Part shown: positions 1-44,179 of the stretch, in pieces | How the letters are laid out: the number at the start of each line of letters is the position of its first letter | How positions within the stretch are numbered: position 1 is the first letter of the stretch | Virus record (IMG/VR): IMGVR_UViG_3300032286_000345 | Span: 1 to 44,179 of that record | Source of the DNA: a virus | DNA: 44,179 bases | Direction: 5' to 3' (one strand) | Notes under the pieces: generated by a model | What the model saw: the letters and a program-made list of their open reading frames with translations, nothing else | Database searches by the model: none | What the model was told of the DNA's origin: nothing | Position numbers and translations under genes: made by a program

Positions 1-123
1 CGCTATGCAGAGCGATGTGCTAACATCGTGCCTGTGCGTGAGTTACAAAGTTCAACAGAGTTAATAGTTCACGAGAAACCAGAAGAGAGAGACCGCATAA
101 GGAAAGCATTAAACAAAGATGCC
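1..123. repeat. Direct terminal repeat, left copy
   Basis: Bases 1-123 are identical to 44057-44179, the last 123 bases of the window. A coding sequence reads through the repeat in the same frame at both ends, which fits a circular or circularly permuted molecule whose ends overlap by 123 bp. An assembler k-mer overlap is the simplest cause. A short physical terminal repeat is the alternative. Confidence 0.95.
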
Positions 124-135
124 GACCCCAGTTGA
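1..135 (+). CDS. 3' end of the hypothetical protein gene that crosses the join
   Basis: Frame 1 is open from base 1 and ends at TGA 133-135. It continues the gene starting at 43721: the right end of the window stops after codon GCC, and this side resumes with GAC CCC AGT TGA. Joined, the protein has 156 residues. The C-terminal part seen here is charged (EKPEERDRIRKALNKD) and has no family signature I recognise. Confidence 0.85.
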   Translation, partial: RYAERCANIVPVRELQSSTELIVHEKPEERDRIRKALNKDADPS

Positions 136-187
136 GGTTATAGCAGTCAGCATATGGTTATACATAGTTATAAGAAACCTAAAGTGA
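119..187 (+). CDS. Possible 22-residue membrane micropeptide
   Basis: A short reading frame starts at ATG 119 inside the 3' end of the join-crossing gene and stops at TGA 185-187. The peptide begins MPTPVEVIAVSIWLYIVIRN, so one hydrophobic stretch of about 14 residues could span or lie in a membrane. There is no clear Shine-Dalgarno sequence. A second peptide of this type lies at 1022-1081. It may be a chance frame, and no function can be assigned. Confidence 0.3.
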   Translation: MPTPVEVIAVSIWLYIVIRNLK

Positions 188-190
188 TTC

Positions 191-207
191 TTACAAAAAA
201 AGTCACC
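191..207 (+). repeat. Regulatory unit element A, copy 1
   Basis: TTACAAAAAAAGTCACC occurs exactly here and again at 39030-39046. In both places it lies just after a gene, 92-94 bp before a second shared motif (ACCCTATCTGGAACAT) and a TATAAT box. The DNA between has diverged except that each copy holds a hairpin. This is a duplicated non-coding unit, probably regulatory. Confidence 0.7.
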
Positions 208-241
208 GCTTATAGTGAGGTTTTAATAACTAAATAACCGA

Positions 242-272
242 GTGGCACATCGCAAGCGTTGCGGTGTGTCAC
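242..272 (+). terminator. Hairpin in early regulatory unit 1
   Basis: Arms GTGGCACATCGCAA and TTGCGGTGTGTCAC pair over 14 positions, including G-T wobbles, around a 3-base GCG loop. No T-run follows, only TAAAACTTT, so it may be a weak terminator for the upstream gene or a structured regulatory element. It lies 12 bp before the promoter motif at 285. The second regulatory unit has a related hairpin at 39085-39108. Confidence 0.5.
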
Positions 273-284
273 TAAAACTTTCCC

Positions 285-310
285 ACCCTATCTGGAACAT
301 CGTATATAAT
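285..310 (+). promoter_or_regulatory. Early promoter, copy 1
   Basis: ACCCTATCTGGAACAT (285-300) is followed after 4 bases by TATAAT (305-310). The same 16-mer, 4-base gap and TATAAT recur at 39122-39147. The TATAAT matches a sigma70-type -10 box. No TTGACA lies at the usual distance, so the shared 16-mer probably takes the place of the -35 element, perhaps as an activator site. Start codon 319 is only 8 bases downstream of the -10 box, so the transcript would be leaderless or nearly so. Confidence 0.65.
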
Positions 311-318
311 AATAGTGT

Positions 319-810
319 ATGAAAAACATACCTACCCAATCGGTTGAACCAATCAAACTCATCAGCACCGCAACCGCTGATATATTGAAGAGTGTGATTA
401 CAACAGAAACCAAACAGAAATCAAAACGCACAGGCGAAATTAAAGTTATTGAAACTATCGACAACGCTGACGCTATTGCGTTTCTCTCAAGCAACGCAAC
501 TGAATCGATGACCATCATTAAAAATGTTTTCGCTTCAGTCTTCGATGCGATGAAAGAAGTGAGTGACAAGAAAGAGAAACAACGCCAAGCGTTTATCAAA
601 GGTGAAGTGAAAGCAATCAAGACAGGTTCACTCAAGAAGAAAAAGAAAGTGAACATCGAGAAAATATTAAATGGTGTGAAGAAAGAAATGTTGTGGATTC
701 GCAATCGTGCTAAGGAATGTGAGGATTTAATGCGTGACCCTTATGCACAACACCTGTTCAAACAATATGCGAAAGTGCCCGAGCCGAAAAAGAAAGTGAA
801 AACAAAGTGA
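319..810 (+). CDS. Hypothetical basic early protein
   Basis: The 163-residue protein is lysine-rich, with a run of lysines near residue 105 (LKKKKKVNIEK) and a basic C-terminus (EPKKKVKTK). This suggests nucleic-acid binding, but I recognise no family. It is the first gene after early promoter copy 1, with ATG 319 and no Shine-Dalgarno sequence. Its stop overlaps the GTG start of the next gene (GTGA), so the two are probably translationally coupled. Confidence 0.75.
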   Translation: MKNIPTQSVEPIKLISTATADILKSVITTETKQKSKRTGEIKVIETIDNADAIAFLSSNATESMTIIKNVFASVFDAMKEVSDKKEKQRQAFIKGEVKAIKTGSLKKKKKVNIEKILNGVKKEMLWIRNRAKECEDLMRDPYAQHLFKQYAKVPEPKKKVKTK

Positions 811-1019
811 GTGAAATGCCTCTGCTGGTTTTGCAAATGCAACGAGCAAACCTCCAGCGTCGTTTAGGTATTCAGTATCAGCGTATCGTTATGGCAAAGC
901 AGGATGAGTCAGCGTGGTTACGCACGAGCGGTGAGCCGTTAGAAATAATGACTCACGAAATATTCAAGACGCTCAAAGCGTTGAACGAAATAAATGAACG
1001 CATACGAAACGCAAAGTAG
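807..1019 (+). CDS. Small hypothetical early protein
   Basis: The 70-residue protein starts at GTG 807, overlapping the previous stop codon (GTGA). An in-frame ATG at 816 is an alternative start. The sequence is largely helical and charged (QMQRANLQRRLGIQYQRIV, then ALNEINERIRNAK), which suggests a small coiled-coil protein. It ends with TAG at 1017-1019. Function unknown. Confidence 0.6.
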   Translation: MSEMPLLVLQMQRANLQRRLGIQYQRIVMAKQDESAWLRTSGEPLEIMTHEIFKTLKALNEINERIRNAK

Positions 1020-1021
1020 AA

Positions 1022-1081
1022 ATGGAAGTACTCACACTATTGCTGGTCATTACTTGCCTGTTGATTATAAACGGAAAATAA
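1022..1081 (+). CDS. Possible 19-residue membrane micropeptide
   Basis: ATG 1022 lies two bases after the previous stop and opens a frame encoding MEVLTLLLVITCLLIINGK, ending at TAA 1079-1081. It is almost wholly hydrophobic with a polar tail, like a single transmembrane helix. The tight spacing to the upstream gene suggests coupled translation. A chance frame cannot be excluded. Confidence 0.4.
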   Translation: MEVLTLLLVITCLLIINGK

Positions 1082-1118
1082 ATCCGTTACACACTCAACG
1101 GCATTGCAGAAAAGAGCA

Positions 1119-1160
1119 GAGCCTCTCGCCCTACGGGGCGGGGGGACTCTCTCTTTGTTT
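1119..1160 (+). terminator. GC-rich hairpin, probable terminator
   Basis: The arm CCTCTCGCCC pairs with GGGCGGGGGG around a TACG loop, extended by GAG/CTC with one bulged A. A pyrimidine-rich tail follows (TCTCTTTGTTTCTG). It stands out in an AT-rich genome and ends the short early operon 319-1081, separating it from the origin-like region and the gene at 1447. Confidence 0.6.
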
Positions 1161-1308
1161 CTGTTCAGAATCCCTAACGCATTTTAACACACACTTTTTA
1201 ATTGTAAAAGGCACTAAAGTCTGTAGTAGCAGGGGTTATTAGGGGGGAAATGCATAGTCGTGTCAAATGTCAATGGCAGATTCTATGGTATTTTGTATAA
1301 AAACGAGC

Positions 1309-1410
1309 AGGAAATTAGTTTCCTAGGGGGGTGAAATAGATTTCCTATGGGGGGTGCTATGAATTTCCTACAGATAGAATAGTAATATAAAACAGAGATA
1401 TTAATAATAG
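1309..1410 (+). repeat. Origin-like iteron block, non-coding copy
   Basis: TTTCCTA recurs at 1319, 1341 and 1364, spaced 22 and 23 bp. The first two are followed by G runs (1326-1331 and 1349-1354). An inverted copy, AGGAAA, lies at 1309-1314. After the third repeat come TTCCTACAGATA (1365-1376), 10 bases, ATAAAACAGA (1387-1396) and an AT-rich tract. The same order and spacing occur inside the initiator gene at 36931-37034. Iterons beside AT-rich DNA are typical of phage origins, so this may be a second origin, a site that titrates the initiator, or its operator. The rest of the gene-free stretch 1161-1308 holds another pair of G runs (1232-1235, 1242-1247). Confidence 0.65.
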
Positions 1411-1412
1411 GT

Positions 1413-1441
1413 TTGACAGGGGATTGTTTTTTTATTCTAAA
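1413..1441 (+). promoter_or_regulatory. Possible sigma70-type promoter before 1447
   Basis: TTGACA at 1413-1418 is a perfect -35 hexamer. At 17 bp the -10 position holds TCTAAA (1436-1441), a 4/6 match to TATAAT. Transcription would begin at or very near ATG 1447, giving a leaderless mRNA. The box directly abuts the iteron block, so an iteron-binding protein could regulate it. Confidence 0.35.
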
Positions 1442-1446
1442 AGGGT

Positions 1447-1956
1447 ATGGACATCAAAGAATCAGAGTTAATCAAAGAAAAAGGCTGGAAAAAGGCTGAT
1501 ATGAAGAAAATTCGAGAGCAGGTACAAGAATTTGAAGGTATTTCCTTGTGGTATAGGGTTGCCGATAAAAAGCCAAAGCAGTTACAGGCGATTATGTGGA
1601 CTCCTACAGGTGTTATGTACTTGGAAGAGTTTATGAAGGTCAAAGATATCATTGAAAAGAACCAGCCAGAATCAATTGCCAAAGAAATCATTGGAGATTC
1701 TGCTATGACTAAAGGAGAATTTAATAAAATAGTAAACGGAACACGCTGGATTGGTAAGATTTCAAGAAACAGTTATAAGAATAATAAACTTGTTTTAGTA
1801 GAACACGAAACTGGGTTTAACATTATAGCAAACTGCAAAGATAATATGCTCTATGCTAAAAATCGATGGGTGATTGTTGACACGCTAAACAATAACCACT
1901 CCATTCGTAAACCTGCATTCAAAATCTATGAACAAGCCCAAAAACAAAAAATCTAA
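1447..1956 (+). CDS. Hypothetical protein downstream of the origin-like block
   Basis: The 169-residue protein has a charged helical N-terminus (MDIKESELIKEKGWKKADMKKIREQ) that could be a small DNA-binding or coiled-coil region. No HTH or enzyme motif is certain. AAGGG ends one base before ATG 1447, too close for a standard Shine-Dalgarno sequence. Its place beside the iterons makes a role in replication or autoregulation plausible, but that is inference from position only. The 3' end overlaps the next small gene by 29 bases. Confidence 0.7.
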   Translation: MDIKESELIKEKGWKKADMKKIREQVQEFEGISLWYRVADKKPKQLQAIMWTPTGVMYLEEFMKVKDIIEKNQPESIAKEIIGDSAMTKGEFNKIVNGTRWIGKISRNSYKNNKLVLVEHETGFNIIANCKDNMLYAKNRWVIVDTLNNNHSIRKPAFKIYEQAQKQKI

Positions 1957-2080
1957 ATTTAAACAACCAGATGCTTTGCACGAAGCACTTGATATTCCTA
2001 AATACGAAAGACTAGAGCATAAAGACGGCACCGCTGAATGCAAGAAATGTAAGAAAACCGAAAAAGAGTGCAAATGTTAG
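1928..2080 (+). CDS. Small lysine- and cysteine-rich protein
   Basis: ATG 1928 opens a 50-residue frame overlapping the end of the previous gene by 29 bases and ending at TAG 2078-2080. The C-terminus, AECKKCKKTEKECKC, has four cysteines in CxxC-like spacing and could bind zinc. The N-terminus is very basic (MNKPKNKKSKFKQ). Its place in a tightly tiled row of small frames supports a real gene. Function unknown. Confidence 0.55.
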   Translation: MNKPKNKKSKFKQPDALHEALDIPKYERLEHKDGTAECKKCKKTEKECKC

Positions 2081-2172
2081 GGTACGAAGAGTTTGAAGAA
2101 GAAGAAATTGACCCCGATGACTACGCTTTAGGGGAAACAGTCTACTGGAAGAAAAAACGAATGCGATGCTAA
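2074..2172 (+). CDS. Small acidic protein
   Basis: ATG 2074 overlaps the stop of the preceding gene (ATGTTAG), giving a 32-residue frame that ends at TAA 2170-2172. The product is acidic in its first half (YEEFEEEEIDPDDY) and basic at the end (WKKKRMRC). The stop-start overlap suggests coupled translation. Not recognised. Confidence 0.5.
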   Translation: MLGYEEFEEEEIDPDDYALGETVYWKKKRMRC

Positions 2173-2181
2173 CGCATCGCA
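2162..2181 (+). promoter_or_regulatory. Perfect hairpin between small genes
   Basis: GCGATGC and GCATCGC pair around TAAC, with one more T-A pair outside. The loop carries the stop codon of the gene at 2074, and the 3' arm ends 7 bases before ATG 2189. No T-run follows, so a role in RNA processing or translation of the next gene is likelier than termination. Confidence 0.4.
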
Positions 2182-2188
2182 CAATACA

Positions 2189-2506
2189 ATGAACGAAGAT
2201 ATACCATCATACAGAGTTGACCCATTTTCACTTGGATTGGATGGAGCAAGATTTGATTTTGGGTTACCATTTGAGGACAGATTAAGACTTATGTATGGAC
2301 TAGACCTAGCAAGCAAAACTGCTGGAGCGTCCTACACGCTTCCGTATGGTGTTGGCAATATAAACGCTCAATACACCACTCCAAATGACGCTAGGATGTC
2401 ACCAATGACAAATGTGCAATACATCAGTCCAGCAGGACTTCAAGCGGTCTACAATGACCAAGGAGGCAACAAATATTATGGAATCCAATACAACAAGCGA
2501 TTCTGA
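2189..2506 (+). CDS. Hypothetical protein, first gene of the late cluster
   Basis: A 105-residue protein rich in Gly, Tyr and Asn, with no charged coiled coil or membrane segment. The C-terminal half (YTLPYGVGNINAQYTTP to KYYGIQYNKRF) looks beta-rich and resembles small structural proteins. It starts right after the hairpin at 2162-2181 and overlaps the HNH gene by 29 bases. Not recognised. Confidence 0.6.
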   Translation: MNEDIPSYRVDPFSLGLDGARFDFGLPFEDRLRLMYGLDLASKTAGASYTLPYGVGNINAQYTTPNDARMSPMTNVQYISPAGLQAVYNDQGGNKYYGIQYNKRF

Positions 2507-2879
2507 TGAAGTCTGGAAGAAGGTGCCAATCCAGCAATTTCACGAGTTATATGAAATTAGCAACTTGGGCAGACTGCGGTCTTTACCTAAGACAACGGCA
2601 GATGGAAGAAACCTTAAATCGAAAATTATTAAGCCTACGATTATTAACAGCGGATATTTGCAGTTCAAGTTGCATAACAACAAATTTCGATTTAACATTA
2701 ATGCTCACAAACTTGTGGCTATCACATTTGGTTTAATATTTTGGAATGAGCATTCTAACTCAAACCTGCAAATTAACCACATTGATGGTAATAAACATAA
2801 CAATTGTGTGAGTAACCTTGAGTCCTGTACCCCAAGCGAAAATCTACAACACGCATACAGAACAGGATTAAGAAAATAA
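2478..2879 (+). CDS. HNH homing-type endonuclease (NUMOD4 + HNH)
   Basis: From ATG 2478 the protein has 133 residues. The N-terminal third matches the NUMOD4 pattern (WKKVPIQQFHELYEISNLGR), which binds DNA in homing enzymes. The C-terminal half carries the HNH core (INHIDGNKHNNCVSNLE, then CTPSENLQHA), with the His-Asn-His layout expected for metal-dependent nicking. It overlaps the end of the preceding gene by 29 bases, as expected for an inserted selfish gene. It sits two genes before the terminase, so it could be a free-standing homing gene or could aid packaging. Confidence 0.85.
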   Translation: MESNTTSDSDEVWKKVPIQQFHELYEISNLGRLRSLPKTTADGRNLKSKIIKPTIINSGYLQFKLHNNKFRFNINAHKLVAITFGLIFWNEHSNSNLQINHIDGNKHNNCVSNLESCTPSENLQHAYRTGLRK

Positions 2880-2883
2880 CTTT

Positions 2884-3954
2884 ATGGCAGAAGAAACCCC
2901 AGATTCAGATATTTCTACACAAATTCTCCGTGAAAACGGATGGGATTTTAAAGACGGCAAAGTGGTACCACCACCAGATATCATTAAAATTCAAAACCAA
3001 AGAACATCTCCTTTATCAATAACTAAAAGTTATTTACAAAGTGACTACGGAGTTCCAGCAATTGGAGTAGCAGGTGGTGCAATGGTTTTAGGTGGTGCAT
3101 ATGCAAACTATAATAGAATTTTGGCAGATGAAGTTAAAAATTACCAAGCAGGTGTAAGATTAGCAAAACAAGCCGTAAAAGGTGCAAAGGCTTCTACTAC
3201 AGATGCACCTTTATTAAAAAGAGTTATTGATGCAAAAGGAAATCCTGTTGATGGATATACACCTATTGTAAGAAAAGGTGGAGAAAGTGCAACTCCAGTT
3301 GGTAGAGGTGGAAAATATGCAGTAGGACAATCAAGCAGAGTTTCAACAATTACTTCACCTTCAATTGGTGTTTTAAAGCCAGATGCCACTAAAGCAATTA
3401 AAGCACAAACTTGGAAGAGAATGTTTAGTGGACTTACTGGTTCTGGAACTACTACATCTCCATTGGCAAATCCAGCAGTAACAATGAATGTTTTAAAAAA
3501 CGGAAAAGTAGTACCTGTAACATTATCTGCTTCTGATGTTATAGCAGGTAATTTTAGAGGAACAGAAGCACCATTAGAGGCTACACGATATTCAAAAGCA
3601 CTTAAAGGAAGTGGAAATCTTCTTAAAAAAGGTAGTGGCTACCTTGCTAGAGGAGTTGCATCTCCATATTTTCAAATTCCATTAACCGCATTAAATGCTT
3701 ATTCTGCTTATAATAATGGTGATATAGCATATGATGAAGAAATGGCAAAAACTGGAAATGTAAATCAAGCAAGATGGGAAGCAACAAAAGAATATTTGCC
3801 TTTAGCATTACAAGCAGGAACTTTTCTTGCTACTAGAAATCCATATGTTAGACTTGGTGCTACAATACCTTCAGTTATTGATATGTCAGCACAATACATA
3901 AATGAATCAGCAGAAAAAGGACATATTCAAAATCAAAATGCCGAAGGAATGTAA
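2884..3954 (+). CDS. Hypothetical protein upstream of terminase
   Basis: A 356-residue protein with a Gly/Ala-rich hydrophobic segment near residues 57-72 (GVPAIGVAGGAMVLGGAY), a basic low-complexity middle, and a C-terminal region (from SPYFQIPLTALNAYSAY) that resembles the C-termini of phage internal or membrane-interacting proteins. No catalytic motif is visible. Its stop overlaps the terminase start (TAATG). A virion or ejection role is possible, but there is no direct evidence. Confidence 0.65.
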   Translation: MAEETPDSDISTQILRENGWDFKDGKVVPPPDIIKIQNQRTSPLSITKSYLQSDYGVPAIGVAGGAMVLGGAYANYNRILADEVKNYQAGVRLAKQAVKGAKASTTDAPLLKRVIDAKGNPVDGYTPIVRKGGESATPVGRGGKYAVGQSSRVSTITSPSIGVLKPDATKAIKAQTWKRMFSGLTGSGTTTSPLANPAVTMNVLKNGKVVPVTLSASDVIAGNFRGTEAPLEATRYSKALKGSGNLLKKGSGYLARGVASPYFQIPLTALNAYSAYNNGDIAYDEEMAKTGNVNQARWEATKEYLPLALQAGTFLATRNPYVRLGATIPSVIDMSAQYINESAEKGHIQNQNAEGM

Positions 3955-5567
3955 TGTCAGAAAATGTTTCTAGTTTTAAGCCAACAAAACATCCAGTCAT
4001 CAAGATGCCAGACATCAAGATGCTTGTTGAAAAGTTAGGTGCTGAAAAAACTGCTGAAATATTAGAAATACGAGAAGATAAAATTCTAGCGGAACAGTTA
4101 GACCCATATCGTCACGGCTTTGAACCAGACCATTGGAAAGATGCAGATGCAATAATTAAAGATAAACAAGAAATACTTGTGCTTGGTGGTAATCGTGCTG
4201 GTAAAACTGAATGGATGGCTAAAAGAGTTATTCAGACACTTGTTAATAAGGAAAAAGCAATGGTTTGGTGTCTTCACACAACACAAAAATCATCAATCCA
4301 AATGCAACAGAATGTAGTCTGGAAGTATATGCCTCCAGAATTAAAAAATTGCAAAAAGACCAAAGTTACTAACATTGCTTATAGCCAAAAGAACGGATTT
4401 TCAGAAGAATCGTTTATTTTGCCTAATGGTTCTCAATGTGTGTTTATGAATTACGCACAGAAGCGTGATGTTATTGAAGGAGGCGAGTGCGACTTGGTTT
4501 GGTGCGATGAGTTAGTTCCTATGGACTGGGTTGAAACGCTTCGTTATCGTCTTGTTACTCGCAGAGGAAAACTTGCTATTACATTTACACCTATTGCTGG
4601 ATACTCACAAGTTGTTAAAGAGTTTGTTGCTGGTTGTAAATTTACTAAAACACTTCCTGCACCAATTTTAGATAGCAACATAGTTCATATTCAAGGATGT
4701 CCAAAAGGAGAAATGCCTTATACGGCTAATAGTCATAGAGGAAATGCAGGAGTTGTATGGTTTCACTCACAACTAAATCCATATAATCCTTTTGATGAAC
4801 TAGTTAAGACTTTACAGGGAAAAAATCTATATGAAAAGAAAATTAGAGCGTATGGATGGGCTGATAACACAGTAGGCAATCAGTTCCCAAGATTTAGCGA
4901 CCACAACATTATAGCGGATAATTTTATTCCAAAAGAGGGTACAAATTATATGGTTTGCGACCCTGCTGGTGCAAGAAATTGGTTTATGCTTTGGATGCGT
5001 GTAGATAGCCAAGGAAATATGTATATCTATAGGGAGTTTCCAGATATTACATTTGGAGAATGGGCTTTACCAAGCGAAAAACCAGATGGTAAAGAAGGAA
5101 TGGCTCAACGCAATGGTGCTGGTATGGGAATTGATGAAATCAAACAAACTATTAAAACTTTAGAGGGCAACGAGGAGATTATTGAGCGATATATCGACCC
5201 TCGTGCTGGTGCAACGCAAGCCATTGGTCGTGATGGTGGAACATCCATCATAGAACTCCTTGATTCTGGAGGTGACCCTATGTACTTTGCACCATCGGCT
5301 GGTGTAGCAATAGAGCAAGGTGTGGCTATGATTAACGACCTACTGTCATATGATGTAAGCCAACCTCTATCTCCACTCAACCAGCCAAAACTTTTTGTTT
5401 CTGATAAATGTCAAAATTTAATATATTCATTAAAAGAATGGACAGGTGCAGATGGAGACAAAGGTGCAAGCAAAGACCCAATTGATTGTTTACGCTACTT
5501 AGTAGTAATGTCGCCTATCTATGTTGACAATAAACGGAATTTTAATAACCAAACATTTACATACTGA
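3954..5567 (+). CDS. terL: Terminase large subunit
   Basis: The 537-residue ATPase-nuclease packages DNA through the portal. Walker A is GGNRAGKT (78-85) and Walker B is LVWCDE (181-186). The C-terminal RNase H-like nuclease shows its acidic residues in VCDPAGARNWF (D336), YIDPRAG (D415) and KDPIDCLRYL (D508/D511). Length fits the family. ATG 3954 overlaps the previous stop (TAATG), and the TGA overlaps the portal start (TGATG), so translation is likely coupled. No cognate small subunit is adjacent. The HTH protein at 38569 is a candidate. Confidence 0.93.
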   Translation: MSENVSSFKPTKHPVIKMPDIKMLVEKLGAEKTAEILEIREDKILAEQLDPYRHGFEPDHWKDADAIIKDKQEILVLGGNRAGKTEWMAKRVIQTLVNKEKAMVWCLHTTQKSSIQMQQNVVWKYMPPELKNCKKTKVTNIAYSQKNGFSEESFILPNGSQCVFMNYAQKRDVIEGGECDLVWCDELVPMDWVETLRYRLVTRRGKLAITFTPIAGYSQVVKEFVAGCKFTKTLPAPILDSNIVHIQGCPKGEMPYTANSHRGNAGVVWFHSQLNPYNPFDELVKTLQGKNLYEKKIRAYGWADNTVGNQFPRFSDHNIIADNFIPKEGTNYMVCDPAGARNWFMLWMRVDSQGNMYIYREFPDITFGEWALPSEKPDGKEGMAQRNGAGMGIDEIKQTIKTLEGNEEIIERYIDPRAGATQAIGRDGGTSIIELLDSGGDPMYFAPSAGVAIEQGVAMINDLLSYDVSQPLSPLNQPKLFVSDKCQNLIYSLKEWTGADGDKGASKDPIDCLRYLVVMSPIYVDNKRNFNNQTFTY

Positions 5568-7750
5568 TGAACTCGACAAATTATAATGATGAAACTGCAG
5601 ACCAACTGCTATATTCAGAAGATGGACCAAATATTAATGCTTTAAACGCAGAATTAAGCCGTTCTTACCTTTTTGGAGCAAATGTAACAGAATTAAACGC
5701 AAATGATGATTTGCGATATTGTAGATGGAATGGTCAAACTTCTGACGGAAAAAAATTTAGCAAAAACCGAGATGAAGATGACCCAGCATTACCATTTGAA
5801 GGTGCATCAGATGTAAGAGTTAGACTTATTGACAGAGTTATTAACGAACAAGTAGCACTTTGGATGAACGCATTAAAGGCTTCTAAACTTGGTGTAAGCG
5901 GTAGAACTGTAGAAGATTCTGCTAATGCTACATCAATGAGTACATTGTTAGAATATGTTGCTTCTGGAAGATTAAGACAAGAAATGCGAAGAGAAGCAGA
6001 ATTGTGGGCTCAATACACACAACAATATGGTTGGTCTGTTATGCATATTGGTTGGGAACAGGAAATGGGAACTACAGAACAAAAATTTAGTATTACTGAT
6101 TTAATTAATATGGTTGCTGAAGCACAAGCACAGAATCCAGAATCAAATTTAGCACAATTAACAGATTATGTAATGAACGAAGATACTGAAGATTTAGCAG
6201 TATCACTTATTATAGCAAATATGCCATCAATGGTAGAAAAAGAAGCAAGAAGAATTGTTAAAGACTTAAGAGAGCAAGGTTTTACATCTATTTATAATGA
6301 ATCTTTAATTAAGAATTTACCTGTTGTTACTGCATTAAAACCATATGATGAAATTACTTTTCCACCAGAAACAATTGATTTACAAAAAGCACGATTAATT
6401 TTTAGACGAGTATATATGACAGAGTTAGAAGTTCGTGCTTTAGAAAATACTGAAGGTTGGGACAAAGAAGCAATTGAAGAAGCAGTATTAACTAAAGGAC
6501 AATTCTTTTGGTATCGTGACCCTAATATTGTTCCTATTAATCGTTTAAACCAAGACTATCGTTTAAGAACAAATAATTTAATTGAAGTAGTATATGCGTA
6601 TTACAAGCAATTAAACGAACAAGGCAATCCTTGCGTATATCAAACTATTTTTAGTCCTAATTCTCGCAGTTCAACATATCTTAAGCACGAAAAACTTGGA
6701 TACGCACACGGAAAATATCCATTTGTTGTTTTACGCAGAGAACATATTCGCAAAGCAATTTACGAAAGCCGTGGTATTACCGACATTCTTTCTACAGACC
6801 AATCTGAGTTAAAAGCCCAACAAGATTCATTGCGTGATAGAACTGCATTAGAAACAGTTCCACCTATTATGGTTAAGCGTAGAGGAATTGGAGGTATTGG
6901 AAGAATTGGACCTGCAATGCAGATTCCTGTTACATCACCAGATGACTACAAATTTATGGAGCCACCAAAAGGTACTCCAACCATTGCAGAGTTTGTAATT
7001 AGCCAAGTTAATTTAAGTACTGCTACTTACTTTGGTCTCAATCACGCTGACACTCCACCACCATTAGCACAAATGCTTCAACAAGTGTCTGTTGATAATT
7101 GGTTAACTGGTTGGTCAGAAGTATATACTCAAATGCTTCAATTAAGTATTCAATATTTAGATAGTACTGAATTAGAGCGTATTTGTGCAGTTCCTATTCC
7201 AAAGAGCGTAAGTGATATTACCAATATGTATGATTTTGAAGTTAAATTCGATATTAGAAACTTATATAGCGATTTAGTAATGGAAAAACTTCAAGCAATT
7301 CAACAATTTGTTATTCCTTTAGATGCTGGTGGTGTTATTGACAGAAACAAACTTGTACAAAAAGCAGTTGAAGCAATTGCTCCAGATAGTGCTAAAGACC
7401 TTATTATCAATAATCAGTCTGCATCTCAAAAACTTTATAAAGATGTACAAACAGATATTGGTATGATGATGCTTGGAAATGAGGCTAATTATGTTGAAAA
7501 CGACCCAACTGCTTCAACAAAGATGCAGTATTTACAACAAATTATGCAAAAGAATCCAAAGGCTCAACAGGCTTCACAAACTGACCAAATGTTCCAAATG
7601 TTGTTACAAAACTATATGAAGAACCTTCAAATGTCTATTATGCAGGAACAAAACAAGCAAATTGGTCGTATTGGTGTAACACCTGTTGCTGACAAGATGG
7701 CTCAACAAGGACCACAACAACCACAAGGAGGTCAAAATGCGGGATACTGA
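5567..7750 (+). CDS. Portal protein
   Basis: A 727-residue protein directly after the terminase, the usual place and size for a podovirus portal forming the ring through which DNA passes. It has helical N-terminal and stem regions, a central patch RRGIGGIGRIGPAMQIP, and a Gln/Met-rich C-terminal tail ending QQGPQQPQGGQNAGY, as in portals with a barrel or crown. Identification rests on gene order, size and overall character. Its end overlaps the next gene by 14 bases. Confidence 0.85.
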   Translation: MNSTNYNDETADQLLYSEDGPNINALNAELSRSYLFGANVTELNANDDLRYCRWNGQTSDGKKFSKNRDEDDPALPFEGASDVRVRLIDRVINEQVALWMNALKASKLGVSGRTVEDSANATSMSTLLEYVASGRLRQEMRREAELWAQYTQQYGWSVMHIGWEQEMGTTEQKFSITDLINMVAEAQAQNPESNLAQLTDYVMNEDTEDLAVSLIIANMPSMVEKEARRIVKDLREQGFTSIYNESLIKNLPVVTALKPYDEITFPPETIDLQKARLIFRRVYMTELEVRALENTEGWDKEAIEEAVLTKGQFFWYRDPNIVPINRLNQDYRLRTNNLIEVVYAYYKQLNEQGNPCVYQTIFSPNSRSSTYLKHEKLGYAHGKYPFVVLRREHIRKAIYESRGITDILSTDQSELKAQQDSLRDRTALETVPPIMVKRRGIGGIGRIGPAMQIPVTSPDDYKFMEPPKGTPTIAEFVISQVNLSTATYFGLNHADTPPPLAQMLQQVSVDNWLTGWSEVYTQMLQLSIQYLDSTELERICAVPIPKSVSDITNMYDFEVKFDIRNLYSDLVMEKLQAIQQFVIPLDAGGVIDRNKLVQKAVEAIAPDSAKDLIINNQSASQKLYKDVQTDIGMMMLGNEANYVENDPTASTKMQYLQQIMQKNPKAQQASQTDQMFQMLLQNYMKNLQMSIMQEQNKQIGRIGVTPVADKMAQQGPQQPQGGQNAGY

Positions 7751-7973
7751 TTATAGATTAGAAGTTTTTGCTTTTACACAACAAAACGATTTATGGGAAC
7801 ATATTCAGTATTTGATTGATATCAATATTGAGGCTGAAACTAATCTTGCAATTAGTACGGAACTTTCTGGAGAACAAAGGGTTCACGCTTGTGGTAGAGC
7901 AGAGTCTTTAAGGCAGTTTAAGAGTTTGTTAAACGAAGAGCGTAAGAAGGCTTTGGATAATATCGCAAAATAA
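7737..7973 (+). CDS. Small hypothetical head-region protein
   Basis: I chose ATG 7737 because it follows a good Shine-Dalgarno sequence (GGAGGTCAAA), one of very few in this genome. The 78-residue product (from MRDTDYRLEVFAFTQ) is helical and charged, with a C-terminal coiled-coil-like segment. It overlaps the portal end by 14 bases and precedes the scaffold, so a role in head assembly is plausible. Not recognised. Confidence 0.7.
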   Translation: MRDTDYRLEVFAFTQQNDLWEHIQYLIDINIEAETNLAISTELSGEQRVHACGRAESLRQFKSLLNEERKKALDNIAK

Positions 7974-8066
7974 TTTGACAATAGTTCAACAACTATAAAG
8001 TTGACTTTAACAGTTTCTGAGTACTGCAAAAACTCTGACCTTAACAGGCACTTTAGACCTCATCTA

Positions 8067-9059
8067 ATGACTACAAATAATAATAACGGAGAAGTGAACG
8101 AGCCTTCATCGCAAGATGGTAACAGTTCACAAGAGCAGAATGGTGCTTTAAGCAATGTAGAGATTCAATCTCGACTTGCAGATATTCTTGGAGACGACCC
8201 ACTTATCTCCCAAGCGGAACCAGATGAATCCGATAGTAATCAGTCTGAAGACCAACAGTCGGATAGTGAGTCGGAAACGGACACTAACAACGATGATGAT
8301 GGCGAAAAAGAGGTTCATTCACAGTCCGAAGAAGAAGATTCCAGCGAAGACCTATCTCGTGGTGTTCAAAAGAGAATCGATAAACTTACTGCAAAGCGTA
8401 AAGAGGCTGAAGAGCAACTTGAAGCAATGCGTAAAGAAGTCGAAGACCTTAAAGCATCACAAAGTCAGCGTACAGTTGCTAGTGTAATCCCAGATGTTCC
8501 ACATTCCAATATTGAAAGCGTTGCAGAAATCGAGGCAGAGATTGCCCAAGCAAGAGCAGTCAGAAATTGGGCTGAACAGAACGCTGATGGTTTCACTCAA
8601 ACTCACGAAGATGGTACTGAAACATATTATGACCCTGCCCAAGTTAGGCAGATTAAGGTAAATGCAATGAAGGCTCTTGAAGAGACACTTCCTCAGCGTT
8701 TCCAATATATTCAGCACCGAGACAGTCTCGAAACAGTTGTAGCAAAAGAATATCCGTGGTGGAAAGATAAAACGAGCCAAGAGCGAGTAATCGCAGAAAA
8801 GTTCCTTCAATCATTCCCTGCCATTAGGAGATTCCCAGATTATAAAATGGTCATTGGTGACTACATCCGTGGTGTCAGAGCAAGGGAGGCAAATTTCAAA
8901 GGTCAGAAAAATATTCCCAAGGCTCCATCTATTCCTCGTACAACAAGTTCAGCACCTACTGTAAAGAAACAGGAACTCCAAAGTAGAGATGCGTTCAGTA
9001 AATTTAAACAGACTGGCAGAACGGATGACCTCAGCAAAGTGATAGAAGACTTCCTGTAA
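8067..9059 (+). CDS. Scaffolding protein
   Basis: A 330-residue, very acidic, hydrophilic protein between portal and capsid, the classic scaffold position. Residues about 45-95 are a Ser/Asp/Glu-rich low-complexity stretch, followed by a coiled coil (RIDKLTAKRKEAEEQLEAM) and a helical, basic C-terminus, which in scaffolds binds the capsid protein. I take ATG 8067 (MTTNNNNGEV). An in-frame TTG at 8001 would add 22 unlikely residues. The 93 bases before it hold a small inverted repeat (ATAGTTCAACAACTAT) and a TTGACA. Confidence 0.75.
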   Translation: MTTNNNNGEVNEPSSQDGNSSQEQNGALSNVEIQSRLADILGDDPLISQAEPDESDSNQSEDQQSDSESETDTNNDDDGEKEVHSQSEEEDSSEDLSRGVQKRIDKLTAKRKEAEEQLEAMRKEVEDLKASQSQRTVASVIPDVPHSNIESVAEIEAEIAQARAVRNWAEQNADGFTQTHEDGTETYYDPAQVRQIKVNAMKALEETLPQRFQYIQHRDSLETVVAKEYPWWKDKTSQERVIAEKFLQSFPAIRRFPDYKMVIGDYIRGVRAREANFKGQKNIPKAPSIPRTTSSAPTVKKQELQSRDAFSKFKQTGRTDDLSKVIEDFL

Positions 9060-9074
9060 AACCTAATTATTATT

Positions 9075-10103
9075 ATGGCATCATTAACTGAAAGAAATAT
9101 CGTCTCTGGTAAAAGAGAAGCACTCGCTGACATCATCTCGATGGTTGACGCAAAGGCTACTCCTTTTACTTCAATGGCTCCCAAGGTTGCAAAACCTGGA
9201 AATACATTATTCCGCTGGCAAGTTGATTCCCTTCCATCTGTATCTGCTGAACAAGCAGGTGTTGTTGATGGTACGGATGTTAACCCTGCTACTCAAACCT
9301 CTAACTTCGTAAAAGATGGTGCTACCCAGTACCGCTATGAACTTAGCAACCACATTCAAACCTTCCGTGAAGCGGTTCGTGTTTCTCCTCTTACAACTGA
9401 TATTGCAGTTGTTGCAGGTGTTAAATCAGAACTCGCAAACAATGTGTCGAAAGGCATTGAAGTTGTTAAGCGTAAAATTGAGAAAACCCTTTGCTCTGGA
9501 AATCTTCCTAAAGCAGATGATGGTGCATCTCAAGGTTATGCAACTCGTGGTCTAGATTCTTGGATTAAGAATGACTTCACAGGTGATACTTATCTCCCTG
9601 TTCCTACTGCATTCCGCACTCCTACCTCAAGTATCTCATCTGTTGGAACCGCCAATCTCGATGAAGCAGTAGTCCAAAACATTTTGGCTTCTGTATTCAA
9701 TGAAACTGGTCGTATGCAAGAGTTCGATGGTATTGTAGGTTACAAACTCAAACAAGCATTCACCGCACTTACCTATACGGCTCGTCAAGGTACTGGTACT
9801 GCTCCTATGCAAGCCATCAGAACCCTTAATCGTGAATCTGACTCAAAGAACTATGTAAGTTCTGTTGATGTCTTTGAAGGCGATTTTGGTTCTATCCGTC
9901 TCCATACCTCCTTGTTCTTAAAGAATAACTTCTGTGGTTATCTCTTGAATATGGACTTAGTAGGAGTTGGATATGGTGGTAACATCGCTCAAGTAAAAGA
10001 GTTAACTGACAATGGTGGTGGTCCTGCTCGTTTAATCGAAGCAGTTGCTACTTGCATCGTCAAGAATCCTCTTGGCTTGGCGAAGTTCGACTTCTCTGCG
10101 TAA
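9075..10103 (+). CDS. Major capsid protein
   Basis: A 342-residue protein directly after the scaffold. The N-terminus (ADIISMVDAKATPFTSM, then NTLFRWQVDSLPS) resembles the DUF5309/SU10-type major head protein family, which forms HK97-fold capsids. This family call is from memory of its pattern. The rest alternates beta-rich and helical parts as expected for a capsid shell protein. The leader is AATTATTATTATGG with no Shine-Dalgarno sequence, notable for what should be the most abundant phage protein. Confidence 0.85.
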   Translation: MASLTERNIVSGKREALADIISMVDAKATPFTSMAPKVAKPGNTLFRWQVDSLPSVSAEQAGVVDGTDVNPATQTSNFVKDGATQYRYELSNHIQTFREAVRVSPLTTDIAVVAGVKSELANNVSKGIEVVKRKIEKTLCSGNLPKADDGASQGYATRGLDSWIKNDFTGDTYLPVPTAFRTPTSSISSVGTANLDEAVVQNILASVFNETGRMQEFDGIVGYKLKQAFTALTYTARQGTGTAPMQAIRTLNRESDSKNYVSSVDVFEGDFGSIRLHTSLFLKNNFCGYLLNMDLVGVGYGGNIAQVKELTDNGGGPARLIEAVATCIVKNPLGLAKFDFSA

Positions 10104-10110
10104 GTAGAGA

Positions 10111-10476
10111 ATGGCTGACGACATCATCCAGTCATTGGTAGAAGTTATCCCTCCTCATCTCCAAAAAGAAATGGAGAGGGAACTCATCAATGGCTGGAGG
10201 ATGCGTGAGTCTGTCGCAATGGCAGATTCAATGAATCACGGACACTTCAATAAGTTTAACGAAGCAAGAGAAGTTGAAGGTCTTGGAAGAAAGACGGCAC
10301 AAATCCCAGCAGATAGTTACCATTACTGGGGTCAACGATTAGGATACGATTGTTGGAAGGACAAACAATTTATGAAAGAATTTATCCGAGATAACCCACA
10401 ATGTGCAGTAAACAACTATGTCAAAAAGACTGTAGTACAAGGCACAATCTTCGGAGCAGACGGATTTAAAATATGA
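10111..10476 (+). CDS. Hypothetical head-region protein
   Basis: A 121-residue protein between capsid and adaptor genes, hydrophilic and helical at the start (VIPPHLQKEMERELINGWRM) and rich in Asn, His and aromatic residues afterward (DSYHYWGQRLGYDCW). Its TGA overlaps the next ATG (ATGA). Its position suggests a head completion or structural role. No family recognised. Confidence 0.7.
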   Translation: MADDIIQSLVEVIPPHLQKEMERELINGWRMRESVAMADSMNHGHFNKFNEAREVEGLGRKTAQIPADSYHYWGQRLGYDCWKDKQFMKEFIRDNPQCAVNNYVKKTVVQGTIFGADGFKI

Positions 10477-11243
10477 GAAGTCAACCATTTTCCCAAATTC
10501 TATTTGATGCATTACAATACTCTGGAAATGATAGAGCAAATATTTCCGATGAGACTTTTGCACAATTTAGGGACTTCTTAAATTCCAGACTGCGTGAGGC
10601 TTGGGAATCACAAGAGTGGAAAGATTTATGTAGAGTAGCACAATTTACTACAACTGTAGACGCTAACAATGTATGTTCATTTATTCCTGCTGAAGAATGC
10701 GGTGATATTTTTGGTGTTTATAACTTTAACCCATTAACAAGTAGCAGAACAACAGAATATACATATTCATTATACGATGACGGAACTAATGCAAAAGTAG
10801 TATTAGAGTCATCAACAATTTCATCTGGCTGGTATTACTATAGAGTTAAGGCTCCAATTTTAAATGGAGTAATTTATAATCCTATAACCAGTTATTCTGC
10901 TGGAGCACAAATATACTTTGACTCTGGTTCAAATACAGGAACATACATTCAAGTAGAAGGTAAACCGCATTATGGTAATTTCTATACTTGTATTTTAGCA
11001 ACATCAGCAGGACAAAATCCATCAACTGCTCCAACCAAATGGAAACTAGAGCAAATTCCATACGCATTTTCACAATATATGTCTTGGGGTGCTGGTGCTA
11101 ATTGGTACGCTTCTGAAGGAATGATGCAAGAAGCAGGAGTAATGGAGCAGAAAGCAGTTCAAGTACTAGATGCAGAAGTAGACAGAATTGTCAGACAACA
11201 AAAACAAATACCTAAACTTAAATTTACAAACCCATACCGATAA
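10473..11243 (+). CDS. Head-tail adaptor with carbohydrate-binding-like insert
   Basis: A 256-residue protein. The N-terminal helices (FAQFRDFLNSRLREAWESQEW) and C-terminal helices are like podovirus adaptor proteins that sit under the portal. Between them, about residues 138-190, lies a small beta module with the spacing of chitin/cellulose-binding type 3 domains (SYSAGAQIYFDSGS, then YTCILATSAGQNPSTAPTKW). Such inserts in virion proteins may bind cell-surface glycans. The start overlaps the previous stop (ATGA) and the end overlaps the next start (TAATG). Confidence 0.6.
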   Translation: MRSQPFSQILFDALQYSGNDRANISDETFAQFRDFLNSRLREAWESQEWKDLCRVAQFTTTVDANNVCSFIPAEECGDIFGVYNFNPLTSSRTTEYTYSLYDDGTNAKVVLESSTISSGWYYYRVKAPILNGVIYNPITSYSAGAQIYFDSGSNTGTYIQVEGKPHYGNFYTCILATSAGQNPSTAPTKWKLEQIPYAFSQYMSWGAGANWYASEGMMQEAGVMEQKAVQVLDAEVDRIVRQQKQIPKLKFTNPYR

Positions 11244-11560
11244 TGTCATCCTCATATGTTCAGTTCTCTAGTCCATCAGTACGAAAGTTAACTCATAGTA
11301 CTGTTTCCGTGACTACAACTACAGGTGCAACCGCACAAGTAGTTTTAACTCCTCCTGCTCAACCAGAAAGACGAGTAGTTGTGTTGTGCCAAAATCAATC
11401 ATCCGTTACAATTACTCTTATTTGCAACGCAGATACTGCAGTAACTACTGGAATTCAGTTAGTTGCTGGTGCATCTTGGACTTTTGATAATTATAGTGGT
11501 ACAATTCGTGCCTTTGCACCTGCTACTGCATCACTCCATATTGCCGTAGGCTCTGTGTAA
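11243..11560 (+). CDS. Small beta-rich virion protein
   Basis: A 105-residue protein rich in Thr, Ser, Val and Ala with alternating hydrophobic residues (TVSVTTTTGATAQVVLTPP, RRVVVLCQNQSSVTITLIC), which predicts a beta sandwich. It lies between the adaptor and a putative lectin-like protein, linked to both by TAATG overlaps. It could be a head decoration or tail accessory protein. Not recognised. Confidence 0.65.
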   Translation: MSSSYVQFSSPSVRKLTHSTVSVTTTTGATAQVVLTPPAQPERRVVVLCQNQSSVTITLICNADTAVTTGIQLVAGASWTFDNYSGTIRAFAPATASLHIAVGSV

Positions 11561-12270
11561 TGACTATATCTATAACAGGTAGTGGCTCAATGAGCCCAAA
11601 AGACCAGTTTTCTTTTGATAAAAAAGATTTGTTTTTTGTTGGAAGTATAACTGCTGGTACTGGTGCAACAACTTCTGGTGGAAGCAGTGCAATGAGTGGT
11701 CATTATTATCAAATTAAAGCACCAGATACAGATATTGGTTATGCGTCTCTTTGTATTTATACACCACTTTTAAATAGAGGTGCTAACCAGTACAATGGAG
11801 TTGATTGGAGTAAAAAATTTATTTTTGGATTTAGAGCATTGCGTAAAGTAGGTACTGGGGCAGATGCAAATTCTGAATTTAAAGTATTTCTTGGAAAAAG
11901 TTATAATGTAACTGGTGGAACAAATAGATTAGAACCTACTGCTTCAGACAAAGCAGTTGGAATTAAACAAGTAGGTGCTGGTCCATTACAACTTATGTAT
12001 TCTAATGGAACTACAGTTACAACAATTACAACTTCCTTTACTCCAGTTAATCAACAAGCATACGATGTTATTATTGAATGTTGGCCCAATAGTGTTTATT
12101 TGTACATAAACGATGTTCTTATTGCTCAAGGTTCTGGTTCACCTGCAAGTGGAAATGGAACTGGTGAAACACAACTTATGTCACTATGGGCTACTTGTGA
12201 AAACAATGCAGTTTTAACAGGTTCTAATCATTCAGCAATTTTTGCGGATTACTTTATATCCCCTATTTAA
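11560..12270 (+). CDS. Beta-sandwich (lectin-like) virion protein
   Basis: A 236-residue protein with a Gly/Ser-rich N-terminus and a likely jelly-roll body: segments such as FIFGFRALRKVG, AYDVIIECWPNSVYLYINDV and LMSLWATCENNA resemble the LamG/concanavalin-like fold of surface-binding phage proteins. There are no cofactor motifs. It starts at a TAATG overlap in the tail gene cluster. A receptor-binding or decoration role is inferred from fold impression and position. Confidence 0.55.
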   Translation: MTISITGSGSMSPKDQFSFDKKDLFFVGSITAGTGATTSGGSSAMSGHYYQIKAPDTDIGYASLCIYTPLLNRGANQYNGVDWSKKFIFGFRALRKVGTGADANSEFKVFLGKSYNVTGGTNRLEPTASDKAVGIKQVGAGPLQLMYSNGTTVTTITTSFTPVNQQAYDVIIECWPNSVYLYINDVLIAQGSGSPASGNGTGETQLMSLWATCENNAVLTGSNHSAIFADYFISPI

Positions 12271-12271
12271 T

Positions 12272-12469
12272 ATGTATACCTATAAAATTACATCTCTACT
12301 TGGCGATATCAAAACTGATGTTTGCCCACCACCAATTGTTAGTGCAATTTTTCCTAAATTTGACGGAGAACTTGTTATTGTTAATGAAGGAAGCGTCATT
12401 GTTGAATTTGAAAAAAAGCAAACCCCTGTTGATTTAGGAAAAACCATTCAAGTAGAATTGGTTGAATAA
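12272..12469 (+). CDS. Small hypothetical protein in tail cluster
   Basis: ATG 12272 lies one base after the previous stop and gives 65 residues (from MYTYKITSLLGDIKTDVC). An in-frame upstream start would overlap the preceding gene and is less likely. The product is mostly beta-like (GELVIVNEGSVIVEFEKK), and its stop overlaps the nozzle gene start (TAATG). Function unknown. Confidence 0.6.
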   Translation: MYTYKITSLLGDIKTDVCPPPIVSAIFPKFDGELVIVNEGSVIVEFEKKQTPVDLGKTIQVELVE

Positions 12470-14100
12470 TGCCTCTTGAATACACCAAAGATGGAGATGT
12501 AGGATTTATCGGGCTTAATAGCCGTGATAACCCTGCTTCATTGCCAGAAGGTGTAGTAAGCAAGTCTCAAAACTTTCGTCTTGATAGAGGTGTTGCTACT
12601 GTTCGTAAAGGAATCCAGCGTAAAACAAGTTCAGCAATTCTTAATCAAACTATTTATGGTTCTGGTTCTTTTCTTAATGGTACTGGACAAGAAGTATTTG
12701 TAATAGTTGTTACTGATGGTCTTTTTACATATAATCCAAGTACTGAATCATTTTCTACAAAGATTAATTTTCCTGCTGGAGAAACAATTACAACAACAGA
12801 TGGTTGTGAAGTAGTTACTGCTATAGATAAGATTTATATTAGTCGTGGTCATTCTAAGCGTCCTTTAATTGCAACGCTTGATACAACTGCATATACAATT
12901 ACAGGAATTATATCAGCACCTACATCAGGTACAGGTCATCCGTTTCCTAATTGCTCTGGTCTGCTTTATTATGCTAATAGAATGATTGCCATTGGTCAGC
13001 ATCATAGTCGTGGATATACACCTACTGCTCGCTCTAGAGATAGTGTATGCGTAAGTAATTATCTTGATTTTGATAATTGGGATTTAGTTGATGAATTTAC
13101 TTTTAATCAAGGTTCTAACGATGAAGTTGTTGCTATTGCTCCTTGGACATTAACAGAGTTTACTGTGTTTATGCGTAATAGCATATACTATGTAAATGTA
13201 GGTGCTGGCAGATATGCTACTGGTGATGGTGCGACTGGTGCATCAATGAAAACTGTTGTTTCTGATATTGGTTGCATAGCCAAAAATTCAGTTGTACAGG
13301 CTAATGGAGGAATTATTTTCTTATCTGATAATGGTATTTACGCTATGGATGCTACACAGGTTGGTAGTAATGAATCAATGCGACTACTTACAAACGCAGA
13401 GCCTTTATCTAAAAACATTGATGATATTATTCAGCGTATAAACAAAACATATGTACATCGTTCTGTTGGGATATATTGGAATAATCGTTATTACCTAGCA
13501 GTACCACTAGATGCTTCTGTAGACAACAATACAGTATTAGTTTATAACTTTATTCTTAAAAACTGGGAATCCGTAGACACATATCCTGCTGGATTTGATG
13601 TTGCAAATTTCCTAACTGCAAAAAAAGACAATAAGCGTAAATTATACGGATTTGATACAGACCAAGGAATATTCGTTTTTGAAGAATTAGAATTTGATGA
13701 ATATGGTTCTGCTACAGGAACACCTATTCTTCCATTTGTTCTTCCAACACTATTATCTGCTTCTGCATTTACACCTAATCAAATTAACGGAGAACTTGAT
13801 ACTCGTTTATATACATTTAAATTATTAAAAGATAAGCGTTTTTCTACTGCTGAAGTTGATGTAATTTGTGATGCTGGTAGTACAATTAAAACATATGCAG
13901 ATACTTTAAATCCAGATACCACAACATTACTTGATTCTTTTGGTTCACCATTGTCTGAAGATTTTACACGAAGACTTGCAATTAGAAAAATAGGTTATGG
14001 TGTAAAACTAAGATTTATAACTAATAATTTAAGAGCGTCTATAAGGGCTACAAATTTGTCAGCAACTTATATGGGCAAACAAAACATTTCTAAAAAATAA
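12469..14100 (+). CDS. Tail nozzle / tail tubular protein B-like
   Basis: A 543-residue protein starting with a pattern common in podovirus tail-tube or nozzle proteins (GFIGLNSRDNPASLPEG, QNFRLDRGVATVRKGI), followed by beta-propeller-like repeats (for example VCVSNYLDFDNWD, TVFMRNSIYYV, IIFLSDNGIYAMD, NNRYYLAVPL). T7 gp12 and P22 gp10 have this kind of propeller and form the distal tail conduit. Length and position, between adaptor and fibre, agree. Confidence 0.7.
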   Translation: MPLEYTKDGDVGFIGLNSRDNPASLPEGVVSKSQNFRLDRGVATVRKGIQRKTSSAILNQTIYGSGSFLNGTGQEVFVIVVTDGLFTYNPSTESFSTKINFPAGETITTTDGCEVVTAIDKIYISRGHSKRPLIATLDTTAYTITGIISAPTSGTGHPFPNCSGLLYYANRMIAIGQHHSRGYTPTARSRDSVCVSNYLDFDNWDLVDEFTFNQGSNDEVVAIAPWTLTEFTVFMRNSIYYVNVGAGRYATGDGATGASMKTVVSDIGCIAKNSVVQANGGIIFLSDNGIYAMDATQVGSNESMRLLTNAEPLSKNIDDIIQRINKTYVHRSVGIYWNNRYYLAVPLDASVDNNTVLVYNFILKNWESVDTYPAGFDVANFLTAKKDNKRKLYGFDTDQGIFVFEELEFDEYGSATGTPILPFVLPTLLSASAFTPNQINGELDTRLYTFKLLKDKRFSTAEVDVICDAGSTIKTYADTLNPDTTTLLDSFGSPLSEDFTRRLAIRKIGYGVKLRFITNNLRASIRATNLSATYMGKQNISKK

Positions 14101-14106
14101 AAACTT

Positions 14107-15393
14107 ATGGCACAAATACAAAAAGGCGACACATTCGCAGATGGACAACAGGTTACTGGAGCAAGACTTAATCAATTACTTGATTCTGCAACATTGCTCC
14201 CAAATGCTATTACAGACCAAGCCTCTAATGCAACAGGTGTAAGTGGAGATTTTGCTTTAATTTATAAAAATAGTGTAATGGGTTTAAGAAAAATTGATAT
14301 TGGTAATTTATTTTCCTCTAATAATGCTGTAACAACATCTGCAATTACCGCTGGTGCTAATTCTGATATAACTTTAAATACATTAGATGGTGCAATTGTT
14401 AATACTGGTGTAACATATGCATCTGCAAATGGTACAAATGTTACTATTACAACCCCAACCGCACACGGACTTGTTGTTGGTCAAATTGTAAGTGTTACTT
14501 CTGCTGGAACTGGATATAATGGAACATTTAAGATTACTGCAGTACCTACCATACCTAATGTTCCTCCGTTTACATTTTCATATGTAATGCAAGCACCTGC
14601 TACTCCTACTACTGGAACACCTTCTTGTGCTTATACTAGACAGGGTGCAGTTAGAAATAACGAACACGAAGTAATTGCAGGTAATCTATATGTAGATGGA
14701 ACAACATTTGTTAACACTCTTACTAACAATTCTGGAACTCTTCCAATTTCTGGTAATGTAACTGTTGGTGGTGCAGTAAATGTTGGTGGAGATTTAAATG
14801 CAAAAAACATTAAAGTTATTCCAACATATCATTATTGGAGAACAGATAGGTCACCTGCGATTTATAATAGTGTTATTAAACAGGGTGGTGCTCAAGACCC
14901 AACTAATTTATGGGGTACTGAAATTACTCAAATGACTCTAAATTTTACTCCTAAAGCAACAGGACATACTATTATTATTCAATGGAATGTTCACGGAGAA
15001 TTATCACCTAATCCTGAAGATGGAGTATGGCTTGCAACAAGACAAGTTGCTGGTGGTACAGAAGAACCTATTAAATCATATACAATAGTTAATGGAGTTC
15101 AAAGCGGTGCAACTCCAAATCTATCAGTTAATGACAATAATGATACTTGGTCTGGTATAACTAGTACTGTTTATGATGCCAATAGTGATGATACCACTCC
15201 AAATCAAAATGTTATTAAAATAATTGATGGTTGGTCGTCTAATTTAAACACTACTTATAGATTAAGATTAAGAATGTCATCAAATCTTACAAATACTTTT
15301 TATTATAACAGAGCAATGTTTTCATTTAGTGCTCTTAGTAATGAGTGGGGTGTATCTACTGCACACGCACAAGAAATTTGCACAACTGTATAA
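14107..15393 (+). CDS. Tail fibre / receptor-binding protein
   Basis: A 428-residue protein. The N-terminal 60 residues probably attach it to the tail. A module at about 105-160 carries TAHGLVVGQIVSV and YNGTFKITAVP, a repeat-type beta domain common in phage fibres. A short Gly/Val-rich stretch follows (GNVTVGGAVNVGGDL), then a C-terminal jelly-roll-like domain (about 240-428; TIIIQWNVHGELS, NTTYRLRLRMSSN) likely to bind the receptor. There is a 6-base gap to the previous gene and an A/T-rich leader with no Shine-Dalgarno sequence. Confidence 0.7.
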   Translation: MAQIQKGDTFADGQQVTGARLNQLLDSATLLPNAITDQASNATGVSGDFALIYKNSVMGLRKIDIGNLFSSNNAVTTSAITAGANSDITLNTLDGAIVNTGVTYASANGTNVTITTPTAHGLVVGQIVSVTSAGTGYNGTFKITAVPTIPNVPPFTFSYVMQAPATPTTGTPSCAYTRQGAVRNNEHEVIAGNLYVDGTTFVNTLTNNSGTLPISGNVTVGGAVNVGGDLNAKNIKVIPTYHYWRTDRSPAIYNSVIKQGGAQDPTNLWGTEITQMTLNFTPKATGHTIIIQWNVHGELSPNPEDGVWLATRQVAGGTEEPIKSYTIVNGVQSGATPNLSVNDNNDTWSGITSTVYDANSDDTTPNQNVIKIIDGWSSNLNTTYRLRLRMSSNLTNTFYYNRAMFSFSALSNEWGVSTAHAQEICTTV

Positions 15394-15830
15394 TGTTTTA
15401 TACGGAATCAAAGTTGTCGGATGTTTATGATTATATTGTAAACAAGCGTAAAGACTGCAAAAGGTCTGTCTTTGATTTAGAGCACTTGGATGGTTGGTTG
15501 TATTGGTCATACGCTAATGATTATATGTTTATTAGCAAAAAACTCGGACAGGTGACAGGAGTAATGATAGTTATACCAGTTGGTAATTTTGATAAACACC
15601 CAGACATCAAAGAACTCATACAAGCAACAAACTTTAACCATAACCCAGAAACCACAGATTACTTTATAATGGATGCGTTAGTTGACAATTCAGAGTGCAG
15701 ACTTAATATTGCTAAACAAGTAGCCAAAAAGTTTCCAAGAACTTTAACTAATGCTAAAACTTATGTCCAAAAAGGTGATAAAATTTGGATAATTCCTACA
15801 AAACACAATATAAACTTTACAAAAAACTAA
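15393..15830 (+). CDS. Small virion-module protein, possibly GNAT-like
   Basis: ATG 15393 overlaps the fibre stop (TAATG), giving 145 residues. The middle (LDGWLYWSYANDYMFISKKL, then VTGVMIVIPVG) followed by DYFIMDALVDNSECRLNIAK resembles the beta-sheet and helix order of GNAT-type or HlyC-like acyltransferases. T7 gp13, at the same position before the internal core genes, is also GNAT-like. The acetyl-CoA loop is not clear, so activity is doubtful. The call is from position and fold impression. Confidence 0.4.
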   Translation: MFYTESKLSDVYDYIVNKRKDCKRSVFDLEHLDGWLYWSYANDYMFISKKLGQVTGVMIVIPVGNFDKHPDIKELIQATNFNHNPETTDYFIMDALVDNSECRLNIAKQVAKKFPRTLTNAKTYVQKGDKIWIIPTKHNINFTKN

Positions 15831-15831
15831 A

Positions 15832-16707
15832 ATGGGAAGCACAAAAGTACAAGCCCCACCTCCTAGGGACTATTATAAGGAGATGAGAGATACCATCAGA
15901 GCCCAGATTGATATGGCTCCAGAGTTACTTGAGAACGAGCGTAGATTAGTTCCTCAATGGCAGAAGTTGCAATATGAGCAAATGATGGGACAAGCCAATA
16001 ACCTCCAGAGTTTCTACGGAGAGGTTATGGACCCATTTGCTAAACTTGCTGGTAGATATGCTACATCAATGGGTGAAAACGCTATGAAGCCACTTGGACT
16101 TGCTACACGCAATGCATATGAAAGTGCGTTAGGCGGTGGACAAGAATTACAAAATGTAATGCGTAGCCAAGCAATGAGTGACCTTAATGCTGGTATGGGT
16201 CTTACTCCAGAGATGCAAAGACAAGCACAACAAATGGCTCGTGCTGGTGCGTCTGCTCGTGGTCTTACAAATACCAATCTTGGTTTAGCAGAAGAAATTT
16301 TAGGTGGATACAATATGGGAATGAACAGACAAAATATGGCTAGACAATTTGCTACGACTGTGCTTGGTAATGATATGTCAATTGCAGGAAATGCGTATAA
16401 TCAGTATGGTGCACCAATGATGCAAGGTATGATGCAAGGTTTTAGTCCTACTGGTATTGCAGGAAATGCAATGGGTATGAATCAATCACTTGGACCACAA
16501 TACTTACAACCAGAATCTCAATACGCTTCTAACATTTACCAAGGAAATTATAATGGACAAATGCAAGCCAATGTTGCTACTGCTCAAAATAATGCGGCAC
16601 TTTGGGGTGGTGCAATGAGTGCAGTTGGTAGTGCAGTTGGTGGATTTGGGAAAGGTGGTTCATTATTTGGTAATGTAACTAACAACTATCCTAAAGCGAA
16701 TCCATAA
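15832..16707 (+). CDS. Internal virion protein, gp14-like
   Basis: A 291-residue protein rich in Gln, Met, Ala and Gly, with helices containing QQMARAGASARGLTNTNLGL, the kind of motif found in small podovirus internal (ejection) proteins. The C-terminus has an amphipathic Gly/Ala segment (ALWGGAMSAVGSAVGGFG) suited to membrane insertion. It is the first of three internal protein genes in the usual podovirus order. Its end overlaps the next start (TAATG). Confidence 0.7.
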   Translation: MGSTKVQAPPPRDYYKEMRDTIRAQIDMAPELLENERRLVPQWQKLQYEQMMGQANNLQSFYGEVMDPFAKLAGRYATSMGENAMKPLGLATRNAYESALGGGQELQNVMRSQAMSDLNAGMGLTPEMQRQAQQMARAGASARGLTNTNLGLAEEILGGYNMGMNRQNMARQFATTVLGNDMSIAGNAYNQYGAPMMQGMMQGFSPTGIAGNAMGMNQSLGPQYLQPESQYASNIYQGNYNGQMQANVATAQNNAALWGGAMSAVGSAVGGFGKGGSLFGNVTNNYPKANP

Positions 16708-18878
16708 TGCCATCACCATTCGGACAATTTAAAGAACAACAAGTTCAACCTATCAATATACTTCCGTATACTGCTGGGATTGCTGATTCAATTCAAAAAG
16801 GAATTAGTAATTTAGGTGCAGGAATTGGTGATGCTATTGAAGGATATAGAAACGCACAAAGTGAAAGAGAAACTGTTGCACAAATGGGTGCATACGAAAT
16901 ATCTAAATACACTTATCCAGAAATGGATACTGTGTCTGAAGATACTGGTATTACTGGAAATGGAGAAGCATTACAAAGACCAACAGGAAATGTTTTAATT
17001 AAAGAAAGTGCACCTGCACACATTGTTAATTTATTTAAGAAAGCACAAAAGACTGCTGGAGAAGGAAAAGATTGGACTGCTGGTCTTGCAGGTTTAGATT
17101 CAAATGAATTAAAGTCTTTTTATGTTGCAAATAAACAATATCAAAAAGACGAAGAGGAGAAATTCAACAGAAATATTGCAACTAGAACATTAGCACTTAA
17201 AGAAAAAGAAGTTGATAGTCAGATAGCATTACAAACGCTTCAAGCAAAAAAAGCAGAAAGAGAAGCCAGAACCGCAGACCAACTTGCTCTTATAAATTCA
17301 CAAGCAGTAGCAGATTCATATACAGTAGATAAAGTAACAGAACAAAATAATGGTGTTGCATTTAAGGTTCGTACACCTTGGGCTAAAAATGACCCAAGAT
17401 GGAACCAGCCACAAGGAGATGAAGGTACTTTAGCACAAGGATATGACGAAAAAACTATCTTTTCTGGAGACATTGATTCTGGTCTTAAAGCATTTGGAAT
17501 TAAAAAAGAAGATATTTCAAAAACACCAGTAGTTGAAGATGCTAATTTGGTTTCAAATAAACTTGCTGAAATTATTGCTGGAGTAGACCCCAAAAAGGGT
17601 ATGACTGTAGACACAAAAGAATTAGATGCTTCTAAAAATACAACTACTAATAAAGCAAAGTTTATTGGTGAAGTTGCTGAAGCATTAGAAATTGCACATC
17701 CAGAACATAGAGAAGCATACAAACAAGCATTTTTTACAGACAAAAATAATGTAGTTAATAGAAATCCAATAATGAGTACAAGAGCGTGGAAGGTTGCTCT
17801 GCAAAGTTTTAATTCAGACCCTGCAGTACAGGCTTATTTATCTCAAAAATATAAAGTATCAAAAGATGGATTAGTAGCACAATCTGTTGCAAATAATGGT
17901 ATGAGAATTGTTGATGAGCGTAACTTAGGCAAAACAACAATTCGCAAACCAGAAACATATAAAGTACCACCACTTAACATTCTTAAAAACAAATATGCAT
18001 TATTTAGGGATACAATGATAAAGGCAGGTAAAAGCATAGAAATTTCAGAAAACGATTTCTTGATGTCTCAAGGAATTAATCTTAATATTATGACACCTAT
18101 TGTTAATGAACAAGGTGAGGTTACTGGATACACTAATGCAAATGGTACAAATGTTATTTCAAAAACAGAATTTAATAATTTAAACAATCCTAGTGCTAAC
18201 AACAAACGACCTAAAAATCAAATAGAAGCAGAATGGGATGGAGCAAATAATTGGCTTAAGCCATATGTTCCAAAACCAGACGCACAAGGAAAGATAACAG
18301 GCGGTGTTGAAATAGGAAATAGTATTATATACTTCCCAGCACAAGACCCAAATAATCCAATGGCTGATAGTAAATTTACAGATATTCCTAGAGGTCAAAA
18401 AGAATGGCAACAAGCCCAACAAGATTTAGAAGCAATTGATAGAATTTGTGATGACCTTGAAGCATTGTGGGAAGAAGGAAGTTTTATAGACAAAAAATTA
18501 GACCCATTTGGTTGGAGTGATTGGCAAAAAAGATATGATTCAAAAGCAGGTGAACTTGAAGGTCGTTATAAAAAATACTTTATTGGAACAGGAACAGAAA
18601 CTGAACCAGACTATGTAAGACTTGCTAAACGCTCTGCAAGACCATCTATGATGTTATCTAAAGATGTTGCACTTTCAACAATTAAAGATACAAGAAGAGC
18701 AGTTAAAACACAGGCAGTTGGTATAATTAAAAGTTATGGAGGATATATAGTTGATAAAATTACTGGTAAAGAAGTAAGTACAACATTTACACCTTCTACT
18801 GATGCATATAAAGGTTGGAAAGTTTCAGATGAAGTTCAAAAAGCAATGAACAAAGAAGCGGAAAAACGAGGTCGTTAA
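16707..18878 (+). CDS. Internal virion protein, gp15-like
   Basis: A 723-residue protein between the small and giant internal proteins, the position of T7 gp15. The N-terminus (GIADSIQKGISNLGAGIGDAI) is amphipathic, and residues about 150-195 form a coiled coil (ALKEKEVDSQIALQTLQAKK). The rest is hydrophilic with no visible enzyme motif. It is probably ejected with the DNA. TAATG overlap with the preceding gene, 6-base gap to the next. Confidence 0.65.
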   Translation: MPSPFGQFKEQQVQPINILPYTAGIADSIQKGISNLGAGIGDAIEGYRNAQSERETVAQMGAYEISKYTYPEMDTVSEDTGITGNGEALQRPTGNVLIKESAPAHIVNLFKKAQKTAGEGKDWTAGLAGLDSNELKSFYVANKQYQKDEEEKFNRNIATRTLALKEKEVDSQIALQTLQAKKAEREARTADQLALINSQAVADSYTVDKVTEQNNGVAFKVRTPWAKNDPRWNQPQGDEGTLAQGYDEKTIFSGDIDSGLKAFGIKKEDISKTPVVEDANLVSNKLAEIIAGVDPKKGMTVDTKELDASKNTTTNKAKFIGEVAEALEIAHPEHREAYKQAFFTDKNNVVNRNPIMSTRAWKVALQSFNSDPAVQAYLSQKYKVSKDGLVAQSVANNGMRIVDERNLGKTTIRKPETYKVPPLNILKNKYALFRDTMIKAGKSIEISENDFLMSQGINLNIMTPIVNEQGEVTGYTNANGTNVISKTEFNNLNNPSANNKRPKNQIEAEWDGANNWLKPYVPKPDAQGKITGGVEIGNSIIYFPAQDPNNPMADSKFTDIPRGQKEWQQAQQDLEAIDRICDDLEALWEEGSFIDKKLDPFGWSDWQKRYDSKAGELEGRYKKYFIGTGTETEPDYVRLAKRSARPSMMLSKDVALSTIKDTRRAVKTQAVGIIKSYGGYIVDKITGKEVSTTFTPSTDAYKGWKVSDEVQKAMNKEAEKRGR

Positions 18879-18884
18879 AAATTT

Positions 18885-21800
18885 ATGTCTGAATATTCTT
18901 ATTCATCACAATCTGAACTACAAGCCCTCTCTAAAAAGATGGGGTTCTCTATTCCATCTAGTTCTACAATTGTAGACCCAGAACAAAGTGTTGCTTCTTT
19001 AGATAGCACAATGTCTGGAGAAACTGATATACCAGATGAATATTTGGGTGAATATACAGGAGAAATGATTAAAAAGTATGCTCCATTTGGTTGGAGACCT
19101 ACTTTGAAACAAGCAAAAGCATACAGAAAATTTGAAGAAACAAGAAAAGTAGATGGTTTAAAAATTATTGGTGAAGCAGTAGCAAACGCTACATCAGACC
19201 TTGCACAAGGCGGTCTTTCTTTAGTTGGTGACACAGTTACATTAAAAGCACATAAAGTTGCTGGTTCAATAATTGAAGGTGGTGCTCAAGGCACTATGAG
19301 TTGGATTGAAATGTTTAACGAAGCCAGACTTAACGAGTCTTCTTGGTTACACAAATTAATGTTTAACACTAATTCTAGTGATGAAGACTATCACTTAAAT
19401 CTTAATGAAGCATTAAATGCTAGACAGATTATGGCTGAAGACCAAGCCAAGGGATATCTTATTCCTAATAAAGTAAACATTGGAGGTTTAGATTTAGAAT
19501 TAACTAATCCAAATGTAGTTAGAGCAGTTTCTTATGTGGCAGACCCTTCTTGGTTTATGCCAGCACTTGGTATTGAGGGTGCTATCTTTAAAAGTCTTAA
19601 AGGTGGTGCAGAAGCAGTTGGGCTTGGTGGTCAAATGGCTAGAGCAGGTGCTTACTCATTAAAAAAAGTTGAAAGAGGTCTTGCTAAATCAGCAGACGGA
19701 GTTGGCTGGGTTGTAAATGGAATTGATAAAGCAAATGAAGTGTATGAAGGTATATTAAAAAATGTTACTGGATATGACCACAACATTGCACAACAAGGAA
19801 ATCCAATTGCAAAAGATAGCATTGTTCGTTCAGCAGAAAATGCTCTTGGATTTAATATTTTAAAAATACCTGCTTGGCCCTTAACAGCAGGTGTTTGGGG
19901 TATTGGTAAAGTTCTTGAAGGTGGATTAAGAACAAGTGAACTTGCGGTAAGATTATTAGGTGAAGAATCTAAAATTGCAGGATTAAATTTAGCAGAGAGA
20001 GTAGCGATGGAATCACAATCTGCACCTGTAAGAACAATGGCTTCTTTTTATGCAAAAACAGGTAGTCCTTTAGTTGAGTGGGCTGGTTCAACAGTTAAAA
20101 CATCATTACACTCATCTATGTATGGCGGTTTGTTTGGTGTAGCGTTTGGTGGAGAAGAAGGATTCTATCACGGATTAGGAACAGGATTTGCTCTTGGTGG
20201 GGCTTTCCATCAACTTGGTGTATTCCATAATACTATAGCAGGTGGCAACGCTATTATGGATACAGTTAAAAACTTTAATTGGGCAACCGCACATTATGAT
20301 TATCATCAACAAGAAGGAACATATAGACTTCTAAAGAATGTTGAAGAAAAAGGTGGAATGAAAGCCAAACTTAGAGTTATGGCACAAATTGGAACTATTG
20401 AAAGAGTATTGCGTGACGAAAAGTTTAGAATTTTAACTGATGAAAAAATCAGAGCATTGGCTAATGATGAAAATTGGACTACAGAAGAAAGAGCACAATT
20501 AGAAGACCCTAATTGGGGTGGTATTACATTTGGTAGGTCTAGTGGAGGAAGTGATGTTATCATTGTTAATGCTGACAGGGCTACAAATTCTGCAATTAAT
20601 GAAGAGTTGTTTCACGGAATATTATTAAATAGCAGATATGGTAAGGCATTTAAAAAGAAAGCATTAGATGCATTAATTGGAACTGAAGGTGCTGAAGGTG
20701 CATTATATAAAATGCCAAGAAATGAGGCTATTAATTTACTTACAGGTTTTAGAGACCAATATTTGATGCTTGATAAATCACTTGGTGGACACGACCCAGC
20801 AAGAGCAACAGAAATGTATGCTAGATTTAACAGTCAAATTGAGAAATTTGCTAACGGAGAAAGACCACCAGAAATTAGAGGTATATTTGAAGAATTTCTT
20901 GGTGCGTATTGGAACAGATTTTTAGATGATAAACCTATTGATTATTTACTTAAGTCTGGAGATTTAGGTTTAATTAGAAATGTAATTGAAGGTGGTAAAG
21001 ATTTATACCTTAACATTATGGCAAAGGATTTAAAAGATGCTGGTGCACATTTAGCAAGTGGCGTTGATGCAGATAGTTTCTTAATTGACCAAAGAACAAA
21101 ACAAAGAGTTAGAATTCCTGCTCTTGATGCCTTGATGAAACATTTTGCAAGAGAAACTAGAAATAAATGGTTGGTTTTAAAAAATGGAACTCAAGGGAGA
21201 TATACTGGATGGGAAGTAACAAAAGGTAAATATAATGATAATTTTACATTGATGACTGCTGGTCTTGAGCATTTAGTTACAGGAGTTGATGCAAATGGAA
21301 GAGCAATTCTTATGTCTAAAGAAGAAGGAGATGCACTAGAAACTGAATCACTTACAGGAATGATTGCTGAACTTAGACAATTAAATGATAGAGGTCTTCA
21401 AATGATAATGGTTGATGACAATAACAAAACTGTTGCTCATTTTTCACCTTCAAAGAAAAAAGAAGATTTCTGGAAAGTGGTTGCTGATAAATTACAAGCA
21501 CAAGCAGAAAAAGAATTTGTTGGACCTAAACCTGCTAAAAAGAAAAATCAAACAGACCCAGAAGATGTAATTCAAGGTGCTAATCTTAATGCTAAAAACA
21601 TTAAATCATCTGGAGTTGATGGTTCTTTTTCACAAGAAGGAAAATTTAAATTAAAGATTATTGGTTTGGCTACTGAAAAAGAATTAGAAATTGTAAGAAA
21701 ATATACAAATGAAAATACTGCAAAAAGGTTTGCTGAATTAAATGGGATTGTTGAAAGGTCTAGAGCAGGAAGATTAGAAGATATGAATAATATAGTTAAG

Positions 21801-24800
21801 GCTACTGTGTTAACAGAAGCATCAGAAAATGATGATGGTAGTAGAGGTGGTTCAACAAAACGATTAAGAACATATCTTCCTGTTGAATTAAGTATTTCAA
21901 TTACTAAAAAGAAAGGTGAAAAGAAACCTACTGCAAAAATGCGTTTATTAACTATTGATATGGATGCTCTTGATACAAGAGGAGACTATGCTTGGAATAG
22001 TTTAGATGAAGGAGATGTAGACTACAGAGATGTAAGAAGGTTGTTTGGTAGAAAAGAAGAACTAATGGAATCTGTTAAAGCAATGTTAAGTCATTATTCT
22101 AACTCAGAAAGCGATGAAGCAGGTATTAAATTATTTGCTGGCGGTTCTGGTAGTGAAAGAGATTGGGCTATGAAAAGAGATATTGTTAATGCAGTTATTG
22201 GTGCTCACCCAACTAAAAGTATGGAAAACACAAAAAGTGGATGGGAAAACAGACCTCTTGAAATGCAATTTAGACAAAAAGGAATGAAGGATGAATTACC
22301 AACTGTTTACACAAATTTCTTAGTAAGAAACATTGGCAATCAAGTATCACTTGAAGGAGAAGGATTTAAATACAATCACGAAAGAGCGTATGAAAGAAGC
22401 CAAATCAATTATAGTCCTGCTAAAACACATAGAGACCACGAGGGAAATCCAGTACCTTCTGGTGTATCTAATGTAATTAAAAATAGTCTTCACTTAAACA
22501 AAGAAGGTGAAAACATTACTGTATACGGATTAAGAACTCCATATTCTGAGACCATTAAATCTGGAGGTTTAGTGTTTGATTCTCTTACTGGTAAAGTTGT
22601 AGATTCTAAAGAAGCAAATCTTTCTTCTGTAAATAGAAATGTTGGTTCTACAAATGGATGGCATCATTATACATCAAGTCCTTATGAGGCTGGTTTTGTT
22701 GCAAACGACACATTAAGCGTTGGATACATTAATACTCAAAGACATTTAGATTTAGCAGGTATGCCTCACGCAACTGATGCAAAAGGATTAATTACTACAT
22801 TAGCAGATAGAGTAGCAAGCCTTACAGGAAGACAACCAGAGTTTGTATTGGCTGATATTTTAAAACTAAAAACTGCAAATGATGTACCATTAGCAGAACT
22901 TTATAACAATGAAAGTACTGATATTTTCAATCAAAGTGGAATTGAAATTGAAGAAGCATTACTACATCATAATAACATTAAGTTCTTTGTTGATAACAAT
23001 ATACATTCAGTAGAATACAAACGAAGCAATCCCTTAAGCGGAAGAGAATTTAATGCAGTAGCATTGTTAGACAACAGAAGATTTTATGAAAACAATTCTA
23101 TTCCTGCTTCGGCTACTGAAAGATTTATGTTTTCTCCATCTAAAAAGAAAACAGTTTCTCAAAACCTAGAGGAAATTCTTAGATTAAAAGGAAGGTCTAC
23201 TGGACTTGGAAATGATATTGGTCTTTTCTTAAATTACATTGTTGATAAGAATGGTAATATTATAGAAAACCCACATAAGATTACACACGAGACAGTAGAA
23301 AAAGAAATTTTATTTACAAAAGAATGGGTTACTGAGGCTCAAAATGCAGTAAGTGATTTTAAAAGAGGACTGTATGATAGAGCAAAACAAAAAGAATATA
23401 TTGAAGCATTGGCTCCATTGCTTGCTAGAAAGTTAAAGTATAAATTTAAACAAGCACCATCGGAAAAATTACTAGATGTAGCAAGATATGCATTAGAAGG
23501 ATTTGTACAAAGTTACGACCCAACATCTGGTCAAACTGCTAGTAAGATAATTAAAGATTCATTATTAATCCATTCATTAAAAAAGTATGGTATCAATCCA
23601 GAATCAATTGCACAAACAGGCATTCCTTCATTGGGTCATTGGGTTGAATTATCACATAGCGAAGCAAGAGGATTAACTACATTAGTTAATGATTTGGCTA
23701 GTGGAAAATTCCCAGAAGGAAAAGGAATTAAAAAGTATTTAAAAGAAAAACCACTTGTTGCTAGGTTATTAGAAAAGAATGGTGGTGGTATTGCTAATGT
23801 ATTTGCTGAACTTTCTAATAGGCATAAAGAGTTATTAAAACTTGTTGATTTAGAAGGAACTAAATTTGCTGGAAATCCAAACACAGATGGTTCTTCTCTT
23901 GGTCAATTATCTCAAAAGGAATTAGCAGATTTAATGATTGAAAAATCTAGGGCTTTAATTGAAGGACATTTAAAAACAAATAAAGGAAAAGGTAATTCTG
24001 AACTTTTAGAAATTACAAAATATTATAATATGATGGTTGAGGCTGGAAGAAGTCCAACTAAAGAAGGTTTAGATGCTCACGCTAAAGTAGAGGAAATTAA
24101 ACGCAGAGCAGAAGCAATAGTTCATAGGGATGCTAGAGATAGAATCCTTAATATTATGACTGCTTATAATATAACTAATTTAGACCCTGTATTAATTGAT
24201 AAGGTAAGAGCACAACTTTACTACGAACAAACGCAAGGATTGATTCAACTTGGAACTCCAGATGTTTTAGCAAGAGCAACTGAACTATATGCTATGCTTG
24301 GTGGTGATGAAAAGATTAAAGAGATTTTTGATATTCAAGAAGCAATTAAATCAAATTATTTAAAATCATTAGAAGAAGCAGAGAAAAAAGGATACTATGG
24401 ATTGCATTGGGTTGAAAGAAATTTAGTTCAAAAATTTGATGAAAATGGAAATCTTGCTGGATATAATGGAACTATCAAAGTAGGTAGTAGCGAATCTGGT
24501 AGCCAAAGAACATTAGAAGATGTAAAACAATATTGGTCGTTTAAAGGAACTAACCATACTGTTGTTTTACAAAGGGTTGGTGTAGATAATTTAATTACAT
24601 TATTTGATGAACTTGGAAAACCAATGTTATATCAAAACATTAAACTTATTGAACCAGAATCAGTACAAAAAGAAATTGTTAAAACATTTTTAAGAGAATC
24701 ATCTAGCCGTGTAATCAAAGAAGCACCAGATGCTGGTATTGCAAATTATAAAGGACAAGAACTTGAAGGAGATGTTAAAGACTTTTACTTTAGAAAATAT

Positions 24801-27800
24801 GCAATTGAAAGAAATCAACCAAGTTTAATTAAAGACATAGACAATCATAGAATATTTAAATTTGGCGATGAGTTTATTGCTTATAGAACAAATGAAATTA
24901 AGCCAAAAGAAGAGTCTTATATGAGTCAATTAAACATTGAGTCTAATAAAACATTTAAAACTGTAAAAGGAAAACGAGTAAGAATAAGTGACGATGAAAA
25001 AATTAGAAGCAGAGAAAAACTTGCTGAAATACAAGGCAGAGTTTATGGTGATTATGGTTTTACTTTCTCTGTAGATAAAAGAAACTTTATTCGTCTTGGA
25101 GAAACATTTAAAACACTAGAAGATAGGGCAAGATGGTTAGTTGAAAATCAAAGAGGCAAAACTAAACACGGAGATTTTGATGCTTGGGTTTCTGAAATGT
25201 ATAATAAACACGAAGAGTATGTAAAAATGTTATCTCAAGAAGAGGGAAAACAAATTGAAAGAGTTGTAAGAGATTCTGGAGAAGGTAGTGCATTTTCTGA
25301 AATCAGAAAAAGAATGTCACAAATACAGAAGTTGGAGGCAAAAAGAAGAAATTTAATTGTTAAAGAAACCAATGAATATAATGGAGAAAGAAGAGCAAAT
25401 GCTGAAGGTAAAGGTGGTCTTATTTCGTTTAACAAAGCAGAAGAAAGATTAACCAAAAAACTTGAGGAAGCAGATGAAGTTAAAGAAGCAACAAGAGAAA
25501 AACTTATTGCTATAAGTATTCAATTGCAAGAATTTGGTGTTCCAGAGTCTTTAGATTTACTTAGAAAACTTGGAGATGAATCATTATATGAAGATGCAAA
25601 GTTCCATTTAGAACGAGGCATAGGAGAAAACATTGAATCTACAAAGATTCCTAGAGACCCTAGTGAAAACCCTGCATTATTTGTACAAAGACTTAGAGGT
25701 TTAATGACAGAAAACGAAGCAATTTATTTAAAGGCTAAAAGCGATGGAGATGTAATTAGAGAAGCATTAAATGAAAGCAATGAAGATATTATTAAATTAA
25801 AAGAAGAAATTTATTTCTTAACTAAGAGATACATTTACGCAAAAGGTCATATATTTGATACAAGACAACTAGATTTAGATAAACTATTCATTAAAGTAAA
25901 AGGTAAAGACGATGCTTTTGCTACTACTCAATACAAATATGATAAAGTTAAATCATATGAAACTGAAAAAAGAAATAAACCAGAATATCTTTATGATGAC
26001 GCTGGAACTCTTGGTGAAGTAGAAAAAAGAAATACCGCAGTTGAAGATGCAGAAGCAGATTTTAGAATGGGAATTTCAGACATTGAAAGTCAATGGAACA
26101 ATGGTCGTTCAAGAGAAAAAATTACCTATCAAGAAATTCTAGGTATGGGTCGTGCATCACCTAATACTGAGAACTCTATTCCAGATGAAATTAAACGCAG
26201 AATGAATACAGGAGATTTTACTGCCGAAGAAGTTGTATTTATTAAAGACCCAGCAAATAGAGATTTAATTAGAAAAATTGATGAAAAGTTAACAAAAAAT
26301 ACTATGACTCTTGCTGAAGCAAAAGAGATAGTAACAGATGCTTATTTAACAAGTTCGTTTGGTGCAGATTCAGTAGAGTTAAGAAAGACTCAAACAGTAT
26401 TAGATGATACAACCCAAAAGATTGGTGAATTAGCGTTGCAGTTAAAGATTATGGCAAACAATGGAGCACAAGGAGTTGATTTGACAACCATTCACGAGAA
26501 AATTGCAGAATTAAGAGGCAAAAGAGAGTTGTTCCAAGAACGCAAAACTAAAATTTTACAAAAAGCCATTGAAAATCCAAATGCTTCAGAAAAGTGGAGA
26601 GAAATGGCTCGTTCAATATTTAACAGAGACCAAGAAGATGTTGGTTTTCAAATTAGAAGAGAAGAAATTCGCAGAGCACAACAAGACCTTAAGAAAGGAA
26701 TAAAGGTTCTTGTACAACAATATGCAGAACGAGGAAGAAGACTAACTAAAGAGGGTCCAGAGGGCATTGATTCGAGTATGGTAGTATCACCCTCAAATCC
26801 AAGAACACAGGCTTTAATTACCACATACCCTACTATTTCTAATGACTTCTTTGGTGCGGTTAGACAATGGGACTTATCCTTATCTACTGATAAGCCGTTA
26901 AGCAAGTCGTTGTGGGGTCAAGAAGGTCCAGAAGAGGCTAGAAATACTACAACAGAGGGTAGTAAACTTTCTGCTCAATTAAGAAGGGTTTTAGATGATG
27001 AAAGAAAAGTCCGTAGACCAATAGTTGTTGCAGACTATATGTACAGGGCTGATGTTAAACAAAATTGGTATAAACAACATCCAAGTGCTAGAATGACCGC
27101 AGAAGATGCTCATTTAATTCAAACATTTTTCCCAGATGAAGTACAAAAAAGCGATACATTAAGAAAACAAATTGAATCAATTCCTAAAGAGGTTCTTGAA
27201 AAGGTTGAACAAAGAGGAAATGGTATACTTGATTTATTTGATACTAAAACTGAAAGAGGAAGAGCAGAAGAACGCAGACTTATTCGTTCATTTGTATTAG
27301 ATGCATTAGACATAATTAGTAACAATAATGCAATGAAGATGGATGCTTTAAGAAGACTTAAAGGTATGGACCAAAAGGCTTTTGATAAATGGGTTGAAGA
27401 AGTTGGTATTGAAAATGTAGAGCCATTACTTAAAACTAAAGAAGTTATAGAAAATGCTATGTATTTAATTAAAGGTGGTAGAATTGATGCTGGTGAAGCA
27501 GGTAAAGCAATTGGATATAGAGATACCGCATTAGACCAAGAATTTAGCCCATCTGAAAAGAACATATTACAAAAGTTTAAAATCAAAAATGGTTTAACTC
27601 AAAAACAGTTTGAAGACTTAGTACTTGGAGTAACACCACCAACTAATAATCTTCCAGCAGATGTTCTTAGAATATTAACTAGAAATAAAGAAGACCAATT
27701 TAAGACAAGAGGACCATATGGTTCATTGCCTATTGATACATTAATTAATCACGCTCAGTTTGAGTCTATTTGGAAAGAAGAACTTGAGAATGTTTCACAA

Positions 27801-29288
27801 ACATCTTTCTTTGGAGACGATAAGGTACATCCAATTAAACGCAGATATGAACAAATGCCTATGTCTTCTAGACTTAGCATCCAAGCACCTACTGTAACAA
27901 GATGGTTAGCAGAGAATAGTGCCAATAGTCAAAGAATGGCTTCTGAAGTGTGGAAAAGAAATAAAGCAAAAGGTGTAATTTCTTGGGGCGGTAAGGACGA
28001 GGCTAAACGATATGATTGGAATATTAATGCAGACATTGCACGACAAGAACACGCATTTACTTTAAGATTACTTGATACAGTTATCAAACCTGTTGAGGCT
28101 TCTCTTGATTTGTTTACTGGTCAAATAACAACTCTCTTAAATAAGAGACCATTTGCAGTAGACCATTTGCTTTCTTTAACAGGTGATGGACTTCAAATTG
28201 CTGGTGCTACAAGAAATAAAAAAGGTCAAATTGTTGTAGATTGGGCAAACAAAGATAAACCACAATACAGAGAAACTGAAAACGGAAAATATGCTATTAG
28301 AAGAAATACAACTACTAATAAAAAAGGAGAAGTTAAAGAAACTTTTGATGTGTATTTTGGTGGAGAAGCAGTTAAAAACAAAAGTGGTGTTATGGTTCTT
28401 AGACTTGACCCACATATGTTTGCTAGGGTTACTGACATTTCACAAGCACAAGTAGCAATTAGATTGTTTGAAAATGATATGCTTGCATTAAGAAGAACAA
28501 GTGAACTTCTAAGTGGTGGTCATAGAAAAGATATGCCATTAAAGGCTGGTAATGTTGAAATTCCTATGACACAACAAAATGCTTTACAGGCTAAACAAAG
28601 AGGAATGTTATTAGATGGATTTGATTCAATTCCTCATTTTACAAGAGCAGTTATTAATGCTTATGAAACAAAAGTTAACAGAGACCCAAAGTTTAGAAGC
28701 ACAGTAACAGATGAAATTCGCGGACTTCGTGAATTAAGAGAACCTGTATATATTCAATTAAACAAAGGAAACGGAAAAGTTGAAAAGAAAATTATCCACA
28801 TTACACCTTCAGAAGAAGCACTTATTAGTAATAAATGGGTTAAGGGCACAAGTCCAGATGGTCATACAAGATATACATATACAGAGCCAAAACCTGTAGA
28901 GCCAGCAACTGTTCCTTCTCAAGATGTATACAGACCAGAAGCACGAGCAGTTGGAGAGCAAGGCAGTAACTTCCAATTAAGATTTAAAGATGGATTGGTT
29001 GATTTTGAAACACCAGATAATCCTAAAGTAACAAAAGAAGATGATATTCTTAGTGCATCTAGTAAATGGACTGTAGATTCTACCATTGCACCTAATAAGG
29101 AAAATGTTCTTGAAGAGTGGTCAGTAATAACAAATGAACTTGGTTATATTATTTTAAGAGTTAAAGAAAGCCAAAAGAAGGATGTGTTCAGATTGTTTAA
29201 TAGGGCTAGAGCATACTTGTCACAATATGATGACGAAACAGATGCAGTTTCAGAAGCATTTAACGATGCAATGAAAGGAAAGAAATAA
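18885..29288 (+). CDS. Giant polyvalent internal virion protein (3,467 aa)
   Basis: A single frame of 10.4 kb, far longer than T7 gp16 (about 1,300 residues). Visible parts: a Gly-rich hydrophobic segment near 411-447 (YGGLFGVAFGGEEGFYHGLG) that could insert in membrane; NEELFH near 572, zincin-like but with Glu in place of the first His; a module with LFAGG and VIGAHPT (about 1080-1110) like regions of phage large polyvalent proteins; an ADP-ribosyltransferase-like module (about 1200-1410; GWHHYTSSPYEAGFVA, NAVALLDNRRF); and long coiled coils (about 2115-2230 and 2500-2600). FSPS-type linkers recur at about 852, 1175, 1415 and 2886. It is probably ejected to form the channel or act on the host. 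No transglycosylase or RNA polymerase motif was found. Confidence 0.8.
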   Translation: MSEYSYSSQSELQALSKKMGFSIPSSSTIVDPEQSVASLDSTMSGETDIPDEYLGEYTGEMIKKYAPFGWRPTLKQAKAYRKFEETRKVDGLKIIGEAVANATSDLAQGGLSLVGDTVTLKAHKVAGSIIEGGAQGTMSWIEMFNEARLNESSWLHKLMFNTNSSDEDYHLNLNEALNARQIMAEDQAKGYLIPNKVNIGGLDLELTNPNVVRAVSYVADPSWFMPALGIEGAIFKSLKGGAEAVGLGGQMARAGAYSLKKVERGLAKSADGVGWVVNGIDKANEVYEGILKNVTGYDHNIAQQGNPIAKDSIVRSAENALGFNILKIPAWPLTAGVWGIGKVLEGGLRTSELAVRLLGEESKIAGLNLAERVAMESQSAPVRTMASFYAKTGSPLVEWAGSTVKTSLHSSMYGGLFGVAFGGEEGFYHGLGTGFALGGAFHQLGVFHNTIAGGNAIMDTVKNFNWATAHYDYHQQEGTYRLLKNVEEKGGMKAKLRVMAQIGTIERVLRDEKFRILTDEKIRALANDENWTTEERAQLEDPNWGGITFGRSSGGSDVIIVNADRATNSAINEELFHGILLNSRYGKAFKKKALDALIGTEGAEGALYKMPRNEAINLLTGFRDQYLMLDKSLGGHDPARATEMYARFNSQIEKFANGERPPEIRGIFEEFLGAYWNRFLDDKPIDYLLKSGDLGLIRNVIEGGKDLYLNIMAKDLKDAGAHLASGVDADSFLIDQRTKQRVRIPALDALMKHFARETRNKWLVLKNGTQGRYTGWEVTKGKYNDNFTLMTAGLEHLVTGVDANGRAILMSKEEGDALETESLTGMIAELRQLNDRGLQMIMVDDNNKTVAHFSPSKKKEDFWKVVADKLQAQAEKEFVGPKPAKKKNQTDPEDVIQGANLNAKNIKSSGVDGSFSQEGKFKLKIIGLATEKELEIVRKYTNENTAKRFAELNGIVERSRAGRLEDMNNIVKATVLTEASENDDGSRGGSTKRLRTYLPVELSISITKKKGEKKPTAKMRLLTIDMDALDTRGDYAWNSLDEGDVDYRDVRRLFGRKEELMESVKAMLSHYSNSESDEAGIKLFAGGSGSERDWAMKRDIVNAVIGAHPTKSMENTKSGWENRPLEMQFRQKGMKDELPTVYTNFLVRNIGNQVSLEGEGFKYNHERAYERSQINYSPAKTHRDHEGNPVPSGVSNVIKNSLHLNKEGENITVYGLRTPYSETIKSGGLVFDSLTGKVVDSKEANLSSVNRNVGSTNGWHHYTSSPYEAGFVANDTLSVGYINTQRHLDLAGMPHATDAKGLITTLADRVASLTGRQPEFVLADILKLKTANDVPLAELYNNESTDIFNQSGIEIEEALLHHNNIKFFVDNNIHSVEYKRSNPLSGREFNAVALLDNRRFYENNSIPASATERFMFSPSKKKTVSQNLEEILRLKGRSTGLGNDIGLFLNYIVDKNGNIIENPHKITHETVEKEILFTKEWVTEAQNAVSDFKRGLYDRAKQKEYIEALAPLLARKLKYKFKQAPSEKLLDVARYALEGFVQSYDPTSGQTASKIIKDSLLIHSLKKYGINPESIAQTGIPSLGHWVELSHSEARGLTTLVNDLASGKFPEGKGIKKYLKEKPLVARLLEKNGGGIANVFAELSNRHKELLKLVDLEGTKFAGNPNTDGSSLGQLSQKELADLMIEKSRALIEGHLKTNKGKGNSELLEITKYYNMMVEAGRSPTKEGLDAHAKVEEIKRRAEAIVHRDARDRILNIMTAYNITNLDPVLIDKVRAQLYYEQTQGLIQLGTPDVLARATELYAMLGGDEKIKEIFDIQEAIKSNYLKSLEEAEKKGYYGLHWVERNLVQKFDENGNLAGYNGTIKVGSSESGSQRTLEDVKQYWSFKGTNHTVVLQRVGVDNLITLFDELGKPMLYQNIKLIEPESVQKEIVKTFLRESSSRVIKEAPDAGIANYKGQELEGDVKDFYFRKYAIERNQPSLIKDIDNHRIFKFGDEFIAYRTNEIKPKEESYMSQLNIESNKTFKTVKGKRVRISDDEKIRSREKLAEIQGRVYGDYGFTFSVDKRNFIRLGETFKTLEDRARWLVENQRGKTKHGDFDAWVSEMYNKHEEYVKMLSQEEGKQIERVVRDSGEGSAFSEIRKRMSQIQKLEAKRRNLIVKETNEYNGERRANAEGKGGLISFNKAEERLTKKLEEADEVKEATREKLIAISIQLQEFGVPESLDLLRKLGDESLYEDAKFHLERGIGENIESTKIPRDPSENPALFVQRLRGLMTENEAIYLKAKSDGDVIREALNESNEDIIKLKEEIYFLTKRYIYAKGHIFDTRQLDLDKLFIKVKGKDDAFATTQYKYDKVKSYETEKRNKPEYLYDDAGTLGEVEKRNTAVEDAEADFRMGISDIESQWNNGRSREKITYQEILGMGRASPNTENSIPDEIKRRMNTGDFTAEEVVFIKDPANRDLIRKIDEKLTKNTMTLAEAKEIVTDAYLTSSFGADSVELRKTQTVLDDTTQKIGELALQLKIMANNGAQGVDLTTIHEKIAELRGKRELFQERKTKILQKAIENPNASEKWREMARSIFNRDQEDVGFQIRREEIRRAQQDLKKGIKVLVQQYAERGRRLTKEGPEGIDSSMVVSPSNPRTQALITTYPTISNDFFGAVRQWDLSLSTDKPLSKSLWGQEGPEEARNTTTEGSKLSAQLRRVLDDERKVRRPIVVADYMYRADVKQNWYKQHPSARMTAEDAHLIQTFFPDEVQKSDTLRKQIESIPKEVLEKVEQRGNGILDLFDTKTERGRAEERRLIRSFVLDALDIISNNNAMKMDALRRLKGMDQKAFDKWVEEVGIENVEPLLKTKEVIENAMYLIKGGRIDAGEAGKAIGYRDTALDQEFSPSEKNILQKFKIKNGLTQKQFEDLVLGVTPPTNNLPADVLRILTRNKEDQFKTRGPYGSLPIDTLINHAQFESIWKEELENVSQTSFFGDDKVHPIKRRYEQMPMSSRLSIQAPTVTRWLAENSANSQRMASEVWKRNKAKGVISWGGKDEAKRYDWNINADIARQEHAFTLRLLDTVIKPVEASLDLFTGQITTLLNKRPFAVDHLLSLTGDGLQIAGATRNKKGQIVVDWANKDKPQYRETENGKYAIRRNTTTNKKGEVKETFDVYFGGEAVKNKSGVMVLRLDPHMFARVTDISQAQVAIRLFENDMLALRRTSELLSGGHRKDMPLKAGNVEIPMTQQNALQAKQRGMLLDGFDSIPHFTRAVINAYETKVNRDPKFRSTVTDEIRGLRELREPVYIQLNKGNGKVEKKIIHITPSEEALISNKWVKGTSPDGHTRYTYTEPKPVEPATVPSQDVYRPEARAVGEQGSNFQLRFKDGLVDFETPDNPKVTKEDDILSASSKWTVDSTIAPNKENVLEEWSVITNELGYIILRVKESQKKDVFRLFNRARAYLSQYDDETDAVSEAFNDAMKGKK

Positions 29289-30889
29289 TGGACGAATCAT
29301 TATATCCAGAAGGAGATAAATTATATGACGCAATGGCTTTAAGGCAGGGGCTTACTCCAGATATTGAAAAATTTAGACAATTATATTCTGGATTATATTG
29401 GAGTGGTATGAATAATAGTAGACCAGAAGTCTTAAAAGACTGGAGTGGGTATCGTTGGAAGAAAAAAGACAAAGAAGTTCTGCTAAATTATATGGATAAT
29501 ATATCTAAAAGACCTTTAGAAATAGACCCATTGGTAAAATATAGATTGGTTGGAAAGGATGCAATTAAAGATATAGATTCTCTTGGTGGAATAATGGCTA
29601 CACCACCTCTTGAAAAAAGTATTTGGTGGAATGATGATGATGTGATGACTAAAATATTTACAAGTCAAGGTAGTCCGTTATTTCAATATGGAAGTGCTCA
29701 ATTGCTTGGAAGAGGAACGGCAAGTGATGTTTCTAAACCTTATATAATTGGAACAGTAGGAGATGACAAATATTGGTTACCTAGAGGTATAGATAAATGG
29801 TTAAAAAAATCACCACTTGAAGAACAAGAAGAAAGATTAATAAGAGAAGAACAAGTTATAAATGCGAGAGATAATGAATATGATAGAATTCCAAGTTTTC
29901 TAAAAAAATATTTAGCAGGAGATACTACTACTATGAAAAGATTAAGTCGTAATTTATCTCCACAAGGTGAAATAGATTCTATTCTTGGTCCAATGGCTTA
30001 TGCACAATGGAGTGGAGGAAGTGGAGATGGATATGCAAACTGGTTAAAATATCCAGATATGACACAAAATACAATAGGAAATATGACACCTTATACTTCT
30101 TTTAAGAATAGGGGAGCAATGAATTCAGAAAAAATTCCTTATACTGCTGATGGTTTACCTGCTAGTGTTGATTTAAATTCCAGACCTTTTGCTATATGGC
30201 AATATACACCACAAGGATTTAAAGTAATAAATGAAGGAAATAATAAACCTATATTTAATGGTGGTAAACCTGTTCCAACAGGAACAATAAATTTAGATGA
30301 TTTTAAACATTTAATAATGCCAACAGTAACAAGAGCAGGATGGTCTGGTCCAGAAAGTGGAATTACTGAACTTACTGTTGATGATATTGCAAGACTTACT
30401 AATAATCCAAAAAGTAGATATGGTTCTAGAAGAGGATTTATTAATACTGGAATGCTTGGAGGTAATTTGGCTACTGAACTTACTACATTAACACCCTATG
30501 AAGCAGGAATGTTAAATATTTCAAAAAGCCCAGAAATGGCACTTGATTTTGCTAAGTTTGCTAAGGCTCATCCAGAATTTGTAGCAGGTCAAACTCTCAA
30601 TACATTAGGAAGATTAGGTGCAGTTGCTTCAATTGCAATGGCACCATCTGAAGCAATTAGCAGAAGAGATAAACTTGCATTTGATTTTTATAGCAAACCA
30701 GAAAACCAAAGACTTGGAAAAGAACAAGAGGATTGGGCTAATGTTGGACTTGGTGTTCAAGCAGGACTTGAGAACGCAATTAATGCAGGAACATTTGGTT
30801 TATATGATTTCGCAACAACACCAGAAGGAACTGAAGCATATCAAAGAATGCAGGAAGGAATGAAATATTTCCCTAGAATAGGATACTAA
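29288..30889 (+). CDS. Hypothetical protein with ART-like N-terminus
   Basis: A 533-residue protein starting at a TAATG overlap with the giant gene. Around residue 85, KYRLVGKDAIKDIDSLGGI, followed by ATPPLEKSIWW, matches the start of the next protein (RFRIVGGQNAVDAYLPIQDF) and of phage ADP-ribosyltransferase-like domains. The C-terminal third is Gly/Ala-rich and partly hydrophobic (NTLGRLGAVASIAMAPSEAI). It is probably a virion or ejected effector. The enzyme role is uncertain because the second and third ART motifs are not clear. Confidence 0.5.
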   Translation: MDESLYPEGDKLYDAMALRQGLTPDIEKFRQLYSGLYWSGMNNSRPEVLKDWSGYRWKKKDKEVLLNYMDNISKRPLEIDPLVKYRLVGKDAIKDIDSLGGIMATPPLEKSIWWNDDDVMTKIFTSQGSPLFQYGSAQLLGRGTASDVSKPYIIGTVGDDKYWLPRGIDKWLKKSPLEEQEERLIREEQVINARDNEYDRIPSFLKKYLAGDTTTMKRLSRNLSPQGEIDSILGPMAYAQWSGGSGDGYANWLKYPDMTQNTIGNMTPYTSFKNRGAMNSEKIPYTADGLPASVDLNSRPFAIWQYTPQGFKVINEGNNKPIFNGGKPVPTGTINLDDFKHLIMPTVTRAGWSGPESGITELTVDDIARLTNNPKSRYGSRRGFINTGMLGGNLATELTTLTPYEAGMLNISKSPEMALDFAKFAKAHPEFVAGQTLNTLGRLGAVASIAMAPSEAISRRDKLAFDFYSKPENQRLGKEQEDWANVGLGVQAGLENAINAGTFGLYDFATTPEGTEAYQRMQEGMKYFPRIGY

Positions 30890-30890
30890 T

Positions 30891-31931
30891 ATGGAAAAAG
30901 GACAACATCCATTACCTTGGGAATATTATGGTGTAGAAAACCCAAATCTTATAAATGATAAAAGGTTTAGAATTGTTGGTGGACAAAATGCAGTAGATGC
31001 ATATTTGCCAATTCAAGATTTTCTAGATACTGGACAAATAAGAGGTTCTCCCAATGAAAGAAATGTTGGTATGCAAAGTTCTAGAGGAGCATATTTTGCT
31101 AGTGAATATCCTCTTGCTAGTTATTTAGAACAAAGAAACCACGATGCTATTGTTAGAGAAATGGCTCATTTTGGTAAAGATACTAATATTCCAAGAAATT
31201 ATTTAATTGAAACATCCAAGAAGTTTTCAAAAAATCTTCCAAATAACCCATTGTATTCCTACCCAGAAGAATTTACTCAAGATGGTGGAGGATGGGTAGG
31301 AGGAAAAAGAGTGGTTGGAAAAGGTGGTCATAAAATTTTAGTTCCTAAACCAGACCCAAATTTGTTAGATGTAATTAATCCAGCAAACAGAAGTGGTTTA
31401 AAAATTACACAATTTGATACAGGTGAAGTTAAAAGAATTTATACAAATCCAAATTCTTTTACTGAAGGTAAAATATTTAGTTCTATACCAACAAACACAA
31501 AAATTGTTTACGATAGAGCAACACCTTTATTAGAAAGACCATTATCTACACACGCTTCTAATATAGGAGTTGAAGCAAGAATTATTGGAAATGCATTAAA
31601 TAGAATTAATATTCCTAATACACCTGCTGGTTTAGGAGGAGCAGGTCTTGCTTTAAGTGCAATAACAACACCAATTCAAATAGCAGACCAAATTAAAGCA
31701 GTAACTGGAGGATATGGTAATTCTACTTGGGATAAAGAATATGGTCATTCCGACCCATTAGCATTAAGAGCGTTGTTTGATTTATCAGATGGTACATTTC
31801 AACAAACAATTAAAAATCCAGAATATGCTATGCGTAATCCATTAGGTGCTACTGTATATGGTCTTGCTACTGGTAATATGGAATACCCAAAAGCATTTAT
31901 TGATGCATACATTCCTAATTTTCTTAAATGA
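30891..31931 (+). CDS. Probable ADP-ribosyltransferase-like protein
   Basis: A 346-residue protein, one base after the previous stop. The N-terminal 120 residues show RFRIVGGQNAVDAY, then SSRGAYFASEYPLASYLEQ, which fits the first (Arg) and second (Tyr-x-Ala-Ser) regions of R-S-E type ADP-ribosyltransferases. The third, acidic motif is not certain. The C-terminus has a hydrophobic Gly/Ala segment (GLGGAGLALSAITTPIQIA). It resembles the preceding protein and may be an ejected effector or part of the internal core. Confidence 0.5.
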   Translation: MEKGQHPLPWEYYGVENPNLINDKRFRIVGGQNAVDAYLPIQDFLDTGQIRGSPNERNVGMQSSRGAYFASEYPLASYLEQRNHDAIVREMAHFGKDTNIPRNYLIETSKKFSKNLPNNPLYSYPEEFTQDGGGWVGGKRVVGKGGHKILVPKPDPNLLDVINPANRSGLKITQFDTGEVKRIYTNPNSFTEGKIFSSIPTNTKIVYDRATPLLERPLSTHASNIGVEARIIGNALNRINIPNTPAGLGGAGLALSAITTPIQIADQIKAVTGGYGNSTWDKEYGHSDPLALRALFDLSDGTFQQTIKNPEYAMRNPLGATVYGLATGNMEYPKAFIDAYIPNFLK

Positions 31932-31932
31932 T

Positions 31933-32238
31933 ATGAACCCAAACGAGCCAGACATCATAGGAGCAATCCAAGACTTTAAGAAAGGTGGATGGGTTATTGG
32001 GGCACTAGGAGCCCTAGGAATGCTGGCTAGACTTATTGTAACAAATGAGAAATACAGTTTTTTTGTATGGATTCGTAAAATAATTGCTGGAGGAATCGTT
32101 GGTGTACTTGCATATTTTGCATTATATGGTACCAATATAGACCCACTCTACAAAAGCGTTATATACAGTATCTCTGGCTCTATCGCACCAGAAGTTTGGG
32201 AATACATTAAAAATAAATTTAAACAAAAAACTAAATAA
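31933..32238 (+). CDS. Holin
   Basis: From ATG 31933 the protein has 101 residues: a charged N-terminus, membrane segment 1 (about 19-36; GGWVIGALGALGMLARLI), segment 2 (about 47-66; IRKIIAGGIVGVLAYFALYG), a weaker third (about 73-88), and a basic tail (KNKFKQKTK). This pattern, including the DFKKGGWVIG start, matches small phage holins that open the inner membrane for lysis. A longer frame from 31846 would overlap the previous gene and is rejected. It follows the last virion gene by one base. Confidence 0.8.
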   Translation: MNPNEPDIIGAIQDFKKGGWVIGALGALGMLARLIVTNEKYSFFVWIRKIIAGGIVGVLAYFALYGTNIDPLYKSVIYSISGSIAPEVWEYIKNKFKQKTK

Positions 32239-32240
32239 TT

Positions 32241-32546
32241 ATGGGCTCATCAAGAATATATCAACAACCACAAGGACCAATCAACTACGGAGCACCCCAG
32301 CCATTAAGTTTTAATGGAGGAGGAGGCGGTTTTAATGGGGTTTTCAAAAGAATTAAAGAAATGAATCAACAAATGGAACAAAACAGAATCCAAACTGACC
32401 AAAATAGTATGAACGCATATAATGCTAGTCATCCTGCTGGTGGAACTATGGGATATCAAAATTTTCAAAATGCTACAACGACACCTCAACAAACTCAACC
32501 TGTTGCACCTTTTAATCCTTTCTTTGGTAGTTACCTTAACTACTAG
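32241..32546 (+). CDS. Small Gln/Asn-rich hypothetical protein
   Basis: A 101-residue protein, low in charge and rich in Gln, Asn, Gly and Pro (IYQQPQGPINYGAPQP, QPVAPFNPFFGSYLNY). It looks disordered. It lies two bases after the holin gene, and its last 77 bases overlap the start of the lipoprotein-like gene in another frame. Function unknown. A lysis-related or virion role is possible from position. Confidence 0.6.
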   Translation: MGSSRIYQQPQGPINYGAPQPLSFNGGGGGFNGVFKRIKEMNQQMEQNRIQTDQNSMNAYNASHPAGGTMGYQNFQNATTTPQQTQPVAPFNPFFGSYLNY

Positions 32547-32898
32547 TTGTCAGTCAGATAAATACATTGAAACTGTAAAAAGCAATGTATTGGAATCTGC
32601 AACTATTGTTAGCACTTCTGTTCCAACCAATAACACTTTGTTGTACACTTCGGCTGGTGTAGGGCTATTTGTTTTAGGAGCCTTAACATCTGCCTTCTGG
32701 GATAAGAAAAGCGGTCTAATCCTAATTGTGTGCGGTGTAGCAAGCGGTACAGTTCCTTACATCATTACCTCTGCGTACTTTGCTTGGATATCTGCTCTGA
32801 CGCTTCTTGGTATAGCGTCCATAGGAATCTGGTATCTTCGTTGGAAGGCTATGCACGAGGTAGAAGAAGAAGAAAAAAAAGACATTGACACCAAGTAA
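32470..32898 (+). CDS. Lipoprotein-like membrane protein of the lysis region
   Basis: From ATG 32470, inside the previous gene in another frame, the protein has 142 residues. The N-terminus is a signal sequence ending in a lipobox-like LTTSC (Cys27), with Thr rather than Leu at -3. Two or three membrane segments follow (about 48-66, SAGVGLFVLGALTSAF; about 73-92; and AWISALTLLGIASIGIWYL), then an acidic-basic tail (EVEEEEKKDIDTK). The nested start and lipid-like Cys recall Rz1 spanins, but the extra membrane segments do not. It follows the holin by two genes. Confidence 0.5.
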   Translation: MLQRHLNKLNLLHLLILSLVVTLTTSCQSDKYIETVKSNVLESATIVSTSVPTNNTLLYTSAGVGLFVLGALTSAFWDKKSGLILIVCGVASGTVPYIITSAYFAWISALTLLGIASIGIWYLRWKAMHEVEEEEKKDIDTK

Positions 32899-32990
32899 AT
32901 ATCTCTATTATTAAGAGATAACTTATGGTGATTGTGCGATGGTTTCTATGTGTTAACCTATTGGGTTTACCATAAGCAATGGCTAAAACA

Positions 32991-33022
32991 CTACTACACT
33001 TTACGCACTTAAGGTGTAGTAG
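32991..33022. terminator. Bidirectional terminator between convergent operons
   Basis: CTACTACACTT (32991-33001) pairs with AAGGTGTAGTAG (33011-33022), about 11 bp around a 9-base loop, with A-rich DNA before and T-rich DNA after on each strand. It lies between the plus-strand end at 32898 and the minus-strand end at 33026. Two more pairings occur just upstream: TATCTCT/AGAGATA (32900-32920) and CTTATGGT/ACCATAAG (32922-32976). The gap is thus strongly structured. Confidence 0.7.
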
Positions 33023-33025
33023 CCT

Positions 33026-33334
33026 TTAGTCCCAATCAGTATCTTCTTCAACATCTGTATCTTTGATGATTACAGGTTGAGGTTCTTTCATATACGGAAT
33101 GGTTTTTTCTAAATTGAACTCAACCATATCTACTGCGTCTACCCAATTTAAATTATCTTTCTGAACAAAGATATCTACAATGATATCAAAGTTATAGATG
33201 AGCCCACCTGTAGCCGAGTCCTTGCCTTGAATGGCATTGTCCAGCCATTCACGAGGTTCAAGGAACACGGCTTTGGGATACTCTGACTGATTATCTTTTA
33301 GTTCTGCGTTTGATAACTTTCTTATTTTTCTCAT
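33026..33334 (-). CDS. Small hypothetical acidic protein
   Basis: The start chosen is ATG at 33334 (MRKIRKLSNAELKDNQSEYP), overlapping the stop of the phosphoesterase gene (ATGA), which gives 102 residues. A longer frame to 33436 would lie inside that gene. The N-terminus is basic and the C-terminus acidic (IIKDTDVEEDTDWD). It is the last gene of the minus-strand operon. Not recognised. Confidence 0.6.
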   Translation of the reverse strand: MRKIRKLSNAELKDNQSEYPKAVFLEPREWLDNAIQGKDSATGGLIYNFDIIVDIFVQKDNLNWVDAVDMVEFNLEKTIPYMKEPQPVIIKDTDVEEDTDWD

Positions 33335-34077
33335 AGGTCGATGTGCGAGTAGATGAACTTTTTCCCGACTTGGTGGGCTTGCCAGATTTTCCAGTTTTTG
33401 CCTTCGACAAATCCGTAGAGCCAGCCTGTACCCCACTTGCTGGTAGCGAGCCTATTTTTTGCGTACGACATATCTTTTTTCCTGCACAAACATCCTCCGC
33501 TGAAACCAACTGCCCCCCTAAATTTTCTTGCGTTGGTTTGCTGGATTGAATGTATGTGTCCCATAACTGTCGCACCTTTTGGGGGTGCGTAATGTATAGC
33601 GTGTTCTTCAACTGCTCGTACTCCACACGAGTAGCCGTGTACAAATGAGATTGGTCCGAGTTGGTATACTCCTTCGTCTGCGTGATACGGCAGTATTTTT
33701 TTGCATCCGCTTTGTCGGAGCACACTCCTAATTTCCGCATCAAGGTCTTCGCAAAAGTCCTTAAAGATGCCATTAGTCGTTGTATGTATGATGTGGGGGA
33801 TTCGGTCTTCGTGGTTTCCATAAAGAAAAACTGTAGGTCGATAATTGCGGATAAACCAATGTCCCTGTTCCTTGTCTTCGGTAAGGGACTCTTGTGCTTC
33901 CTTGCCAGATGCACCTTGCCGTAGGCTTCTCATATCATAGCAATCGCCTAGATGAATGCGGTGGTCTGGTTTAAACGACTTACAGAATTTAAAAAGTTCT
34001 TCGGCAGATTTAACATCTACCATATCTCCGTGGTTGTCACCAACGGCAACAAATTTATAACGCTTTGGTTTTGTCAT
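33331..34077 (-). CDS. Calcineurin-like metallophosphoesterase
   Basis: The 248-residue protein has the full motif set of the family: GDNHGD (D14, H16), HLGDCYD (D45), YGNHED (N88, H89), FVHGY (H147) and MGHIHS (H174, H176). These residues bind two metal ions and cleave phosphoester bonds. Phage members act on nucleotides, RNA ends or phosphoproteins, and the substrate here cannot be read from sequence. The end overlaps the next gene by ATGA and the start overlaps the gene before it by 23 bases. No Shine-Dalgarno sequence. Confidence 0.88.
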   Translation of the reverse strand: MTKPKRYKFVAVGDNHGDMVDVKSAEELFKFCKSFKPDHRIHLGDCYDMRSLRQGASGKEAQESLTEDKEQGHWFIRNYRPTVFLYGNHEDRIPHIIHTTTNGIFKDFCEDLDAEIRSVLRQSGCKKILPYHADEGVYQLGPISFVHGYSCGVRAVEEHAIHYAPPKGATVMGHIHSIQQTNARKFRGAVGFSGGCLCRKKDMSYAKNRLATSKWGTGWLYGFVEGKNWKIWQAHQVGKKFIYSHIDL

Positions 34078-34267
34078 TTTTTATTTCGTGTGTTGGGTTT
34101 TCTAGGAAAGTAAATTGAGTGCTATCGAAATGACGAAGTTCACCGCTGGAGTTAAGTACGATTGCGAAAGTGTCGTTACAAAAAGTACCACCGCAACGAA
34201 CATAGACAACCATACCACCACCAAGAGGAGTGTTAACAGGCATTGGATTGCGGAACTCATAAATCAT
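34055..34267 (-). CDS. Small hypothetical protein
   Basis: A 70-residue protein (MIYEFRNPMPVNTPLGGG, then ELRHFDSTQFTF). A similar layout, with an N-terminal VNTPLG and a C-terminal beta part, is common in small phage proteins of unknown function, so a real gene is likely. Its start forms an ATGA overlap with the stop of the frame 34264-34446. It overlaps the phosphoesterase start by 23 bases. Confidence 0.6.
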   Translation of the reverse strand: MIYEFRNPMPVNTPLGGGMVVYVRCGGTFCNDTFAIVLNSSGELRHFDSTQFTFLENPTHEIKNDKTKAL

Positions 34268-34446
34268 TCTCGTACAGATTCTGGTGCTTTGTTAAGTTGA
34301 TTGCGTACTATTGATAGGAGCGATTCCGCTTCCGATAATGTTAAGCATATCCATTTCGATTTCTCGTTTCTTTTTGCAGACCCAATCAGAAATGACAACC
34401 GACTGTCCACAGGTAGGACACTTTTCCGTTTTCTTGTACTCTTCAT
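34264..34446 (-). CDS. Alternative overlapping small frame
   Basis: A 60-residue frame (MKSTRKRKSVLPVDSR, then KWICLTLSEAESLLSIVRNQ) linked by ATGA overlaps to both the transglycosylase (stop 34443-34445) and the gene at 34267. This is the pattern of a coupled operon and argues that it is real. But it lies largely inside the zinc-ribbon-like frame 34292-34549 in another frame, so either only one is translated or both are. A GGAG lies 13 bases before its start. Confidence 0.4.
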   Translation of the reverse strand: MKSTRKRKSVLPVDSRLSFLIGSAKRNEKSKWICLTLSEAESLLSIVRNQLNKAPESVRE

Positions 34447-34549
34447 ACAGAGATAACATCTCCGCTAACTCTTCTATTGTGAAGCCCAGTTGATAGGCAA
34501 CAGCCCTCATCGAGTTCTGATTCGGGTCTACTTTGTATTTCGTGTTCAT
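34292..34549 (-). CDS. Small protein with a Cys motif
   Basis: An 85-residue protein with a helical, HTH-like stretch (MRAVAYQLGFTIEELAEMLS) and a cysteine group (CPTCGQ, then VC) suggesting half a zinc ribbon. Its residue pattern looks more protein-like than the overlapping frame 34264-34446. Its first 107 bases overlap the end of the transglycosylase gene, whose C-terminal 35 residues look like read-through of this frame. No Shine-Dalgarno sequence before ATG 34549. Function unknown. Confidence 0.5.
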   Translation of the reverse strand: MNTKYKVDPNQNSMRAVAYQLGFTIEELAEMLSLYEEYKKTEKCPTCGQSVVISDWVCKKKREIEMDMLNIIGSGIAPINSTQST

Positions 34550-34967
34550 TTGTGTTTAGTATTTTTTTGGCTCTTTTTAATGATGGTATATTGGTTGGTT
34601 GAAGGTTGAGTTTGAGTGCTCCTCTCATTCCTAGATTGTAGCACATATAAAGACGCATTGGGGTGACTTCATAGCCGTTGGCTTCAAGACGCTCTGCAAG
34701 CCATTCTAGATGCCATTTTGCTACAATGGTAGAGCGTTCAACATTGAATGCATTCTGGCGATTGAACTCCCACTTAACTCCGTTACGCTTACAAGCATCG
34801 TCCCAAGCGGACTTATGCAGTTGGTAGAGTCCAAGAGCGTGGGAAGAATCTCCTACGGCAGTAGGTCTGTTGTCGGATTCGATGGTTGCTAATTTATACA
34901 AAAAGTCGTTGCTGATGTCGTAGCAATACGCTTGTGCTGATATTAAAAATAGTAGTGTGTATTTCAT
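34443..34967 (-). CDS. Secreted lytic transglycosylase (endolysin)
   Basis: The 174-residue protein has a short signal peptide (MKYTLLFLISAQAYC) and an SLT-type fold: catalytic Glu30 in LATIESDN, then AVGDSSHALGLYQLHKSAW, matching the family's E, GxSxxxxGLxQ pattern, and MRLYMCYNLG near residue 105. It would cut peptidoglycan. The signal peptide means host Sec could export it, with the holin timing release. The last 35 residues overlap another frame and are atypical, so the working enzyme probably ends near LKRAKKIL. It is on the opposite strand from the holin. Confidence 0.8.
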   Translation of the reverse strand: MKYTLLFLISAQAYCYDISNDFLYKLATIESDNRPTAVGDSSHALGLYQLHKSAWDDACKRNGVKWEFNRQNAFNVERSTIVAKWHLEWLAERLEANGYEVTPMRLYMCYNLGMRGALKLNLQPTNIPSLKRAKKILNTNEHEIQSRPESELDEGCCLSTGLHNRRVSGDVISV

Positions 34968-34975
34968 TGAGAAAA

Positions 34976-35047
34976 TGACCCTGCTAGGAATCGAACCTAG
35001 ATTCTCTGCTTAGAAGGCAGATGTTCTATCCGTTGAACTACAGGGTC
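34976..35047 (-). tRNA. tRNA-Arg (anticodon UCU)
   Basis: A complete 72-base cloverleaf on the minus strand: acceptor GACCCTG/CAGGGTC, D stem GTTC/GAAC, anticodon stem TCTGC/GCAGA with loop CTTCTAA (anticodon TCT), a 4-base variable loop, T arm CTAGG-TTCGATT-CCTAG and discriminator A. CCA is not encoded. It reads AGA codons, which dominate Arg in the late genes. It lies in a gap between the ERF gene and the transglycosylase. Confidence 0.95.
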
Positions 35048-35053
35048 AATGTA

Positions 35054-35815
35054 TTAGAAGGGTACTTCGTCTTGTGGTTCTTCTTCTGGTGTAGCGTTGG
35101 ACTTCAAGGCATATAGGGCTTGTGCAGACTTCTTGAGCAGAAGGTCTTTAGCACCTACTTTGCCTGTCTTTTCCCACGGCTTTGGTTCCCACTTGTTAGC
35201 CCAATACTCAAGGTCAGAATCTGGCAAGTCCTTCAATGCAGTTCCCTTGTTCTTACCAAACGGCACGGCTAACTCGAAGTTAGGCTCACCAGCCGATGCT
35301 GGTGCTGGTGCGGTGGACTTTGGGGCAGATGCTTTAGGAGTGTATGCTGGTGCGTGAGTGTATGCTGGTGCGGATGCAGGAGCACGAGTGATGCGGTCAA
35401 TTTCGCAGTCATCATCGTCTGTAGCCACCCCTGCTACGCTGGCGAGTGCATAGCGTCTTAAGTAGGTCAGTAATGCACCTGCCTGTTGTCCTGTAGTCTT
35501 GGTGTCAACAGGGATTGAGATGATAGATTCAATGCTTGTGCCGTTAGTGTGAGCAATAATGGTTTTGATACCAATACCGCCAACTCTGTCATTACCCCAG
35601 ATAGTTTCACCAGCGGAGCAAGGCATTTGAATTACCGCCAATCCGTTTTTAGCAAAGATTGGTTTAAGGGCACTCAAATGAGCCGACAATGTGGCATAAT
35701 TATTTTTATGAAAAGGATTTTTAGCGTCAGCCAAAATGTCCTTGGTTTCGCTCTGCATCTTTACGATAGCAGAATATAACTCACTCAAGTTTTGTGGAGA
35801 TGTAGCGTCTTCCAT
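35054..35815 (-). CDS. erf: ERF-family single-strand annealing protein
   Basis: The 253-residue protein has an N-terminal ERF core (about 5-140): NPFHKNNYATLSAHLSALKP (residues 33-52) and TGQQAGALLTYLRRYALASV, typical of Erf/Sak-type recombinases that anneal complementary strands. A Pro/Ala-rich linker (about 142-178) joins a second module (FGKNKGTALKDLPDSDLEYW, 186-205) like the small domain found at nuclease C-termini. It ends EEEPQDEVPF, an acidic tip resembling that of SSB. It probably works with the exonuclease at 37333 in recombination-linked replication. Confidence 0.85.
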   Translation of the reverse strand: MEDATSPQNLSELYSAIVKMQSETKDILADAKNPFHKNNYATLSAHLSALKPIFAKNGLAVIQMPCSAGETIWGNDRVGGIGIKTIIAHTNGTSIESIISIPVDTKTTGQQAGALLTYLRRYALASVAGVATDDDDCEIDRITRAPASAPAYTHAPAYTPKASAPKSTAPAPASAGEPNFELAVPFGKNKGTALKDLPDSDLEYWANKWEPKPWEKTGKVGAKDLLLKKSAQALYALKSNATPEEEPQDEVPF

Positions 35816-35816
35816 A

Positions 35817-36005
35817 TTATTTAATGCTTGGTAGGTTATCGAGGTTTATTCTAACTGTCTTGCCTTCATCGTTGCGGAACGAATAGTACAAGTAGTTTTT
35901 TACCTTAACAGGTTTCAGAAGGCGAGCCATTCTTCCATCTGTTAAGACGATGTATTTTTTAGCACCAATGACCTCGGTGCAACAGGGTTCTTTGTGTGTA
36001 TCCAT
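35817..36005 (-). CDS. Small hypothetical protein
   Basis: ATG at 36005 gives 62 residues (MDTHKEPCCTEVIGAKKYIV, ending RINLDNLPSIK). A longer frame from 36041 would overlap the loader gene. The product is a small basic, beta-like protein with two adjacent Cys. It lies one base from the ERF gene, so probably the same operon. Not recognised. Confidence 0.6.
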   Translation of the reverse strand: MDTHKEPCCTEVIGAKKYIVLTDGRMARLLKPVKVKNYLYYSFRNDEGKTVRINLDNLPSIK

Positions 36006-36012
36006 AGGGAAA

Positions 36013-36702
36013 TTATTCTTTAGTGGCTCCGTGTATTTCAAAGTAATCTTTTAGTCTGCGAACAATCGCAGAACCAGTCTCTGTGTTATTGAAACGCTCT
36101 TCAAGTTTATTTCCATTATAATTTGTTGTGATAATTGTAGGACGCTTATTGGAAGTTCGTTCATCAATGATTGCAAACAAATCAGTTTCCATTCTTGGTG
36201 TCAAGCGTTCCTTGCCCAAGTCATCAAGACCAAGCACGGCACAATTTATCATAGCATCTAAAACATTGCCGTGATTATTATTTGCAAATCCATTTTCAAT
36301 CTTCTGTTCAAGTCTACGCATAGAAATAAATTCAGAGTTGCGTGGATAATAGTGATGCCACGCTTTGTTGAACATCATCCAAGCCGTGCGTGTCTTGCCT
36401 GTGCCTGTTACTCCGTGAAGCAACATAGACTTGTGTGGCTCGTAGTTATTCCACGCAGTCTGCATTTGTGGTGCAAGTCGTGACACAACTGTCTCCAGAA
36501 AAATAATTGGTGTTGTTGGATGTGTCATCTGGAATCTCCATCCGTGATTCTCAAACACCTCAAGATATTTGTATGGATATTCGTGATGCTCTTTAGTTTT
36601 AAAACAGTCTAGGCACACAGAGAGAAGTGGTTTAAACTTCTCACTACGATTATCCCAAACAGGTACTGCGGTTTGCTTACAATGTATACATTTAGAAGCC
36701 AT
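36013..36702 (-). CDS. DnaC-like AAA+ helicase loader with zinc finger
   Basis: The 229-residue protein has an N-terminal C4 zinc finger (CIHC at 5-8, CLDC at 30-33) and an AAA+ core: Walker A GVTGTGKT (97-104), Walker B VLGLDDLG (156-163), sensor-1 ITTN (191-194) and Arg-finger AIVRRL (212-217). It is shaped like DnaC/DnaI loaders, which place the replicative helicase on single-stranded DNA at the origin. The gene overlaps the initiator gene by 11 bases, matching the lambda O-P arrangement. Confidence 0.85.
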   Translation of the reverse strand: MASKCIHCKQTAVPVWDNRSEKFKPLLSVCLDCFKTKEHHEYPYKYLEVFENHGWRFQMTHPTTPIIFLETVVSRLAPQMQTAWNNYEPHKSMLLHGVTGTGKTRTAWMMFNKAWHHYYPRNSEFISMRRLEQKIENGFANNNHGNVLDAMINCAVLGLDDLGKERLTPRMETDLFAIIDERTSNKRPTIITTNYNGNKLEERFNNTETGSAIVRRLKDYFEIHGATKE

Positions 36703-37336
36703 TGGTGTGGTCGGTATTGGTTAATTTAGTTTTGTTGTCTTTAATATCAAAAAGACCCTGCCAGCCGAAGGCAATGCTTTTCTGTATTGATGCAATACAT
36801 TTTCCTTCATTGCCCCATCCAGCCAGCATCTTCAACTGCTCCTCCTGTGTGAACAAGCCCATTGGCTTCTTGATTTGCTTCCTGTATGCCATCCACTTGT
36901 CCCAAGCCTCCTTGAATGCATCACCATAAGGCAGTATTATATTATTATCTTCTGTTTTATTAACTGTTATATCTGTAGGAAGTTTATTTCCCCCCCTCCG
37001 TGAAGTAGATTTCCTACCCCTAGGAAGTTCTTTTCCCTTACCTTGGTAATCTATTACACCCACCAAGGCTTGCTTCTCAATCGTCCGTAGGATGCGTTTG
37101 CCATCCACCTCGATGCGTCTTATCAGATTGTAGTCGATAAGGGTTTTGAGGACATTCTTGACCTGTCTGTCGGACAACTGCAAGGTACGAGCAAGGTAGC
37201 CATTAGATGCGTAGCAACCCTCTTCGTTGTCGAGGGCTGATACGATACCATAGACCACCTTCTCAGTTATGGACAGAGTCTCCAATTGGAGTACCTCGGA
37301 AGGTATCCAAACACCTGTAAACTTGGCTTCGCTCAT
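36692..37336 (-). CDS. Replication initiator (lambda O / DnaD-like)
   Basis: The 214-residue protein starts with a winged-helix domain (about 1-90; LSITEKVVYGIVSALDNEE, DRQVKNVLKTLIDYNLIRRI). A basic linker follows (PRGRKSTSRRGGNKLPT), whose DNA carries the iteron block. The C-terminus (WDKWMAYRKQIKKPMGLF, then KSIAFGWQGLFD) is the conserved tail of phage DnaD/RepO proteins that contacts the helicase loader. It would bind the iterons inside its own gene, as lambda O does. It overlaps the loader by 11 bases and the exonuclease gene by ATGA. Confidence 0.8.
   Translation of the reverse strand: MSEAKFTGVWIPSEVLQLETLSITEKVVYGIVSALDNEEGCYASNGYLARTLQLSDRQVKNVLKTLIDYNLIRRIEVDGKRILRTIEKQALVGVIDYQGKGKELPRGRKSTSRRGGNKLPTDITVNKTEDNNIILPYGDAFKEAWDKWMAYRKQIKKPMGLFTQEEQLKMLAGWGNEGKCIASIQKSIAFGWQGLFDIKDNKTKLTNTDHTNGF
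36931..37034 (-). repeat. Origin-like iteron block inside the initiator gene
   Basis: Read on the minus strand, TTCCTAGGGG is followed after 22 bp by TTCACGGAGGGGGGG and after 23 bp more by TTCCTACAGATA (plus 36970-36981). Then come 9 bases, ATAAAACAGA (plus 36951-36960) and AT-rich DNA. An inverted copy (TTTCCTA against TAGGAA around CCCC) lies at 37010-37026. The order and 22/23-bp spacing match the non-coding block at 1309-1410. An origin inside the initiator gene is known in lambdoid phages, so this is the likely replication origin. Confidence 0.7.
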
Positions 37337-38121
37337 CGTTTGTAACTGCTTAGGTGTAATGCTGGTAAATTACCAGACTGATACGATGGAAACTTATTGA
37401 GTTTAGTACAAGTTTGATACTGAAGCAACTTGTTCTCAACAATGTCAGACCAGACCTTGAGTTCTTCTTCGGATACCTTGTAAAATCCACAAGCACTTGG
37501 CTCTGTAGTTTCTACTGCAATAAATCCGCATCCAAACTTTTGCTTATAATGTTTTTCAACCAGCATCTTATAAAATGCCTGTTGCACCCAATATAATCGG
37601 TCTTGTACTTCATAGCGGAACTTATCAACACTTGCGTCTTGGCAGGTTTTGACATCCCAAATCATATTGTTCTTCAAATCAATGATATCAATCTTACCTT
37701 TGCACTCTGTTCCAAACAAATCTGTGAGTATAATCATCTCACGATTTACTTTGCTTGCTAACAGGTAGTGCCACTCTTCGTGACCTGTTACAGATATAAC
37801 TGCACGAGAAACAATTTCGCTACTATCAGCCTTCAGTATTAACTTATCAGAGTTAGCATCTTCAAAATCTTTAGCGATTTGCTTTCCCTCCTTTGTTCTG
37901 CGGTCACATTCTGGCATATAAGCAACTGACTTCAGATACAATTCTGGCTCAAGCAGAGCCATATGAATTGCAGTTCCAATTCTCATTGCTTCGGTTTGCT
38001 CTACATCAACTTGTTTTAAGAAGTGATATGGTGAGCGTACAAATGCCTTGAAGCGTGAAGCATTCAAAGCAGGATGAGAGCGATATTCGCTCTCCGTCAT
38101 TTTACAGGCAGTCGTTGTCAT
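37333..38121 (-). CDS. PD-(D/E)XK exonuclease (RecE / DUF3799-like)
   Basis: The 262-residue protein fits phage exonucleases of the PD-(D/E)XK fold: an early GTAIHMALLEP (His53), the core CKGKIDIIDLKNNMIWDVKT with D145 and D156-x-K158, and QQAFYKML (181-187) with the conserved Gln and Tyr. It would resect double-strand ends to give 3' tails for the ERF protein. The stop overlaps the initiator start (ATGA). The start overlaps the RusA gene by 20 bases. Confidence 0.82.
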   Translation of the reverse strand: MTTTACKMTESEYRSHPALNASRFKAFVRSPYHFLKQVDVEQTEAMRIGTAIHMALLEPELYLKSVAYMPECDRRTKEGKQIAKDFEDANSDKLILKADSSEIVSRAVISVTGHEEWHYLLASKVNREMIILTDLFGTECKGKIDIIDLKNNMIWDVKTCQDASVDKFRYEVQDRLYWVQQAFYKMLVEKHYKQKFGCGFIAVETTEPSACGFYKVSEEELKVWSDIVENKLLQYQTCTKLNKFPSYQSGNLPALHLSSYKR

Positions 38122-38554
38122 TTTGTGTTATTTTTATTTTAATGCTGGGATGAATTTCCCAACACTTCTCGACATTAAGTTGCCATATGAGGCTATCGTC
38201 AACCCAAAATTTTTGGTTTGTTAACTCATCTAGGATAACCTTGACCACATTGTCGCAATCTGGTCTAGTGTCTTTTACAATTGTTTTACATTTGTTAAAT
38301 TTTGGTAAAAGATACTTTGGGGGACTATAATTTAGCCTAATATTTATAATACAAGCCTCAGAAATAGGCTCAAAAGGCTTATATTTTGCTATTTTCAGCC
38401 CAAACTCCTTTTGCCAAGCACTAACCTTGTTATTTTTCATCTTTCCAACAAACATCTGACCTGTTTTGGTCTTTAAGACCCTTAAATTGGCTTGGTGGGT
38501 CGAACTTGGTGGCTCCATATCAATGCTGAAGTCTTGATTTTTGTCGTTTTTCAT
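38102..38554 (-). CDS. rusA: RusA-like Holliday junction resolvase
   Basis: The 150-residue protein has the RusA layout: N-terminal strand with FSIDMEPPSSTHQ, a basic middle, RPDCDNVVKVILDEL (97-111; D99, D101) and FWVDDSLI (D119/D120), matching the three acidic residues that cut four-way junctions. It resolves recombination or replication intermediates before packaging. It is the first gene of the minus operon. Its start is 14 bp from a divergent gene, so its promoter must overlap that gene or be very short. Confidence 0.85.
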   Translation of the reverse strand: MKNDKNQDFSIDMEPPSSTHQANLRVLKTKTGQMFVGKMKNNKVSAWQKEFGLKIAKYKPFEPISEACIINIRLNYSPPKYLLPKFNKCKTIVKDTRPDCDNVVKVILDELTNQKFWVDDSLIWQLNVEKCWEIHPSIKIKITQNDNDCL

Positions 38555-38568
38555 ATTATGTAAGAAAA

Positions 38569-39027
38569 ATGGAATCTGAATCTAAATATGAGCGTGTCAA
38601 GAATGATAAAAAATCAACAACACTAGAAAAACTTGATACAAAAAAGAAAGACGAAATTATTTGGATGACCGAACAAGGTCATACTCAAAAAGAAATCGAA
38701 GAAAAGGTAGAAGTATCAAGCCACACAGTTGTAGCCGTCCGTAATGAAATTGGCGGTGGAACAGTAGACCTTAAAACATACAAAGCAAAAACTTCAGACC
38801 TATTTAAGTCTATCATTATGAAGGGTGCTATGCGTCTTGATGCAGAAATTGATAAACTTCCGATTTCCCAGATGCCAATCGCATTGGCAGTTTTAATTGA
38901 TAAGGTGCAAACGCTGAACGACCAACCTGTAGTAGTTACAGAACATCGTCTTAAAATTAAGCACGAAGATATTAACCGATTAATTTCTGGTGAGGTAATT
39001 GACATTCCAAAAATTGACGAAAAATAA
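38569..39027 (+). CDS. HTH protein, candidate small terminase
   Basis: The 152-residue protein has a basic N-terminus, a helix-turn-helix (IIWMTEQGHTQKEIEEKVEV, then SSHTVVAVRNEI, about 28-60) and a helical C-terminal part (KGAMRLDAEIDKLPISQMPI). The HTH plus oligomerising helices is like small terminase subunits, which bind packaging sites, but it is far from terL. A transcription regulator of the divergent operons is equally possible. Confidence 0.6.
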   Translation: MESESKYERVKNDKKSTTLEKLDTKKKDEIIWMTEQGHTQKEIEEKVEVSSHTVVAVRNEIGGGTVDLKTYKAKTSDLFKSIIMKGAMRLDAEIDKLPISQMPIALAVLIDKVQTLNDQPVVVTEHRLKIKHEDINRLISGEVIDIPKIDEK

Positions 39028-39029
39028 TT

Positions 39030-39046
39030 TTACAAAAAAAGTCACC
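39030..39046 (+). repeat. Regulatory unit element A, copy 2
   Basis: Exact copy of the 17-base element at 191-207, starting 3 bases after the stop of the HTH gene and 92 bp before the second copy of the promoter motif. Between them, GGGCTTTATTAAGGCTTTTTT (39054-39074) could also terminate transcription from the HTH gene. Confidence 0.7.
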
Positions 39047-39084
39047 TAAGGTAGGGCTTTATTAAGGCTTTTTTGTAATCGTGT

Positions 39085-39108
39085 GTGCCAACAATCTTTG
39101 TTGTGTGC
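39085..39108 (+). terminator. Hairpin in early regulatory unit 2
   Basis: GTGCCAACAA pairs with TTGTTGTGTGC around a TCT loop, about 10 bp with one bulged T and two wobbles. It is followed by TTTGG. It holds the same place in its unit as the hairpin 242-272 does in the first, although the sequences differ. Either a terminator for the upstream gene or a regulatory structure. Confidence 0.45.
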
Positions 39109-39121
39109 TTTGGATTCCTGT

Positions 39122-39147
39122 ACCCTATCTGGAACATATGGTATAAT
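39122..39147 (+). promoter_or_regulatory. Early promoter, copy 2
   Basis: ACCCTATCTGGAACAT (39122-39137), 4 bases, TATAAT (39142-39147): the same motif and gap as at 285-310. It precedes the gene at 39204 by 56 bases, so unlike copy 1 it makes a real leader, containing a small hairpin (TAGGC/GCCTA at 39153-39168) and a CCAAA repeat. Confidence 0.65.
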
Positions 39148-39169
39148 ATATGTAGGCAATTCAGCCTAA

Positions 39170-39200
39170 CCAAACCAAAACCAAACCAAACCAAACCAAA
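39170..39200 (+). repeat. CCAAA tandem repeat in a 5' leader
   Basis: Six units of CCAAA, the second with one extra A, run up to 3 bases before ATG 39204. The RNA would be unstructured and free of G, which keeps the start open in a gene without a Shine-Dalgarno sequence. It may act as a translation enhancer. Repeat number could vary by slippage. Confidence 0.7.
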
Positions 39201-39203
39201 TCA

Positions 39204-39695
39204 ATGAGTAACATCAAAGATATGTTAGAACAAGCAAGTCACATCACAGCGTTCGCCGTTGTGTCATCAACAGAGTATTCATCGACTACTCCATTCCTTC
39301 AACTTGAGACATTCTCGTCTCCAGAAGAAATAATGGAAGTGATTCTTGAATGCTCTCGTAAAAAGGAAATGCACACTCACAAGTGCGTTTATAAAACAAC
39401 CACCGCAGGAACATCATCTTGGCAATCGTATATGCGAGATGAAGATGTAATGGAAGCGTTTGCAATTATCCTAATGCAGAAAATTATTCCTGCATATGCG
39501 AAGAGCAAACTATTCGTTCCTTATCGTAATGATAAGCCGAGCGATGCTGATGTTGCAAAGTATACTGCACATAAGACAACAGAGTTAATCGAAGCATTCA
39601 ATCGTGGCTTACACGCTTACAATGTTTCTCAATTGAAAACAATTGAAGAACTTCACTCTGATGAAAAGCAATCCGAAGAAACAGAAAGTAAGTAA
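39204..39695 (+). CDS. Hypothetical early protein
   Basis: A 163-residue protein (MSNIKDMLEQASHITAFAVV), mixed helix and strand, ending in an acidic tail (LHSDEKQSEETESK). It is the first gene after early promoter copy 2, with the CCAAA leader. Its end overlaps the GP88 gene by 35 bases. Not recognised. Early expression suggests a host takeover role. Confidence 0.7.
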   Translation: MSNIKDMLEQASHITAFAVVSSTEYSSTTPFLQLETFSSPEEIMEVILECSRKKEMHTHKCVYKTTTAGTSSWQSYMRDEDVMEAFAIILMQKIIPAYAKSKLFVPYRNDKPSDADVAKYTAHKTTELIEAFNRGLHAYNVSQLKTIEELHSDEKQSEETESK

Positions 39696-40521
39696 GCAAC
39701 CGCTACTCACCTTTAATAACACAAAGACTATTAAAGGTGAGTCTTTCGGATATCGCACCGCAATTCTTTATCTCGCACCAGATAAACAATCGGGCGTTAT
39801 CAACACCTGCAAACATTCTACTAAACAATGTAGAGCGTTATGCTTGTACTGGTCTGGTATGTCGTTGATGTTTAAAAAGATTAACGAAGCCAGAGTTCGT
39901 AAAACTAAACTGATGGTTGAACATCCAGATTTATTTTGGAATCAAATCCAAAGTGAAATCGATTCACTCCGTATGTGGTGTGCAAAATCTAGAGAGCATA
40001 AATATTCCGATGCAGAATCAAATCGGCAATATGAACCTGCTGTTAGATTAAATGGTACGAGTGATATCTGGAATCATTATATGGAAAATATAATGTGGAA
40101 CAATCTTGATGTGCAGTTTTACGATTACACAAAAGATATAATCAGAATCAAACAATCACAAGAAGGTTTAAGTGTGTCACGAACTCTTCCGCATAATTAT
40201 CATTTAACATTCTCTCATTCAGAAGAGGATTTAAATAATAGCCTGTATTGTTTATCAACAGGAATCAATGTTGCAGTAGTGTTCGCCACTAAAGTAGGAC
40301 ATCCACTTCCGAAAACTTGGAATGGATACGAAGTGATTGATGGTGATGAGCACGACTTGCGATTTATGAATCAGCGTTATCGCAAGTGTGTTGATATAGA
40401 AGGCAAGCAACTCATAGTGCACGACTATGAAGGTGTAGTGATTGGTCTTCGTGCTAAAGGTAAGGCGAAAAGATTAAAGCCAACACCCAATGGATTCGTT
40501 AATCCATCAGTTGATACATAG
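39661..40521 (+). CDS. GP88-family protein
   Basis: From ATG 39661 the protein has 286 residues. It carries the pattern of the phage GP88 family (PF17338 as I recall it): LLTFNNTKTIKGESFGYRT, an early Cys set (CKHSTKQCRALCLY), VRLNGTSDIWNHYM, QFYDYTKDI, NYHLTFSHSEEDL, GINVAVVFATK, VIDGDEHDLRF and a C-terminal RAKGKAK. The biochemical role of the family is not known to me. The cysteines may bind metal. An in-frame TTG at 39643 is an alternative start. Confidence 0.8.
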   Translation: MKSNPKKQKVSKQPLLTFNNTKTIKGESFGYRTAILYLAPDKQSGVINTCKHSTKQCRALCLYWSGMSLMFKKINEARVRKTKLMVEHPDLFWNQIQSEIDSLRMWCAKSREHKYSDAESNRQYEPAVRLNGTSDIWNHYMENIMWNNLDVQFYDYTKDIIRIKQSQEGLSVSRTLPHNYHLTFSHSEEDLNNSLYCLSTGINVAVVFATKVGHPLPKTWNGYEVIDGDEHDLRFMNQRYRKCVDIEGKQLIVHDYEGVVIGLRAKGKAKRLKPTPNGFVNPSVDT

Positions 40522-40538
40522 ACTGAAAATAAATAACG

Positions 40539-40575
40539 CTGACGCATCACTCGCTGGTGCGTCAGTTTACTTTAT
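40539..40575 (+). terminator. Terminator after the GP88-family gene
   Basis: CTGACGCATCA pairs with TGGTGCGTCAG, 11 bp with one wobble, around CTCGC, then TTTACTTTAT. This is a good intrinsic terminator. The 115 bases beyond it, to ATG 40692, hold no certain gene. A weak frame at 40574-40690 starts MLVAVLSPNLLSSAEQ, like a signal peptide, but lacks support. Confidence 0.7.
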
Positions 40576-40691
40576 GTTGGTAGCGGTGTTATCTCCAAAC
40601 CTACTCTCGTCCGCAGAGCAACACCCTACCAACATTCACTTTACATCAGCACGACGCTGGTGTGATACCAAAAAAAACATAATAACATAAT

Positions 40692-41420
40692 ATGAGTAAC
40701 ATCATAAGTTGGTTCATCGGTTTGCTCTCGTTAGCAAACATCAAAGCGGAACTCGTTTCGCTTAAATCAGTAAACGCAGAACTCAAAAATAAAAACGACT
40801 TATACGAAGTCTTGATAAAAGAACTCGTAGAAGAAGTTAAACAGATGAAGTCTGCAAAAGCAATGGATGGAGAAAACCTCGATACAGAAATCCAGAATTG
40901 GGTAACTGATAACATCGAGTCGTACATCCAAGATTGGGCAGATAGTAATCTCGATGATGCAATGTGCACATACATCGAAGGTTATGACTTCTCCGACATC
41001 GTGCAGATGGAGTTAGGCAATACAGACTTCGTAACTGAATCTGATTTGCGTGACAAAGTCTTGGAGTATGTCGAAGAAGATATTCAAGATGCTGACTTAT
41101 CACAAGTCGCTCGTAAGCATCTCGAAGAAGAAGTAACGCTCGATTGGTTTGGTGATATGGTGAAAGAAGAAATCGTTAAGCAACTCAAGTCTGCAGAGAC
41201 TGAAGAAGTTAAGCAGAACGATGACGCTATCAACGACATCATTAAGAATAACATCGAGTCGAAAGTTGTTGAGCGTATGGAAGCGAAGTTCGGTGAAGGT
41301 TGGGATACTTGGTTTGAAGAACACACACGCTTCTGCGTGAAGTCTATTCTCGCTGAGTTTCTGCAATCGGCATACGAGCAGACCAAAGCAATCACCACTA
41401 CTAACACGGAGATTAAATAA
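40692..41420 (+). CDS. Acidic coiled-coil early protein
   Basis: A 242-residue protein with a hydrophobic N-terminus (MSNIISWFIGLLSLANIK), a coiled coil (about 20-55; LVSLKSVNAELKNKNDLYEV) and a long, strongly acidic helical body (VEEDIQDADLSQVARKHLEEE, GEGWDTWFEEHTR). No enzymatic motif. Strongly acidic early phage proteins are sometimes DNA mimics that block host defence or nucleoid proteins, but that is inference only. The N-terminus could also tether it to membrane. Confidence 0.65.
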   Translation: MSNIISWFIGLLSLANIKAELVSLKSVNAELKNKNDLYEVLIKELVEEVKQMKSAKAMDGENLDTEIQNWVTDNIESYIQDWADSNLDDAMCTYIEGYDFSDIVQMELGNTDFVTESDLRDKVLEYVEEDIQDADLSQVARKHLEEEVTLDWFGDMVKEEIVKQLKSAETEEVKQNDDAINDIIKNNIESKVVERMEAKFGEGWDTWFEEHTRFCVKSILAEFLQSAYEQTKAITTTNTEIK

Positions 41421-41421
41421 T

Positions 41422-41685
41422 ATGCCCAGCAAAAAAATTACTGAGGTTCGTGTTAAAGAGTTAGTAGCAATGTTGCAAATCCCAGATACGATTAAGGAAC
41501 ACGATTATCCATACATCAATCTTGCTGGCACAGGTAATATCTTCGGTGATATTGCTTCAGCAACTCGTGCGTGGAAAAGTGTAGACCTCGCCGTATCAAA
41601 ACGGATTATGTCCGTTATCAACGATAACTGCAACTCACCCGAAGAAGTTGATGCATTGTTAAATGCAATCAGCGATAACTCTTAA
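41422..41685 (+). CDS. Hypothetical protein, tandem paralogue 1
   Basis: An 87-residue protein, one base after the previous stop. Together with the next protein it shows IPD, then a spaced P-x3-L-x-G, a DI, AWK, KRI-x2-VIN and an EE-x7-IS near the end, so the two arose by tandem duplication. Mostly helical, with no known domain. Starts at ATG 41422 (MPSKKITEVRVKEL). Confidence 0.7.
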   Translation: MPSKKITEVRVKELVAMLQIPDTIKEHDYPYINLAGTGNIFGDIASATRAWKSVDLAVSKRIMSVINDNCNSPEEVDALLNAISDNS

Positions 41686-41690
41686 TCATT

Positions 41691-41969
41691 ATGCCCTGTC
41701 ACTTATCTGCAGAGCGTTTAAAGTTTCTTCGTAAAGAAATCGGTATCCCAGACGATATGAATAATAGTATGTTTCCTTTCTACGAACTAGAAGGAATGTA
41801 CTCTGTCTATCGTGACATCCAAGGTATCGTCAAAGCGTGGAAGAAGATTAATCCAAAGATTGCGAAACGAATTGTGCCTGTCATCAACGAGCACTTGAAG
41901 ACGCAAGAAGAGATTATCGAATTCATCGATGACATTAGTGGTATCGAAGATTGGGGTTACCGATATTAG
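41691..41969 (+). CDS. Hypothetical protein, tandem paralogue 2
   Basis: A 92-residue protein, 5 bases after paralogue 1, sharing its spaced residues (IPD, P-x3-L-x-G, DI, AWK, KRI-x2-VIN, EE, IS). It carries an extra C-terminal IEDWGYRY. After it, 84 bases to the next gene contain an 8-base palindrome, GGGGCCCC (41998-42005). Function unknown. The pair may act as a heterodimer or have split roles. Confidence 0.7.
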   Translation: MPCHLSAERLKFLRKEIGIPDDMNNSMFPFYELEGMYSVYRDIQGIVKAWKKINPKIAKRIVPVINEHLKTQEEIIEFIDDISGIEDWGYRY

Positions 41970-42053
41970 TCCACAAAAAAACTTTGGCGAAAAACTGGGG
42001 CCCCATTCGGTTTCAGCGAGTAGCCAATACAAACAACCAAATAAATAACATAT

Positions 42054-43004
42054 ATGTCTAACGACATCGTGACTGATGCGAACCAGTCCTTAATTAGTTC
42101 GCAATACGAGCGTGAGTTGAAAGTGTCTCACGCTAACGGACTCCTCACGGATTCCAATGATGGTGCTCATCGTTTCTCAGTAAGTAAGTTACCAACTTAC
42201 TTGCACGATGGCACACCTGCCAACCGCTGGGCAATCAAACGCAATGACACAGGCATTGTGATTGGTTCTGTCTCTGGTGATTATGGTGTCATTCAAAATG
42301 CAGACCTTGAAGAAGAGATTCTTCACGGCTTCAAGGTGAATGGCATTACACCTACAAAGGTTAAACCCATTGTAGTTAATTACGGAGCACGAACTCACAT
42401 TGAATACACATTCAATGAGTGTCGCTCAGATGTAACCAAGAAAGGCGATATCATCGCATTGCGTATCATCGCAAATAATTCGTTTGATGGTAAGTCATCA
42501 TCATCGATTACTTGCGGTGCGTTGCGATTAATCTGTCTCAATGGTATGACAGGCTTCACCGCAGATGTTCGTATGAATGCTCGACACACATCGAGAGTGA
42601 ATACGACTTATGTTGCAGGTGTTGTTCGCCAAGCGTTAGAGCAATGGAAGCATAACAATGTAATGTGGAATAAATTGGCTACGGCTGAGATTGCACCATT
42701 GCACGGCTATTACATCATTGAGAATCTAACCAACGCTGGTGTCATCACCAAGAAGGTTGCAAAACTTGCATCACAAGTTTGGGAGCAACCGACTTACGCT
42801 GAAGACCGCACACGCAATCTGTGGAATGTATACAATGCAGTCACTCAAGTTACTACTCACCAATTAAGTGAGCGTCACTACGAGGCTGGCAATCGTATGT
42901 CAACACAGGTGCTGAATGCGTTCGCTGAAGCGTTAAGCGATACATCACGATTCGAGCATCTCATTCGTGTTCCAGAAACCATTGCAGTAGGAGGCAATAA
43001 CTAA
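42054..43004 (+). CDS. DUF932 phage/plasmid-like protein
   Basis: The 316-residue protein has the DUF932 pattern: GSVSGDYGVIQNADL (about 72-86), HIEYTFNECRSDVTKKGDII, LRIIANNSFDGKSSSSITC (about 135-153), RLICLNGMTG and a helical C-terminus. The family is common on phages and plasmids, and its biochemical role is unclear to me. Replication- or recombination-linked roles have been suggested. Starts at ATG 42054 with an A/T-rich leader. Confidence 0.82.
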   Translation: MSNDIVTDANQSLISSQYERELKVSHANGLLTDSNDGAHRFSVSKLPTYLHDGTPANRWAIKRNDTGIVIGSVSGDYGVIQNADLEEEILHGFKVNGITPTKVKPIVVNYGARTHIEYTFNECRSDVTKKGDIIALRIIANNSFDGKSSSSITCGALRLICLNGMTGFTADVRMNARHTSRVNTTYVAGVVRQALEQWKHNNVMWNKLATAEIAPLHGYYIIENLTNAGVITKKVAKLASQVWEQPTYAEDRTRNLWNVYNAVTQVTTHQLSERHYEAGNRMSTQVLNAFAEALSDTSRFEHLIRVPETIAVGGNN

Positions 43005-43010
43005 TCGGAT

Positions 43011-43049
43011 TGGCACACATCATAGCAATGTGGTGTGTGCCACCTTTTA
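43011..43049 (+). terminator. Terminator after the DUF932 gene
   Basis: TGGCACACATCA pairs with TGGTGTGTGCCA, 12 bp with one wobble, around an 8-base loop, followed by CCTTTTATA. It is a strong intrinsic terminator and is related in sequence to the hairpin at 242-272. It ends a few bases before the gene at 43055, so it could also regulate that start. Confidence 0.7.
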
Positions 43050-43054
43050 TACTT

Positions 43055-43261
43055 ATGGAAGTATCCTACGAAATTAACGGAGTATCAGTTACTCATCAGC
43101 AGTTAGCGAGTCTAGGTAAATTGTTAGACAATTGGAAAGTTCATTGGAGCACCATTCACAAATTACCTGCCGAAGATTGCATTATGGTTGTCGTTGAAGG
43201 CAAAGAAACAGGAAACACTATGACTATGGGGATTGAAACCGATGGCTACACGCATTCGTAA
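43055..43261 (+). CDS. Small hypothetical protein
   Basis: ATG 43055 follows the terminator hairpin and gives 68 residues (MEVSYEINGVSVTHQQLASL, then CIMVVVEGKETGNTMTM). A TTG at 43010 would put the hairpin inside the coding part and is rejected. Not recognised. The gene runs tightly into the next (20-base overlap). Confidence 0.6.
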   Translation: MEVSYEINGVSVTHQQLASLGKLLDNWKVHWSTIHKLPAEDCIMVVVEGKETGNTMTMGIETDGYTHS

Positions 43262-43505
43262 TATCACTAAGAAGGTGAAGAGTGAAATTGCAGAAGAGGT
43301 TCTCACGGATAGAAATATCCGTTCTGTCATAAAGGGTATAATCAATCCTTGGGGTGTGATGCATTCAGTCGATGCTAAGATTGAAATACTTCGTGAAGAA
43401 AATCGTATAGCACGAGTGAAAGCAAGTTGTGAAAAGTTCAAATTGGAAAACCCAGAGGGTTATGCTCGTCTCTGCTCAAGTGGAAAGGGTAGTTCAAATG
43501 TCTAA
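43242..43505 (+). CDS. Small basic hypothetical protein
   Basis: ATG 43242 gives 87 residues (MATRIRNITKKVKSEIAEEV, ending CSSGKGSSNV). It is basic and helical, with a coiled-coil stretch (AKIEILREENRIARVKASCE). A TTG at 43233 is a possible alternative start. It overlaps the previous gene by 20 bases and the next by 8. Function unknown. Confidence 0.6.
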   Translation: MATRIRNITKKVKSEIAEEVLTDRNIRSVIKGIINPWGVMHSVDAKIEILREENRIARVKASCEKFKLENPEGYARLCSSGKGSSNV

Positions 43506-43731
43506 ACGCACTCCTAAAAAGTATGTTTGGAAGGTTGTAGAAACTACTCGTAAAGAACTGAATGTAGTTGCTGAGAGTGAACACGATGCAATTGGATTGT
43601 TTTATCAAGCCATCGATGAAGGTTCTAAGATTGCACAAGTCATAGAAAACCTAGCGTGTGTAGATGTTGAAGCATATACGATTAAAGCAAAACCTGTGCG
43701 AATGAAGAGAGGAGTTTACAATGTCTCTTAA
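43498..43731 (+). CDS. Small hypothetical protein
   Basis: I take ATG 43498 (MSKRTPKKYVWKVVETTRKE), inside the end of the preceding gene, giving 77 residues. A longer frame from 43429 would overlap that gene by 77 bases. The pattern, an early strand (YVWKVVETT), then AESEHDAIGLFYQAIDEGS, is like small phage host-takeover proteins, without a named family. It overlaps the next start by 11 bases. Confidence 0.6.
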   Translation: MSKRTPKKYVWKVVETTRKELNVVAESEHDAIGLFYQAIDEGSKIAQVIENLACVDVEAYTIKAKPVRMKRGVYNVS

Positions 43732-44179
43732 CTTCCAATTCGTAGAATCAATCGACCGCAAGTTGATTGAGTATCGCAAAGCAGATGGTTCATTGCATTG
43801 GCATCCTCGTGCACAATCATTCGTGTTCTATCAAATGGCTCTTCAGTTCAATCTCACAGGTGAGAAGACAACTAAGAAACTAGAAGAGATAGAAAGACGA
43901 ATTAAGTTGATTCAGTATGTTGAGCGTAATCGTTCGCATTGGTACGACTTCGATGGAACAGGATATCAGCATCAACTTGCTGATGTTCATACCTATTGGG
44001 GTTTAGAAACCAATGTTGGTCACCTCAACAAAACTCCGTGGAACAATTACTTCTTACGCTATGCAGAGCGATGTGCTAACATCGTGCCTGTGCGTGAGTT
44101 ACAAAGTTCAACAGAGTTAATAGTTCACGAGAAACCAGAAGAGAGAGACCGCATAAGGAAAGCATTAAACAAAGATGCC
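43721..44179 (+). CDS. Hypothetical protein gene crossing the join (5' part)
   Basis: ATG 43721 follows a clear Shine-Dalgarno sequence (AGAGGAG) and is open to the end of the window. It continues at 1-135, for 156 residues in all (MSLNFQFVESIDRKLIEYRK). The middle is helical and charged (KKLEEIERRIKLIQYVERN), followed by HWYDFDGTGYQHQLADVHTY. No family recognised. The intact frame across the join is the best evidence that the sequence is circular. Confidence 0.75.
   Translation, partial: MSLNFQFVESIDRKLIEYRKADGSLHWHPRAQSFVFYQMALQFNLTGEKTTKKLEEIERRIKLIQYVERNRSHWYDFDGTGYQHQLADVHTYWGLETNVGHLNKTPWNNYFLRYAERCANIVPVRELQSSTELIVHEKPEERDRIRKALNKDA
44057..44179. repeat. Direct terminal repeat, right copy
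   Basis: Identical to bases 1-123. It lies inside the 3' part of the gene at 43721. Unique genome length is therefore 44,056 bp. Confidence 0.95.

Follow-up and report, generated by a model that had tools for sequence, protein, structure and literature searches.

Two matching iteron blocks, one inside an O-like initiator gene and one non-coding, as likely initiator sites of a circular phage genome

Why should a phage carry, in non-coding DNA, a second version of the origin-like repeats that lie inside its replication initiator gene? The question is raised by positions 1309-1410 of the window, i.e. the whole stretch of 44,179 nucleotides analysed here (IMG/VR record IMGVR_UViG_3300032286_000345), where an earlier note had claimed an origin-like block matching one within the initiator gene. 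The ends of the window share an exact overlap of 123 bp, and the genome is therefore that of a circular phage of 44,056 bp, in which the two blocks lie 8.4 kb apart, close to the distance of about 8.5 kb around the circle given before. Alignment of the two blocks, proposed in the same note, gave a match of 75% over 88 bp (E 3.2e-10, 53.6 bits) between block 1 (1309-1410, plus strand) and block 2 (36931-37037, minus strand). When the gene block was compared with the genome by BLAST, block 1 was its best non-self match and the runner-up reached 27 bits. Apart from the end overlap, an internal match of this strength is found for no other 115-bp stretch of the genome. The claimed positions, architecture and spacing of 22 and then 23 bp were confirmed in both blocks, the iterons starting at 1309, 1331 and 1354 on the plus strand and at 37037, 37015 and 36992 on the minus strand. 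The blocks consist of the following features:

1309-1327, plus strand: block 1 iteron 1, AGGAAATTAGTTTCCTAGG, a dyad scoring 13.8 bits with the iteron weight matrix
1331-1349, plus strand: block 1 iteron 2, GTGAAATAGATTTCCTATG, 22 bp after iteron 1, 23.9 bits
1354-1372, plus strand: block 1 iteron 3, GTGCTATGAATTTCCTACA, 23 bp after iteron 2 and running into CAGATA, 20.9 bits
1373-1412, plus strand: AT-rich tract of block 1, a candidate unwinding element from its AT content and its likeness to the block 2 tract
36931-37037, minus strand: block 2, the putative in-gene origin, with iterons at 37037-37019, 37015-36997 and 36992-36974 and AT-rich DNA to about 36931

The repeated unit is better described as a dyad of the approximate form GGAAAT-NN-ATTTCC-TA than as TTTCCTA alone. 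In both blocks, three such palindromic iterons with G-runs between the units lead into CA(G/T)ATA and then AT-rich DNA, with 75-77% AT in the first 60 bp beyond the iterons, and both TTCCTACAGATA (1365, plus; 36981, minus) and TAAAACAGA (1388, plus; 36959, minus) occur exactly twice in the window. A weight matrix built without the window found iteron clusters at these two places only, in every two-block genome scanned. Four of the six true iterons score 20-24 bits, the best stray match reaching 13.2; the two weakest, iteron 1 of block 1 (13.8 bits) and the middle unit of block 2 (12.7 bits), do not rise clear of the strays and were therefore called by position and spacing. The three matching repeats described earlier are thus present with the right spacing, but the middle iteron of block 2 is degenerate (ACTTCACGG); similarly, the identical sequence claimed for the third repeat is found in the window as an exact match (ATAAAACAGA), but the relatives do not conserve this match. 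The best-kept part among the relatives is GGGGGTGCTATGGATTTCCTACAKATA in iteron 3 of block 1. The AT-rich tracts of the two blocks are alike beyond composition, with a nine-genome sum of 185 against a shuffle mean of 134 (0 of 500 shuffles), although just three of the nine show a strong likeness when taken one by one. Positions 1309-1410 are covered by no open reading frame of at least 50 aa, in agreement with the view of this copy as non-coding. An RNA role for the blocks is not favoured (z -1.2 and -2.0; Rfam returned tRNA only), and GC skew tracks gene direction and marks neither block.

Block 2 lies within a minus-strand cluster of replication and recombination genes:

36692-37336, minus strand: O-like replication initiator, 214 aa (HTH_36 and PHROG matches, AlphaFold2 model)
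36013-36702, minus strand: DnaC-like helicase loader (phrog_50, E 2e-26)
35054-35815, minus strand: Erf-like single-strand annealing protein (phrog_2324, E 3e-31; PF04404)
37333-38121, minus strand: exonuclease VIII-like nuclease (phrog_412, E 8e-47)
38102-38554, minus strand: RusA-like Holliday junction resolvase (phrog_140, E 9e-25; PF05866)

The initiator matches PF13730 HTH_36 (E 4e-8) and the replication initiation families phrog_270 (E 6e-16) and phrog_678 (E 2e-13), which are O-like. Its AlphaFold2 model has an N-terminal winged helix joined to a C-terminal helical domain by a disordered linker, the part encoded by block 2; this predicted layout would be the one expected of an O protein. 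The DNA of block 2 is constrained beyond the protein that it encodes. Where the amino acid is kept, 89% of the codons are identical in block 2, against 65% elsewhere in the gene, and four-fold sites are conserved at 85% against 57%, which makes this the top window of the initiator gene. The adjoining AT-rich tract is 75% AT in a genome of 63%, a value as high being found in 4% of the genome's 60-mers. Iterons in the middle of the gene, an adjoining AT-rich tract, nucleotide-level constraint and a neighbouring helicase loader are all features of a lambda-type origin, and the in-gene origin claimed earlier, with its iterons inside the initiator gene, is on these sequence features well supported. 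The tract after the last in-gene iteron (window 36931-36980; CATATA ... AAAGAAGATAA ... AAAGAG) is also present in the initiator gene of Oceanospirillum phage GJ44 (L197) and is shared far outside the clade of the window, even together with entirely different iterons; perhaps it serves unwinding or loading in this initiator family in general. The Erf-like, exonuclease VIII-like and RusA-like genes form one minus-strand cluster with the initiator, a recombination set like that of SPP1, and the same cluster holds a single tRNA-Arg (TCT) gene (window 34975-35048), of a kind which several clade relatives also have.

Block 1 lies at the border of early and late genes, in the non-coding gap between the early gene ending at 1019 and the gene starting at 1447. 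From about 2.9 kb onwards, the plus strand encodes the late genes, which include the large terminase (3954-5567), the scaffold and the major head protein. The elements of the gap and the gene that follows it are:

1122-1145, plus strand: hairpin resembling an intrinsic terminator, upstream of block 1 where the early operon ends; similar sequence in relatives
1232-1266, no strand assigned: conserved element GGGGTTATTAGGGGGG-N13-TGTCAA, single-copy in nearly all genomes that carry it
1413-1418, plus strand: TTGACA, candidate -35 of the gene 1447 promoter, invariant in 20 distinct copies
1447-1956, plus strand: gene downstream of block 1 (gene 1447), conserved and syntenic in all relatives covering the place

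The protein of gene 1447 is modelled (pLDDT 86) with two domains, a helix-turn-helix-like N-terminus and an OB-like barrel at the C-terminus. A fold search with the model gave weak OB-type matches, none of them significant, the protein matched no family, terminase families included, and a protein search confirmed no relative, its homologues having come via synteny. Gene 1447 is separated by a few small genes from the large terminase downstream and may encode a small terminase or late regulator. The TTGACA stands about 30 bp before its start codon and block 1 about 40 bp upstream of the TTGACA; no conserved -10 accompanies it, and a promoter scan made no call there. Since the TTGACA also persists in most relatives that lack block 1, the promoter would be older than the block or independent of it. 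The same intergenic gap carries the element GGGGTTATTAGGGGGG-N13-TGTCAA, almost invariant in sequence throughout the clade and in distant relatives, including those without block 1; it occurs in either orientation and its opposite strand begins with TTGACA. To its left, window 1155-1231 (minus strand) is conserved as well, with a possible hairpin (ACAGACT ... AGTGTGTGT) and, on the minus strand, a terminator-like stem, and might encode a small antisense transcript. Four relatives' contigs (G019, G021, G023 and G030) end 46-105 bp upstream of block 1, which may reflect an assembly effect of the G-runs or else a physical end or break. Farther downstream, an HNH homing-endonuclease-like gene (window 2412-2879) overlaps the preceding frame; the gene occurs in relatives too (e.g., L001, L003, L004, L010), and an HNH fragment was the sole match when annotated phages were searched at the DNA level with window 1-8000.

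Whether the non-coding block matters to the phage can be judged from its relatives. These were first collected by searching for the initiator protein alone, with the sequence of the blocks unused, and BLAST with block 1 then located the non-coding block in six of the contigs so found (L001, L003, L004, L007, L008 and L010). More relatives came from pattern scans of 2.9 million viral contigs, in which the exact end of the gene block (CTTCCTACAGATATAACAG) had no match but looser patterns did, from a scan of 41 records, and from L090/G042; among bacterial genomes, the initiator profile found no close relative. Wherever a clade contig covers both places (11 of 11 cases), it contains both blocks, in inverted orientation and separated by 7.7-9.1 kb, so that the conservation of both copies, their spacing and orientation, for which the earlier note had wished to search related phages, is borne out throughout the clade. 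These contigs include the window and amount to about nine lineages, G006 being a near copy of G005. Block 1 always stands directly upstream of the same gene, the homologue of gene 1447, and it is kept in the roughly nine lineages amid variable flanking intergenic DNA. From no clade contig that covers its place is the second block missing; in the remaining clade records the expected position of the partner lies beyond the end of the contig.

The two blocks also change together. Variants are shared between the two blocks of a genome more than across genomes, with permutation p values of 0.0026 for the 41-bp core and 0.0017 for the whole block (10 genomes), in a statistic in which relatedness between genomes remains. 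For example, in G042/L090, TTCCTACATATA has turned into TTCCCCCATATA and TTCACCCATATA in its two blocks and TAC after the last iteron has become CCC-type in both, and G007 and G042 carry GTA in place of GAA in both blocks. Parallel changes at two separate loci are hard to obtain otherwise than through a common reader or conversion between the blocks. Because of these changes shared within genomes, one protein probably reads both blocks, and the O-like initiator would be the protein bound at each of them. Since iterons and initiator change together along the clade, the recognition code of the initiator could be worked out from such comparisons.

In relatives whose O protein has at most 54% identity, the in-gene origin is kept and the second block is absent. 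Relatives with one block only, which the earlier note had set against a two-site model, thus do exist outside the clade, but not inside it. No second copy was found in eight distant contigs read whole (G008, G044-G048, G050 and G051), two of which have circular end overlaps. Among annotated phages with related initiators, none was seen in 27.5 of 55.7 kb of Cruim01, in 32 of 63 kb of Skulduggery or in 20 of 33.8 kb of GJ44, and apparent second copies in L109, L117, L118, L120, L140 and L143 proved on inspection to be low-complexity sequence or chance. Most distant relatives have 1-10 tRNA genes in the syntenic position, upstream of their gene 1447 homologue; such arrays were observed at L022 10338-10730, L165 24-766, L168 9006-9722 and L177 2588-3770. 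The in-gene iterons of the distant relatives have palindromes whose arms change in step (GGCAAAAAATTGCC, TGCGGAAAACCGCA, TGCAATAAATTGCA and others) under a constant architecture, and this joint change would be the signature expected of the recognition dyads of an initiator. As the distant relatives have the in-gene copy only, the second block was either gained in the clade of the window or lost in the others.

What, then, does the non-coding block do? From the sequence comparisons it is very likely that two origin-type initiator sites are present, and the most likely reading, which we consider probable if far from certain, is that block 2 is a lambda-type origin and block 1 a second site of the same kind, with a role like that of SPP1 oriR. 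A likeness due to chance, or a recent duplication with no function, has a practically negligible probability: G-runs and AT-rich low-complexity DNA can inflate similarity, but a match of E 3e-10 that is the best within the genome and is kept in about nine lineages amid variable flanks is not explained in this way, and conservation already refutes it. An operator, at which bound O would switch gene 1447 on or off and so tie late expression to replication with no origin activity at all, deserves more attention while still being unlikely. It would account for the constant place of block 1 directly upstream of one gene, with an invariant TTGACA about 40 bp downstream of the block, for the DNA-binding appearance of a product encoded ahead of the large terminase, and for a TTGACA with no good -10, as in activator-dependent promoters. 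However, distant relatives keep the gene and mostly the TTGACA without the block, so that the promoter does not need it, and three exactly spaced iterons with an origin-like AT-rich tract are not expected of an operator. The likeness of the tracts counts for the origin reading for this very reason, as a plain operator would not need AT-rich DNA. It is rather unlikely, but conceivable, that block 1 is dual, an origin or fork barrier which also allows the initiator to switch on the gene upstream of the terminase, and which the clade gained at the place of the tRNA genes.

A titration or pairing (handcuffing) site, limiting the firing of the in-gene origin as plasmid iteron arrays do, would fit the presence of a further array serving the same initiator, at a constant distance and with changes shared between the arrays; such a sink needs no AT-rich tract, fixed three-unit spacing, fixed position or inverted orientation, and this role appears improbable. 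It is more doubtful still that block 1 is part of a packaging start (pac) region with only a secondary likeness to an origin. Gene 1447, just before the large terminase, could encode the small subunit, and four contigs end 46-105 bp upstream of the block, but these ends vary between records, the gene has no terminase family match, and a common reader is needed to explain why block 1 matches the in-gene origin and changes along with it. The earlier note had proposed two origins or an initiator-controlled switch in front of gene 1447; of this, the two-site part is upheld by two matching origin-like blocks that are conserved and co-varying and by the precedent of SPP1, and the choice between second origin and switch is graded as above.

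Under the preferred reading, with block 2 as origin and block 1 as a second, oriR-type site, dimers of the O-like initiator would bind the three palindromic iterons of each block, and the simplest reading is that the same nucleoprotein complex would form at both. By analogy with lambda and SPP1, the adjoining AT-rich tract would open and the DnaC-like loader would place the host helicase. Replication would begin as circles from the in-gene origin, block 1 may act as a second start point or as an initiator-filled barrier at which forks break or stall, and the Erf-like, exonuclease and RusA-like functions would convert replication to concatemers for packaging. The AT-rich side of both blocks points away from the 8-kb early segment, so that forks leaving there would run with neighbouring transcription. 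The locus bears on the question of how a phage that has a single initiator passes from circle replication to the concatemers that it packages, and a natural comparison is provided by close relatives with two sites and distant relatives with one. If the dual role were true, a single protein and a single DNA element would link replication to late expression and packaging. A second, apparently separate group in which an in-gene and a non-coding site are conserved as a pair would show the layout to be a recurrent one.

Several known systems combine one initiator with more than one array of repeats. The satellite phage P4 has two separate sites, ori1 and crr, with shared repeats for a single initiator, which is a primase-helicase and not O-like. 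Additional iteron arrays for one initiator are also found in plasmid control loci such as inc regions or alpha, beta and gamma of R6K, which serve copy control in plasmids. In lambda and lambdoid phages, iterons in the middle of the O gene encode the interdomain linker and are followed by an AT-rich tract and then by the helicase-loader gene (PMC7466680), as is the case here; lambda, however, has four iterons and one origin, whereas our phage has three iterons, a second non-coding copy and a DnaC-like loader.

Among the well-studied phages found in our literature search, SPP1 of Bacillus subtilis is the only one with an in-gene and a non-coding site. Its two sites, oriL within gene 38 and the non-coding oriR, are 12-13 kb apart, and both contain an AT-rich unwinding element and repeats bound by the protein G38P. 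Replication begins at oriL, and the stalling of forks at oriR occupied by G38P is thought to lead to recombination-dependent concatemer synthesis (PMC3485210, PMC6316719). Our phage likewise has one site in the initiator gene and one intergenic site near the late genes, each with direct repeats and an AT-rich tract, as well as its own annealing protein, exonuclease and Holliday junction resolvase, in a genome of about 44 kb. The sites, however, are 8.4 kb apart instead of 12-13 kb and are inverted, the second standing just before the gene upstream of the large terminase, and a DnaC-like loader takes the place of SPP1's own DnaB-type helicase and loader G39P. The likeness is one of layout and kinds of genes, and what is described here is best seen as the known layout of SPP1 in a new case, a phage group with an O/DnaC-type replication module.
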